Shown piece by piece: positions 1 through 64,000 of a stretch of DNA of 64,000 nt. How positions within the stretch are numbered: position 1 is the stretch's first letter; each line of letters begins with the position of its first letter. A program made the translations under genes and the position numbers. The stretch comes from Okapia johnstoni (taxonomy: Eukaryota; Chordata; Mammalia; Artiodactyla; Giraffidae). The notes beneath the pieces are model-generated. The model searched no databases, had not been told where the DNA came from, and worked only from the letters and a program-made list of their open reading frames with translations. Location of the stretch: NCBI GenBank assembly GCA_024291935.2, contig CM044309.1, positions 34,372,001 through 34,436,000 of the forward strand, given 5' to 3'.

Positions 1-65
1 TTGACCTAGATGGGTGGGATGGTGGGGGGATGGGTAGGAGGGAGGTCCAAGAGGGAGGGGATATA

Positions 66-66
66 C

Positions 67-112
<46 letters not shown>
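66..112. repeat. (TG)n microsatellite preceded by short (TA) run
   Basis: An uninterrupted TG run of about 18 units follows a short ATATAT run and directly abuts the tail of a reverse-oriented SINE. On the minus strand, the STMN2 sense strand, it reads as CA. It is likely to be length-variable. Confidence 0.95.
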
Positions 113-114
<2 letters not shown>

Positions 115-332
115 ATGCGAAGTAGCTTCAAGTCATGTCTGACTCTTCGCGACTCTATGAACTGTAGCCTGCCAGGCTCCTCTGTCCATGGAATTCTCCA
201 GGCAAGAATACTGGAGTGGGTTGCCATGTCCTTTTCCAGGGGATCTTCCCAACCCAGGGATTGAACCTGACTTTCCTGTGTCTCCTGCATTGGCAGGCAG
301 ATTCTTTACCACTAGAGCCATCTGGAAAGCCC
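113..332 (-). mobile_element. Bov-tA-type SINE
   Basis: On the plus strand it runs from the tail (tcatgtctgactcttcgcg) through the ggcaagaatactggagtgg core to the tRNA-like head (ggcaggcagattctttacc), so the element lies on the minus strand. It is nearly full length. Confidence 0.93.
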
Positions 333-411
333 AGATATATGTATAGTTGATTCAGTTTGTTGTAAGGCAGAAACTACCACAGCATTGTAAAGCAATTATA
401 CTCCAATTAAA
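333..411 (+). mobile_element. L1 3'-terminal fragment
   Basis: It matches the cetartiodactyl L1 tail: ttgattcagtttgttgtaag, then gcattgtaaagcaattatac and an A run. Only the last about 80 bp are present. Confidence 0.7.
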
Positions 412-1104
412 AAAAAAGAATAAAGCGTGAGAAATAAAGTGTGATTTCTGGGGAAAATTAAGGGCTCACTTGGGGTTCGTGTTCATGAATTTAAAGAAAG
501 ACCAGTGAGAATAGCTGTGTGGTATCTACAGCTTGCATGGGTCCAAGCATGGACTAGATAGAATTAATTTAGCTAGCATGTGAGTCTGGCCAACTGAGAA
601 CAACATATTAAGGGAGAGAGTTGTAGGGAGGTGTAAGGTAGAGATTGTAATAATTGCCCATGGAAAATAAGCTGGTAAGGAGGGAAGGGATGACTGAGGA
701 AGGTAAGGGACATGGAAAGGTTCTATCAAGGAGCTGGAGTCTCAGAATGAGTGAAAGATAGGAGTTCAGGTACCAAAGGGATTTGACTGGGAAGAAGGAG
801 GTGGTGATCAAAGAGTGGGGTGGTAGAATAGAGATAATGGGGGATTATAATTATCGATAACTGATAATAATATGATTATTGATGAGGTCTAGGAAATAAC
901 CAGTAGACTGAGTGATTGAGGAGCAAGATCACTAGAGGAGGGGAGGTCAAGGAACTCAGCAGAATGTGGGAACTTCATCTGGAAGGATATTAACACAGAA
1001 GTAGAGTAAAAGAGAGCAACAGTGATCCAGGAAATGAGGGAAACGCCACCTGGGGGTTAGTAGTGAACCCTGACAATGAAGATAAGAGGTTGAATAATCT
1101 GGTG

Positions 1105-1339
1105 ACATGAGATGCAAGGGGGCTTCCCAGGTGGCGTTAGTGGTAAAGAACCTGCCTGCCAGTGCAGGAGACATAAGAGACCCAGGTTTGATCCCTGGGT
1201 GGAGGGCATGGAAACCTTCTCCAGTATTCTTGCCTGGAGAATCCCATGGACAAAGGAGTCTGGCAGGCTACAGTCCATGGGGTCACAAAGAGTCGCACAC
1301 GACTGAAGCGACTTAGCACGGATGCACATGAGATGCAAG
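1105..1339 (+). mobile_element. Bov-tA-type SINE with target-site duplication
   Basis: The element (about 1119-1325) begins with the tRNA-like head (ggcttcccaggtggcgttag) and ends in the gactgaagcgacttagc tail. It is flanked by exact 14-bp direct repeats, acatgagatgcaag, at 1105-1118 and 1326-1339. This is the expected mark of LINE-driven insertion and fixes both ends. Confidence 0.95.
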
Positions 1340-1557
1340 TGTGGGTGTTTTAGGGAGGAGTTAGAATGATCTGAAAGGGGAAAATAAGAGCACAGTCCTT
1401 GAGAAGCCTACAGGGGAAGCAGACTCCTCTGGGGAGAGAGGGAAAGACATTGTTTCCACTGGGACTTTCCACTGGGAAAGACATTGTTTACATGGGGAAT
1501 TTAAGGCTTAAAGGAGACAATGCTTGTACACTATTCAGCACAGAAATGCCAGGGATT

Positions 1558-1586
1558 TCTTTCTTTCTTTCTTTCTTTTTTTTTTT
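1558..1586. repeat. (TTTC)n / poly-T tract
   Basis: About five TTTC units run into a T-run. A simple repeat. Confidence 0.9.
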
Positions 1587-1870
1587 GTTACCAAACCCTT
1601 AGAACTGTGCCGGTGCTGGACTTTGCCATTTTGGAAGAGAGTTCAGTTCAGTTAGACTCCATTTTCTCAGGAACAAATGGTAGCTTCAGACTTTGGAGCC
1701 CTGGATGAGCTGCTGACTGAAGTGGCATGACTAGCAAACAGAATCAACAGCCAATGTGGTGTGATCTGTTGGGCCTAGTGTTGGTTTCATTGGTGCCAGT
1801 TGCTAAAACTGTTACCATTAAACTCCTATCAAGGAGTTGCCTCTGATTTTATTCTGTTTTTCCTCTTTGT

Positions 1871-2073
1871 GCTTGCTAAGTCCCTTCAGTCGAGTCCAAC
1901 TCTTTGCGACCCTATGGACTGCAGTCCACCAGGTTCCTCTGTCTATGGGGATTCTCCAGGCAAGAATACTGGAGTGAGTTGCCATGCCCTCCTCCAGAGG
2001 ATCTTCCAGACCCAGGGATCAAACCCGAGTCTCCTGCATTGGCAGGCGGGTTCTTTACCACTAGCGCCACCTG
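1871..2073 (-). mobile_element. Bov-tA-type SINE
   Basis: A full-length reverse-oriented copy, from the tail (ttcagtcgagtccaactctt) to the head (ttctttaccactagcgccac). Confidence 0.93.
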
Positions 2074-2312
2074 GTGTTAAAAAGTTTTCCCTTTTCTGCA
2101 GAGGTTTATTTTTCTGATCTAAAATGGTCTTTTGTATACCTAAAGCTTAATTTCATGCTCAAATAATTTGTAACTAAGAAGAAACTGTTAGACCATGGAG
2201 GAAGGAAAGAAGATGGAAACTCATATTAAGTGCTGACATATGCCAAGCATTGTGGTCAGTATTTTCCTCATTTGAATTCTTGGATTCATTTGTTCATTCA
2301 TTAACTCACCAA

Positions 2313-2314
<2 letters not shown>

Positions 2315-2350
<36 letters not shown>
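2315..2350. repeat. (TG)n microsatellite
   Basis: About 17 TG units inside a stretch resembling an ancient L2/MIR-type repeat (tgttcattcattaactcacc before it; tactagggattcagcaataa after it). Confidence 0.93.
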
Positions 2351-2356
<6 letters not shown>

Positions 2357-2489
2357 TGAATCCTTGCTAGATACTAGGGATTCAGCAATAAAGTAGACAG
2401 AGATTCTCCTTCTTGGAGGAGCTTATGGTTAAATGAGAGAAACAGATAAGCAAACAGAAATTATAATATAATGGGACATATGTTATTAA

Positions 2490-2605
2490 TAATTAAAGAA
2501 TATTTAGTAAGCACTAGGTACTCTGTAAAGATCTTTTACATTGGTTCATTTAATCTCGTCAGCAGTCTTCTCAGACACTATGTTAATCATCTCATAATAA
2601 AGCTG
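2490..2605 (-). repeat. MIR-like ancient SINE fragment
   Basis: The order of words (agtaagcactaggtactctg, ttggttcatttaatctcgtc) follows a reverse-oriented MIR core. It is diverged. Confidence 0.5.
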
Positions 2606-3867
2606 TGTTACAAACCATTTCAAACCTCAGTGGCTCATGACCGTATTTACTTCTCTTGCATTTTTTTTTTTTCTGCTTTAGACTATTGGTCAGCTGGGCT
2701 TGGCTCCAGGCTTTTGACTGGATTCAGGTCTGCTCACGTGTCTCCGTGTTCTCCCTTTTATAGCATTTCCTTCAGGACATATTAAAGCCCTCACTCACGG
2801 CAAATCCATTAGTACTCCACTGGCCAAGGTCTGATGCATGGTCAAGCCCAACACCAGTGGGTGGGGGATGTCTTCTGCCTCCTCCAGTGAGAGTTCGTAA
2901 GAGTAAAGAGTTGAGAACAGTGATTCGATCAGGCGTAGGCGCTGACTATTGTATCATCTCCCGCTTATCAGTGAGGACATTTAAAGTGAAGAAGTTAAGC
3001 AAACTGCCCAGGGTGAGAGAGCTAGGAACCTTAATCCCTGGATCCCAGGCCCTTGACCACTACACTATTTTGCACAGGCTACTTGGGGAGGACATAGGGG
3101 AGGTGGCTTACCAGCCTGCAGGGGTATAAAGGGTTTAAGCAGGATCTGTAGGAATGGAAGGGCCTGGAGCTGATCCTGAGTAGGCTTTGGCCAGATTGGG
3201 AGTTTCTATATGGTTTAGCAGCGAGGGGGGCATAGGTAGTGGCGAAAGCAGTTTCACTGGAGAGGTGAGAGCAGAAGGCAGGTGGGTGGGTTAAATGATA
3301 CAGGGGAGGTATAGAAAGAGAAACAGGCTCTGGAAGCTTGACTAAGGTGGGTAGGAAAAAATAAAACAACAGGATGGGAATAAGATAGAAGATTAGAATT
3401 TGGGTTTTTTTCTTCAGAGACCTGAAAATTTGTAGAGAGGTCCTGTTGGATTAAGGTCTGATCTCTAGAATATCCATCACATCATTGCCCTTCTGTACAA
3501 GATGGTCCTGCTGGATGGCGGGAGGTGAGAAGAGAGAAGAGTTGAATGTGACTCAAAAAAAGAGGGAGAGGGAATGATTTCAGTGAGTGTATGTGTGCTT
3601 TTGCATATAACATGTAGTCCTCCTCAGTGTCTGTCTGGTAGCCTACAGAACTGAATCGATACATTTATTTAATTGGCATTAAATATAATAAATACGAGGT
3701 AACATATGTATCGCAAGCAGGTTTGAAAAGACTTTCTTGAAGTCCGCATTGCTTGAAATGGAATCCTGCACAATATTCCAAGCTCATGGTAGGTTAGTAA
3801 AACTTACTCCTTCCTTTCACACACAAAACGGTCTGCTGAAGCCTCAGTCATGGAACTATGTGGCTTC

Positions 3868-4812
3868 AGTTCAGCTCAGTCGCTCACTTGTGTCCGACTC
3901 TTTGCAACCCCATGGACTGCAGCATGCCAGGCCTCCCTGTCCATCACCAACTCCTGGAGTTTACTCAAACTCATGTCCATTGTGTCGGTGATACCATCCA
4001 ACCATTTCATCCTCTGTCATCTCCTTCTTCTCTTGCCTTCAACCTTGCCCAGCATCAGGGTCTTTTCAAATGAGTCAGTTCTTCACATCAAGTGGCCAAA
4101 GTATTGGAGTTTCAGCTTCAGCATCAGTCCTTCCAGTGAATATTCAGGACTGATTTCCTTTAGGATGGACTGGTTGGATCTCCTTGCAGTCCAAGGGACT
4201 CTCAAGAGTCTTCTTTAATACCACCTCAAAAGAGTCAATTCTTCGGTGCTCAGCTTTCTTTATAGTCCCAGTCTTACATCCACACATGACTACTGGAAAA
4301 TGCACAGTTTTGACTAAATGGACCTTTGCTGGCCAAGTAATGTCTCTGCTTTTTAATATGCTATCTAGGTTGGTCATAACTTTCCTTCCAAGGAGTAAGC
4401 GTCTTTTAATTTCATGGCTGCAATCACCATCTGCAGTGATTTTGGAGCCCCCCAAAATAAAGTCTGACACTGTTTCCACTGTTTTCCTATATATTTCCCA
4501 TGAAGTGATGGGACTGGTTGCCATGAACTTAGTTTTCTGAATGTTGAGCTTTAAGCCAACTTTTTCACTCTCTTCTTTCACTTTCATCAAGAGGCTTTTT
4601 AGTTCCTCTTCACTTTCTGCCATAAGGGTGGTGTCATCTGCATATCTGAGGTTATTGATATTTCTCCCGGCAATCTTGATTCCAGCTTGTGCTTCTTCCA
4701 GCCCAGCATTTCTCATGATGTACTCTGCATATAAGTTAAATAAGCAGGGTAACAACATATAGCCTTGACGTACTCCTTTCCCGAGTTGGAACCAGTCTGT
4801 TGTTCCATGTAG
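3868..4812 (-). mobile_element. BovB (RTE-class) LINE, 5'-truncated, with reverse-transcriptase remnant
   Basis: Read on the minus strand this is the 3' part of a BovB retrotransposon. The frame at 4144-4758 encodes the thumb side of the reverse transcriptase, with the catalytic YADD motif (LRYADDTTLMAE) and the downstream LNIQKTK, SKITADGDC and DITWPAKVHLVK blocks usual in BovB proteins. The 3' end is the Bov-family tail at about 3868-3900. The 5' part (endonuclease and the fingers of the enzyme) is missing, as in most genomic copies. The frame stays open for 204 codons, which suggests a fairly young insertion. It lies downstream of STMN2 in the same orientation. It is not a functional element, because it lacks the endonuclease and the 5' promoter. 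Confidence 0.93.
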
Positions 4813-4893
4813 GTTAGGAAATTATAACTTTTAGAGGTAGTTGGTATAAGCATGCATGTGAAGCTTTTTGCATGCCAGAATTCATACAAGGAT

Positions 4894-4936
4894 TTTTTTA
4901 CTGGAGTATAATTGCTTTACAATGTTGTGTATCATA
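4894..4936 (-). mobile_element. short L1 3'-end fragment
   Basis: ggagtataattgctttacaa followed by tgttgtgt is the reverse of the L1 tail motif also seen near 40,490 and 40,870. Confidence 0.55.
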
Positions 4937-6765
4937 CAAGGTTTTGAACTTTCACTTTGTTATCTTTTAAAACAATGCAGGTGACTACAGCTCAAAATAA
5001 ACCAATGAAGAAATTCAATTTGCCTTTCCGTATTTGAGATAAATAGTTCAGTTGGTTAGGTCAGGTTTGCTTCCCAATATCACAGCTTTAATTGGTTTCT
5101 TTGACATTTAGGATTCAAATGAAGTGAAAATATGTGAACAACTTAAAAGTGGTTGACACATTCAATTTTGGACCAGGGATGATGTGGCTGGCTGAGAGAT
5201 GCACTATGTGATTATGAAAAGAATTTCAATTCATTAACATTTATTAGTGAATAACAAGTAATCTCAAAGTTAAAGGGTCATAAAATAAAAAGAGCTCATC
5301 CCATTCCTGATATGCGTCTCTCACAGATGGGAGCTGTGCTCTGCTTTATCTTCTTCCAGGTCACCGTAGGAGGGGGAGACCGGGCATGGTGAATTGTGAA
5401 TTTACTTTTAAGGTTTCTGCCTGGAAGAGGCACAAGTTACTCCAGCACATATTACACTGAGCAGAGCAGGTCACACATCCACATCTCACTAGAAGTGTCA
5501 GGGAAGTAGAATCAATCTCAGAAGGAAAGAAGCCAAAACTATTTAGTGAACAGCACTAATGACAAACAAATGGAAGGTATCCTAGTTGTCATTAGCACTA
5601 TTATCTGATTCTGACTGTGGTCTGGACTGCAGGCGGCCATGGCCTCTGCTCACCCCTCCTGATTCTCTTTCCATCTTTCTGCACTCTGCTCAGCTCCAGA
5701 GACTGACTCTATGCAATGTATCTCCTGGGCTCCCTTGCCCTCTGGTTTCTCATTAGATTTGACCACTGCAAGTCTTTGGCTACAGTTTGAAGAGTTAGGG
5801 AAGAAAGATGCTGGGATATCTATTCTATGGATCCTTCCTTGCTGGGCTGCATTTGTTAGAGGCTGAATTCTTCTCTTCGAGGTCAAAGGCCCTAATCAGA
5901 CACGCTTCTTCTATAGCGACAACTGTCTCTAGGGTCTGTAGTCCACAGATGGAAATGGCTTCTCTCTGGTGGTACACCCAAGATCCTTCACCACCCTTTG
6001 CTGATTTCTTTTAATCTTCCACATCCTCATAAAAAGAGAATCTTCACTAAATATATGTCATTTACCCTTTATAGTAAGCTCTCTGTTTCTTGCCAGGGGA
6101 TATGATGAATAAAAGTGTAATGACTCTTGGATCGACAGTTTTGGTGGGCAGCAGGCTGGCTAAGAGCTGCTCAGATTCCACGGAGGGTATTTCCTTCAAT
6201 GCTCCAAGGAGAATGAAGGAACAGGAAGATCTGCTTAGGTGACAGAGCAGAGCCATGGACTGGGAAGCTCTTCTCTGGGAGCAAGATAGAAGTAAGGAGT
6301 GTTCCCTATCCTCAAGGACAGAGGAGCCTCTCAATGACTGGTCAATAGCACACCGGAATTTCTATCATCAGTGAATGTCATGTGTTCCCTATTGTTTCCC
6401 CTTTGAACAAGCTTGTTTACTGTTGATTATCTGTCCCCATTTCACCATTGTATATTGACTGTTAGGGAAGATAAGCTGTCTTTTTAATTTATTTGTCTCT
6501 GGTCAAGAGGACTCATGTCCACATTTGTTGGAGAGGGTACTGTGAATCACAGTGGACACTGAGCTTGATGTCATGGCCAAATGTGACTTAGAGATTTTAC
6601 ATCTTAGGGACAGAGTGAATGTGTTTACATGAGGGGAGGAGAGTGAACCTGCTACTTGGTGACCAGTAGGGTGATAGTCGTTGGTGCTGGCTTTCCTTTT
6701 GAGCTTATGATGGAATGACACGTTCCTGCTCATTTGGCATTAAATGTGGTTGTATCACTTACTTG

Positions 6766-6966
6766 GTAGAGCAAGTGGTAAAGAGTCTACCTGCCAATGC
6801 AGGAGACACAAGAGATGAAGGCTTGATCCCTGGGTTGGGAAGATCCCCGGCAAAGGAAATGGCAGACCATTTCAGTATTTCTTGCCAGGAAAATTCCACG
6901 AACAGAGGAGCCTGGCAGGCTACAGTCCATGGGATCTCAGAGTCAGACACAACTGAGCACACACAT
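6766..6966 (+). mobile_element. Bov-tA-type SINE, diverged
   Basis: Head (agcaagtggtaaagagtcta), core and tail (cagagtcagacacaactgag) are in forward order. It has several point differences from the younger copies. It appears to interrupt an older repeat that resumes near 6985. Confidence 0.9.
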
Positions 6967-6984
6967 GCCACACCATCACTTACT

Positions 6985-7235
6985 TTGATCAATAACTTGT
7001 TCTACTTCTGGGTGGAAGCTTTAAGAGAATCAGTGTGTGAGTTGACATGTTTAGGTAACATTCCAGATATGGGTCACCCCACAGGTCTTTGGCCCCAGAG
7101 TGAGGAATACAGCAGAGAAGCGTCCACCATGACCCACACTGAACTTGTACAGCTGGAGTAGGAAATAAATCTTTGTGGTTTTATTTCACTGAGATTTGAA
7201 GGATTTTTATCACAGCTTAATCTAGCCTCTGCAGA
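6985..7235 (+). mobile_element. possible MaLR (MLT1-type) LTR fragment
   Basis: The segment gagtaggaaataaatctttg, then tttcactgagatttgaagg and cacagcttaatctagcct resembles the 3' end of mammalian MLT1-type solo LTRs. It is old and diverged, with no viral coding sequence. The left boundary is uncertain and may extend before the SINE at 6766. Confidence 0.45.
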
Positions 7236-8211
7236 CTGATGTTGTAGGGAAGATGATTCTAGACAGAGTACAGTCTATGCATGGAGGTCAGAAATTGCAT
7301 GTCATTGGTATGCCAGGATGAATAATTTGATGTCTTAGGAGAGTAACGTTCTTGAGAAAAGAAAGGAATGGTGAGAACACTTTAATGACACTTACAGAAG
7401 TGCAGATTTTATTCTGCTGATAAAGGGGAATAGGTAGTGGATTATGGGAGAGATTTGATCAGAGTGTAGAGGAGGCTATAGATTGGAGCAAAAGAGACTT
7501 ATTAGTTGGTTGCTTTAAGAGTCGAATAGTATCCAGGTTAGGGCAGTGGTCATGGAAGTTGAAGAACAAGGAAAGAGGGGCAACTTGGAAGTCAGTCAGT
7601 GCTACTTGATGATCATTTGGAGGTGTGTGGTGGGGACAGTGAGAAATCGAAGATGATCTGATTTAATTTGGGGGAGCTTGGGGATGTCAATTTTGCTTTA
7701 GGATCCATGTTTGCCTTAGTAGTTTTCAGCAAATTGCCTGGTTAGAAATCAAGGACCATTGTTTCGTCTTATCCTAGGAATGATCCTTAATTGCTAAAGT
7801 CAAGGGTGTTCTCATTCTCTCCTTCAGTGGGAGGAGTGGTGGCAGGGGTGGAGTATGGTGAACGGTACACTTTTACCTTTGCTTTCTCCTCTGAAATGTA
7901 AAGTCTGATGCCTGATCCAGGGAGGAGAATCACATTTATCAGTCCTCTACTGTTTCACACATTATCGAGACTAGAAGAGATGAGAGGAGGGTGAACCTTC
8001 AAATCAATGGAATTATGTGAGTTTTCTTTAAAGAACATTTCAAAGTCATATACACAATTTAAATGTAGTCCTGAGGAAATCAAGACTCCATGAAACAAAA
8101 AATCTGTAAGTGTAACCAGGCAAATAAACTGCATATTTCACAAAATGGCACCATCTCTACAAAGAGCTCTTAGTTCATCTCTTAAAGGGACTGGAGCATC
8201 TTCAGGTGTTT

Positions 8212-8419
8212 CAGTGTGTGTTAATCACTCAGTCATGTCCAACTCTTAGCGGCTTCATGGACTGTAGCCTTCTAGGCTCCTCTGTCCATGGGGATTCTCC
8301 AGGTAAGAATGAGTGGGTTGCCATGCCCTCCTCCAGGGGATATTCCTGACCCAGGGATTGAACCTGGGTCTCCTGCATTACAGGCATATTCTTTACTGTC
8401 TGAGCCACCAGGGAACCCT
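8212..8419 (-). mobile_element. Bov-tA-type SINE
   Basis: Reverse orientation, from ttaatcactcagtcatgtcc to ttctttactgtctgagccac. The usual aatactggagtggg core has lost a few bases (aagaatgagtgggttg). Confidence 0.92.
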
Positions 8420-9354
8420 ACTGAAACTATATGTTGTATGAGTAACACAAGACCATTGGTTCCCTGACCTTATTTGTCTCTTAACCCTACTCCAGCCCCT
8501 AGATGCTTTCTTTCTCGTTTTATTATTTTGCAAGTGTAGTTGTTCATTTTTTTTTTTTTCTTCTTGGATTCCTTTGTGTTCCACTCCAACTTTTTTGAAT
8601 GGGATCAAATGTTTCATTTCAAGGCTACCCCACTCCCCAGTGAACATGCCCTGACCGAAATAGATGTTCTCAGTGTGGCTGCCACCAAGAATCTCCACTC
8701 CATAGGTCTATTTCATTGTTTGTCTTGGGCTTCTCAAGTGGGTGTGCAGACAAGCAGCATTAGTGTCACCTGGGACCGTGAGAGAGTGCACATCCCCAGG
8801 CTTCTACACAGATTTCAAGAATCAGAAGCTCACCTGTTATAACAAGCCCTCCAAATAGGACTCTGAAGCATAAATGATGCTAAAATGAGGTTCACTGGTC
8901 TAGGGAAGTCCACAGAAATAACCTGTCTGCTCCGCCGTGGTGAGATCTGGGGATGGTCTGCTGATGAGCTACTTACTAGTAAGGACATTAATTGTGAGAA
9001 GTGGGTGTTGGGACCTGGAGCAAAATCACTTATCCCTTTCAGGGTCTTAGTTTCTTCATCTTTGAGAATAGGCAGCAGGCTGGTTGGCAGCTCCAATTTA
9101 GGCACCACAGAGTAGCACCAGAAGTTTGTTGATCATTTCTAATATTTCAGAAAGCTTCAGAGAACTGATGGGATTATGCTTTCCCTCAATATGTTTTGAG
9201 GACTGAGCACTTCTGGCCTAAAACAAGCTATGAGACTATGAGCTTCTTGGAGTGATTTGTTTTCATATTCCCAGGGCTTAAGCATAGGCTCTGGCTCAGT
9301 GGAAGCCCTTCAAGTAATGCTTTCCAAACTGAAATAAAAATCACTGTGAGAACT

Positions 9355-9657
9355 CATAGATACAGAGAACAAATGAGTGGTTATTGGAGGGGAGGAAGTT
9401 GAGGGTGTATAAAATAGATAAAGAGGATTAAGAGGTACAAACCTCTAGTTATAAAATAAATAAACCACACGGATGTAACATATAGCACAAAGAATACAAT
9501 CAATAATACTGTAATAACTTTGTATGGGGACAGATGGTTACTAGACTTTCTGTGGTGATGATTTTATAATGTATGCAAATATCAAGTTTTTATGTAGTAC
9601 CCCTGAAACTAACATACTATTGTAGACCAAATTGTATTTTAATAAAAAAAATAGTAA
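9355..9657 (+). mobile_element. L1 3'-UTR fragment
   Basis: Matches the older L1MA/MB-type 3' end: gaggtacaaacctctagtta, ggtgatgattttataatgta, acccctgaaactaacatact, ending in an A-rich tail. It is non-coding. Confidence 0.7.
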
Positions 9658-10452
9658 ATAAATAAGGAAAAAGAATCACTGTGAAAATGCAGCTTATTTT
9701 CTGCTCATCAGAAGCTCTGATTGATTTCCCAAAGGAAGATCATGGAATTCATGTTTTTAAGGCTGTGTTTCAATGATTGCAGTATTAGATTCCCACAAAT
9801 AGAGGATATTCAAGATAGGGACCAGGTGGCCTCCACCTTAAACTTGGCTTGTTAGCACTCATCTGGATGACAGCCCAGTTTGCTTATTCATAAGTCTGTG
9901 TGGTTTCAATTATTTATGATTTTCTGCTTAAACTGGATGTGGTTCCTTTGGTCCTGCAGGATCCATCTGGGTCACTGACAGGCCCCCTGCTGTGTCCATG
10001 TGTGCAGTGTGTTTATTGGTAGTGCAAAATTCAGCAGTATGGTGGGGAAATTGCATTTTAACAGGCTGCGGAAGGTGTCCAGTGGCCGTGTGGGAGGATG
10101 TGAAGCTGTGCCAGGAATCTTCCAAGCGCTTTGAGAGGGGGTCTCTTCCGTAGACTTACTGGTCTGAAACCGTGGTATCTCCTTCAATCTTGACTGTTTT
10201 CAAGGGGAACAGATTGAAGACTTCTCCCGCTGTGTTGGGCTGTCAGAGGGAGAGAGACAAGTGACGCTTCCTGCTGCTCTAGAAGGGAAGTGAATCAGCA
10301 GGGGCCCTGGTTTCCTTCAAATTCTAATTATTGTCTGTTTCTGAGACTGTCTAATCCAACAGCCACACTAGTGAAATCTGAACTCCAGGGTCAGACACAC
10401 GGAGGGCCAAGAGAACAGACCAAACCTGTATTAGTTCACAGAACTCCAATTC

Positions 10453-10458
10453 TTTATT
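10453..10458 (-). terminator. STMN2: STMN2 distal polyadenylation signal AATAAA
   Basis: The plus strand reads tttatt, so the sense strand reads AATAAA within GATTAATAAAGAATTGG. It is the last canonical hexamer at the end of the recognisable 3'UTR. Cleavage would be expected about 15-25 bases further, near 10,430-10,440, which gives a 3'UTR of about 1.3 kb. The assignment rests on memory of the human 3'UTR and on position. Confidence 0.75.
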
Positions 10459-10674
10459 AATCACAGCTTGCTCACAATGACATACAGGAAAATAGCACTA
10501 ATGAAGAGTAAATATGCAGGCAGCAACCTTCAGGAGTTGGGAGTTGGGGGAGAAACGACTTCAAAACTGCGATAGGTACTCACGGTGGGTATTTGGTGAT
10601 TCTCTTAGTTGGCACAAACGCCCTGCCTAGCCCCCTCGACTGCATCAGCCCTCACAGATGGAGTAATTTTTTTT

Positions 10675-10680
10675 TTTAAT
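10675..10680 (-). terminator. STMN2: possible proximal polyadenylation signal ATTAAA
   Basis: The sense strand reads CTATTAAAAAAA here, a variant hexamer inside the 3'UTR about 220 bases before the distal signal. The A-run after it also makes it prone to internal oligo-dT priming. Confidence 0.35.
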
Positions 10681-11724
10681 AGGCAGGATTGCCTCACACT
10701 GGGGAAGAAAGACCAGCTTAAGTGAAAATCCGCAGTGTTTTTGATTGTGTTTGTGTGTGTGTTTGAATGCAACAACCAGCTCACAGTTTCCAAGTGGAAA
10801 AATATTCAGTAGCATCATGTACTTGTACTATAGGTAAGAGCTTAAAATGAACATCATCAATCATGGCATCCACAAATAAGCCACCTGACACATTAATTCA
10901 TTCCATCAAAAGAACTTAAACTAGAGAATTAAGCCCACTTCATGAAAAGCGATTTCACTGCTGCTTGAACCATTTGGGTTGGGATCTGTGTTCAGCTCTT
11001 TAAAAGGTTCAGCTTTTTGCTTCTACCCAGATTGATCTCAGATCTGTCTTTTTCATCCCTCCCTTTCTAAAGCCAAAGCACATTTGTAGCACATAATCCA
11101 GTAGAAGCAGAAGTAAATGCTACGAGTAGTGGTGTTACTTAGCCTGGTTTTGTAGTTTCTAGGCAGTTAGTAGATTATGAGCGAACAAATGTGGTGGTTT
11201 GTGTGGAGTTATAATACCTGTGATTTAAGTATGGTCTCAGTCAAGTCCAAAGATTACCAAGCTGTCTAGGTCATTAGGCAATGGTGGGTTTCTAGCACCA
11301 AAGACTGTCTACTGACCTCATTTTTCTGTTGGAATGTAAAGGGCAGGGAATGGAGTCAGACATGGGGAGCTTCCAAAAGAACAGACCTAGCAAATTCATT
11401 TGAGTGGAAAGACACAACATCGAAAGCCTGTTACAGGGCATGTACGATTATGAAATAACTTGCATAATGCAATACTTGTATTTTTTAACAAAAATGTAAG
11501 TATTTACAAAATAAGATCCAAGGTATTTTTTAAACATCAAGCAAAACATTCTGCAAAGAGACCGCATTGATTTTTTTTTTTTTATTTTTGATTCTGTTTT
11601 TTGTTTTTTATAATGAGTTCTTTTTAAACCATGTCATACATTTCCCATACTGATATCGCATGATCCATTATAATATAGGCAGGGGGATTTACTAATGGTG
11701 GGGCGTGCCATACCCTCCGTCGCT

Positions 11725-11784
11725 TCAGCCAGACAGTTCGACCTGCAGCTCCTTGTTCCTGCGCACCTCCGCCGCATGCCTCTC
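11725..11784 (-). CDS. STMN2: STMN2 exon 5, coding part (residues 161-179 and stop)
   Basis: The sense strand reads ERHAAEVRRNKELQVELSG followed by TGA, the C-terminus of stathmin-2 and the end of the helical stathmin-like domain that binds two tubulin heterodimers. The acceptor is a clear pyrimidine-rich GTTTTTCAG (AG at 11,785-11,786) and the intron phase is 0, matching exon 4. The 19 residues are, from memory, identical to human. Cytosine- and guanine-rich codon choice here contrasts with the AT-rich introns. The exon continues into the 3'UTR. Confidence 0.96.
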   Translation of the reverse strand, partial: ERHAAEVRRNKELQVELSG

Positions 11785-12029
11785 CTGAAAAACACCAGAG
11801 GGAGAAGAGACATCACGCGCCTCGCTGGGTCCACAGAGAAGCAGGTGAGCCCGCCCACTAATTTACATACTATGCGCTTGACAGAGAGTAGCTCCTCCTC
11901 CCCCACCCCACCCCCTTCCCATTTAGTGTCTACCTTTAGGAGACAAGGTTCTCATTTCACAAGAAAGTAAAACATGGAACCCAATAAGTGTCATGTCACA
12001 GAAGACCATGGAAGACTAATGGTGTCTAT

Positions 12030-12340
12030 AAAAAAAATTATCCCTGTATTTGATTAAAATAGTGACCAAAAGATGACATGATTAAGACAATTTTCTTTTT
12101 CATTCTTTTCTTTTTTGATTGAGATAATTTTGACTCTCGGGACTACTGTTTAAATCTAGAGAACAGCAGTAAAATAACATACAGTCTCCTCTGTCTTTTA
12201 AAAAATTTACCACTGTATTTGATTAAAATGACGACAAACAGATCATATGGTTAAGATAATTTTGACTATTAGGACTACTGTATAAATCATCAGAATAGCA
12301 TAAAATAGCACCCTGTCTTCTCTATGATTTTTTATTTTCC
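12030..12340. repeat. imperfect tandem duplication
   Basis: The string tgtatttgattaaaat occurs at 12,045 and again at 12,214, followed in both copies by a related stretch (attttgact, ggactactgt, taaatc). The offset is about 169 bases. The first copy carries an extra T-rich insert at about 12,085-12,118. Confidence 0.75.
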
Positions 12341-12754
12341 TTTTCTCTAACATTTTAAGGGATTTATAATTGCCAACGGACACTTTGGGAGGATGAGATG
12401 TAGGAAGAAGACCCTGTGTATGCTTCCTAAATTCTTAGCCCCTTAATCAAAGTCTTTCAAAACTTGAGTGGTCCAAATGACCCTCCAACCTTACCCTCTA
12501 CTCTTTTCCTACACCTACTTGATTTCTTGGTTTAACGGAATTATCATGAAATTGTTGCGATTCCTAGTCTTTCATCTCCATCCGTCAGGAGAAGACTCTT
12601 TAAATCCCTGTAGCGGTTGTCTCTTTCTTCATGAAGATTTTCATGAGACTGAAAACTATCTCACTTTCCAGTTGTAAATGTGCATAAATCTACCCTTTCA
12701 TGGGGCAGCCATTTTATTCTAACCTGTACTTTGGGCATTGCTGCTCTTGTTTCA

Positions 12755-12890
12755 CCTGTTCTCTTTGACAGGTGCTTATTTAGAAGTTCCCTGAGGGCCA
12801 GGGCTGTATTTTTTCACTTTTGTTCCATCTGCAGGGCCCAACAGAGTGTTTTGCATATAGTATATGATCAATGAATGTTTGTTTACATGA
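12755..12890 (+). repeat. L2-like ancient LINE 3' fragment
   Basis: ccctgagggccagggctgta, then gcatatagtatatgatcaat and gaatgttt resemble the 3' end of mammalian L2 elements. It is diverged. Confidence 0.5.
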
Positions 12891-13011
12891 GAAACTGAGG
12901 TACTAGACTTGGGAACTAAACTTTCTGAGGAGGGAGTTGATAGGCAAAGTGGAATGCTATTTTTAGTACATCGTTCTTCTGAGCACATGCTTTTGCCTAT
13001 TATTGTTTATT

Positions 13012-13210
13012 TTCTAAGTTATGTCTGACTCTTTGGGGACCCTGTGGACTGTAGTCCACCAGGCTCCTCGGTCCATGAGATTTTCCAGGCAAGAATACTG
13101 GAGTGCGTTGCCATTTCCTTCTTCAGGGAATCTTCTTGAAACAGGGATTGAACCCATATCTCCTGCATTGGCAGGGGGATTCTTTACCGCTGAGCCACTG
13201 GGGAAGCCCC
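13012..13210 (-). mobile_element. Bov-tA-type SINE
   Basis: Reverse orientation, from ttatgtctgactctttgggg to ttctttaccgctgagccact. It sits immediately left of the inverted repeat at 13,252. Confidence 0.93.
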
Positions 13211-13251
13211 TTGTCCATTATAGGGGCTAAATAAGTGTTTGTAGGTATTAC

Positions 13252-13419
13252 TAATATTCTAAATAGAAAAATAAATGTTGATAATAATAATTAGTATTTT
13301 TCAATTTTAATTTAACACTTATTTAGCCCTTTGCCTATTATAGGAGCTAAATGTTTATTAAATTAAAACTGAAAATGATAATTATTATTATTAACATTTA
13401 GTTTCTATTTAGAATATTA
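13252..13419. repeat. AT-rich inverted repeat, arms about 75 bp
   Basis: The left arm 13,252-13,327 and the right arm 13,346-13,419 are near-perfect reverse complements with an 18-base spacer. Landmarks are attctaaatag at the outer left, ctatttagaat at the outer right, and the inner ends ttatttagc and gctaaat. There are a handful of mismatches and small length differences. It could form a long hairpin in RNA or a cruciform in DNA. It has no transposase and no terminal motif that I can assign to a known MITE family. Confidence 0.85.
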
Positions 13420-13574
13420 TTTATATTGCTATTTCCCCCCCGTAGCCCCAGAAATTTCTTGTAGCTCTACAAATTCCTTTAGTTTAGGGTCAATGACCTT
13501 GACCAGCCATAAAGTAAATCTTATCATTAAGCTCTATTGATTTCAAGAAGTCTTTGCTTATCGGTTCTTTATAA

Positions 13575-13805
13575 CACTAAGCATTTACTAGTCACTTAAC
13601 ATGTACCAGTTCTGCATAAGTACAGATTTTACCTGTATTAATTCCCTTGATCGTCACAACAATCCTGTGATGGAGATTCTATTATGGCTCCCATTTTACA
13701 GATGAAGAAATTGAGGCACAAAAAGACTAAGCCACTTGCCCAAGATCACATAACCAACAAGTAGCAGAGCTGAAACTTAAACTCAGAGAGCCTGGCTCTG
13801 CAGCC
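13575..13805 (-). repeat. MIR SINE
   Basis: A good match to a reverse-oriented MIR, including ccattttacagatgaagaaa, cttgcccaagatcacataac and gagcctggctctgcag. A long, well-preserved copy. Confidence 0.85.
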
Positions 13806-14665
13806 AACCCCACCCCTCAACCCCTGCTAAATAGTCTTCGTGTCAATGAACAGAGAAAATTTTATAGTTGTGTGGGAAAAAATGTGTCTTTTGAAATGTA
13901 GGTTCTGGGAGAAAAAGGCATATATATAGCCATACACTTCCTTCAAAAATACAGAATTACAGTAAGCAGCAAGTTGATTCTAGAGAAAGAGTTTAAAAGC
14001 AATTTTATGTAATTGGTTTAAATGAGCTTTTTGTCTGCATTCAAAAGCCATGAAAGAAGGGGAAAAAAGCATGTATAGAGAAATCATGTCCTGTTTGGAA
14101 ATGTCACGGGGGAATTAGCATGGATGCAGCTGACTCTTCCTTCTTTTTGTTCTGCTCTGATGAGGAAAAAGATGCTGTAAAATCTTTTTCTCATGCAGGA
14201 AGAAACTAATTAGTAAGAGCTTAGTTCTGACAAAAATTGAGAAAAATCCCAGACCGTCACTATGCTAGGAAAAAAACAGCCTCAAGTCTAAAGATTCATA
14301 TAAACCCAAATTTACAGTACAACAGGAAAGATTATAATTAGTATTATTAGGCTACTTTTAGCACACTTTTTACTCAACTTAAAAAATTAGTTGTAAAGGA
14401 ATACATTTTGCCATAGGAGAGAACAAATATAATCTGTGAACTGAAAAAAGAAAAAAAGGTAATTTAAATGCTGTGCTCCTAGGAAAAATATTGTTTATTT
14501 TCAGATATTTTAGTAAATCTGTTATTTGAAAATTTTATATTCAAATCATCAAATATATGCTTAAAATTGTAATGCAGTTCCATATAAAAATGTGGGAGAA
14601 TCAAACGGAGATATGCAGTGGACCTGTCATTTTCAGCACAGTCTGTTTTTTCAATCAGCAAAATG

Positions 14666-15325
14666 TTGGTAATTGTCTACAAGACCTTCTAGAACTAACA
14701 TCCCCAAAAGATGTCCTTTTCATCACAGGGGGCTGGAATGCAAAAGTAGGAAGTCAAGAGATACCTGGAGTAACAGGCAAATTTGGTCTTGGAGTACAAA
14801 ATGAAGCAGAGCAAAGGCCACAGAGTTTTGCCAAGAGAATGCACTGGTCATAGCAAACACACTCTTCCAACAGCACAAGAGATAACTCTACACATGAACC
14901 TCACTAGATGTTCAATACCGAAATCACATTGGTTATATATTCTTTGTAGCCAAAGATGGAGAAGCTCTATACAGTCAGCAAAAGCAAGACCAGGAGCTGA
15001 CTGTGGCTCCTGAACTCCTTATTGCCAAATTCAGACTTAAATTGAAGAAAGTAGGAAAAACCACTAGACCATTCAGGTATGACCTAAATCAAATCCCTTA
15101 TGATTATACAGTGGAAGTGACAAATAGATTCAAGAGATTAGATCTGATAGAGATTCCTGTCACTATACAGGAGGCAGTGATCAAGACTATCCTCAAGAAA
15201 AAGAAATGCAAAAAGGCAAAATGGTTGTTTGAGGAAGCCTTACAAAGAGCTGAGAAAAGAAGACAAGCTAAAGGCAAAGGAGAAAGGGAAAGATATACCC
15301 ATTTGGTAATTGTCAGAAGACCTTA
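14666..15325 (+). mobile_element. BovB LINE internal fragment lacking its 3' end
   Basis: The text follows the middle of BovB: the end of the endonuclease region (frame at 14,557-14,853, with WNAKVGSQEIPGVTGKFGLG), then the linker before the reverse transcriptase (frame at 15,003-15,326). There is an internal deletion around 15,150. Frameshifts and stops break the reading frame, so it is inactive. Unlike ordinary BovB copies it stops inside the coding part and has no 3' tail. A 22-base imperfect direct repeat (ttggtaattgtc at 14,666 and 15,303) flanks it. Confidence 0.9.
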
Positions 15326-16014
15326 AATCAGAGGTTGCTTAGGCAACTGTGATACTCCGAGAAAGCTCATCAAAAGGTCAAGTCTATTCTTTGATAATAT
15401 TCATTTCATTATTGAGCTTTTTATACTTGTCAGGCATTGTCAGACACACTGGGTTAGACAGACTGAAGCAGATCTAAAATTACAATGTTCTCTGCAGTTT
15501 ATCCCCTCCCTCCCATCAATATAATAGTGTTTTACCATTGAATGCAACTATTCATTTGATATGAAAAATGAGTAAAATGTGGTTTTAGGAAAAACTCTGA
15601 TTCTGTGGAGAAAATGTGATTAGAGAGATTTCTGTACTGGAAGCTTAGAAATGTGAAGTTTGGTTTTTTTTTTGGTTGTTCTTTTTTTTTTTTTTAACTT
15701 TTTAATATCCCTTTACCTTTCTAGTTATCAAATCTAAACAAACACTTGAACTAGATGACCTTGTGTATCAATTATAATCCATGAAATCCTATTATGCGAG
15801 TATTTAAATGCAAGACCAGATATCATCAGAATCCTTTTTAATAATAACTAAGAGGGGTCAGGAGTGAGTCAGGAGTGAAGGAAAGTATTTTCATTCTTGA
15901 AGATGATGCTGATCATGGGAGCACTATAAACTTCCAGAGCTGCTGCCAGTCTGTTTACCTTGCAGAACTGGCACAAGTTACAGTTTTAACTTAGCATAAA
16001 CATTGGGAGTCAGA

Positions 16015-16190
16015 GAGACTTGTTCAGACTCCGATGTCCTTAGCTTTGTGATCTTGACCAAATGGCTTGATTTCTCTAAGGACCGGGTTCCTTAGATGTG
16101 AAATGGGGATGATTACAGTATTTCCTTCTGGAATTAAATTCCATAGTATGTGCCAAATACCTGGCTTACAATGAGAAATCAATGAAGGTT
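16015..16190 (+). repeat. MIR SINE
   Basis: Forward MIR order: tttgtgatcttgaccaaatg, ttagatgtgaaatggggatg and agtatgtgccaaatacctgg. Moderately diverged. Confidence 0.7.
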
Positions 16191-16282
16191 AGTTTTAATC
16201 CTCTTTTTCCTTTCATGATTCATTTATCAGACATATTCCATAGGAAATAGTTACACAAATGTCACTCATGAGTCAGAATGAC

Positions 16283-16324
16283 AAAAAAAAAACAAAACAA
16301 AACAATCCCCCCCCCCCGCCCGCA
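16283..16324. repeat. A-rich run followed by C-homopolymer
   Basis: An AAAAC-rich stretch leads into a run of about eleven C with CG breaks. A low-complexity tract and a likely site of length error. Confidence 0.85.
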
Positions 16325-16925
16325 CAAAACCCCAAAGCCCAAATATCAGATGAGAAGGATGAAAGGTTACAATAAATGGAAATTGATAATGGTTGAAATC
16401 TCTACCTAAACAGTTATATGTTATAAAAATTATCTCTGAGATAAAGAATCACAGAATCTTACTCTCTTAAAAAACTTTTTATCTTTTTGAAGTAAGTCAT
16501 ATTAGTAACACCATTATCACCAAATTAGTAACTATAATGCTTTTGCTTGACCTTTCATCCATTGTTAGAGGTGAAAGTGTCAGTTACATTGAAACAGTGT
16601 CTCATTTCTGTACTTCGTGGTTGAATAAGGTATAGTAGGTGTCAAAGAAGTCTGTTTTCTTTTTTTTTTCTTTCACTCCTAAACACCGAAAACTCCTTCA
16701 GTATTTGTTACAAAATTTCAGGCTGGGAGGTCTTGGCATTGGCTAGTGAATGACTCAGTAAAATTTTGAAACCAAGAAGATGTCTTACAAATTGGATTAA
16801 GAGAAGAATTCAACAAGATTCAGTAGAAATCCTCTTAAATGACCTGCTAGGTTAGTTAATATTCCCCATTCCCTCCATGTTCCTTATCCTATCCCCTAAA
16901 TCTAGCTATCATCTACATTGTATTG

Positions 16926-17127
16926 TTTAGTTGCTAAGTCACCTCTGACTCTTTTGCAACCCCATGGACTGTAGCCTGCCAGGCTCCTCTGTCCATTGGA
17001 TTTCCCAGGCAAGAATACTGGAGTGGGTTGCTATTTCCTTCCAGGGGATCTTCCAGACCCATGGATTGAACACACATCTCCTGCATTGCAGGCAGATTCT
17101 TTACAACTGAGCCATCGGGGAAATCTT
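16926..17127 (-). mobile_element. Bov-tA-type SINE (left copy of duplicated segment)
   Basis: Reverse orientation, from gttgctaagtcacctctgac to ttctttacaactgagccatc. Its core and head plus 20 flanking bases are repeated exactly to the right. Confidence 0.93.
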
Positions 17128-17278
17128 AATGAATATATGTATTGTTATACTGGAGTGGGTTGCTATTTCCTTCCAGGGGATCTTCCAGACCCATGGATTG
17201 AACACACATCTCCTGCATTGCAGGCAGATTCTTTACAACTGAGCCATCGGGGAAATCTTAATGAATATATGTATTGTT
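17015..17278. repeat. exact tandem duplication, 132-bp unit x2
   Basis: Unit 1 is about 17,015-17,146 and unit 2 about 17,147-17,278. I read no difference between them. Each unit holds the core and head half of a reverse-oriented SINE plus about 20 bases of its flank (atgaatatatgtattgtta). The identity means it is very recent or an assembly artefact. Confidence 0.95.
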
Positions 17279-18322
17279 AAAATGATTAGACCTTCCTTGA
17301 CTGATTTTTCATGATTAACTATTCACTCCAGTTCCTGGTTGGGTTTGATAACAAAGCTGCTACTACTGATGGTGCCTAATGTGTCAAATGGTGAACTTTC
17401 TGAGGGATATAGTCTAGTGCATGAGGGGAAGAAAAAAGTGTTGGGTGAGGGAGAAAGAGTCTCTTATCCTTTCCCCTCCCCCCTCCCCCTCTTTTCTAGA
17501 AATAGAAATTCAAAGAATAAGAACATTTTCAATTTCACCTCAGTGTTAGTCATAATCCCCAGGTTACATTATTGTGTCCTGGGCATGACTCTATATCAGT
17601 TTGAATGACAAAAACATATCAGCCTACTGCAGGTCTTTGTGGCATAGGTATCTTTTTGTCCACACCCTCATTTGATTCTTTTCTGTATAAGTGGGAGTGT
17701 TAAGATGTAGTGCTAAGGAAAGAGAAATGGAAATTTACAAACAGAGTAACTTCAAAACTGTACTGAGCACAAAGCTAATATGTGTCATGATATGTGTTTG
17801 GTAAATGTAACATCATTACAACTACATTTATTATCATTAATAATTCTTAACCTAATGATTAATAATCATGAGGGTAAGTTCTCATATGGGAGACAGTAGA
17901 AATTGTGGAAGGCAGGAGGAATCCTGGGGAAAGAACAGAAAGAGAAGAGGGACCATGAGCTAAATTATGCATGTATGCATTGATGTGTATGTATGTACTC
18001 AAAAATATTTGTGGAGTTCTTCCTCTGTGTCAAGCAACATTCTAGGTGATGTGTGTTCAGTGGTGAACCATATAGACACAGTATTTCCCTACATATTACT
18101 TACATGTTGGTGCTTTTATATTTTTATAGTTGCTCATTTATTCAATAAACAAATAGTAATATATGTAAAAAAAGAGTGTAACATTATTCTTTGAAGGAAG
18201 AAAGGACACTTTTATGGAACAAAGATAAAAATATTTCAAGATAACTTATGGCAACAAAATAAAACATTTAAGAAGCCTTTAACTCAGAGTTTCTTAACTC
18301 TGGCTAAATGCAAGTGTCTACT

Positions 18323-18466
18323 TTGTTGTTGTTTGTTGTTCGGACACTAAATCATGTCTGACTCTTTTCGACCCCATGGATTGCAGCATGGCAGGCTTCC
18401 CAGTCTTTCACTATCTCCTGGAGTTTGCTCATGTCCATTGAGTTGGTGATGCCATCCAACCAGTGT
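18323..18466 (-). mobile_element. BovB 3'-terminal fragment
   Basis: Reverse-oriented BovB tail: cactaaatcatgtctgactc, then tttcactatctcctggagtt and agttggtgatgccatccaac. The same words occur in the larger copy at 3868. Confidence 0.85.
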
Positions 18467-18601
18467 CCACTGGTAAGCTTTGAAAATAATGCTGATCTAT
18501 GGGTTCTGCCCCAGATGATTACATCAGAAACTCTCATTTAAAAGAGCTCTTCAGGAGGTTCTAAAGTGCAACTGGAATTGCTTTTGTTTTAGGCTTTCAG
18601 C

Positions 18602-18839
18602 TAAAGGCTTTGAGGGGTTTCTCTAGTGGTAAAGAATCCTCCTGCCAATGCAGGAGATGCAAGAGACATGAGTTGGATGCCTGACTCAGGAAGATCACCT
18701 GGAGAAGAAAATGGCAACCCACTCCAGTATTCTTGCCTAGAAAATTCCATGGACAGAGGAGCCTGGTGGGCTACAGTCCATGGGGTTGCAAAGAGTCGGA
18801 CACGATTGAGCAAATGAACATGAGCATAAAGGCTTTGAG
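18602..18839 (+). mobile_element. Bov-tA-type SINE with target-site duplication
   Basis: The element (about 18,615-18,826) runs in forward order. Exact 13-bp flanking repeats, taaaggctttgag, occur at 18,602-18,614 and 18,827-18,839. Confidence 0.95.
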
Positions 18840-20333
18840 CGAATGTGGCTGGGACCCCAAGTGGTTTGTGGGAATTCATGAGTGAATGACATGGAGGACA
18901 CCACTGTAGCCACAACTGAGGGACACGCTCTGTTCAAATACTCAGTTCGTTTCACTAAGGAGGAAAGAGGCTGAGGGCTGGGTGGTAGGCAGATTGTTGC
19001 AAAACCTCATGTGGAATTTTATCACATCTCTTGGCTAATTGGTAGGGTCAGGGAAGACTGTCAAAATGGTGGGCAATTAAAACGTGTAAAAGGCACTTAG
19101 TGTGGTCACCTCATGACAACTTACTAAGAGGTGCCATTCCAGTAATGATCATTCTTTGATGTGGGAGATTCCAGAAGAGCTTATGTTATATTGGCAGTTT
19201 CATACACTTTCAGTATTATTATTGACCCTCTTTTTAAGTTCTAACTTCATTGTAGTAATTTCATTCAGACGAATGGCTAGATATTGGCCATAATAAAAAA
19301 TTTACTTTTTCTTATTTTAGGAAAAAGGAAAATAGTTTTAGTATATACAAACACATATACCATATGCAAACAAAAAACAGTGTATTTAAAATACATCAAA
19401 TGGAAGTAAAGTTGGTATTCTCTAACGAGTATCTCTACTTTACTGAGAAGATAATAGATCTTGGCTGCCACTGGTCAGAAGTTCTATTAGATTTGAAAAG
19501 TGTTGCTAGCTATGGAGGAAGGGAAAATGTGGCCCTACATATGATGTGAGCTGCATAATTCAGCACAAGATAGAATGCTGTCAGCTGAGATTTATATCAG
19601 AACAGACTACAAACTACTAGTTCTCAGACCTGGCTGCGTACTGGAATTATCTGGAGAGTTAAAAAAAATATGGTTGCCTGAGTCCCACCCATGGAGATTC
19701 TGCAGCTTGATGTGAAGAATATTAAGAATTCCATGGGCTGAATATTTATAGCACAAACTTTATGTATTCATGTGTATACATACGAATGTATGCTTGTTAT
19801 GTATGGAGGAGCCTGATTCTGGATGAGAGTGGTAAGACAGAAAAAGGAGCTGGTGGAAGAGGGTGGGTGGGTGAAGATAAATATGCAGAGAAAAATAAAT
19901 TGCCCATTAAAACCAACACTTCTGGAAATACTAGTTAAATATGCAAATTTTATGACCTCTTTTACAATTGAAATCAAGAAGGATGTGCTGTGTGTTCGAG
20001 TGAGTGTGTGTAATTTAAAAAAAACAGTAATGCTCCTGGATTGCCGTGGAGCAATATAAATCTGCACTTGAAATTAGAGGTCTAATTGCCAATCCAACAG
20101 CAGCATGCCCCATTCCTAGCAATGCCATTTTATTTTATTTTTTTAGGGCCTAGGATGAGAAATGAAGGTTGATTCACAATTATCCTGAATAAAAGATATT
20201 ATAGTTCTGAGAGAACAATTTTCAGAGGATCTCCAGTACTGCTCATCCTGACTGATGGGAATGGCCATTGTATATTCAGACTGATGAGAAAATACTAGGG
20301 TGCCAGATCTGGAGGTAATGAACTTCCTCTACT

Positions 20334-20552
20334 AGTTTTCCATGTTTTTTTTTTTTGAAAGTCGCTCAGTCGTGTCCGACTCTTTGCGACCCCATGGACT
20401 ATACATTTCATGGAATTCTCCAGGCCTGAATACTGGAGTGGGTAGCCTTTCCCTTCTCCAGGGGATGTTCCCAACCCAGGGATTGAACCCAGGTCTCCAC
20501 ATTGCAGGCGGATTCTTTACCAACTGAGCCACAAGGGAAGCCAAGTTTTCCA
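20334..20552 (-). mobile_element. Bov-tA-type SINE with T-run and short target-site duplication
   Basis: Reverse orientation. The poly-T end (20,345-20,356) corresponds to the A-tail, followed by gtcgctcagtcgtgtccgac through ttctttaccaactgagccac. A flanking direct repeat agttttcca is seen at both ends. Confidence 0.92.
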
Positions 20553-20629
20553 GGTAGATTTTCCTACATGGGCTTTCCACTGTTCATAAATATTCTGTCC
20601 TCTTTTGATGAATATATTTTTCCAAATGT

Positions 20630-20830
20630 ATGGAAACATTTCCAAATATATTTTGACAATAAGTTACATATTTAATATTATATATTAACTAAACATTAGA
20701 CCAAATATTAAATATATTATTTTATACTATTATTTTTATAATAATAATATATTTTTAAAAATATTCAGTATATTATTGTTATGTATTTTTGTTTATATGA
20801 AATAGTTAACATTTCCAATTTCATATTTTT
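20630..20830. repeat. AT-rich low-complexity block
   Basis: Nearly pure A and T with many short palindromes of the ATATT, AATAT and TATTAT type. No gene or element is recognised. Confidence 0.8.
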
Positions 20831-21105
20831 CTAGTAGGTGAGTTCCTAAGATTTGCACTGAAGCCTTTTATACATTTGAAAAGCAGGAATCGGCCTCCCT
20901 CAGTCTATTCACTACCGGAAACCCTGACAGTATTCCAGCTGTAAGTCATACTTCAACCACACTGCAGTGCGGGAGACCCTGCGTGTGGGGTTAGGTGCCT
21001 TCCGCATCTGCAGCAGAGTTTAAGTCTCTGATACCAGGTATTTGAGAATTCACTTGCTGTGTGTTGCATATAATGTGCATCTGCTCAGTTCTCTGTTAAG
21101 ATTAC

Positions 21106-21297
21106 CTTTTCCTGCAGACGTTCAATAATAGCAGCTAGGTTTGCCTCACGGTTTTCCTTGATTTGTTCCATCTTCAGGATCAGCTTCTCCTCCGCCATCC
21201 TGCTGAAGTTGTTGTTCTCCTCCAAAGCCTTCTGGAGGACCTCTCGCTCATGCTCCCGCTTCTCCGCCAGCTGTTTCAGCACCTGAGCCTCCTGAGA
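21106..21297 (-). CDS. STMN2: STMN2 exon 4 (residues 97-160), stathmin-like domain
   Basis: 192 bases encode 64 residues starting [17 protein letters not shown] and ending [10 protein letters not shown]. This is the highly charged, uninterrupted alpha helix of the stathmin-like domain, which binds tubulin dimers end to end and promotes microtubule turnover in growth cones. The first residue is Ser97, a known protein kinase A site in stathmin-2. The acceptor is CCTCCCCAG (AG at 21,298-21,299) and the donor is AAG|GTAATC (GT at 21,104-21,105). Both phases are 0. Compared with the human protein as I recall it, residue 129 is Arg instead of Lys ([11 protein letters not shown]), a conservative change. 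The assignment is firm: length, phase and sequence all match stathmin-2 rather than STMN1, STMN3 or STMN4. Confidence 0.97.
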
Positions 21298-23090
21298 CTG
21301 GGGAGGAGAGACACAGCCATCTCAGAATCACCCAGACACAAACCTGGCGGAACAACGGTCCACTGATTCAAAAGAGCATTCTTTTTCAATGAATAGTACT
21401 TCTAGCCTTGAGCATTATTGTCAATTCCCTTCTCATCTTCATGCCTTTGAGTTTTCTATGGAATATGTGAGTTGGGAAAAGTGGTGAGCTGAATTTTCAG
21501 CTGTGAGTCTTTTGGACAGACTTTTAAAGAAGCATTTAACCCTGCTGGAAGAGTTCTTTTTTGTTGTTTTAATGAGTTGCTGCTAAGCATTTATGCAACA
21601 GGGAATGCTGTAATCAATCACTGGATGACAACATCCATGGAAGCCTGAGGAAATGAGGTGAAGATTGGGGCAAGTTCCCGGCTTTTCCCTGCCTCATTGT
21701 TTTTGATCAGCTGTAGGCTCTGCCCTGCAATGAGCCTTTCAACTTTCCCCAGTAAAATTGTCAAATTCACTTTCTTGTTTTATTCTGCACCTACCTCCAC
21801 CCTTTCTTCCCCTGCACCAAACTGTCTTTGGAGACTTGTGAATACTGCAAACTTCATGGCCATGTGGCCACAGACAACAGAAATTCCTTTTATGGACCTG
21901 TCTTGAACACACCAAGGCCACGTGGGTCATCTTTGAAACCCTGAGATTGCTCAGGGATTACAGAAGAATCATCAGAGTCCTGTGTACTCCTTTCCCTCAC
22001 ACCCCCACATTCTATGCACTATAATTCTCCTGCAGCATCAGGAAGCTGAATGGTTCTATATGTTAACAATCACTGGGGTGCTTGGTAAATACACAGAGGC
22101 CTAGTATCCACTTCGAGATTCTAACTCTGTGGTTCTTTGGTGAGACCCAGGAATCTATATTTTTGATAAGCATCCCTTGTGACTGTAATGCAGGCAGTTC
22201 ACAGTCTACTTTTTGAAAAACACACTGGCATGGGCTTTGGTGCCAGACCTGTGTTTAAGTCCTGTGTTGGCTGCCCTGGATATATTAACATCTTTCCACA
22301 TTCATCTTTTCCTCCACAATCAAGCAGCTAAGAGAAGCCTTACCCAATACTGAACTATCCAGGTTTAAGACTAAATTATTACACATCCATCATTCGGGGA
22401 TAATTCCTTGGGATCAGCTGGTCCTCTGAGATGAGCCTTCATAGGAGTAGTTGTAAATGTGAATATATAAACAATGGTAGATCAAAAAATATTCTATGGG
22501 CTAAGTATTGATTACCATTAAAAACATTAATAGACATTTCAGTTGATGGGAGTGGTTGTGGGACCTTACTGGAGAGCTCTTGATGTGTAAAAAATTTGAA
22601 GTCTGAGAGGGGAAGAAACTTCTCTTCAGATAAAATTCTACAGGAATAGTAAAATCATATAACCTTAAGAGTTTTTGCAGATGTGTTTATTCTGACATTT
22701 ACCAGGAATATGTCTAGTGACTCACTGAACATTAAACAGACAGTTTTGGGACTAGCCCCACTTTTTGTTTTAACCCCATGGTAGTTTCACTGACATCTTC
22801 AGTAGACCCAATTTCATTCTTGCTTTGTTACAGCTTGCAAAAATCTAATATGAAAAATGATAAAATATTAATAGAAATTCAAGATCTAATGGAACCCTTC
22901 TGAAAGAAATAAAAAATATTTTCTAGTTTATTCATCCTCCTGCCTCTAGGTGGGACTATTGGTAAAACATCCTGCATTGATTTTGCTTATCTCTTGCTAC
23001 CAGGATTACTGAATTGTGACACAGGGCAAGGGAGACTGGCTAAATGTGTGTGTGTTTCAAGTTTCTCCTGAGAAAAGTCTTCATGGGATT

Positions 23091-23106
23091 ATTATTATTA
23101 TTATTG
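23091..23106. repeat. (ATT)n short microsatellite
   Basis: Five ATT units in a row. Confidence 0.85.
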
Positions 23107-23963
23107 CATACTGGTAAAGATAGTACCTATTTCATAGGACTCTTTGCCAGCATCAAATGAAATAATGTTTGCAAAGTATTCAGCACAGTGTCTCATATCA
23201 AGTAAGTTAGTGCTGAGCAAATGGCAGCCATTATTATTGAAAGTAAAACTCAAAACACACTTGTGACTGAAGCTGATGGCAGCTGAACTTCCCGCTACAA
23301 CTAAGTTCAAATGTAGAATCTTGGTTTCTCACATGTGCAGGATATTGTTCAAATTCCTTTAGTTACCACTAGTTAGTGGATTCAAGTGTCCTCATGGTGC
23401 CAGTCAGCCCTTCCCTAACTGTTTTGTCTGCAGTACACTGAATGGGGCTGTATTGATAGGAATTGTCACAGTTAAGGAAGCACCACAAAAAAGTAAGAGG
23501 AAATGACTTGGGTTTTTCATTTCAGAAAGTTCATTCAACCTATGTAACCTCCAGTCCAGAAAACCTTGTAGAGGGAAAGAAGTCTGGGTTATCACAAAAC
23601 TAGGGTGCAATGTATCCAAGAATTAGAGATAAGTTTAGGGCCTGACATTTCTCTTGAATTGGGCAGAAAACCACGTAGCGGCTTCAGGAAACCAAAAAAC
23701 CCAAATCAATCAAAATGAAGCAAAACAAAGCTTAACTTTTCAAAATCCGCTACAGCAGTGCTTTTTGATTGTATTCCTCTGACAACAAAGTCCATCAGCC
23801 AAGGCTGCTGAAGGCAGCAGGTACGTGAACCTTCTGCTCAGTGAGTTAAGAAGTCTGTTTTCCCTTCACCTCCTCTCATAGATCAGAGCTTCCAGCGCTG
23901 CCCAGAGAGGATCTACCTGGACTTTTTTGTGTCCATTTCTCACAGAGAGAGTTACCACAGACA

Positions 23964-24039
23964 GTTATCAAGAGGCAACTGTGTTATTTCTAGTTTTAAT
24001 CGTTATCAAGAGACAATTGCATCATTTTTAAATGTCAGA
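23964..24039. repeat. diverged 38-bp tandem duplication
   Basis: gttatcaagaggcaactg at 23,964 recurs as gttatcaagagacaattg at 24,002, and the following bases stay loosely alike. Confidence 0.6.
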
Positions 24040-25091
24040 TGCTTAAATTTGGAACTTTGTGAAACTGCACTGTAGGTTGAGGTTTATAGTTGCACTTTTA
24101 ATTTTCTTTTATGAAAGAGTCGAAATCAGCCAGGAGACAGCAGGGGAATGGGATGGAGAAGGGAACCTTTGGCATTAAAAAGGTAATAGAGCAGCACATT
24201 CCTTTTCAATTCTGTTGCTGGAATGGGACACATTTGGTCTGTGTGAACACACTTTCCCACGGGGCCCATGAACAGTAATGGAGGGAGGCTTATTGCCCTG
24301 AGAGGAGTGTGGCATTTGGCTCAGTTTGAAATGCCTCAATTAACAGCGTTAATACTTTTGCAGTCCTTGGGGCTAAATGAGATTACCCAGCCTAGGTGTC
24401 AAGTGCATTTCTTTAGTTCAATTAATGGGGTGAAACAGAAACAGAAGGTAGAATAGAGCGTTCTCATGTGAGGCCGGGAAGTAGAGCTGCCAAGCTGGGC
24501 CAGGCGACACTTCAGGTCTGCTCACTTCTGTGGGGCCATTCCTTACGCACTGGAAGGGGTTGTTATAGCCACGATTGCCTCCACTGAGGTGTTCATAGGA
24601 CCTCATAATTGTATATGTTTCAAATATAGGATGAGATGATTATGGAGAGAATTTCTCACTAAGAACATGTCTTCCTCCCTATCTTGATCCTTCCTCATAA
24701 GTACTCAACTCTTAAATTCTTCCATGGAGCTAACAGACCTGAGGGCCTCAACCTCAGTTTCTAAGATTTCTGGAACTGCATTGCTGCAGAAAGTCATAAT
24801 TCTTCTTCCTTCTTACAAAGCCCGGCATTCAGATATCACTGCCTATAACTTCTCTAACTTTACTACTGGGGATAAATAGCTTCTCTCATGAATATAGCTT
24901 AATCTCTCAGTCACAGCCTTGCTGGTTCTGATTCTAATATTTCTATCAAGGAGCAAATAAGCATTTAGTCCAGGGAACTGCCCTAAAACATGACATGAAA
25001 TGAGTGTGAGGATCGAGTACACAAAAGTGGAAGCACTTTTCTTAATTTCAGTAGAAGTGAAGATTTTCCTACATGGTTGACGTGTGTGTGT

Positions 25092-25320
25092 GCATGCTCA
25101 GTCGCTTCAATCATGTCTGACTGTTTGCAACCCTATGGACTATAGCCCACCAGGCTCCTCTGTCCATGGGGATTCACTAGGCAAGAATACTGGAATGGGT
25201 TGCCATTCCCTCCTCCATGGGGAATGGCAACCCATCTTCCCAACCCAGGGATCAAGCCCACATCTCATGTCTCCTGCTTGGCAGGTGGGCTCTTTACCAC
25301 TGGTGCCCCTGGGAAGCCCT
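25092..25320 (-). mobile_element. Bov-tA-type SINE with internal palindrome
   Basis: Reverse orientation, preceded by a short TG run. In its middle the core carries an extra inverted segment, so 25,195-25,210 and 25,220-25,235 are exact reverse complements. The expected SINE reads straight through this point, so it is a local rearrangement. Confidence 0.92.
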
Positions 25321-27039
25321 GGTTGAGTGGGTATTCTTGTTTTATTTCTTGCTTGAGCACATTAGCAGAAAGGAATCTTGATTGCCTGATGGGGAAGCTG
25401 GAGAAGCAGTGTTTGTTGAAAGTAGTTAAAAATAAATTGCTTAAGGAAAAAAGATCTGACCCTGGAGAAACATTTCTGAATAGCACGTACCTAATGTTGA
25501 AGGTCACAGAAATTTGGAAATAGAAAATGAGGGCATGATAATGATCAGCTGGAATAATGCAAATGTCAAGGCAAAGTATTTATAGAACTAAGACATCCAG
25601 CATGATGTTCTGGGAGATGAAGGGATGGATGGTCTCCATATTGCTGTTATAATAGTGGAGGCTCGTTAATGATAAACGGCCTATTCAAGGCATAAACTTC
25701 CTCACACTGAACTCAGTACCACTGAAATAATTACAAGAAAGGTATGTGAAGGGAAAAATAATGAGATAGTGAGCAGAGTTATTGTACATTTAGGAACACT
25801 TTAACTATATAATTTTCCAAAGAGGTTCATTACCATTTCTTATATTACTGAGTATAAGCATTTAATTACTATATAAATGAAATGGAAGATAAATTTGAGT
25901 TAAGTGGTATAATAAAACTCATTTTACTTTGTGTACACAGAGGAGATTTAAGACTATAGTTTAGAGAGTGCTAATGTCTATCTCTACATGTTCTGAAGTA
26001 AACATATTTCTAACTCATTATGTTCCTGTCCCCTTGCATCATTTGGCTATATTACTATTCCTTGCCTTCCAGAACCATTTATCAGACATTAGATCTCCTA
26101 GTTTTTAAGTGCTTTTGTGGTAGTAGGTTAGAGGATGTACATTTCATTATTTGCTTTCCTATTAACAATGAAAAAACAGTATTAACCCAGCTAAAGTCAC
26201 AAATAAAGCCTTGTTAAATATGATGATTGAATATTATTATGTAAAACAAGAGGGTTTACTATGCTCTTTGTGTTGAAGAATCAGATGTATAAGACGAAAT
26301 TTAAAATGATTAAAATCCAAAGACCTTTAGAATGAGCCCTTTGCCAGACTCTGTAATGCACTCACTGTGGTTAACTTCCAGGAAAAGAATCACAGGAGGT
26401 GGGAAGTGGGGGCACTCTACACGGAGGGGATAACATGCATGAAGAGTCTGTAGGCCACTTGTCATGTTCTCTAAGGAATAATCTAACACTTTGACTCACA
26501 ATCCATTGTCACACAAAGCACCCCCTCTTTTTCTGACTTCGACTTGAATTGCTGTCTGCAATGTGAGATGCCCACAGACAGAAGAGGCAAGCCTATCAGA
26601 TTTGGTGACAAATGATCCACTTTGAGGCATATTATTAAGAATAAGCAGCATGACGTTCTTTCAGAGGTTCAGTGACTTTGGAATTGATAGTGCTGATATC
26701 GTCAGTGTGCCAGGTATAGCTTACTGGAGTAGTTGAGCAGCATTCTTTGTAATTTAATCTATGTTGCCATGAGATTTTATCAATGCCATCTAATTCCTTA
26801 AATTTTCATCATTTTTTCATAATAATAATCTTTTTCAAGCTACTTTTAGTTAGGCTGAACTATTGATGTATGTTACCTATCAAACTGTTTTTATAGTTTG
26901 ATAACTGGTATTTTATAATGTTTAAAAATATTCATGAAATGTATGTAACATTTCAATATCTGTGTTAATGAGAAAATTTTTAAAATCATGAGTTTACTAG
27001 ATTGTCATCTCTGTGAGGCTGGGAACTAGATATGTTTTT

Positions 27040-27250
27040 ACACAAAGGTAGCTCACACTTTCACAGTGCTTGTGATATGCCTTCATGTGGATTAACTCTT
27101 CTAAATCACACAGTAACTCCAGGATGTAGGTCCTATTGTTAGTCTCATTTTACAGATGGACAAAATAAAACAGAGAGAGATTAGTGACTTGCCCAAGGTC
27201 ACACACCCATTAGGTGGTGAAACCAGGCTTTGATCAAAGGCATTCTCTTA
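27040..27250 (-). repeat. MIR SINE
   Basis: Reverse MIR order, with tctcattttacagatggaca, gacttgcccaaggtcacaca and a tgaaaccaggctttgatc end. Confidence 0.85.
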
Positions 27251-27461
27251 ACCATGTGTTCTTAATCTTGATGTTTTTAAAGATATTCTTAAACACTATG
27301 CTTGGCTTACAATAATCATATAATTTATTGTCTAAATTGAGATCCTTATGCAACTGAGACAATACTGATATCTACACAGCAGGAATAAGCTGGAGTTGTC
27401 CTGGGCCAACTGGGACATAGGGTTGACTTAGCTCTGTTGCCTCTCACTAAATAAATGTTTG

Positions 27462-27492
27462 CTGTGTAAATAAATAAATGGATGGATGGATG
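27462..27492. repeat. (AAAT)n-(GGAT)n simple repeat
   Basis: About three AAAT units followed by three GGAT units. Confidence 0.8.
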
Positions 27493-28005
27493 ACTGAAGT
27501 GTTCATATCATTTCATCCATGTGGGTAAGCTGCTGGATGTAATATTTAACTTCAAATAATGAGCTTTATGTTGACTTTATGAGGTAATGTGGTCTGATGG
27601 AGATGAATACTGATCCTCAGAGATAATCAAAGAAGGAAGAAAAAAATCAGGAAAAGGACTTCTTCCTTTTATAATAATCTTCTATCAGCTTACCAATGTA
27701 GCATTAATTCTGGTTCAGAGGAACCTGATGGGAAGAGCATTTAATGTAGTGACCAGATGGTCAGTGCTGCCATAGTATCAACAGATGGAGTGAGGAGTTG
27801 GGGAAACTGCCAAAGCATTGAACACAAAGTCAATTTGAGCCTGCAGGGAGATGCCCCAGAGGCAACCCTCCAGCTCTAAATCCAGCAGTCTCCAGCAGCA
27901 CAGCCTAGGTCACCGCTTCCCAGATGTGGTCCCTTGACTCAGGGCCCAGGAGCAAATCTTTCAAGAGTACCAATGGAGGGGGAGTACCAGTGAGTACCAA
28001 TGTTA

Positions 28006-28160
28006 ATAGATCAGTCGTGTCCAACTCTTTGTGACCCCATGGACTATAACTTGCCAGGCTCCTTTGTCCATGGGATTCTCCAGGCAAGATTATTGGAGTT
28101 GGTAGGGGACCTTGGTGGCTCAGACAGTAAAGAATCTGCCTGCAGTGCAGGAGACCCACC
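28006..28160. mobile_element. composite of two opposed Bov-tA SINE fragments
   Basis: The left part (28,006-28,103) is the tail half of a reverse-oriented SINE (cagtcgtgtccaactctttg to aggcaagattattggagt). The right part (28,108-28,160) is the tRNA-like head of a forward-oriented SINE (ccttggtggctcagacagta). They meet within a few bases. Confidence 0.85.
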
Positions 28161-28332
28161 AAGGAGGCCCAGTGGAGGGGGAGAGGTCTCATAGCCTTTT
28201 TGTTTTAAAGGCCATATAAAAAATCATATTTTACTTTCATGTCTATATTTATTTTGAGGTAGAATTATGACAGAGTAGTGAGTTAATGCTAATTTTATGA
28301 TATTCAATAATATTAATTGGTAGTTATAGATT

Positions 28333-28507
28333 GAAGGCAGGAGGAGAAGGGGACAACAGAGGATGAGATGGTTGGATGGCATCACTGACTCAATGGATGT
28401 GAGTTTGAGCGAGCTCTGGGAATTGGTGATAGACAGGGAAGCCTGGCATGCTGCAGTCGTACGAGTCGCAAAGAGTCAGACATGACTGAGTGAGTGAACT
28501 GAACTGA
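28333..28507 (+). mobile_element. BovB 3'-terminal fragment
   Basis: Forward BovB tail: gaaggcaggaggagaagggg, ggcatcactgactcaatgga and a gagtgaactgaactga end. No coding capacity. Confidence 0.9.
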
Positions 28508-28609
28508 TCATAACCATGACAAAAGGAATTGTTTAATATATATTTAAATGTCCTGTTTGGCTGGTGGAATCTTTACAAACTTTCAGCTTGTAGGAAAGGA
28601 AATGAACTA

Positions 28610-28885
28610 GGGCAAAACAAATGTTGCTGGTCACTAACTAGGTTGGACATCTGTGTATTTTTGAAAGCTTTTAGTGACTCCTCATTTCTCAGATAAAAGG
28701 GAGTTTGAGCACCCAACTTGACATTCAAGGCCCTCCACAATCTCACCTCAGTACTCTCCAACTCCTTACCCAAGTCCACTAGCTCAAACTACTAGGTCTA
28801 CCCTTTGCCCTGAACACAGACTTTCTGCACTCTCACCTCTGGGCATCCTTAGTTCTGGAACCATTCTTTACATCTAGAATGCTTT
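28610..28885 (-). repeat. L2-like ancient LINE fragment
   Basis: Contains attcaaggccctccacaatc and gaaccattctttacatctag, words typical of L2-derived sequence. A second stretch at about 29,090-29,390 (caagaggccttttctgacca) looks like the same class. Confidence 0.5.
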
Positions 28886-30763
28886 CTTGTCTTCTCTATT
28901 TATCTAAAACTGTTTTTCTAGTCACTCAGGCTTTTAAAGTAGACATTTCTCTGTAAAGATGCTGTGATTCACAAGGAATGAACTGCTTTTTATCTTTCTA
29001 ATGACCTCCTTTTTCATTTGAAGTCAGTCTTTCAAAATGCTACCTTCTGACCTCAATTCCTACCAGTCTCCCCTTGCTCCTTCTGCTTCTGCCATTCTGT
29101 CCTCTGTGTTATTTCCAGAACAGTCCTAGCAGATTGTTACCTCGGGAACTTTGCCCTTGCTATTCTCTTTACTTCAAATTCTGCCCCCAGAGAAGAGTCA
29201 CGTGTCTAACTCTTTACCTTCCTGCCTTTTTTCAAATGTTCTCCCTCATGCCCTTCATGCTTCCTTTCAAATGTTCTCACATTCAAGAGGCCTTTTCTGA
29301 CCACCTCACATGCAGAGCACTTTTCACCACAGAACTACCATTCCCCTCTGTCCTCCTTTATTTAGTACCATCTTCTTGGGCTGGGCATGTGACCCGGGAC
29401 AGGTCACTGAGACGCAGTTCTAGAACTCTTGTTAGAACTATTAGGAGAGAGAAGCTCTCTTTCTGCTGGAGTTGCTGATTTGTGAGAAAAATAATTTGGG
29501 ACTGACTGAAACAAAAATTCCTTGACATTGAACTCAATTAGTTGCAGAAAGAAATATTGATCTCCTGGATCAAGCTTTTTTTGAAGCTGTAACCACTCAA
29601 GACTCTTTAGTCCCATACTCCCTTCTGCTTTGGCTAGTTGGGGTTTTGGTTATATGTTTGTCCTCAGTTACTGAGATATATGCACTTGCTAAAGGCTCTC
29701 TCAAGAGAATTAGAAGTTCTTCAAATGAGTGCTAATTAAGTCAGCACAACCCAATAGAAAAAAAATCAATTAATGATCTCTTAAGTTGGCACTTTCTGTT
29801 AGTTACTTTTTCTTCTAGTTTTCACTACCAGGATGCAATCTATATAATAATTTTTTGCCTTGCAAATTTTAAAAAGAGCAGAAATGTGAAGGAATACTGA
29901 TTTTTAAAGGGCTCCAAAGAACATTTTTCCTGGCTGTCACAATGTTGAAAGATTACATTTGTAGATGTCTTTTAGCCACTCAGCCAATTTCTACTTCAAT
30001 TCAATTGTTTAAATGTAAAAGTGTTGATAATTTATTGTCATCAGGGTACATGAATTTTACCATAATCAGTAATTAGTTAACTCAGGGGATTTTATGAGAA
30101 TATCCAGTTAATTTTGGTCATCTCTGTTTTCGTTTTCTTTTAATATCTTCCTTCTAATTAAATACACCAGCAACATCTTAAACCATGATGTTGAATTTTC
30201 ATCTCAAATTTTCAATTTCAGCTCAGTGAGTGACTTTGAATTCTAACCAAGTCACAGCATCCCTATATTTCAACCTGTGTCCTATAACTATACCTGTCAC
30301 CTATAAGATGCCAATGCTTTGGAGAACTTTAAATTACCTTGACTGTAATATGTTCTCTACTACTGTAGTTAGTTATTAACATCTGTTGGAGACAGACTCG
30401 AATGACTGTAACTCAATATTCAGTTTTTACTATGAGAACAAAGTTTTAAATGACAGCAAAAAGTCTGATAAATTTTTCTAAGACAACTTCCTGTATATAT
30501 ATATTTGGGTTAGTCGCTTAGTTTCCTCCTTTTGAAACCCAAATGTACAACAATAGCAATTGGTCAAATGCAATAAATAATATGCAAAGAAATGCTCATT
30601 GGATGTGAAGAGAACTTCATTTGAGTAAAAACTGAAACTGTGATCAAGATTGACACAATATAGGAAGACTTTCCAACTATAAAGTTTAAAACAAAAAGTA
30701 GTTTTGGGTTCAGAAAATTTAATCTAGGATTTACAATCTTTAAGGCTTGTTATTTGATGATAC

Positions 30764-30873
30764 GTGGCAACCCACTCCAGTACTCCTGCCTGGAGAACAT
30801 GGAAAGAGGAGCCTGGAGGGCTACAGTCCATAGAGTCTCAAAGGGTTGGATACAACTGAAGCGACTTGGCACA
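30764..30873 (+). mobile_element. Bov-tA-type SINE, 5'-truncated
   Basis: Only the core and tail are present (gtggcaacccactccagtac to caactgaagcgacttggcac). The tRNA-like head is missing. Confidence 0.9.
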
Positions 30874-31946
30874 CCCGCAGAGGTAAGTGTGTGCATTTGT
30901 GTGATCGTGTGTATATGCAGATAATATAAACACATAAACACACACACACATTTGGGTTTGTTCTGCACTCCCTTTTAGAGAATTCAGTTTTTAGGAAAAG
31001 CACTATCTTCATTTTCTTTATAGGTGTCCAACACAGAAGTGTGTAATTTATTGGCTGACTTTTTACAAGCATCTAAATGAAATTTAAAATGACGATAAAT
31101 GCCAGTCACATCATAAGATCACGCATGTAGCATATTCTTAGTGATGTGATTCTAAAATATACCATGATAAAGTCAGTGAAAAGTACAACATAGTAATTTC
31201 ATTTGAATTAATCAAGAGCATCTTGATGGGATGGACTTCCATAATCACAAAACTGGTACACCCATATTCAAGCATAATTTCTGTCTCTATGTACATAGTC
31301 CTTGGAGTTTCTGAATGTCTTGCATTTTTAACACCCTTGGCTTTTTTTATTCAGCTGATTGTGGAAAATTAAAGATTTAGTTCTGTAAGAAAAAGCTCTT
31401 GGATACAAATAAAGACCAATGAAAAAAAGAGAAAAAATGCCATCAAGGCTTAGGTATGAATACAGGAAGATACTCATAGATTCCAGGGAGGGCACTGATC
31501 TTGGATGAACCAACTGCAAGGACAGGGACTGAAGCCTTGGGGACAGGGGCCAGTCCCTGGGGTGAACAGCATTTCTGGGCAGGAAGCATCTCAGTGGGGG
31601 TTTGTGGTGCTTTTTGGTTCTGAGGAAAGCCATCCACCATGCAGACTCCGAGAGGGAGGACTCACCACTTTGGCCCCTCGCCCCATGCAACCCCTGGAGC
31701 CACCTTATCTAAGGCTGTGCTTTCCTGACAGTGAGAATAGGATAAGGTAGGGAGGCTTTTATCAGAAGGGACCCAAGATAGGGAAAGGGCACTAAAGCAT
31801 TGAAATTCAGTGTCTGAGATCTTTGGTTTTAACTACCCTCAAAGCAGCAGATTTTACTTGAACTAGTCTGGATCTATGTCTAGCAGACCTACATGTGTTG
31901 GAATAGTGCAGGTTCAGGCATCATTGTCTCTTGGAACTTCTGCTAG

Positions 31947-31948
<2 letters not shown>

Positions 31949-31983
<35 letters not shown>
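31949..31983. repeat. (TG)n microsatellite
   Basis: About 17 TG units followed by a purine-rich GA/GGGA stretch to about 32,045. Sense-strand RNA reads CA here, so it is not a UG tract for TDP-43. Confidence 0.93.
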
Positions 31984-31995
<12 letters not shown>

Positions 31996-32169
31996 GGCGG
32001 GGAAGGGAGAGAGAAGAATAGAGAGAGAAGGTAAGAAGGGAGAGCAGAATTTTAAAACCTATTGATAATGAAGCTCCAACTAAATCTTAATTTATCTACT
32101 TAAAAATTATAATAGATAGCAGAACTGTATGTAACTTTGCTCTGTATTTTCCAGTGTTAAATAAGTGTT

Positions 32170-32370
32170 TGTCCACTCAGTCGTGCCCAACACTTTGTGA
32201 TCCAACAGCCTATAAACCTCCAGGCTCCTCTGTCCATGGGATTTCCCAGGCAAGAATACTGGAGTGGGCAGCCATGCCCTTCTCCAGGGGATCTTCTTGA
32301 CCCAGGGGTTGAACCTGAGTCTCCTGCATTCCAGGCAGTTTCTTAACTGCCTGAGCCACCAGGGAAGCCC
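32170..32370 (-). mobile_element. Bov-tA-type SINE close to exon 3
   Basis: Reverse orientation, from tccactcagtcgtgcccaac to ttaactgcctgagccaccag. It ends only about 80 bases from the exon 3 donor, in the same orientation as the gene. Confidence 0.93.
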
Positions 32371-32452
32371 TCTATTTCCCAAGTCTCCTATAAATGTGTT
32401 ATTATGCTTTCATAATTTAAAAAACAAACAAAAAAACCTATGGAAAAGTTAC

Positions 32453-32625
32453 CTTTCTTCTTTCCTCTGCAGCCTCCAGTTTTTTCTGGATCTCCTCCAG
32501 GGACAGGTCTTTCTTCTTGGGAGAAGCTAAAGTTCGTGGAGCTTCTGAGATGGGAGATGGTGGTTTTAAGATCAGCTCAAAAGCCTGGCCGGAGGCACGC
32601 TTGTTGATTTGCTTCACTTCCATAT
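32453..32625 (-). CDS. STMN2: STMN2 exon 3 (last two bases of codon 39 to residue 96)
   Basis: 173 bases encode [19 protein letters not shown], then the proline/serine-rich regulatory segment and the start of the helix, ending LEAAEERRK. Ser62-Pro and Ser73-Pro (in PPSPIS and LASPKKK) are the known JNK sites that lower tubulin binding and mark the protein for turnover. Ser50 is a known protein kinase A site. The segment around residues 40-58 forms the N-terminal cap of the tubulin-binding region. The acceptor is TCTCAG|AT (AG at 32,626-32,627), the donor is AAG|GTAACT, and the phase is 1 at the 5' side and 0 at the 3' side, consistent with exons 2 and 4. From memory every residue matches human. 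Confidence 0.97.
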
Positions 32626-33130
32626 CTGAGAGATGAATATTTGAGAAGGTTAAGCATATAGAACACAGGCACACGTTTACTTAAATAATTTGCACTCTGG
32701 CAATTAAAATTAGCCTTGTTATTCTGATGAAGATGAATAAAATGCTACATGTGATCATTTGTTTTGAACATATAAGACCTCTTTCTTTAGTATATTTATG
32801 GATCTATTTTAACTGAATAAACATTTACAGTGTTAGGAAATTCAACAATGTCCATAGGGAATTAAATCATGGTAGGCATGCCCAGAAAATAGCCTGACTC
32901 AATTTTATATTAAACTTTATTTTCCTTTTGAATAAACACGAACCTCATCTGAAAATCAAGTAGCACAGATTAAGGTTTATTTATTTTTTTGGAAATCACC
33001 ATGGTTGGAAACATTTGTATGCTAATTAATGAGGAAAATAGCAAAGTCCTCCAGTTCTCACAACTAATCCTATGGTTGGGAATCACAGGAGCTGGGTTAC
33101 AACCAATGTAGCTCCCTGAATGGTTGGAAA

Positions 33131-33215
33131 TACTGGGTTGGTCAGAAAGTTTGTTTGGGATTTTCTGTAAGATGTTACTGAAAATCCCAAACAAACATTT
33201 TGGCCAACACAATAT
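33131..33215. mobile_element. mariner-type MITE (palindromic)
   Basis: An 85-bp element made of two inverted arms: it begins tactgggttggtcagaaag and ends attttggccaacacaata. It is the short non-autonomous mariner derivative common in ruminants and has no transposase. Two relatives lie at 41,720 and 54,553. Confidence 0.88.
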
Positions 33216-33412
33216 TCAACCCATTCAAGGCTAATGTGCGGGGTTTCCTACTGGTTCCTATTTTGCCCTTCAGTGTGTCTGTTGATCTGAGTCATCAAGC
33301 AGCAAAATGTCAGCCCTGGGGAGGACATTGTGAAGGGAGCCTCTGTCTTCAAGGTGCTTACAGTCTAATGAAGACAGTAAGGCAGAGTCCAACAGTAATG
33401 CCTTTGTTTGTA

Positions 33413-33943
33413 CTTACTCCTTGGAAGGAAAGTTATAACCAACCTAGATAGCATATTAAAAAGCAGAGACATCACTTTGTCAACAAAGGTCTGCCTAGTT
33501 AAGGATATGGTTTTTCCAGTGGTCACGTATGGATGTGAGAGTTGGACTATAAAGAAAGCTGAGTGCTGAAGAATTGATGCTTTTGAACTGTGGTGTTGGA
33601 GAAGACTCTTGAGAGTCCCTTGGACTGCAAGGAGATCCAACCAGTCCCTCCCAAAGATTAGACCTGGGTGTTCATTAGAAGGACTGATGTTGAAGCTGAA
33701 ACTCCAATACTTTGGCCACCTGATGTGAAGAGCTGACTCATTGGGAAAGACCCTGATGCTGGGAAAGATTGATGGCAGGAGGAGAAGGGGACGACAGAAG
33801 ATGATTGGATCACATCACCGACTCAATGGACATGGGTTTGGGTGGACTCCGGGCGTTGGTGATGGACAGGGAGACCTGGTGTGCTGCAGTTCATGGGGTC
33901 GCAAAGAGTTGGATGTGACTGAGCGACTGAACTGAACTGAACT
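33413..33943 (+). mobile_element. BovB LINE 3' end with short tandem tail
   Basis: A forward copy covering the last part of the reverse-transcriptase frame (with stops and frameshifts) and the 3' tail. It ends in gactgaactgaactgaact, the short tandem tail of BovB. It is antisense to STMN2. Confidence 0.92.
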
Positions 33944-34762
33944 GTACTTTGTTGCTACTTAGAATGCCTTCTTCATCATTCCCCAGCTGTAAACAAGAGC
34001 CGGGGGGGAAGAGGCATTGTGGTAGTTATCTAATTTATACACTCTGTACTTTTAAACAATATTTACATTCAATAACTGCATAATATGCATAATAATTCAA
34101 TGGGAAAAAAACTGAAAATAAATGTCTAGTATGATTTAAAATATAAAAATATAATTTATAAAATAAAATAGAGTGACAGCTAGCATCTGCGAGGACATTA
34201 GTGCAATTACACAGCTTACAGCTTAGTGAAATATATTGATTTTTAAAAGCTCATTAGACAACTCTTTCTCTCTTTTTTAGATGAATGTTATTGATTTTCA
34301 TCCCCAGACTGCATCCCTCTCATTTCAGGCCCCTGTTTCTTGTTCTGTCCTCTGAACCCACCCAAATTCAGTCTAGTCTCTGTTGTGCATCACTGTCTTT
34401 CAAGTATTTGAAAATAGTTATGACCTTCCATTTCAATTTTTTCCCCAGGTTAAAACATCCTCAGTGCCCCAAAATGACACTGTTTTTAGACCCTTACTGC
34501 TATATCACTCCCAAACCTCACAGGGCTCTCTAATTTATTAATGTCTCTTGAAAATTGTGGCAACCAAGCTGGCCAGGTTTCCAGGAAAGCTCTAACTAGA
34601 GCAGAGCAAAGAAGAAATATCACTTCTCTTGGTGTGACTATTAGCTTCCATTAAATTCTTTTAGCAATCTGGTTAGTGTATTTTGAGGTTGTGGTCTAGA
34701 GCGACCCCAGGTGAACAGGAACTGAACTTATTTAGATCTATGAATGTTCACAGATCATATTT

Positions 34763-34970
34763 GTGTGCTCAGTCGCTAATCATGTCTCTTTGTGACCCCA
34801 TGGACTGTAGCCCACCAGGCTCCTCTGTCCACAGGATTCTCCAGGCACAAATACTAGAGTGGGTTGCCACTTCCTTTTCCAGGGGATCTACGCAATCCAG
34901 GGATTGAACCTGCATCTCCTGCATCTTCTGCATTGGCAGGCATGTCTTTACCACCAGCACCACCTGGGAA
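34763..34970 (-). mobile_element. Bov-tA-type SINE
   Basis: Reverse orientation, from gtgctcagtcgctaatcatg to tctttaccaccagcaccacc. A small duplication, ctgcatcttctgcattgg, lies in its head region. Confidence 0.92.
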
Positions 34971-35242
34971 TTGCGCTCATATAGACAAAGTCAATTCAAT
35001 AAGTATATTAAAAATGATGTGGGTTTTTTCACAATTATAAAAATATTCAAAATCTTTATGAAGGCATCCAAATTTATACTTATATCTTAAGTACAATTCT
35101 ACAAAAAATATGTAAACTTATGGAAAAGGGTTTCAAGAGAACAGAGGCAAACAAAAATCACTGGTTTGATAAAGTGATGGGATTTTAAATGGATAGAGTT
35201 AGAGACTCCAAAATCAGAACCGTCTGAATTTGCATCCATATA

Positions 35243-35383
35243 GTGATCCCTGGGTCAGGAAGATCCTCTGGAGAAGGGAATGGCAGTCCACTCCAGTATT
35301 CTTGCCTAGAGAATCCCATGGACAGAGGAGCCTGGCAGGCTATAGTCAGTGGGATTGCAAAGAGTCGGACATGACAGCAACTG
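35243..35383 (+). mobile_element. Bov-tA-type SINE, head-truncated
   Basis: Starts at gatccctgggtcaggaagat and runs to gagtcggacatgacagcaac. The first about 60 bases of the element are missing. Confidence 0.92.
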
Positions 35384-36526
35384 ACACTACTACTGCTACT
35401 AGTAAGCGCTTCTTACTAGGCGTGTGATACTGGGAAGATGAATTCACTTCTGTAAGTTTTCATTTCCTCGCCTAAAAGATACAGATGAAAAGCACCTTTC
35501 TCACAAGACCATGGTGAAATTAAAAGATAAAGGATACTTGTCCAAATTAATCAAATTACATACATTAAATATGTGCAGCCTTTTGTATGTTACTTCAATA
35601 CAGTGGTTAAAAAAATTAAATTGTGAACATGTTCCAAAAAGATTTATAAAGGATACTAAATGTAAAGCACAGGCCTTATAAATGTAAATAATAATAATTA
35701 TTATTAATTCTTATTATAATGTTGGTTTACAGTAAATGCTTGTTATAATGTTGTCTACAATAAATATTATCCAGTACAGAAACACAAGGCAAGGTTAAAC
35801 ACTTTGGGAATTTGAAATTCTCTACCAATTTTTTAAGGAAATAGTGCATGAACTATGGTGAATTGTCTTTCTGACTTCTAAGACTCAGCTTATATACAAC
35901 TTCTGATTTTCATTTCCCCCTCTCCAATCCCTAAGAAGGCAGACACCATCACTATCTTCTGTGTCCTACCAGTAAATGTGTACAACCTCTGTCTTAACTC
36001 CACTCCCTGGCTATCTGCATGTTGTAATTCTCCTCTCCAAGGCTATGAGTGCCTGGAAGAGGCCTTAGCTGTACTTGTCATTGGTGCCTTCCTGAGCCGT
36101 AGTCATCATTGAAGCCTCAGTGACAACATATGGCGACACATTAGTGTCTCAGAAGAGCAGTCCAGTGTATTTGTTGACTGCATGAACTTATACAAAGTAA
36201 GCATGGGCCTGCATGCTAATGAGAATTTTGGTTGGAAACTGAAACTTTTTTTGCATGAAAGTCATTTCCTTGTGAAACAGTTAATTCATAGTCATGATGC
36301 TTATGCCATGATAGAATCAGTTTGGAAGAAAAACTCCTTAGAGTCCTGGAATATTTTAGGGGCATAGAAGCAGTTAACTGCCATAGATCCTTTCCCTTTA
36401 CCTGTAATGTATTTCCTTACACACATGGAAAAGAAAAAATTGTCATGAGCCAAACAGGTAGCCAAACATCCCTCGTTTTTACTACACATATAACAGCACC
36501 AAACATTTTGATAAAAGGATAGAATT

Positions 36527-36765
36527 AAGTGAAGATGGGCTTCCCAGGTGGTGCTAGTGGTAAAGAATCTGCCTGCCAATGCAGGAGATGTGGGTTTGAT
36601 CCCTGGGTCAGGAAGATCCCCTGGAGAAGGAAATGGCAGTCCACTCCAGTATTCTTGCCTGGGAAATCCCACGGACAGAGGAGCCTGCGGGCTATGGTTC
36701 ATGGGGTTGCAAAGAGTGGGACATGACTGCACTGAGCACATATACATCAGATCAAGTGAAGATGG
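36527..36765 (+). mobile_element. Bov-tA-type SINE with target-site duplication
   Basis: The full element (about 36,539-36,753) is in forward order. Exact 12-bp repeats, aagtgaagatgg, occur at 36,527-36,538 and 36,754-36,765. Confidence 0.95.
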
Positions 36766-36779
36766 TATTGTTGATAATG

Positions 36780-36970
36780 ACAGCTACCATTCTGAATGCT
36801 TACAAGAGGCCAGGCTCTGTGCTAAACATGAAACCATTTAAATGCCACAAACTTGCATTAAACCATTTAAACTCCACAAAAACACTGGTAGGAAGATATT
36901 AGAGTTAAATAAGGCTCAATGAATATGAGTTACCTGCCCAAGGTCAGGCAGATAGTGGCAGAACCAGGAT
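36780..36970 (-). repeat. MIR SINE
   Basis: Reverse MIR words: aggccaggctctgtgctaaa and acctgcccaaggtcaggcag. It also carries an internal near-repeat of taaaccatttaa. Confidence 0.75.
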
Positions 36971-37162
36971 GGTCATCAAACTAAGCAGAATGAACCAGGA
37001 TAAATCATACCAAAAGGTTTTCACTGCAAAATAAGGTTCATAGCTATGCCAATCATTCAGGATTTTCTTTCAAAATCCTCTTTATCTGGACTTCAGTCAT
37101 AAGTCAGTTTTCTTATTGGAATGTATTGGGTTGTTGAGATGCATACAGAAAATATGGGGATT

Positions 37163-37369
37163 TTATAAAGACCGCATGTACTAAGTTGTTTTTGTCGTGT
37201 CCAACTCTTTGCAATGCCATGGACTGTAGACTACAAGGCTCCAGGCAATAATACTGGAGTGAGTTGCCATGTCCTTCTCCAGGGGATCTCCCCAACCCAG
37301 GAATCAAACCCACGTCTCTTATGTCTCCTGCATCGGCACTAGCGCCCCCTGAGAAACCCTTATAAAGAC
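37163..37369 (-). mobile_element. Bov-tA-type SINE with target-site duplication
   Basis: A reverse-oriented element with a small deletion in the core (caaggctccaggcaataat). The flanking repeat ttataaagac occurs at 37,163-37,172 and 37,360-37,369. It ends about 400 bases from exon 2. Confidence 0.93.
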
Positions 37370-37772
37370 TACGTTAAAGCATAAACTGTGGGTGGCTGAT
37401 TTTCTTTCCTGAGTTTTCTAACTATAAAGCATTTTCTTGCAAATTGTGATCTTCTCTAATTATAGCTTAGTGTATTATGTTATTTGCAAAGGGAAGCTTC
37501 GAACATATTGTGGATGTTGATATGCTGGATAAGATGGCTAATAACAGCTCAGCCATCTTTCTTAAGTGACATTAATGTGCTGTTATTAGCATCAAACTCA
37601 TACTGTTTTCAGTAAATAGCAATCAATAAGACCCATTAGCTAGATCCGGCAAGTCAATAGTAAGATCTACAAAATACTGATTTCATTATATGAGGAGCTG
37701 TGAGAGAGAAACAACCACATCCAAGCTTTTTAAGCTGGTCCAGCCAGCAGGGGCATTTTGCAGGCAACTCAC

Positions 37773-37868
37773 CATCGTAAGTGTACATGTTGATGTTGCG
37801 AGGTTCCGGGTAGAAGCAAGAGCAGATCAGGGACAGCATGGACAGTTCCTTCATTTTTTCCTTGTAGG
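37773..37868 (-). CDS. STMN2: STMN2 exon 2 (residues 8-38 plus split codons 7 and 39)
   Basis: 96 bases encode YKEKMKELSMLSLICSCFY and then PEPRNINMYTYD. This is the membrane-targeting N-terminal extension that separates SCG10 from the cytosolic stathmin-1. Cys22 and Cys24 (CSC) are the known palmitoylation sites that anchor the protein to Golgi-derived vesicles and growth-cone membrane. The acceptor is GTTTCAG|CC (AG at 37,869-37,870) and the donor GATG|GTGAGT (GT at 37,771-37,772). The phase of 1 on both sides matches the missing exon 1, which ends in ATGG, and exon 3. Residue 34 is Met here (NINMYTYD) where I recall Ile in human. Confidence 0.97.
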
Positions 37869-39177
37869 CTGAAACAAACAGCTCAAGATTAGTATATCTC
37901 ATTTCCTGAATTTCCTCTGAATGCTTCATTTCACCTGAATAATTGTTATAGTCTCCTGTAGAATGAATGTTGGTAGGGACTCTCTTTCACAAATTTGATG
38001 GAAACAGAACTCTGGGGAGCATATTTCTTATTACAGAGGACACAGAACGCAAATTACTGCAGGTTAGGTAAGAAGTGAGGGGAAGGGAGCCCGAGAAAGA
38101 AAGGAAGGTAGAAGGAATTGAGATCCAGAAAGGTAGGATGGAGAGACAGGAAAGATACGGAGGAAATGGAAACAGACAAAATGGACAGAGATAGGTTCAT
38201 TCTATACATGTGTGCGCAGGTCTGTTGTATGTAAGTCAGTTTCAGGAGGTGTGCTTTGTTAAATCTGAATGGCCACATATTCATTTGGGAAGAGGCAGAG
38301 AACTCATCAGGACAATTATTAAGCAAATACTTCCTCCAGGGACCAGTGTTGCTGCCTTCTCTTCATCCCCAAGTGCACTTTCTTTTATCTCCCTCTTTCC
38401 AAACAACAACAAACCTGCACCGGAGATCTGATAAGGATCTCCCTTCCTCTATGCACACTCAGTTCTGATGCCAGGCAGCTGCAGGGATTCGGACCTCCTT
38501 CCTCATTCACCCCTCCCAACCCCCATTTCATTTTTCCCTTTTCCGCTCAAGAAGCCTCCTGCCTAGGTGACCGTGGGGGCCTCTTATCACTGTTGGCCAT
38601 CACTAAGACAACAGACGGGGATAAGGAGGTGGGATTCTCTAACCTTTGTTGATTCTTAATTCTCAAGAATAATAAATTAAGGAAAATGAAAGAAGAATCA
38701 TAGAGAGACTTTGTTCACTAACTTATGAGAACATATAAACAGATGGTGAGGTCCTAACAAATTGAACCTCACAGGGAGCTAGTGCCTCTTGGCAGGGTCT
38801 TCTGATGGTTATGCAACCTATGGGAGAGGAGTACCTTGGGAAGGTAAGAGCTCACAGAAGATTGTTTGGGCATTATTGCCAGGTGTATCTGTGGTTAGCC
38901 AGTAGGAAATAGATTCAATATGTGGATGCTTTAGAGATACACAAATTTAGGTTGGGAAGGTTCTAAGAGATCATTTAGTCAACTGTCCACCCACCTTACC
39001 ATCAATTTTGCAAATGAAATGGACCACAGAGGCTGATGTCATACATGACTAGTGACAAAGTTGGGGGTCTTGATAAAATGTAGTGAATCAAGGTCTTAAG
39101 ATTGCCAAGAGGTTTCTAGCTCTACTTTCAAGATGAGGTTCAGTGTGTCAAGAGGGCTAGACACGCTTGTAAAATTG

Positions 39178-39302
39178 TCCAGGCAAGAATACTGGAGTGG
39201 TAGCCATTCCCTTCTCCAGGGTATCTCCCCAAACCAGGGCTCGAACCTGGATCTCCTGCATTGTAGGCAGATTCTTTACCATCTGAGCCACCAGGGAAGC
39301 CC
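39178..39302 (-). mobile_element. Bov-tA-type SINE, tail-truncated
   Basis: Reverse orientation, with only the core and tRNA-like head (ccaggcaagaatactggagt to tttaccatctgagccaccag). Confidence 0.92.
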
Positions 39303-39829
39303 TGTGAACCACATACAAAGGTCAAATATTGCCATATTGCGTATGGTGCAACCTAACACATCCTGAACCTCTCTCTGAAAGAATCTCCTCCCCTATTTAG
39401 TTTATTTCCTTAAAATAAGCAACACAATTTGCCTTGTACCAAAACAGTTCTGCTAATACCTATTCTCTGAGATTTTATTGAATGCCCCTGGAATTTTAGA
39501 AGGCTGAAACCATATTTCTTTGTCTTATGTGTCTATTTATATATAATAAAAGTATGTCCCTTATAAAGGTTCGAGCCAATCTTCACATGGATGTTCAGTG
39601 TGAATCATAATATCACATAAGAACATTCTGTGGTTCAATGCGTATAATTCCATGAACTGATTAAAACCAAACAGTGAGGCTTTGTAGCTTGTACGTTTTT
39701 TAGTAAGAGGATGCCATATGGTATCTGAAATACTTTGCAAAATTAAACACATATTAGAAGCACATGTTAAAGATATCATCCTTATTAGGGAAGGACAATC
39801 CAAAAGTAAAATAAAAGATACTTTGTCTC

Positions 39830-40544
39830 ACAGGAGAGGGAGCCCTCCTACACTGTTGGTCGGGATGTAAACTAGTGCAGCCACTATGGAAAACAGTACG
39901 GAGTTTCCTTAAAAAAACTAGAAAATGAACTACCATGTGATCCAGTAATCCCTCTCCTGGGCATATATTCAGAAAAGATGAAAACTCTAAATTGGAAAGA
40001 TACATGTACCCCAATGTTCATAGCAACACTATTCATAATAGCCAAGGCATAGAAACAACCCAAGTTCCCATCAACTATATATGTATTATATATTATAAAT
40101 ATAATAAAAAAGAAAGATATATTGCCATTTGCAGCAACATAGATAGACCTAGAGAATATCAAACTAAGTGAAGTCAGTCAGACAGAGAAAGACAAATATT
40201 ATATGATATCACTTGTATGTGGAACCTAAAAATAATACAAACAAATCTATATACAAAACAGAAACAGACTCATAGACATAGAAAACGAACTTAACAGTTA
40301 CCAAAGTGGAAAGGAACTGAGGGAAGGGATAAATTATAAGTATGGAATTAACAGGTACAAACTACTACACGTAAAATAGATAAACAACAAGGCTTTACTG
40401 TATGGCACGGGGAACAATATTCAGTATCTTGTGATAAGCTATAATGGAAAGTAATATGAAAAAAATTTAATGGACTCACTTTGTTGTACACCTGAAACTA
40501 ACACAATATTGTAAATCAACTATACTTCAATAATAAAAAAAAAA
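39830..40544 (+). mobile_element. L1 LINE 3' end with ORF2 remnant and A-tail
   Basis: The first about 300 bases follow the end of L1 ORF2 (ggagccctcctacactgttg; atgtgatccagtaatccctc), broken by stops. They are followed by the cetartiodactyl L1 3'UTR (aagtgaagtcagtcagacag; gtacacctgaaactaacaca) and an A-rich tail. A short AT-rich insert lies at about 40,075-40,110. It is 5'-truncated and inactive. Confidence 0.9.
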
Positions 40545-40865
40545 GACTTTCCTTCTTATAGCAGTAACAGATTAAAGGTGTAGAAGAAAAAGATTTTCTG
40601 CAAAAGAAAACACTCCCCACCATCAGTCTGTAGTTTCTTGGAAATGTAGTTCACTAATTTTCAGTAAGGTCACTCACTGCTCTAATTGTGCTTGATATGG
40701 CTGTACACGTTGTCAGGAACCAACACGTTTGGCGCCCATGTGTAACGTATAACTGTGACTGATAGAAATGCTATTCTTTCTATTCTGAGGTGGTCTGGCG
40801 ACAACCCCAGTTGATATCTGTGGCTGATTTCTTTCTTGTGTGTGATTTCTTTAATAGCATCCTTC

Positions 40866-41058
40866 TTTTTCACTGGGGTATAGTAGCTTTACAATGTTGT
40901 TAGTTTCTGTTGTAAATTTAAGTGAATCAGCTATATCTATACAGATATCCCCTCCCTTTTGGACCTCCCCCCCACCCCCATCTAGGTCATCACAGAGCAC
41001 CGAGCTGAGCTCCCTGCTGTATATAGTAGGTTCCCACGAGCTATCTGTTTTACATATG
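40866..41058 (-). mobile_element. L1 3'-UTR fragment
   Basis: Reverse of the L1 3' end: ttcactggggtatagtagct, then tcatcacagagcaccgagct and gctgtatatagtaggttccc. A C-rich run is embedded at about 40,968-40,979. Confidence 0.8.
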
Positions 41059-41253
41059 ACAGTGCACTTTGATTATTTTTTACAAATCAGAACCTGTGGC
41101 TCTACATGGCATGACTGACTCTGTCTAGCAGTAGATATGGCATAGATTTTCACTCCTATAGTTGCTCTGAATCCTAGGGAACCCCTTAAAGCCAGTTGAA
41201 ACCACAGCCCAAGGAAATTCTGATTGTTGCCAACTAGCAAAGTAAGTAAGAAA

Positions 41254-41457
41254 GTGTTAGTCACTCAGTCATGCCTGACTCTTTGCGACCCCATGGACTG
41301 CAGCCCACCAGGCTCCTCTGTCCATGAGATTTTCCAGGCAAGGATACTGGAGTGGGTTGCCATTCCCTTCTCCAGAGGATCTTCCCAACCCAGGGATCTA
41401 ACCCTGGTCTTCTGCATTGCAGGCAGATTATTTACTGTCTGAGCCACCAGGGAAGCT
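41254..41457 (-). mobile_element. Bov-tA-type SINE
   Basis: A complete reverse-oriented copy, from tagtcactcagtcatgcctg to ttatttactgtctgagccac. Confidence 0.94.
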
Positions 41458-41719
41458 AAAAAGTGATAGAAACACATGCAAAATAAAGTTAAGTGTCAAA
41501 TAGAGGCACAGATGAATCCTACTAGAAATTCAGAAGAACCTCCAAGTCCTGGGTTTGTGGAGAGGGTGGTCAGGAATGACTTTATAGTTAGAGTTGCCGA
41601 TTTAAAGCAAATAAAAATACCAGCACCTAGTTAAGTTTTAATCCAAATATTGCATGGGACATACTGAAAACCATTCTATGCTTTTCTGAAATTCAACTTT
41701 AACTGATTATCTTGTATTT

Positions 41720-41794
41720 TATTGGGTTCACCAAAAAGCTTATTTGGGTTTTTCCATAACAAGTTCCTCAACGAACTTTTTGACCAACCCAGTA
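41720..41794. mobile_element. mariner-type MITE (palindromic)
   Basis: Begins attgggttcaccaaaaagct and ends aactttttgaccaacccagt. Opposed arms and TA-rich ends as in the element at 33,131. Confidence 0.88.
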
Positions 41795-43245
41795 TATAGT
41801 GGCCAGAGCCAAATGGGTTGTGATTGTAAGCCTGAGTAGCGAAGAGGGAAGCAAAGAAGAAAGAAGGCAAATTTATTATTGTTGACATGGAAATGGTCTT
41901 CTAAAGAGACCATATGGAAAACTTTTACGGGTGGAACAGTGAGTTCACTTAAGGATGAATGACTCAGCTCATTCCAGGGAGCATCATTCACTTCCTAATC
42001 TCTGTGAATGGCATTCTCCATGTTCCAGTACACAGCCTTCTCAAAGACTATGCCACAAAGCGGTGTTAGATGTGCCCTGATAGTAAGTCTTCCTTGAGGT
42101 CAGTTGTGTACCAGGATTTGGGGTAAGATGTTTTGAATTTTTGCTCGTGTAAAAGGATTGTTGTGACTTAAAACATTATGTTTATATTAAATCAAACATG
42201 AATATGTACTAAAATGTTAGTATTTTAAGAATTTTTAAGGTGTAAACTTAAAAGAAATTTGAACTTGAGAGTTTGAGCCCATACGTTGGAATATTTATGT
42301 GAGAAAGTTTGAGAAGCAGAGTTGGCATTGGATTGGTTTTGTAAATTCTGGTTTGCCGGTGTCACCCTGGTTTAAGCCCATTAATAACATATCCTCATTC
42401 GTGGTTAGAAAATTTGCCTGTTACAAGTCATCCTAGCAATAGGGAGCCGTTGAACTTTTTGAAAGTGAAATTACCTAATAAAAGGCTCTTCTTAGATCTA
42501 TTTGGACATTTTATTCAGGAAAGACACCAGGAGACATACTGAATAAAGTTAAGAAACAGCTGAATCAAGTTCAGTAGAGAATGCAGTGTGACTTGGGGAA
42601 ATGGTAATGCGAAGAGAAGCAAAGAGAAGACGCAGAGGGTTTTATGAAAGGAGGATTGATAGAAATTTGGAGTCAAAGGTAGATGGAAGAGAGTGAGAGA
42701 GCCTCATGGCTGGATAGCCAAGGGAAGCTTTCCAGCGAAAGTGTTGCTAAAACTGAGTCCACTAAGATAAGTTGGCTTTGCAGAAAACAGACCATGGGTT
42801 GAAGTACTGAAATATATATAATTTGGATAAACTTTTTATTACCAATAAAACAAATCCCCAGCAAGTGCAAATGCTATTAAAAACATGTTATTAAGATTTC
42901 ACTGTTGAAATTTCACCCTTTGAATTGACAATCATTTCCTTCATTGGTTTTTGGAAGTCAGCATATATTAATCTTTTCACTACACTCAACACCAAACAGA
43001 GTGCATGCTTGTAAGGATGTGGGCGGAGGTAGGTAATTCCATATAATAGTTTTCATTGTTGGCTGCATTTGCTATTAGCTATTAATGTTTTCAAGTAACT
43101 GTATTTCTCTAGTAAATTCATTTAAAATTCAACCCACATGATGTATAATGATTTTATAGCAATATCCACTTAACCTAATGGTGTATGAACATATAGTTTT
43201 TCCATTTTTTTCCAAGTGGATACAATGAACTCTGAATAATAGCAA

Positions 43246-43514
43246 TGTGCATGCTAAGTCGCTTCAGTCATGTCTGACTCTTCGTGACCCCATGGACTGT
43301 AGCTTGCCGACTCTTCTGTCCATGGGATTTCCCAGGCAAGAATACTGGAATGGATTGCCATTTCCTTCTCCAGGGGATCTTCCTGACCCAGGGATCGAAC
43401 TTGGGTCTCCTGCATTGCAGGGAGATTCTTTACCATCTGAGCCACCAGCGAAGCAGATGGTAAAGAATCTGCCTGTAATGCAGGAGACCCGGGTTCAATC
43501 CCTGGGTTGGGAAC
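43246..43514. mobile_element. Bov-tA SINE (minus) joined head-to-head to a plus-strand head fragment
   Basis: Positions 43,246-43,454 are a full reverse SINE. Positions 43,454-43,512 are the tRNA-like head of a forward SINE. The heads at 43,376-43,439 and 43,454-43,512 form a near-perfect inverted repeat with a 14-base spacer. Confidence 0.93.
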
Positions 43515-45931
43515 ATATAGCATATATATTATATATGTATAAAATTGTTTCTCCCATTCTTCTAAATATATATCAGACTCTAACCCTTTGCCTAAACTTT
43601 CAAATACATCTTAATTTTATACATATAGTGTTCCAACAAGAAAATGATGTATATTATTCATGGCAATATACCGCATTGTTTTTGAAAGGTCTAAATAATT
43701 AAAAACGAGTTTTTAAAAAATGTTCAGTTTTCTATTTCACCTGTCTTGTGTGGGAGTGGCCATCAATATGACTTCTCATACTCATTTTGTTATTTGACTT
43801 GGAATCAGTTGTGATGATATCACAAAAATATCATTTGTTTACTCATTCTGGGAAACATTTGACTCCTCAGTTTTGGCTAATGCTGAGTGTGAAATAAAGT
43901 GATATGTATTAGACTTCCTATTAACATATGAAAGACAGTTATGGAATGCTCTGGAAATATCATTTATATACTATTTTGGGAAGAAATACTTCATAATTGC
44001 TGAATGGGCTGCTTGTCTGTGTCCCCACAGAACAGTGTTCTTAACATCTGTGTGAACACAGTCATTCAGGGCACTGACCACCTGACTACGGACTTGTGTT
44101 TCAGGGGCTCTGATGAAGGATGCTCAGGGTCTGTTGGCACCTTCCTTTCTTCCTTTCCTTTCTCATGTTTTCTCTGTGATCATCTTAGTCCAACAAAGGG
44201 TTTTTTTTTTTTTTGGCAAGTCCTAAAATACACAACTTGGAGTCAATCTAAATTTCTTCTTTTGAAAGGTCTCTAGGCAGAAAGTAGAGGGCCAAGGTAG
44301 ATGATATACAGAATGTAGGATATAGTTCCCTAGCACTGGTTTCACAGCAAGTATATTTACATTGGTTTCTAAGAGATTTCACTGACAACATTTGAAGTTT
44401 TCCAATTTGTTACATATAAACAGTGAATTAAAAGCATCTCTTTCTTTGGGGAAAACAGCCTAGCGTTTTCAGGTAGGGGCATCTTTAGAATCCGGCAAAT
44501 GGGGGTGACAGTTGTGGATATTCTTGGTAGTCCTCTGGGTGCTCGTGACATGGTTTCAATGACATAAGGGGAGAAACAGGGTCCTAGGCTAATCAGGTCT
44601 AAAAAGACTCAAGATTTCTACCCACAGTCATTAAACACTGAGCCCACATTCTACCACCGATCTCCTAACTGTCTTCCTCTCTAGCCCTCCTGTTTTCTAA
44701 GTTTTCAAATAGGTGAGAATCAGTTACTTATAAGCTCTTTTTTTTGATACTTTATTCATGTCATAAATTAAGCTTCTGCTGCTCACTTTAACTTGATTTT
44801 GACCAGAGTGTGTGTGTGTGTTGTGTTTGGTAGTGTGATTGTTTTGGGGACCTAGAGCCCCAGGTCAGATTATTTTCTAAAAGTCAAATCTATCATCCTG
44901 TTCAGAAATACTTTCAAGAGCCCCATCACTGATTTTCCTCTTGAAGGATGAAACGCATGAAAATGACTTCATTTAAAACATTTGCATACTACATTGGCTT
45001 CTATCTGGGCCCAGAAAAACTTTGCTTGATGAATACATAATTGAGAATTTAACATTTACATGAAAAAGAAATCTCAAATTTTTCAAGATCTATTTTAACA
45101 TCCCAGAAGATTTCTGATATGAGGTAATGTTCTAGATATTTCTGCCATGATGATGTAATGCTAATTGGCTTAGTATAAATAGGATTCAGCTGGTATTTAT
45201 TCCATGCACATCTCCCCACAAGAATTATGATCTCCTAAGCTATAATAGCCTCAGAGGTTTTGAAAGATTAATATTTTGATCAGCCAAAGAAGCGTATCTT
45301 TTCTGTAGGAATAGATATCAAATCAAATCACGGGACATTTAAGAAGGTCAAAGCTGTACAACCCATCATTGGATTTTACAGAAGCATATGAAGCTCTTAA
45401 ATTTCAATTCCATTGATAATTGGTCAAGCAGTTATAACAAGGAAAAGAAACTGGGTGACCTAAATCAGTCCCTGTGGTCAAAACTGTAATAAAAGCAGTA
45501 AATTGTATCAACTTGGAGCTTCACCTTATTCTTACTTCCAAGTCAAGCGTCTGTTGAGTTTAATGAGAATTTAATCACGCAGGGTGCTGTTCTTCTATCT
45601 TTCCCTGTGATGAAAGAAATTCTTGTAGTCTTACATGGAGACCAAACTACACTGTGGTTTACACAGGAGTAATGGAAGCACTTAATTTTGTCTGCAAGTC
45701 AAGATTTTATTACCAAGAGTAATTCTAGGTATCAAAGGGTATGTTTTTCTTAAGTCTCCAGCAGTAGCCACAAGCCTAGGATGATAGCTAAATTGGTTGG
45801 GACTAAAATGAGAGAAAACAAGAGTGAAAGAACAGAGAGTCTGTTCATCTGGTTGAGTGAAGTTCTCATAGAGCAATGGCTTTTTTTCTCCCTTTTTTTC
45901 TCCCCTTCCCTGTGGTCTCCTGAACTGGAAA

Positions 45932-46138
45932 GTGTTAGTTGCTCAGCTATGTCTGACTCTTTGCAACCCCATGGATTATAACCCACAAGGCTCCACTGTC
46001 CATGGAATTCTCCAGGCAAGAATATTGGAGTGGGTTGCCATTCCCCTCTGCAGGGGATCTTCCTGACCCAGGGATCAAACCTGGGTCTCCTGCACTGCAG
46101 ACAGATTCTTTACCATGTGAGACATCAGGAAAGGGCCC
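45932..46138 (-). mobile_element. Bov-tA-type SINE
   Basis: Reverse orientation, from tagttgctcagctatgtctg to tttaccatgtgagacatcag. Confidence 0.93.
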
Positions 46139-46837
46139 TTCAGGGGCTGCCATGATGTTCTCTAATTGTGTCTTCAAAATGGCTGAATGTGACACCCAAC
46201 TGATTTAAATCTTGTCCTACTACTTTTTAACTTTTGACTGAAAGTAGAAAAATACTTTGTACTCATTCTTAATTCAGCAAAACTCATACTTCCTATGCAG
46301 ACTGACTATGGTATAAATTCTAGAATCAAAAATGTGGTCATCAATGAGGAGGATATTGATTTCTTTATTCTTTTTGTTGTAACATGTAGCCTTTCTCTAG
46401 AAAATAAGCCCTGGGTCCCCCTTCACATGGATTTTAGAATTAAGTCTGACTATGATTCATGTTTCTGAGTTGCAAAAGGAAGTATAAAACTGCATATATG
46501 GTGAATTTCCTATCATATTCTCAGTGCAAGCAAGAAATTTCAGAAATGAAAAATGCAAGACTTTTATGACAAGTGAGAAACAAAAAATACTATAAGATTC
46601 ACAAAAAATTTATCTCACTTAATGCCCATTAAGTTGACTTTTCCCTTGACTTGATCAGTGGTTTAGACACTGAAGATAAAATGAATTCAAAGGGAGTCCT
46701 CTCTGTCATTACAAGATGGGGTTGCCTATCTTCAGATAATGGAATATGCTAATTTATACAGAACATTAAGAAGAAAACAATCTGATTAAGCAGGGATTCT
46801 GCAATAATTTGTGGGACAATTCCTATTAGTTATGTGT

Positions 46838-47076
46838 GTATGTGTGTGTGTGTGTGCTCAGTTGCTTCAGTCATGTCTCACTCCATGCAACCCTATGGAC
46901 TATAGTCTGCTAGGATCTCCTTTCCAGGGGGATTCTCCAGGCAAGAATATTGGAGTGGCTTGCCATGTCCTCCTCCAGGGGATCTTCCCAACCCAGGGAT
47001 GGAACCTGTGTCTCTTGTGTCTTGCACATTGCAGATGGATTCTTTGAGCCACCCACTGAGCCACCTGGGAAGTTCC
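46838..47076 (-). mobile_element. Bov-tA-type SINE with TG run
   Basis: A TG run (46,838-46,855) precedes a reverse-oriented SINE that has a small local duplication in the head (ttgagccacccactgagcca). Similar flanks (tattagttatgtg and tgttagttatatc) suggest a target-site duplication. Confidence 0.92.
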
Positions 47077-47650
47077 CTGTTAGTTATATCCTGATTTAAT
47101 TCCTCTACCAATCTGAAAACTTGCTAGAAGTCAAAAGCATAGTTCTTGAAGTTCTCACACAAACCTCTGCTCCCTTGGAATGGTGGAATGTTTCTATGCA
47201 TTTGAAGAGTTCCATATTGTTGTTTTAGTTCTGAACTGGTCTTAAAAATTCCTTACTACTTGTAATAGTTACTAGCATCAACTGAGAATAAAAGAAGCAC
47301 TTAACTTACTGGTATTGTTAAATAATACTTAATAAGTTCCCATTGACGAGAATTACTATCTGGGTAGTATACAAACTATATTTGTAGCAGCCTCCCTAAA
47401 ATTTTTCTTAGGAAATGAATGGTATACAAATGATTAACAGACAATATTCCAAGAAAAGGTCACAAAAGCCTCAAATAGGAGCTGGTATTTTGCTTGCTTC
47501 TCAAAACCTAAGGAGAATTCTAGAGTCTTACTGAATGTGCTCACTAGTGCTCTAAAAGTTGAATTTTCAAAGCATGTTTCTCCGAGTTCTAGTCTAGTCA
47601 TCCATTCAAAAACTGTGTATTAAATGCTTAGGTAATTGGAATAAGGCTAA

Positions 47651-47909
47651 GGCTAAGTCGCTTCAGTCATGTCTGACTCTGTGCGACCCCATAGACGGCA
47701 GCCCACCAGGCTCCGCCGTCCCTGGGATTCTCCAGGCAAGAATACTGGAGGGGGTTGCCATTTCCTTCTCCAGTGCATGAAAGGGAAAAGTGGAAGTGAA
47801 GTCGCTCAATTGTGTCTGACTCTCAGCGACCCCATGGACTGCAGCCTACCAGGCTCCTCCGTCCATGGGATTCTCCAGCCAAGAGTACTGGAGTGGGGTG
47901 CCATTGCAT
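47651..47909 (-). mobile_element. BovA2-type dimeric SINE
   Basis: Two tail-and-core units in reverse orientation (47,651-47,775 and 47,803-47,909) are joined by the linker atgaaagggaaaagtggaag, which marks BovA2. There is no tRNA-like head. Confidence 0.93.
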
Positions 47910-50401
47910 TGAAATAGTGAACAAAAACTAAGCAGTCAGGTAAATTTCTTCCCCTGAATGAAAACAAATCTTCTGACCTTGTTAGTCACACTTAAGTAAT
48001 ATGTCCTACAGTCATTCTGTGTCATAGAGAATAGAACAAACAAATATATATTTAAAGAAAAACGGAAAAAAGACACATTGTCAAACATTTAGAACTCCCA
48101 CCAATATTAAAAAGACACCAATCGAGTGATACTATTCTTGAATATCTCTTGGGAATGGATGAAAGTACCAGAGCATTTGAAATAAATGTGAAGTCTCTTA
48201 ATGGTACAGCTTCCACTGGGTGATTACATTCAGCATCCATTTTTGAGGCAGCTAAACAATGTGGAAGGAATTTTGAGGTTAACCTAAATATGCCATGGAA
48301 ATTGCTTTGTTTTGGAAATCAAATGCTACTTCCTCAAGCTTTACCATGTAAAGACTTATTTTCTGAAATAGGATTCTTCCCATCATATCCTTTTACTTAC
48401 ATAAGTATAATGTTCTGCAAGGAATGAAATGCAATATAAGAGGCAAGTAAGTAAAATGTCAGAAGCTTCTGAATTCCCCAGTCAATTTTGAGTCATGACT
48501 GTTACAAACAAGATTAAAATGTAAAAGGCAACTTGGTCCAAGAAAAGTTTTCTAAGCTTTCTTTCACATGCTTTTTGTTTCTTCTGGAAATAAAAGCTCT
48601 TCTAAGAAATGGTCATTTTCAGTGGCACAAAAGTTTTGTATGCTTGTACTATGATAAATGTAGTTTTGTTAAGTTATTGTTCTTTGCGTGACAAAAGATC
48701 CTTTTGCCTTTATTTTGTAATAAAGCAAATGGCTACAGAAAGGCTAAAGATACTGAAATTTGGGTTTTGATTTATTTGAAATAAGCAATATACATCACAA
48801 AAAGTCCAGAAATATTTAAAAAGTAACTTTATGTTCTCTTAAGGGTGGATTTCACAATACATTTAACCTATAATATATGAATAAAAATACCTGAGTGATC
48901 AGGAGACTTTGTTCATACTTTGAGGAAATATGTTGTTACTGAGGAAATAACGTAACAAAACATTATTATGTTCTGGTTATGCATTTTTTTCTGCTTCTAT
49001 GAAATCTGGTTGACTTGGATTGGTGAGCACTATTTCTCAAAAACTTACTTTAAAATCAACATAAATATTATTAGGTCTGCATTTTGTTTAATGCAATTGG
49101 AATCACTAGCCATAGCATCTCACAATGGAAGGAAAAGCAGAACTTTGAAGTCTTCTCAGAACTTAAGATTTTTATGTTAAGATTTTGGACAAGCTATTTA
49201 ATTTCTCTGTACCTTTTTTTTTTTTTCTCCTCATTGATAGTTGGCATTCCCAAGCTCTGGAATTTTATGGTTCTACAAATTTAGCAATTTTGTCTTTAAA
49301 TGGATTAGCTTTCTCATTACATGCTGATTCATCCTTTTGTGTTTTCTGAACTAAGGGCTTCCTTTATCTACCTTCTTTTAAACAAATTATTTTAAGCCAT
49401 TACATTTTTAAAGAAAAATAAAACTTTCTCTGCATATTTTTGCTTTGTAAATTTTCCTCTTACCAAATCTTTGTATTTCATAATAAATATTTACATGATA
49501 GACACAAAATGTTATATATAATGTACTTTATAAAGCTACTCATGGTTTGAATTTCAAATTGTCTAACTATCTGAGCAAACAACTTTACCCCATACTACAT
49601 GGAAGATCTATTTTTGGCTTTAAATATGTATCTATTTTCACAATTAGGTAGACTAGGTGATACATAAAATGTAAGCTTTTGGATGCCATCTGGAGTTCTT
49701 TTTGAGTTCATGATACTCATTCCTAAGATATGAGAAAGATTACATATCATTATAACTGGTTGAGTGAGATCAGACTAACCTATGCATCTTATCTTCTTTA
49801 TGTAGCAAGTAGCCCTTGACTTGATCATAAACATTTCTAATTAAAAACCCGAAGACAAAAATGGTATCAAGTGTTTGACCTGTATAGATAAATATGAATT
49901 GGAATTTGGCATAGTAAATTGCTGATATTATTTTAAAAAAACACAGCTTGGTAACACATAATACTTATAGGCACAATATAAGTTTTCCTTTATGTTCTGT
50001 TTTCTCTAGATTTGTTCAGCCTAAACACATTCATAAAAAAGTGTACTTGTGATTTGGGATATTGTTCACAAGTTCAGAGAAGTGTTCAAGTAATCACGTA
50101 TAGAGCAGGACAGAGGATCTGAATACTAGGTTAAGGAGAAAATTCAGAAATGTCTCTAAGGGTTGTGACTTCCAAAACGCAGAAGGGACTCAAATTTGAT
50201 GGTTTCCATTGCAAGGGGCTTTGAGTCTCTTCTCCTTTCAAAGCCACAGTCATATTCCTGGCTTGTTTCACAAAGCTTAGCCCTTATTCCTCTACTGTTG
50301 TGTTTGCTGTTAATCATTTCTTCCCAACCATATTTAAGGTTCTGAGGGTGAGAGAAGGTGTCTCATTTAATGCGTGCATATAGAGTTGTGTGAGGCAGTT
50401 G

Positions 50402-50523
50402 CGCTCAGTTGCTCAGTTGTGTCCGACTCTGCGACTCTTCCGACTGTAGCCTGCCAGGCTCCTCTGTCCATGGGACTTTCCAGGCAAGAATACTGGAGTG
50501 GGATGCCATTTCCTTCTCCAGGG
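50402..50523 (-). mobile_element. Bov-tA/BovA SINE, tail half
   Basis: Reverse orientation, from gctcagttgctcagttgtgt to atgccatttccttctccagg. The head is missing. Confidence 0.9.
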
Positions 50524-51042
50524 ATGTGGCAGTTAGTGTTCTATAAACGCTAATCTTTTGGTGGCTGAGCAGGGAGGAACTGTCACCAGCTGCAAATGAC
50601 ACCAGCCGCCCCCCCGCACCATCCCCCTGCCCCCCGCTACGCCCCATCTCTCTGTGGCTCAGCTGGCTTCCCCACAGAGAAAAGGTGAAGAGTGGGGGGG
50701 GGTTAAGAGCCCAGATGTTGGACCCAGACTGGGCTCACTGATTCTCTCCAGTAAATTTACCAACTTCCTTTTATGCTACAAACAAGAATTTCTGTGCTTT
50801 GCAGTGGCCTGCTTCTCTCACTTGGCCCTTATCCCACAGCTAACTATGGTGATAGTTTCAAATGGTGCTAGTTAGTAACATAACAATAATTGCTCAGTTT
50901 CCAGGCAAAATTGAAGCAACCCGCTCAGCCTGTCTTTCATAAGGTCAACTTCACAGCTGGCAATCACGTCCCTCTATGTAAGGAGAAAAAAGGCACGTGA
51001 ATGTTTCCTCTGCATTCATTTATAGGTTCTGATGCTTTTCTG

Positions 51043-51327
51043 TGCTTCCCTGGTGGCTCAGCTGGTAAAGAATCCACCTGCAATGCAGGAGATCTTGGTT
51101 CGATCCCCGGGTTGGGAAGATCCCCTGGAGAAGAGAATGGCAACCCACTCCAGTATTCTGGCCTGGAGGACTGACTGCCAGCCTCCACTCCATGGGATTT
51201 GCCAGGCAAGAATACTGGAGTGGGTTGCCATTTCCTTCTCCAGGGGATCTTCCCAACCCAGGGATTGAATCTGGGTCTCCTGCATTACAGGCAGGCACTT
51301 TACCAGCTGAGCCACCAGGGAAGCCCA
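51043..51327. mobile_element. two opposed Bov-tA SINEs forming a long inverted repeat
   Basis: A forward SINE head and core (51,043-51,166) faces a reverse core and head (51,202-51,326). The two about 123-base arms are near reverse complements with a spacer of about 35 bases. The tail between them has been largely lost. Confidence 0.94.
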
Positions 51328-51754
51328 TAATACTGACTAAAGATGAATAAATATTACCTTGGTGTAATAGAAAAAATATGAGTAAGAACTCAAGACTTAT
51401 GCTCTAGTTCAGGATCTATCTGACTTTAACAAACTTATTAAACCTTCTAAATATGAGTTAATCCAAAAAATGGAGGTAGGATAGGATATTACTGTAGAGA
51501 CTGAATTAAATGATGTTTTGCGAAACCAAAGTGCTAACTAGTATAAGATATTGTTATAAAGATTAATCCTCTCTAACTTGTTCTTTATTTTTTTGACTTT
51601 TGAAGTCCTGCAGAGCGTGGCCATAGTGAAATGCTGTGGCATCTTTCTTCTTGTAATTCTGAGACTTCTCTTCTTCCTTATCTCATCAAATTACTGAACA
51701 CAAATGAGCCCCTGCTGTGTCCAAGGGAAGCTGTAGGCAGTGTTGCCCATGCAG

Positions 51755-51930
51755 GTTCTGGGGGCAGATTGATTTGTTTCAAATCCTAGCCTGAGCACCT
51801 ACTAGCTGTGGGTGACTTGCCCTCCCTCCCTTGCTCACCTGTGAAATGGGGGTGGTAATAATCTTAAGGTATTTGGCAGTTTCACTACACTCAGCACACT
51901 AAATACTCAATGCACATTAGCCAACAGTAT
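51755..51930 (+). repeat. MIR SINE
   Basis: Forward MIR words: ctgagcacctactagctgtg, acctgtgaaatgggggtggt and aatactcaatgcacatta. Confidence 0.8.
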
Positions 51931-52094
51931 TATTGCTGCCAGCCATGAGGGTGCGGTAGGGGAGATGAGGTACATGAAATGTGGTTCTGGCCTAAAAGTA
52001 ACCCTTAGTATAGTTGCATATAAGACAAATAATGTCTGTAGCAAAACACAAAGTCAACAACCATTCTTGGCAAGGAAGTTGGAGTGAATGGAGA

Positions 52095-52310
52095 GAGTTT
52101 GAGACCTGAAACCTGCCTCTGCCCTGAACAATGCGTGTGACTTCGACAAAGTTACAGAACTTCCCGTGGCTTCTCCTTTCCTTCCTTGTCAAGTGGGGAT
52201 AATGAAACCTGTTTAAGAGTTGACATAAAAATGAAATAGGAAAAAGGACAGAGGGGTATGTGACATGTCACTGGTTCATGCATAGTAGGGGGACAATAAA
52301 TGACAGGGAA
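52095..52310 (+). repeat. MIR SINE
   Basis: Forward MIR words: tgtgacttcgacaaagttac, gtcaagtggggataatgaaa and ggttcatgcatagtaggg. Diverged. Confidence 0.65.
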
Positions 52311-52596
52311 TGTGATGACCACAAAAAGGTGCTACAAGTCAGTATGTGGCTAATTGCCAAGTGCATTGCTAGATGGTAAACCTGTAGAGTTCTCAGGAGG
52401 AAAGATCAAGGAGAGCTAGACTTGAAGTTGAATTGCAAATCCTGCTTCCTCTTTGTTTCTAGGAGACCAAACTCTTTTTCAGAAGCAGTTCTGAGAAATC
52501 TTACTTGACTTAGCTGACTGGTCCTCACTCCATGTATTCAGTGTTCACTTCTAAAATTTATCAAAAGTGATAAAATGTTGGCTATTTGTTGTCAGT

Positions 52597-53012
52597 AGCA
52601 GCAAAAGTGGGTAGACATTTATTCTTTTCAGCTATGCAAGCAAGTCACAAAATTCATTGCTCTCTCCCAATTTATATAGTTTTCTGCAATTCTTCTACTG
52701 ACAACGAATGTGTGTGTGTGCGTTAGTCACTCAGTCATGTCCAACTCTTTGCAACCCCGTGGATTGTAGCCTGCCAGGCTCATCTGTCCATGGAACTCTC
52801 CAGGCAAGAATACTGGAATGTGCTGCCATTTCCTTCTTCAGGGGATCTACGTGACCCAGGGATTGAATCCACACCTCTTGAATTGCAGGCAGATTCTTTA
52901 CCACCTGAGCCACCAAGGAAACCCCAACACACACACAGCAGCAAAAGTGGGTATGCGTTTATTCTTTTCAGCTCTGCAAGCAAGTCATAAAATTCATTGT
53001 TCTCTCCCAAGT
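52597..53012. repeat. 76-bp direct repeat flanking a SINE
   Basis: Copy 1 (52,597-52,672) and copy 2 (52,937-53,012), 340 bases apart, share agcagcaaaagtgggta and ttattcttttcagct, with about half a dozen differences. Confidence 0.9.
52715..52924 (-). mobile_element. Bov-tA-type SINE
   Basis: A reverse-oriented copy between the two direct repeats. It is preceded by a TG run and followed by an AC run, itself an inverted match. Confidence 0.94.
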
Positions 53013-54552
53013 TCCATTTTTCTGTGACTCTTCTCTTGCATGTGTTGGAATATAGCTTCCTGCAACTCAAAACCAATACAGACTGCTACTGTGTATGCTT
53101 AAAAAATTCACTTTAAGAAAAATTTCAGCAGATGGAATTCAATTCTTTCAAAGCAGATTCAATATTTCTTCAGTGTTAATGCTGAACTTATAAAAAATGT
53201 TCAAACTAGATACTGAATTGCATTTTCTTTTATTTGTTCTACTACTAAGCTCTTTTAAAAACCAAGTGTTTTGTTAATGGAAGAGATGTAGGTCTTTTCT
53301 CTGTACTTTCGTGTTTTGGTTAGTCATTTGGAACCTTGTTTGATTTTTTAAGGTGAGAGAATGTCTACATTTTCTTTATAGCTGGACTTTTCTACTCAGT
53401 GTAATATATTATGACCTCGTGAGTGTTTAAATTGTATTAATGCTTTCATATAAAGCTCCTTCTTTGTCATTATTTCTTGTTTGTGAGAAAGTAGAAAGTA
53501 TGAGAAAGTACATTTTATCATCTGCATTTTATGGCCTATAAATGTGAACAATATGGAGCATTTTTATATGTAGATAGTGGTCATCAACAGTATCTAATTT
53601 GTAAAAGGACAATACTACACTTGTAAATGTAAACATATTTCTATTAATATGCCTACAATTATGTCATAAATATAATTCCAGGTTTATGTACCATATATTT
53701 ATATGAATTGATGGGTTGGAGGCAAAACAAAATAGTGATAATGCCCCTTTAAGTCAGTAGTCAATTATGCTCCCTTAAGTCTCTGTAACATCAGATGTCA
53801 GATGAACGCTAATCTTACTTATTTATCTTAATTATTTAAATAATAACATTCCACTAATATCTTACAGTGTTTTACTGATCAGTACTTGGAACACTACTGA
53901 TTGAAAAGCTATTATTTTCACGAATAACTTGGAGAACAATACTAAACTGTACATTTCTGTATCCTTTTCCCCACTAGAGTTATCTAAGGAATATTTTGTT
54001 TTTACTGCTTGGCTCTAGTTATTTTTGTTGTGCTTATTTACTAATGGATGGGGAGTAGGAAGGCTAAATTGGTCCAGATAAGAAATATCTGAAGTTATTC
54101 CTGAAAAAAAAGATCTAGCTGAAGGATGGGTATTGAAAATGGAAGAGAGCAGAATTCCAGGTAGGAAGGAAATTGAAGAAACAGGAAGGAGAGATTATGA
54201 AACAGTCAAGTGATGTCAGATTTGGATCAAATTGATGGGCTGATAAGATTTTAAGAACAAGAGACTCTGTGTGTGTGTTGAGTGTGGAATGTGATATAAT
54301 TTCCCCCAAAACTGATAGGTTCATAACCTTTTTAAGAACAAGAGACTGCTCTCCAAGAAAATTCAGTGAAGACTTTTACATTTTAATGCTTTTGGAATCA
54401 GTTTTTATTTCTATTGAATATGATATTTTATGTTGGTGAGCCTTACTAGGTAGGCAAGCGGGTTAATTTTATTGATGCTATATATATATTTGAAGGAGGA
54501 TGAGATACGAAATATAACAGAGAAACATGAGATGAGAAATAAATTCAAAAGA

Positions 54553-54634
54553 AATGGATTGGCCAAAAAGTTTGCTAAGGTTTTCTCTAACAGTTTATGG
54601 AAAAACCTGAATGAACTTTTTGGCCAACCCAATA
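54553..54634. mobile_element. mariner-type MITE (palindromic)
   Basis: From atggattggccaaaaagttt to aactttttggccaacccaat. Same family as 33,131 and 41,720. Confidence 0.88.
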
Positions 54635-54904
54635 CTTTTGATTCTGGCATTTCCTGGAGTGGATTTATCTTAGAGATATATGACATTGGCAGCTATTTCA
54701 TAAATATTATTATCAGTTCTCCCTCTACCACAAAGAATTATTGAGTAATGATCATTTCATAAATTCCAAGTAATTCTAGTAGATTTGTTATTACATGTAA
54801 AATTTACAAAGTACAAAAATTTAGTTGTTTAAATTAATATTTTTGTTTACTGTTTTCATCATCCACTTAAGGTGTCAGGGAAGGGGATTACTATTTGGAT
54901 TGTG

Positions 54905-55094
54905 AAGTGAAAGTCGCTTAGTCGTGTCCGCCTCTTTGCAACCCCGTGGACTATAGCCTGCCAGGCTCCTCTGTCCATGGAATTCTCCAGGCAAGAATAC
55001 TGGAGTGGGTAGCCGTTCCCTTCTCTAGGGGATCAAACCCAGGTCTCTCGCATTGGAGGCAGATTCTTTACTGTTTGAGCCACCAGGGAAGCCC
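54905..55094 (-). mobile_element. Bov-tA-type SINE
   Basis: Reverse orientation, from aagtcgcttagtcgtgtccg to ttctttactgtttgagccac, with a short deletion after the ttctctaggggatc core. Flanks atttggattgtga and atttggattatga look like a target-site duplication. Confidence 0.93.
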
Positions 55095-55154
55095 GTGGTG
55101 GATTTGGATTATGAAATACTTACTATTGAATTGTTTACTTAATCCTCTCAACAA

Positions 55155-55540
55155 TCATGTGATTTTCTAAAAATCAAAGTATAGTTGATTTCCAGCATTG
55201 CAATAGTTTCAGGTGTATAGTATAGGGATTTAGTATTTTTTCATATTATACTCCATTACAGGTTATAAGATAATGGCTGTAATTCCTTGTACTATACAGT
55301 ATATCCTTGTTGCTTACCTATTTTATACATAGTAGTTTGTATCTGTTCATCCCATACCCCTAATTTGTCCCTCCACTCTCCCTTTTCTCCTTTGGTAACC
55401 ATGAGCTTGCCTTCTATGTCTGTGAGTTTGTTTATGTTTTGCATATATGCAAAAATATCATTTGTGCTTTTTTTAGATTCCACATATAAGTGGTATCATG
55501 CAGTATTTGCCTTTTTCTGTCTGACAACAACCGTGTAATT
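55155..55540 (-). mobile_element. L1 3'-UTR fragment
   Basis: Reverse of the L1 3' end: caaagtatagttgatttcca, tatacagtatatccttgttg, accatgagcttgccttctat and aagtggtatcatgcagtatt. Confidence 0.8.
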
Positions 55541-55899
55541 TAGGTGGTATTATTTTTCCGAGATATATTGTGAGATATAATTGAGAAAATGGCAGTATAG
55601 AAATGATAATTCACTCAAGGATTATCAGATAGTGAATAGATGGAGCAAGATTTAAAACTATGTCCATCTAACTCCCATATCCACTTCTGATCTGCCAGAG
55701 GTGTCTTAACAGCCTTTGGGTGGATCCCTGTGCTTCCTAATTGATGGTCTTAGTGTATCATGTACTGTCTTGTAATAATACTGCAGGGTAGTATAGTAAA
55801 ATTGTTAAAATTGTGGACACTTCTATTTATAGTTATAAGCTATTATTACTGATTATTATTATTTTTTTGTATGTTCAGGGTCTTGTTTTCTTCAAAAAA

Positions 55900-56020
55900 C
55901 TAAATTCTACAAAGGTGAGGCCCATGATTATTCGTATTTTCACAATACCTAGCATAGGCCTCAGAATGGAGTGGGTGCTTGAATCTATTTTAATTAATGC
56001 CATTAACCATTAATAACTTT
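55900..56020 (+). repeat. L2-like ancient LINE fragment
   Basis: acaatacctagcataggcct and gagtgggtgcttgaatctat resemble an L2 3' end. Weak. Confidence 0.35.
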
Positions 56021-56231
56021 AGACTGAAGGCAAACCCACTCAGTGTGTGCCTTTCCTCACTTGCGCATATTTCACTACTGGACAGGAGAAAGTGCTAAAC
56101 TTTATTAGCTTATTTAATTGTATATTATCATAACATATCTAACATAGATGTAATATATATGATATATATCATAGATATCATATCTAATGTAATTCTACCT
56201 AATAGATACAATGTTAAAATATACAATGTAT

Positions 56232-56575
56232 ATTAGATATCTACATCTTTTTATTGAAGATAATTGACCTTAATATTATATTAATGTCAGGTGAACAACA
56301 TATTGATTCAATATTTTTACACATTATAAAATGATTCCCACAATAAGTTTAGTTCCCATCTGTCATCATGTATAACAAAGTTATTACAATATTATTGACT
56401 ATATTACTTATGCTGTACATTATATCCTCATGCCTTATTTATTTTATAACTGAAAACTTGTACTTAATGTTTCTCATCTATTTTGCCCAATCCTGCACCC
56501 TCTTACCTTTGGCAACCACCAGTTGTTCTCTGTATCTGTGAATTTCTATTTTGTTTTGTATATCAGTAAAATCAT
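56232..56575 (-). mobile_element. L1 fragment, older type
   Basis: Reverse L1 words: ttattgaagataattgacct, gtgaacaacatattgattca, tggcaaccaccagttgttct and tatcagtaaaatcatatact. Diverged. Confidence 0.7.
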
Positions 56576-56589
56576 ATACTGGTCTAATA

Positions 56590-56765
56590 AAGATGTGTAT
56601 TTTTACTAGACTTGTGTTCTAATAGAGAGATATGTATATAAAGGTCTAACAAAGATACATACATATCTTTATTACATATATAAATATGTATAATAAAGAT
56701 ATATATATATCATATATATCATATATATGTTATATATACACTATTACATATATAATGCAAAGTGT
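56590..56765. repeat. (TA)n-rich low-complexity block
   Basis: Runs of TATATA with CATATA interruptions, interspersed with repeated taataaagat words (about 56,586, 56,689). Confidence 0.8.
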
Positions 56766-58839
56766 TCTGGCTCTAGCTCTAAAACTTATCACATGTAAAC
56801 TTGCTTAAGTAAATTTTTTGAGCATTTTTAAACAGAGTAACATGTATACTATGCTCATGTCATAGGGACTACTTGAAAGTTTTAAAAGGATGGAGCTTGT
56901 GAATATTTTCTGAGAACAAGATCCCATATTGATAGGTCATGCTAATTCTTCTTTTGAACATTTTCAATCTTCTATGTTTATCTGCTTCTTTTTTTAATTC
57001 TAAAGGGAAAAACTAGGTCAGAAGTAGAATGAACAGATGATTTTTAAAGTGACAGGAGTCTTGGATCATGTAGCCTGGGCATCAAAAGACTAGAATCAAC
57101 TCATGATATTTCATGTGTTTGAACAACTACAGTGAGAAGGATGCTAACTGACACTGCTCAGATAAAGCTAAGACTTAAATAACATAGACATTAGTGTGTT
57201 AGGAAAAAAAAGAACCACGGAGTAGTAAAGACAAGTCTGAATGTTCTGAAGCAGGGTTCCAAGGCACGCTGCATAGCCTCCCTCCAATTGCTTGACATGA
57301 TCGGTGCCTCTCCCCGTTCAAGTCTAGAACTGTTAAGAAGTAACATCTTGATACGATATTCTCGTCTTCTCATCTCAGTTCTGAAACAGTCAGTATTTTA
57401 TAGATTTAACTCTATCATGTGAGTTAGGCTTCTATTTACTAGAAAGTCCAAACTGAAAGACTGTTATTAGGCTTACTGTAATCAGTTTTGTTCAGTGGAA
57501 CAAAACTGGCTCCAGTATGGTTGCTGTTAAAGGGAAAAAAAATCTTCCAAGATAGGGAGTAGAATGAAAATCTAAACTTTAAGATACTTTCTTGTACAAG
57601 TATTTGTGGAAGTAAGTCTAGATGAATTTCATCAATTTCTTTTTATACTGATATAGACATACAACCAAAAAATTGACAGATTCATATCAGTGATGATTTA
57701 TTGTCATACTAAGTACTTGTGCTAATGAATGATAAACAATCTGACATCCAGAGTACAATTATTCCAGAAGAATAACTGCTAAATAAGCATTCTTATAGCT
57801 ACCACTTTATAATTTAAAAAGCCAGCTCCAGAAAGCGTTACATTTAATGTACTATACAAGAACTATAATTATTTATTTTTGGTCACAAAAACAAATTTTT
57901 GGAATCTTATAATTTTTCAAAGTATTAAATATTTTAATCTGGAGGTCAACAAAATTACAAATGAGAAAAACCTTAAAATTTTGGTTATGGTTTTATGGTA
58001 TAGTGTGTGGCTTCTTTTCTTAAGTACAATTCCTCAAGAAGTTATATTTCCAGATGACTAGCAAAATGATTGCTGAGATGCATTAATTAACCTTTACATT
58101 CACATAAAAGTGCTTTGCAAGAATAAACAAACACAAATTGTTATCTTTAATCACGACTAATAAAAATGGGCTATACAAACACAGATTTTACTACTGCAAA
58201 TGTCTCCTTGACAAATGACAGGACCTGATTCCTTTATTAAAAGATAATTAAAAATGTTTCACAGGGGATTCAGAACCTTCTCACAGATCAATCTTGCCTG
58301 CCTGCCTGCTTTTGAGATAATAGGATGGAGAAATCTTCAAGTAATGTCTAATGGTTATACTAAATGTGGATACCACTGCTGTATCTCTCTTTTAGCTCTA
58401 GATTTATTTTATAAAACAAAATATTAAAATTATACATCTAGGGCCTATGGAGACAGCTGAGAGTCCATTTGAAATGTGTCAACCAGGATGATACTGATTA
58501 GATTAAGATCTTTTTTTTCCAGAAAAAAAATCATTGTGTCCACATGAGAAGTCCCTGCTGTGCTCTTAGTTGAGCCTTCAGAAAGCCAGGTGGTTTCATA
58601 CATTACAGCCCCCAAGGTCTCGTAGCTCTTTCTCCAAAAGCCTGAATCATGGCAATTACTGCAATAAGCCCCAGGTTAGCTATTATAATGGGTCATTAAT
58701 TTGCAGGTGTTTCACCTTCAAGGTGCTTCTGTGCTCAGAAAGGATGAGACCATTGGGCCTTTTAAACAAAATGGCGGTATCACTGGTTCAAACCCCATGA
58801 TGAGAAGACCTCTGACATGTAAGGTTACCTATTAAAGAT

Positions 58840-59025
58840 GAAGATTCTGGAGCCAGAACACCAGGTTCAAATTCTGGGTCTGAGTAACTGTGTGACCGTG
58901 GGGAATTCATCCCTCTTCTCTGGGCCTCAGTTTCCTCATCTGTAATGGTACTGACGTTTGAGGATGTCTGGATAGTGAAATGTGTGAAGTGCTTAGTGCC
59001 TAGCATGTTATATATGCTATGTAAG
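58840..59025 (+). repeat. MIR SINE
   Basis: A well-preserved forward MIR: attctggagccagaacacca, taactgtgtgaccgtgggga and cctcagtttcctcatctgta. Confidence 0.9.
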
Positions 59026-59789
59026 GATGAAATCAATAGCTTAAAGTAATTTCTTATAGACACTCTGAAGTTTACTTCTATGCCAGAAAAATGACTCTTG
59101 AAAGCAACCAGCATCGTAAGAAAATTGTTGATTGAAGGACCAATAAGGAAGTTTTTTTGGCTCAGTCTTCAAGGGCCACTGGTTTAGATTTTTTTGTTAT
59201 GTCCTGATGAAGTACACATACAGCTGTAAAGACCGCTGGGATTAAATGTTTAAAACACGTATTACTTTAATAATGCTGTCTTCCTTTTGGAATGTACTAG
59301 GAGTTGCAAAAATTGAAAGCTTCCTAGCTTTTGAGAGACCCTGGAATGGACAGGAGGAACAAAGGAATGGATAACCTTGAGGCTTACTCCAATTTCATGG
59401 AGAAAAACAGCGTATTGCACTACATCTCTGGTCAGCTTTATTTTGGGACCATATTTTTAACGCCCTATTTGGGAAATAGTAAATCTATAATTTGAGATAT
59501 TTCATGCATAGTATCATTTCTATGCATAGTATTTCATGCATAGTATCAGGATAGCATTTCCAGAGATGTGGTAATGTTTGAATGGTCAGCAACCCACAGC
59601 ATGGAAGGACTGACATAGGATATCTTTGATGATATTCCTTGACGGCACATTTCTTTACCTCTAGGTCACCTTTTTAGAAAGGTAGTACTGAATAACAGAA
59701 GTCCCTTATTAGTTTACATAAGCAGATAACACACAATTTGTTTTCAAATATCCATCCATACTCAATAGATTATTAATAATTTGCTAATA

Positions 59790-60153
59790 TGGTATCCAGG
59801 AAGAAATGCTCTTAGATAATTTAGTAAGTGATAAATGCAGGATGTATTGAGAGAAAATTTTAGTGCTGCTAGATCCTCTTGGTTAATTTCTTTAGTGTGT
59901 GGAGTACTGGCAATGAATTAAGTCAATGTGGTAAATGGGGTTACAGACTTTTGCACAACATTCCATAAGTCAAAGGTTCTGAATTGAACTTTTTGGTCTG
60001 CATATTGTTTTGCGAATGACAGGAATGAGCATTATTGATTTGTCATCCTTCTCAACTGTACCACAAGTCACATTCTGTTCTTATACCCACCCAGGTACAC
60101 ACACATGCACAAATTCTTATTTCCACATTCTCCTGAAGGTCTTCTGCTGAGTC
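59790..60153 (-). promoter_or_regulatory. STMN2: Region orthologous to the human STMN2 cryptic exon 2a (TDP-43-repressed)
   Basis: On the sense strand this block starts after a conserved acceptor (ATTGCAG|GACTC, AG at 60,154-60,155) and reads GACTCAGCAGAAGACCTTC, then AAATAAGAATTTGTG, a UG tract, GACTTGTGGTACAGTTGA and AATCAATAATGC. Further on it reads CTCAATACATCC and ATTTCTTCCTGGATACCAT. From memory these blocks follow, in the same order, the human STMN2 intron-1 cryptic exon 2a and its downstream flank. In human neurons TDP-43 binding represses this exon; its loss gives a short polyadenylated transcript and loss of stathmin-2. Read from the expected exon 1 frame, the ruminant exon stays open for 27 codons to a TGA at 60,068-60,070. 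Whether it is ever spliced in ruminants is unknown. Confidence 0.8.
60096..60110 (-). promoter_or_regulatory. UG-rich tract inside the cryptic exon region (candidate TDP-43 site)
   Basis: The sense strand reads GTGCATGTGTGTGTA. TDP-43 prefers UG repeats, and the human exon carries a longer, interrupted UG-rich stretch here. One short (UG)4-type core remains. Confidence 0.55.
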
Positions 60154-61724
60154 CTGCAATATGAATATATTTTAAAAGTCCAATTAAAAGAGAATGGATG
60201 GCACAGAACACATAACTCCCAGAGGAATAAAATCCCTAAGTGTATGAGATTGGAGGTGAAATATTTTGTAAAGATTGCCATAGACTTGAAAATGTTAAGA
60301 CATAATGTTAGAGCTTACTGTGGAAGGTACATATATATCACAGTTTTATATTTCTTAAATCAATGTATTTGGTGGTTAGAATCAGCATCTTCTGGGAACT
60401 TGTTAGGAATGCAGAATATCTGGCTTCAACCAGACCTACTGTATTAAAATTTGCATTTTAATGAAAGTCAGGGGTAATTCACATGCACATTAAATCTGGG
60501 GAGCATAGTAATATGAGCCGATTAAGTATTTTACGGTTGGATTATAACTACATGAAATATAAGAGAAAAAGAATTCCCTACCAAGCAAACGTTTAAAAAA
60601 TCCAACTTTGATAATCCTAAAAATTGGCTTATGCTTATCTGTTTATTCTTATTTCATTAAAATTAACATCAATTTTCTACTAAACTAATAAAACTACTAC
60701 GAGGGGGTACTCAAAAATTACTGAAAGCTGACAAAACATTAGATTTCAATATTTGAGCTGAAATCACACTGGATTTAATTTCAAAGTGATATCCTTTAAA
60801 TGGAAAAAAAAAGCTGAAAAAGTAGGAAACAGAGTAACAGCCAATTGAGGGGGGCGGGGAGCCCTCTCAATATCACATTGTATCTGTCTGCTTTGCCACT
60901 AACTTGCAAGATCCCTGAAGGTGGAGAGTGACATTCAGATGCGTCCACAACAATGAGCACATTTTAAATAAATGAATAAGTAAACAATGTTTTTGTTTAA
61001 TTAATTTATTTAAACATTGAAACATTCTGTACCTATATAATCTTGATATTACTACTGACCACTGTCTACTATGTATCCACTCCCCAAATAATAGAAATGA
61101 CATTACAATAACAATGTAATGATACTAGAAAAGTAAAATCATCAGAGAATTGACCAGGACCTACACCTGCTTCCTGAACTGAACACCTACTTTCAGATTG
61201 TTAAGATGGCTCATTTCATGTCTCCTTGAAAAAGTGCACAAACCCTTTTCATTCAATAGGTTAAGCATGGAATTAACTTATCCAATTAGCCAGTGAATGC
61301 TTCAGGTAAAAGAACTTATTATAATAAATAGCAAATATTTGAAACAGGGCTTAAATAAGCAAGTAAGATTTGCTTGAAAAAGCGAATCTAGTTTTTTGAG
61401 AACATGATTGCCCTCTAGTGGTGTGAAAAGTTAATGCAGGCAACAAGCTTTTCCAGTTGAAGAACCAGCAAAGAGCCTTGGTTCTGGAAACATCTGTGTC
61501 ACTGGCTAATTCTGTATTTTTTTTTCCTTTTTTGAAAATTTCTTGCATTTTTTCATATAAGGTCACAGACTGTGTGACAACAGAGTAATGTGTATTTGTC
61601 TAAGGCCACAGGGGAAACTAGAGTGAATTGGAGTTAAATATCAGCTGCCCGGGGTGACCACACCCAAAAAAGGTAGCCCTCGGCTCTGAGGCCAGCTTCC
61701 TCCAGCCTCTGTGAGCAATGAGCT

Positions 61725-61754
61725 GGTGGGAGTGGGGCTGGGGTGGGGTGGGTG
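61725..61754 (+). other. potential G-quadruplex motif
   Basis: Five runs of three or four G are separated by single or a few bases (ggtgggagtggggctgggg and on). On the plus strand, so it is present in DNA and in antisense RNA but not in STMN2 pre-mRNA. Confidence 0.6.
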
Positions 61755-62339
61755 TATAGTTGGCTGGAATAAAAAACACAATTGTTGATAAATCAGGCAT
61801 TTTCTTAAAGATGGCTTGGATTTATCAATGACAAATATCCTCAATTAATTATGCAATTGATTTATCTTCCATTTAATTTTTAATTTTACAGATTTAGCTT
61901 TAAAATTTTGCTTGATAGCTACAACTAGATAATCACAGAATTGAGTAATTATTTTGATCCTAAATTACAGGGAGGAAAACTATTTCATTGCATGAACCGG
62001 CTTTATGACACTGGAAGAGGGCATTTCTTGAATTTGGGGAAAATGTAACCTCTTGCAGCATTTCACCACTGAGAATGAGTTATTTGATGGAAGACCTAAT
62101 GTGTGAAATGCTTATTCCATGATCTATCCATTAATAATTAAAAACTATGAATAAGCAAACGCATTTTGAATGTAACAATACAACTCTGCTAAAAATATTA
62201 ATGATTAAGGGCAGAGACAATTGCTCTGACAATAAAAACACTCCTTTTCTCCTTAGAATACTTTAGTACAAATCTGTACGACACACCACAAAAGCATGGT
62301 TAATTTTAATTACTTTAAAAGTTGTAGATTTTAATATGA

Positions 62340-63300
62340 CAAACCATCCAATCTTAATTATTTATCACTGAAAAATTTATTTTCTTTCAAGTAAGACAAC
62401 CACCAGTAAATGTATTAAATTATATCATTAAACCAGCTACTTGCCTTTGGCTACACTGGGTCAGTAATGCTTACTGCAGGCTCAACTTACTCGCCTGGTA
62501 TGAACTATACATATAAGATTAAATGATAAGCTACTGCTATTTCTCTTTCCATCTTATCCTGAAAATTTGACCAGATCCTCCTCTTTCCACTTCCAGTTAT
62601 TTATGTATCCATTTAGAAGGTGTCCACTTCATTAGAGAAGATAACAGGGAGTATTATTATATGCACCTAGTACAATCATGCTGAATACAATAATTGTTTA
62701 ATGAATCAGGAGAAAGCATCCGCCCTGGTGATAAATTGATTATGCGTTGCAACTGGAATGATTTCAAAATCCATTATTTTAATAATGCAGAGGTTGTACT
62801 TCTTTTTCTGATTTGCTTACTCATGGCAGAAAGGGCCCTTGCATTTGTTGTATTTGGGGTGGACTTTTTATTAATGGAATGATGGCTACCGTTTCACGAC
62901 CCACGTTTCTGTGCAAAATTGAAGAGTTTCAAAAATAAAAAAGAAACAATTAAAATTTTGTGCATAACCTACGTTGATATGTTTATAGATATAGCCTATG
63001 GAGTATAAGTGCTAAGATCATAATATTTCAATTATATATGCATATTGCAGCCACAAACAATTCTCTGCGGAGAATATTCCAGCAATCTTTGGCATACAAG
63101 CCCTGCCCTTAGCAAGTACCTTCACTTATGAACATACAAAATCCCTACAGCAACCAAGCATATACTTGTTTTATAAAGTATAATTAAAGAAGAAATGCAT
63201 TGTTTTCTGGAAGGGGGGGTGGGAAAAGGAGGAAGAAAAGCTAGCGCAGCAATGCGATCGTTCAAACCGTTTGAACAAATATGGCACCTGAGTCATCAAA
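62340..63300. other. repeat-free AT-rich stretch of intron 1
   Basis: No SINE, LINE or microsatellite is recognised in nearly 1 kb, in contrast to the flanks further left. It has no supported exon. Absence of repeats next to the promoter-proximal CpG island would fit regulatory DNA, but nothing in the text proves it. Confidence 0.4.
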
Positions 63301-63359
63301 CAATAATAATTTGAAATAACAGCAGTAATACTGATGATGGTGATGAGTTTGCAGAAGCC

Positions 63360-64000
63360 CTCCTGCAGCAGAAACCTCTCGGTGGGGGTGCTGAGCGCAG
63401 AACCAGATCGCCCCCACCCCCCATTCTCAGACCCTTTCCCGGCTTGAGGGCGAACACGACTGTGGGGAGCTGGGGTAGTTCAGGACACTGCGTAGAAACC
63501 GGTCTCCTGGGCTGCACCGGAGGGGGCGAGCGCCCAGCACCGGGGAGGGGCGCGCAGGGCGCGGCGCGGGGCTCTGCAGGGCTGGCTGAGATCCACGCGC
63601 CTGCTCACCAAGGGAGCCCCCACCGGCCAGCCGCTGTCGGGTCTGAGCCCCAGCTGGGAAGGGTGGGGCCGAGCCCCACGCTAGAGGAGCGAGGGTCTCT
63701 CGCTCCAAGACCACCCAAGGGGTCTCCACCTGAACAGAGCGTGAGTCGTGTGCTTCGGCTAAAGGAAGCAATCCCAGGCTCCCTGGACTGTGGGAGGGAA
63801 AGAGAGAAGCGCCCCCCGCCCTCCTGGGAAGGGGTCACCTCTGCGGCCCCGCGGCCGGCTGGGGTGGGGCCGCGCCTTTGTGTGTCCGGGCGGGGTCGAG
63901 CCGGCCTCTCTGCAGAGCCACTCGGTGGGCTGGGAGCGTCTCGGAGCCCGGACTCCGAGGAATGCCCGAGGTCTGCGCACATCGAGGGGCGTCCTGTCTG
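63360..64000. promoter_or_regulatory. STMN2: CpG-island-like GC-rich block, probably promoter-proximal
   Basis: Base composition changes sharply near 63,360 from AT-rich to GC-rich, with many CpG pairs and GC-box-like words (ggggaggggcgcgc at about 63,541; gggcggggtcgag at about 63,888). The start-codon exon of STMN2 is not in it. By recall of the human gene, where the cryptic exon lies a little over 5 kb from exon 1, the true first exon should be 1-3 kb past the right edge. So the block is probably the downstream shoulder of the STMN2 CpG island in intron 1. The four overlapping minus-strand frames within it are GC-driven and have no known relatives. Confidence 0.65.

Follow-up and report, generated by a model that had tools for sequence, protein, structure and literature searches.

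In Okapia johnstoni, positions 60153 to 60029 on the minus strand are in all likelihood orthologous to human STMN2 exon 2a, judged from published and, beyond 101 bases, assumed human sequence, and they carry an AG directly before the first exon base and a GU run within the exon. All positions refer to the window, i.e., the whole stretch of 64,000 nucleotides that was analyzed. Loss of TDP-43 in ALS and FTD has STMN2 exon 2a as one of its leading products, and the exon is usually regarded as a human or primate feature, mice being without it. The features used in the comparison were as follows.

60154 to 60173, minus strand: 3' splice site, last 20 intron bases AAAATATATTCATATTGCAG, rough matrix score 3.89
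60029 to 60153, minus strand: exon 2a counterpart, well-aligned part, from published human bases 1 to 71 plus assumed human bases
60135 to 60153, minus strand: first conserved block, 18/19 identical to the published human sequence
60110 to 60122, minus strand: conserved block AAATAAGAATTTG, 13/13 identical to the published human sequence
60097 to 60105, minus strand: GU run UGUGUGUGU, candidate TDP-43 site, exon positions 49 to 57
60085 to 60091, minus strand: possible 5' splice site TGG/GTGGGT, last exon base 60091, from a rough matrix
60068 to 60070, minus strand: first in-frame stop, TGA, if read in the exon 2 phase (the TAG of human comes 18 codons earlier)
59876 to 59896, minus strand: weak block against the assumed human exon end, local alignment at 59896 to 59883
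59437 to 59442, minus strand: first AATAAA/ATTAAA after the acceptor, an AATAAA, from a hexamer search
37868 (first base, CCTACAAGG...), minus strand: STMN2 exon 2, from open frames and a human primer match
32625 (first base), minus strand: STMN2 exon 3, Pfam Stathmin PF00836 in frame 32438 to 32680, E 3.7e-23
21297 (first base), minus strand: STMN2 exon 4, Pfam Stathmin PF00836 in frame 21085 to 21321, E 7.8e-23

Exons 2 (AYKEKMKELSMLSLICSCFYPEPRNINMYTYD), 3, and 4 of STMN2 lay in minus-strand stop-to-stop frames. No Pfam family matched the open frame with exon 2; canonical human STMN2 primers, taken from PMC12289307, fell in exon 2 (at 37847) and in exon 3 with 2 mismatches in 20 bases each. 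The first base of the exon 2a counterpart was located 22.3 kb upstream of exon 2 on the sense strand of the gene, and thus in the STMN2 intron before exon 2, the place at which an earlier note on this DNA had expected it. Exon 1 of STMN2 could not be located in the window: the sequence taken as its start had no match, and a published primer (PMC8891020) had at best 6 mismatches in 19 bases. The final 0.75 kb of the window (63.25 to 64.0 kb) was G+C rich, as would be expected near a first exon. Exon 1 probably lies further upstream, beyond the window, in which case the intron holding 60153 would be STMN2 intron 1. Elsewhere in the window, Rfam at gathering thresholds returned three tRNA matches only, none at the exon and all on the minus strand (39226 to 39297, 46060 to 46130, and 51250 to 51321), which we take to be parts of tRNA-derived ruminant SINEs rather than tRNA genes. 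A long open frame on the minus strand (4144 to 4821) matched a reverse transcriptase (PF00078, E 9.7e-15) and is presumably a fragment of a BovB-type LINE. Both kinds of repeat point to a ruminant source for the DNA.

At the acceptor, the minus strand reads ...TATTCATATTGCAG/GACTCAGCAGAAGACCTTCAGGAG... and, at greater length, ...TTTTAAAATATATTCATATTGCAG/GACTCAGCAGAAGACCTTCAGGAGAATGTGGAAATAAGAATTTGTGCATGTGTGTGTACCTGGG..., where the slash marks the boundary and the first exon base after the AG is 60153 in plus-strand coordinates. The human cryptic-exon forward primer GGACTCGGCAGAAGACCTTC, as given in PMC10441763 and PMC12289307, was placed at 60154 with 1 mismatch in 20 bases, while the next best places on both strands of the 64-kb window had 5 mismatches. 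For the last 19 primer bases with at most one mismatch, ∼0.00001 chance matches would be expected in the window. We assume that the first G of this primer belongs to exon 1 and that exon 2a begins at its second base; with the human first base set in this way, the acceptor AG adjoins the homologous first exon base, 60153. The earlier claim of an acceptor followed by an exon 2a-like block was therefore upheld by the AG before 60153 and the near identity of the first 19 bases.

For a longer comparison, the primer was joined to a 93-base NanoString probe for truncated STMN2 from PMC9310392, yielding 101 bases of published human sequence. In a local alignment over the whole window and both strands, these fitted best on the minus strand at 60153 to 60085 (score 56), with human bases 1 to 71 paired (56 identities, 12 mismatches, and 4 gaps). 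The best score on the plus strand was 32, and 200 dinucleotide shuffles gave a mean of 27.2 (standard deviation, 2.5) and a maximum of 42. The score against published exon 2a bases thus exceeded that of every shuffle. Human bases 72 to 101, the GA-rich part, remained unaligned with the window in this local alignment.

Beyond the 101 bases, an assumed human sequence was used, and the later blocks, the ∼100 extra bases, and the comparison of ATTAAA described below hold with respect to that sequence. Against it, positions 60075 to 60029 were identical at 42 of 47 bases, and before the last shared block the window held ∼100 bases more than the human sequence. When this assumed sequence was aligned with MAFFT, the exon end and the GU region were paired differently. 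Hence, of the further blocks said to follow in fixed order, the one at 60075 to 60029 held up against assumed sequence, while that at 59896 to 59883 was weak and was paired differently by MAFFT.

The acceptor at 60153 is canonical in form and weak on a rough matrix (the splice matrices and hexamer lists were approximate): 266 of the 1,744 AGs in the intron part scored at least as high, this site included. The previous AG upstream was 60 bases away, and the surrounding RNA was not predicted to be more stable than its shuffles (z = 0.89; 166/200 folded at least as well). That the acceptor is usable is a prediction. The GU run, nine bases long, comprises two overlapping UGUGUG and is a predicted site of TDP-43 binding. 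In the 26-kb intron part, 27 of 26,092 segments of 40 bases reached the GU-hexamer density of the 60153 site, and at least 6 GU hexamers per 40 bases were present at two separate places only, starting from 60136 and 52966. Among the 266 AGs mentioned above, three had a UGUGUG within 80 bases downstream and two had at least 6 GU hexamers within that distance, the 60153 site being included in both counts. The acceptor is thus not strong, yet to have a GU run paired with it, as here, is uncommon in this intron.

A second pair of acceptor and GU run was present in the same intron at 52930 to 52973 on the minus strand, with TGCAG/A at 52973 and a UG run from 52937. Its acceptor had a higher rough score (6.64) than the exon 2a site. 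It is located at the edge of a SINE-like copy and could represent a candidate cryptic exon specific to the lineage.

The GU run lies close to the position at which human exon 2a binds TDP-43, and it is shorter in the window than in human. In PMC10766724, the human exon 2a TDP-43 site is described as narrow, with three UGUGUG over 22 bases. In the published human exon bases, UGUGUG occurred separately at positions 53, 63, and 71, as against two overlapping copies in 9 bases here. Both sequences share GAATTTG, after which the GU run follows within the exon, and GCATGTGTG; between them, the human sequence was 12 bases longer in a hand-made alignment, in which 21 of 27 paired bases of the GU region agreed.

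A premature poly(A) signal is described for human exon 2a, as is a stop in frame (PMC10336091); the window has an in-frame stop as well, though a later one. The reading phase was taken from exon 2 itself (CC TAC AAG), independently of the exon 1 tail. Entered in this phase, the window translates as GLSRRPSGECGNKNLCMCVYLGGYKNRM to the TGA at 60070 to 60068, which is reached after 28 codons (the split one counted) as opposed to 10 codons before the human TAG. Neither AATAAA nor ATTAAA was found to start between 60153 and 59443, the first 711 bases; only weak variants from an approximate list (ACTAAA, AAGAAA, and AATACA) were present, at 59896, 59892, 59864, 59848, 59825, and 59655. We take the human exon to end with ...GAAATTAAAACAAAAG..., which includes ATTAAA. 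In the local alignment, the window had GAAATTAACC (ATTAAC) opposite this assumed ATTAAA, a pairing that depends on the method. The possible donor at 60091 ranked 22nd among 1,249 GTs of the intron part on the rough matrix, itself included, and together with the acceptor it would delimit a 63-base, in-frame cassette without stops in the entry phase. An imperfect short tandem repeat (59499 to 59548; consensus ATTTCATGCATAGTATC, 3.1 copies) lies ∼600 bases downstream of the acceptor.

The GA-rich stretch is likewise a point of difference from human. Two published human reverse-primer sites within it had their best places in the window elsewhere, with 4 and 6 mismatches in 20 bases. Because these GA-rich sites are without a good place here, the assays in common use for the human cryptic exon should not work in this species. 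As to primers in use, PMC13418377 gives, for hippocampal qPCR of STMN2, the pair that is used elsewhere for the human cryptic exon; if the tissue was from rodents, that pair should fail to quantify Stmn2.

We propose, with a probability of roughly 0.5, that the orthologous exon 2a counterpart acts as a decoy 3' splice site silenced by TDP-43 on the GU run. TDP-43 bound 49 bases into the exon would keep the decoy acceptor silent, and upon its loss exon 1 would be joined to 60153. The resulting transcript would reach its stop at 60070 to 60068 and continue to a poly(A) site further downstream, for which 59442 is the first candidate. Compared with the short terminal exon of human, the outcome would be a short reading frame with a longer 3' end. 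According to a commentary on Baughn 2023 (PMC10336091), it is the 3' splice site and not the poly(A) signal that drives cryptic splicing in human, with TDP-43 acting as a steric block over the GU motif. Since the human 3' splice site is responsible, the acceptor and GU run kept here would be the features that matter for the splicing step.

The main competitor is an inert ancestral intron, orthologous and never spliced in ruminants, to which the human line later added the poly(A) signal, the early stop, and the longer GU element. Alignment between introns of human and ruminants is common even where no function is involved. What speaks against the proposed mechanism largely speaks for this alternative: the weak acceptor, the 711 bases without AATAAA or ATTAAA, the shorter GU element, and the missing GA-rich stretch with human bases 72 to 101 unaligned; the early human stop, not shared here, also counts against the mechanism. 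Moreover, cryptic exons are called poorly conserved beyond primates in PMC12289307. Set against the inert intron is the acceptor AG, which adjoins a rare GU run here as it does in human. We rate an inert intron nearly as high as the decoy acceptor, at somewhat under an even chance. We are clearly more doubtful of the decoy acceptor in its fullest form, in which ruminants would have a working, TDP-43-repressed acceptor and TDP-43 loss in cattle or sheep would lower stathmin-2 as in human ALS. The vulnerability would then be ∼90 million years old and lost in mouse, with only its ending (poly(A) site, stop, or in-frame cassette) differing between lineages.

Two further explanations carry far less weight. 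A ruminant alternative cassette exon, inserting 21 codons via the donor at 60091, would fit the rank of that donor and a length of 63 bases, which is divisible by 3 and holds no stop in the entry phase. However, with 22 donors as good or better across 26 kb, one less than 100 bases away is not very rare, and this one lies six bases beyond the GU run and would presumably be masked by TDP-43 bound there; we therefore consider the cassette improbable. More improbable still is a similarity due to chance or to a repeat, without orthology. It could appeal to the small reference, of whose 101 published bases 71 were aligned, all human sequence beyond the 101 being assumed, but the gene, the strand, and the side of exon 2 all agree, and the real score surpassed the highest of the 200 shuffles by 56 to 42. 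We rejected chance similarity on that score and on the ∼0.00001 primer matches expected, and a repeat-derived exon because positions 59790 to 60300 were, apart from themselves, matched in the window by two short, weak hits only (one of 17 and one of 19 bases, with E 0.32). A 24-base degenerate pattern had 0 matches in a prokaryote genome collection, which was searched for possible mammalian contamination.

Returning to the stretch as a counterpart of exon 2a, the human and ruminant copies match in gene, strand, and register, and for that reason we infer common descent. The exon 2a sequence would then be older than primates and would have been present in the common ancestor of human and ruminants, so that the proposal of a precursor predating the primate lineage was borne out, as an inference from copies in both. 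At the human-ruminant split, the mouse falls with the primates. As it descends from the same ancestor as human and ruminants, its lack of the exon is most simply explained by loss or decay. Taken as a whole, the interpretation of the earlier note stood as regards the STMN2 intron, the alignment with published exon 2a, and the AG, and fell short in that the terminal-exon features (poly(A) hexamer and early TAG) are not shared. It had been silent both on these unshared features and on the GU run, the stronger point in favor of its reading.

In the literature, exon 2a is stated to be absent in mouse (PMC10336091), as is the TDP-43 site of STMN2 (PMC11948778), and PMC8891019 describes STMN2 as likewise not conserved in mouse. 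Cryptic exons in general are called non-conserved between species in PMC13343711. Such statements may hold for a working STMN2 exon, while the sequence reaches beyond primates. The human UNC13A cryptic exon is alike in being a TDP-43-repressed cryptic exon of a neuronal gene. According to PMC8891019, its intron, exon, and splice sites are conserved in primates only, in an alignment of 30 mammals including 27 primates, whereas the STMN2 stretch is recognizable in a ruminant. Among the matches listed, no title dealt with STMN2 exon 2a in mammals other than human or (humanized) mouse, which does not prove its absence in print.

A ruminant counterpart with an acceptor and a GU run would date the origin of exon 2a before the primates and make the mouse the exception. 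It would set the splicing step, whose acceptor and, in a shorter form, GU run are shared, apart from the termination step, whose poly(A) signal and early stop are not, and would point to large animals for testing the event without a humanized gene.
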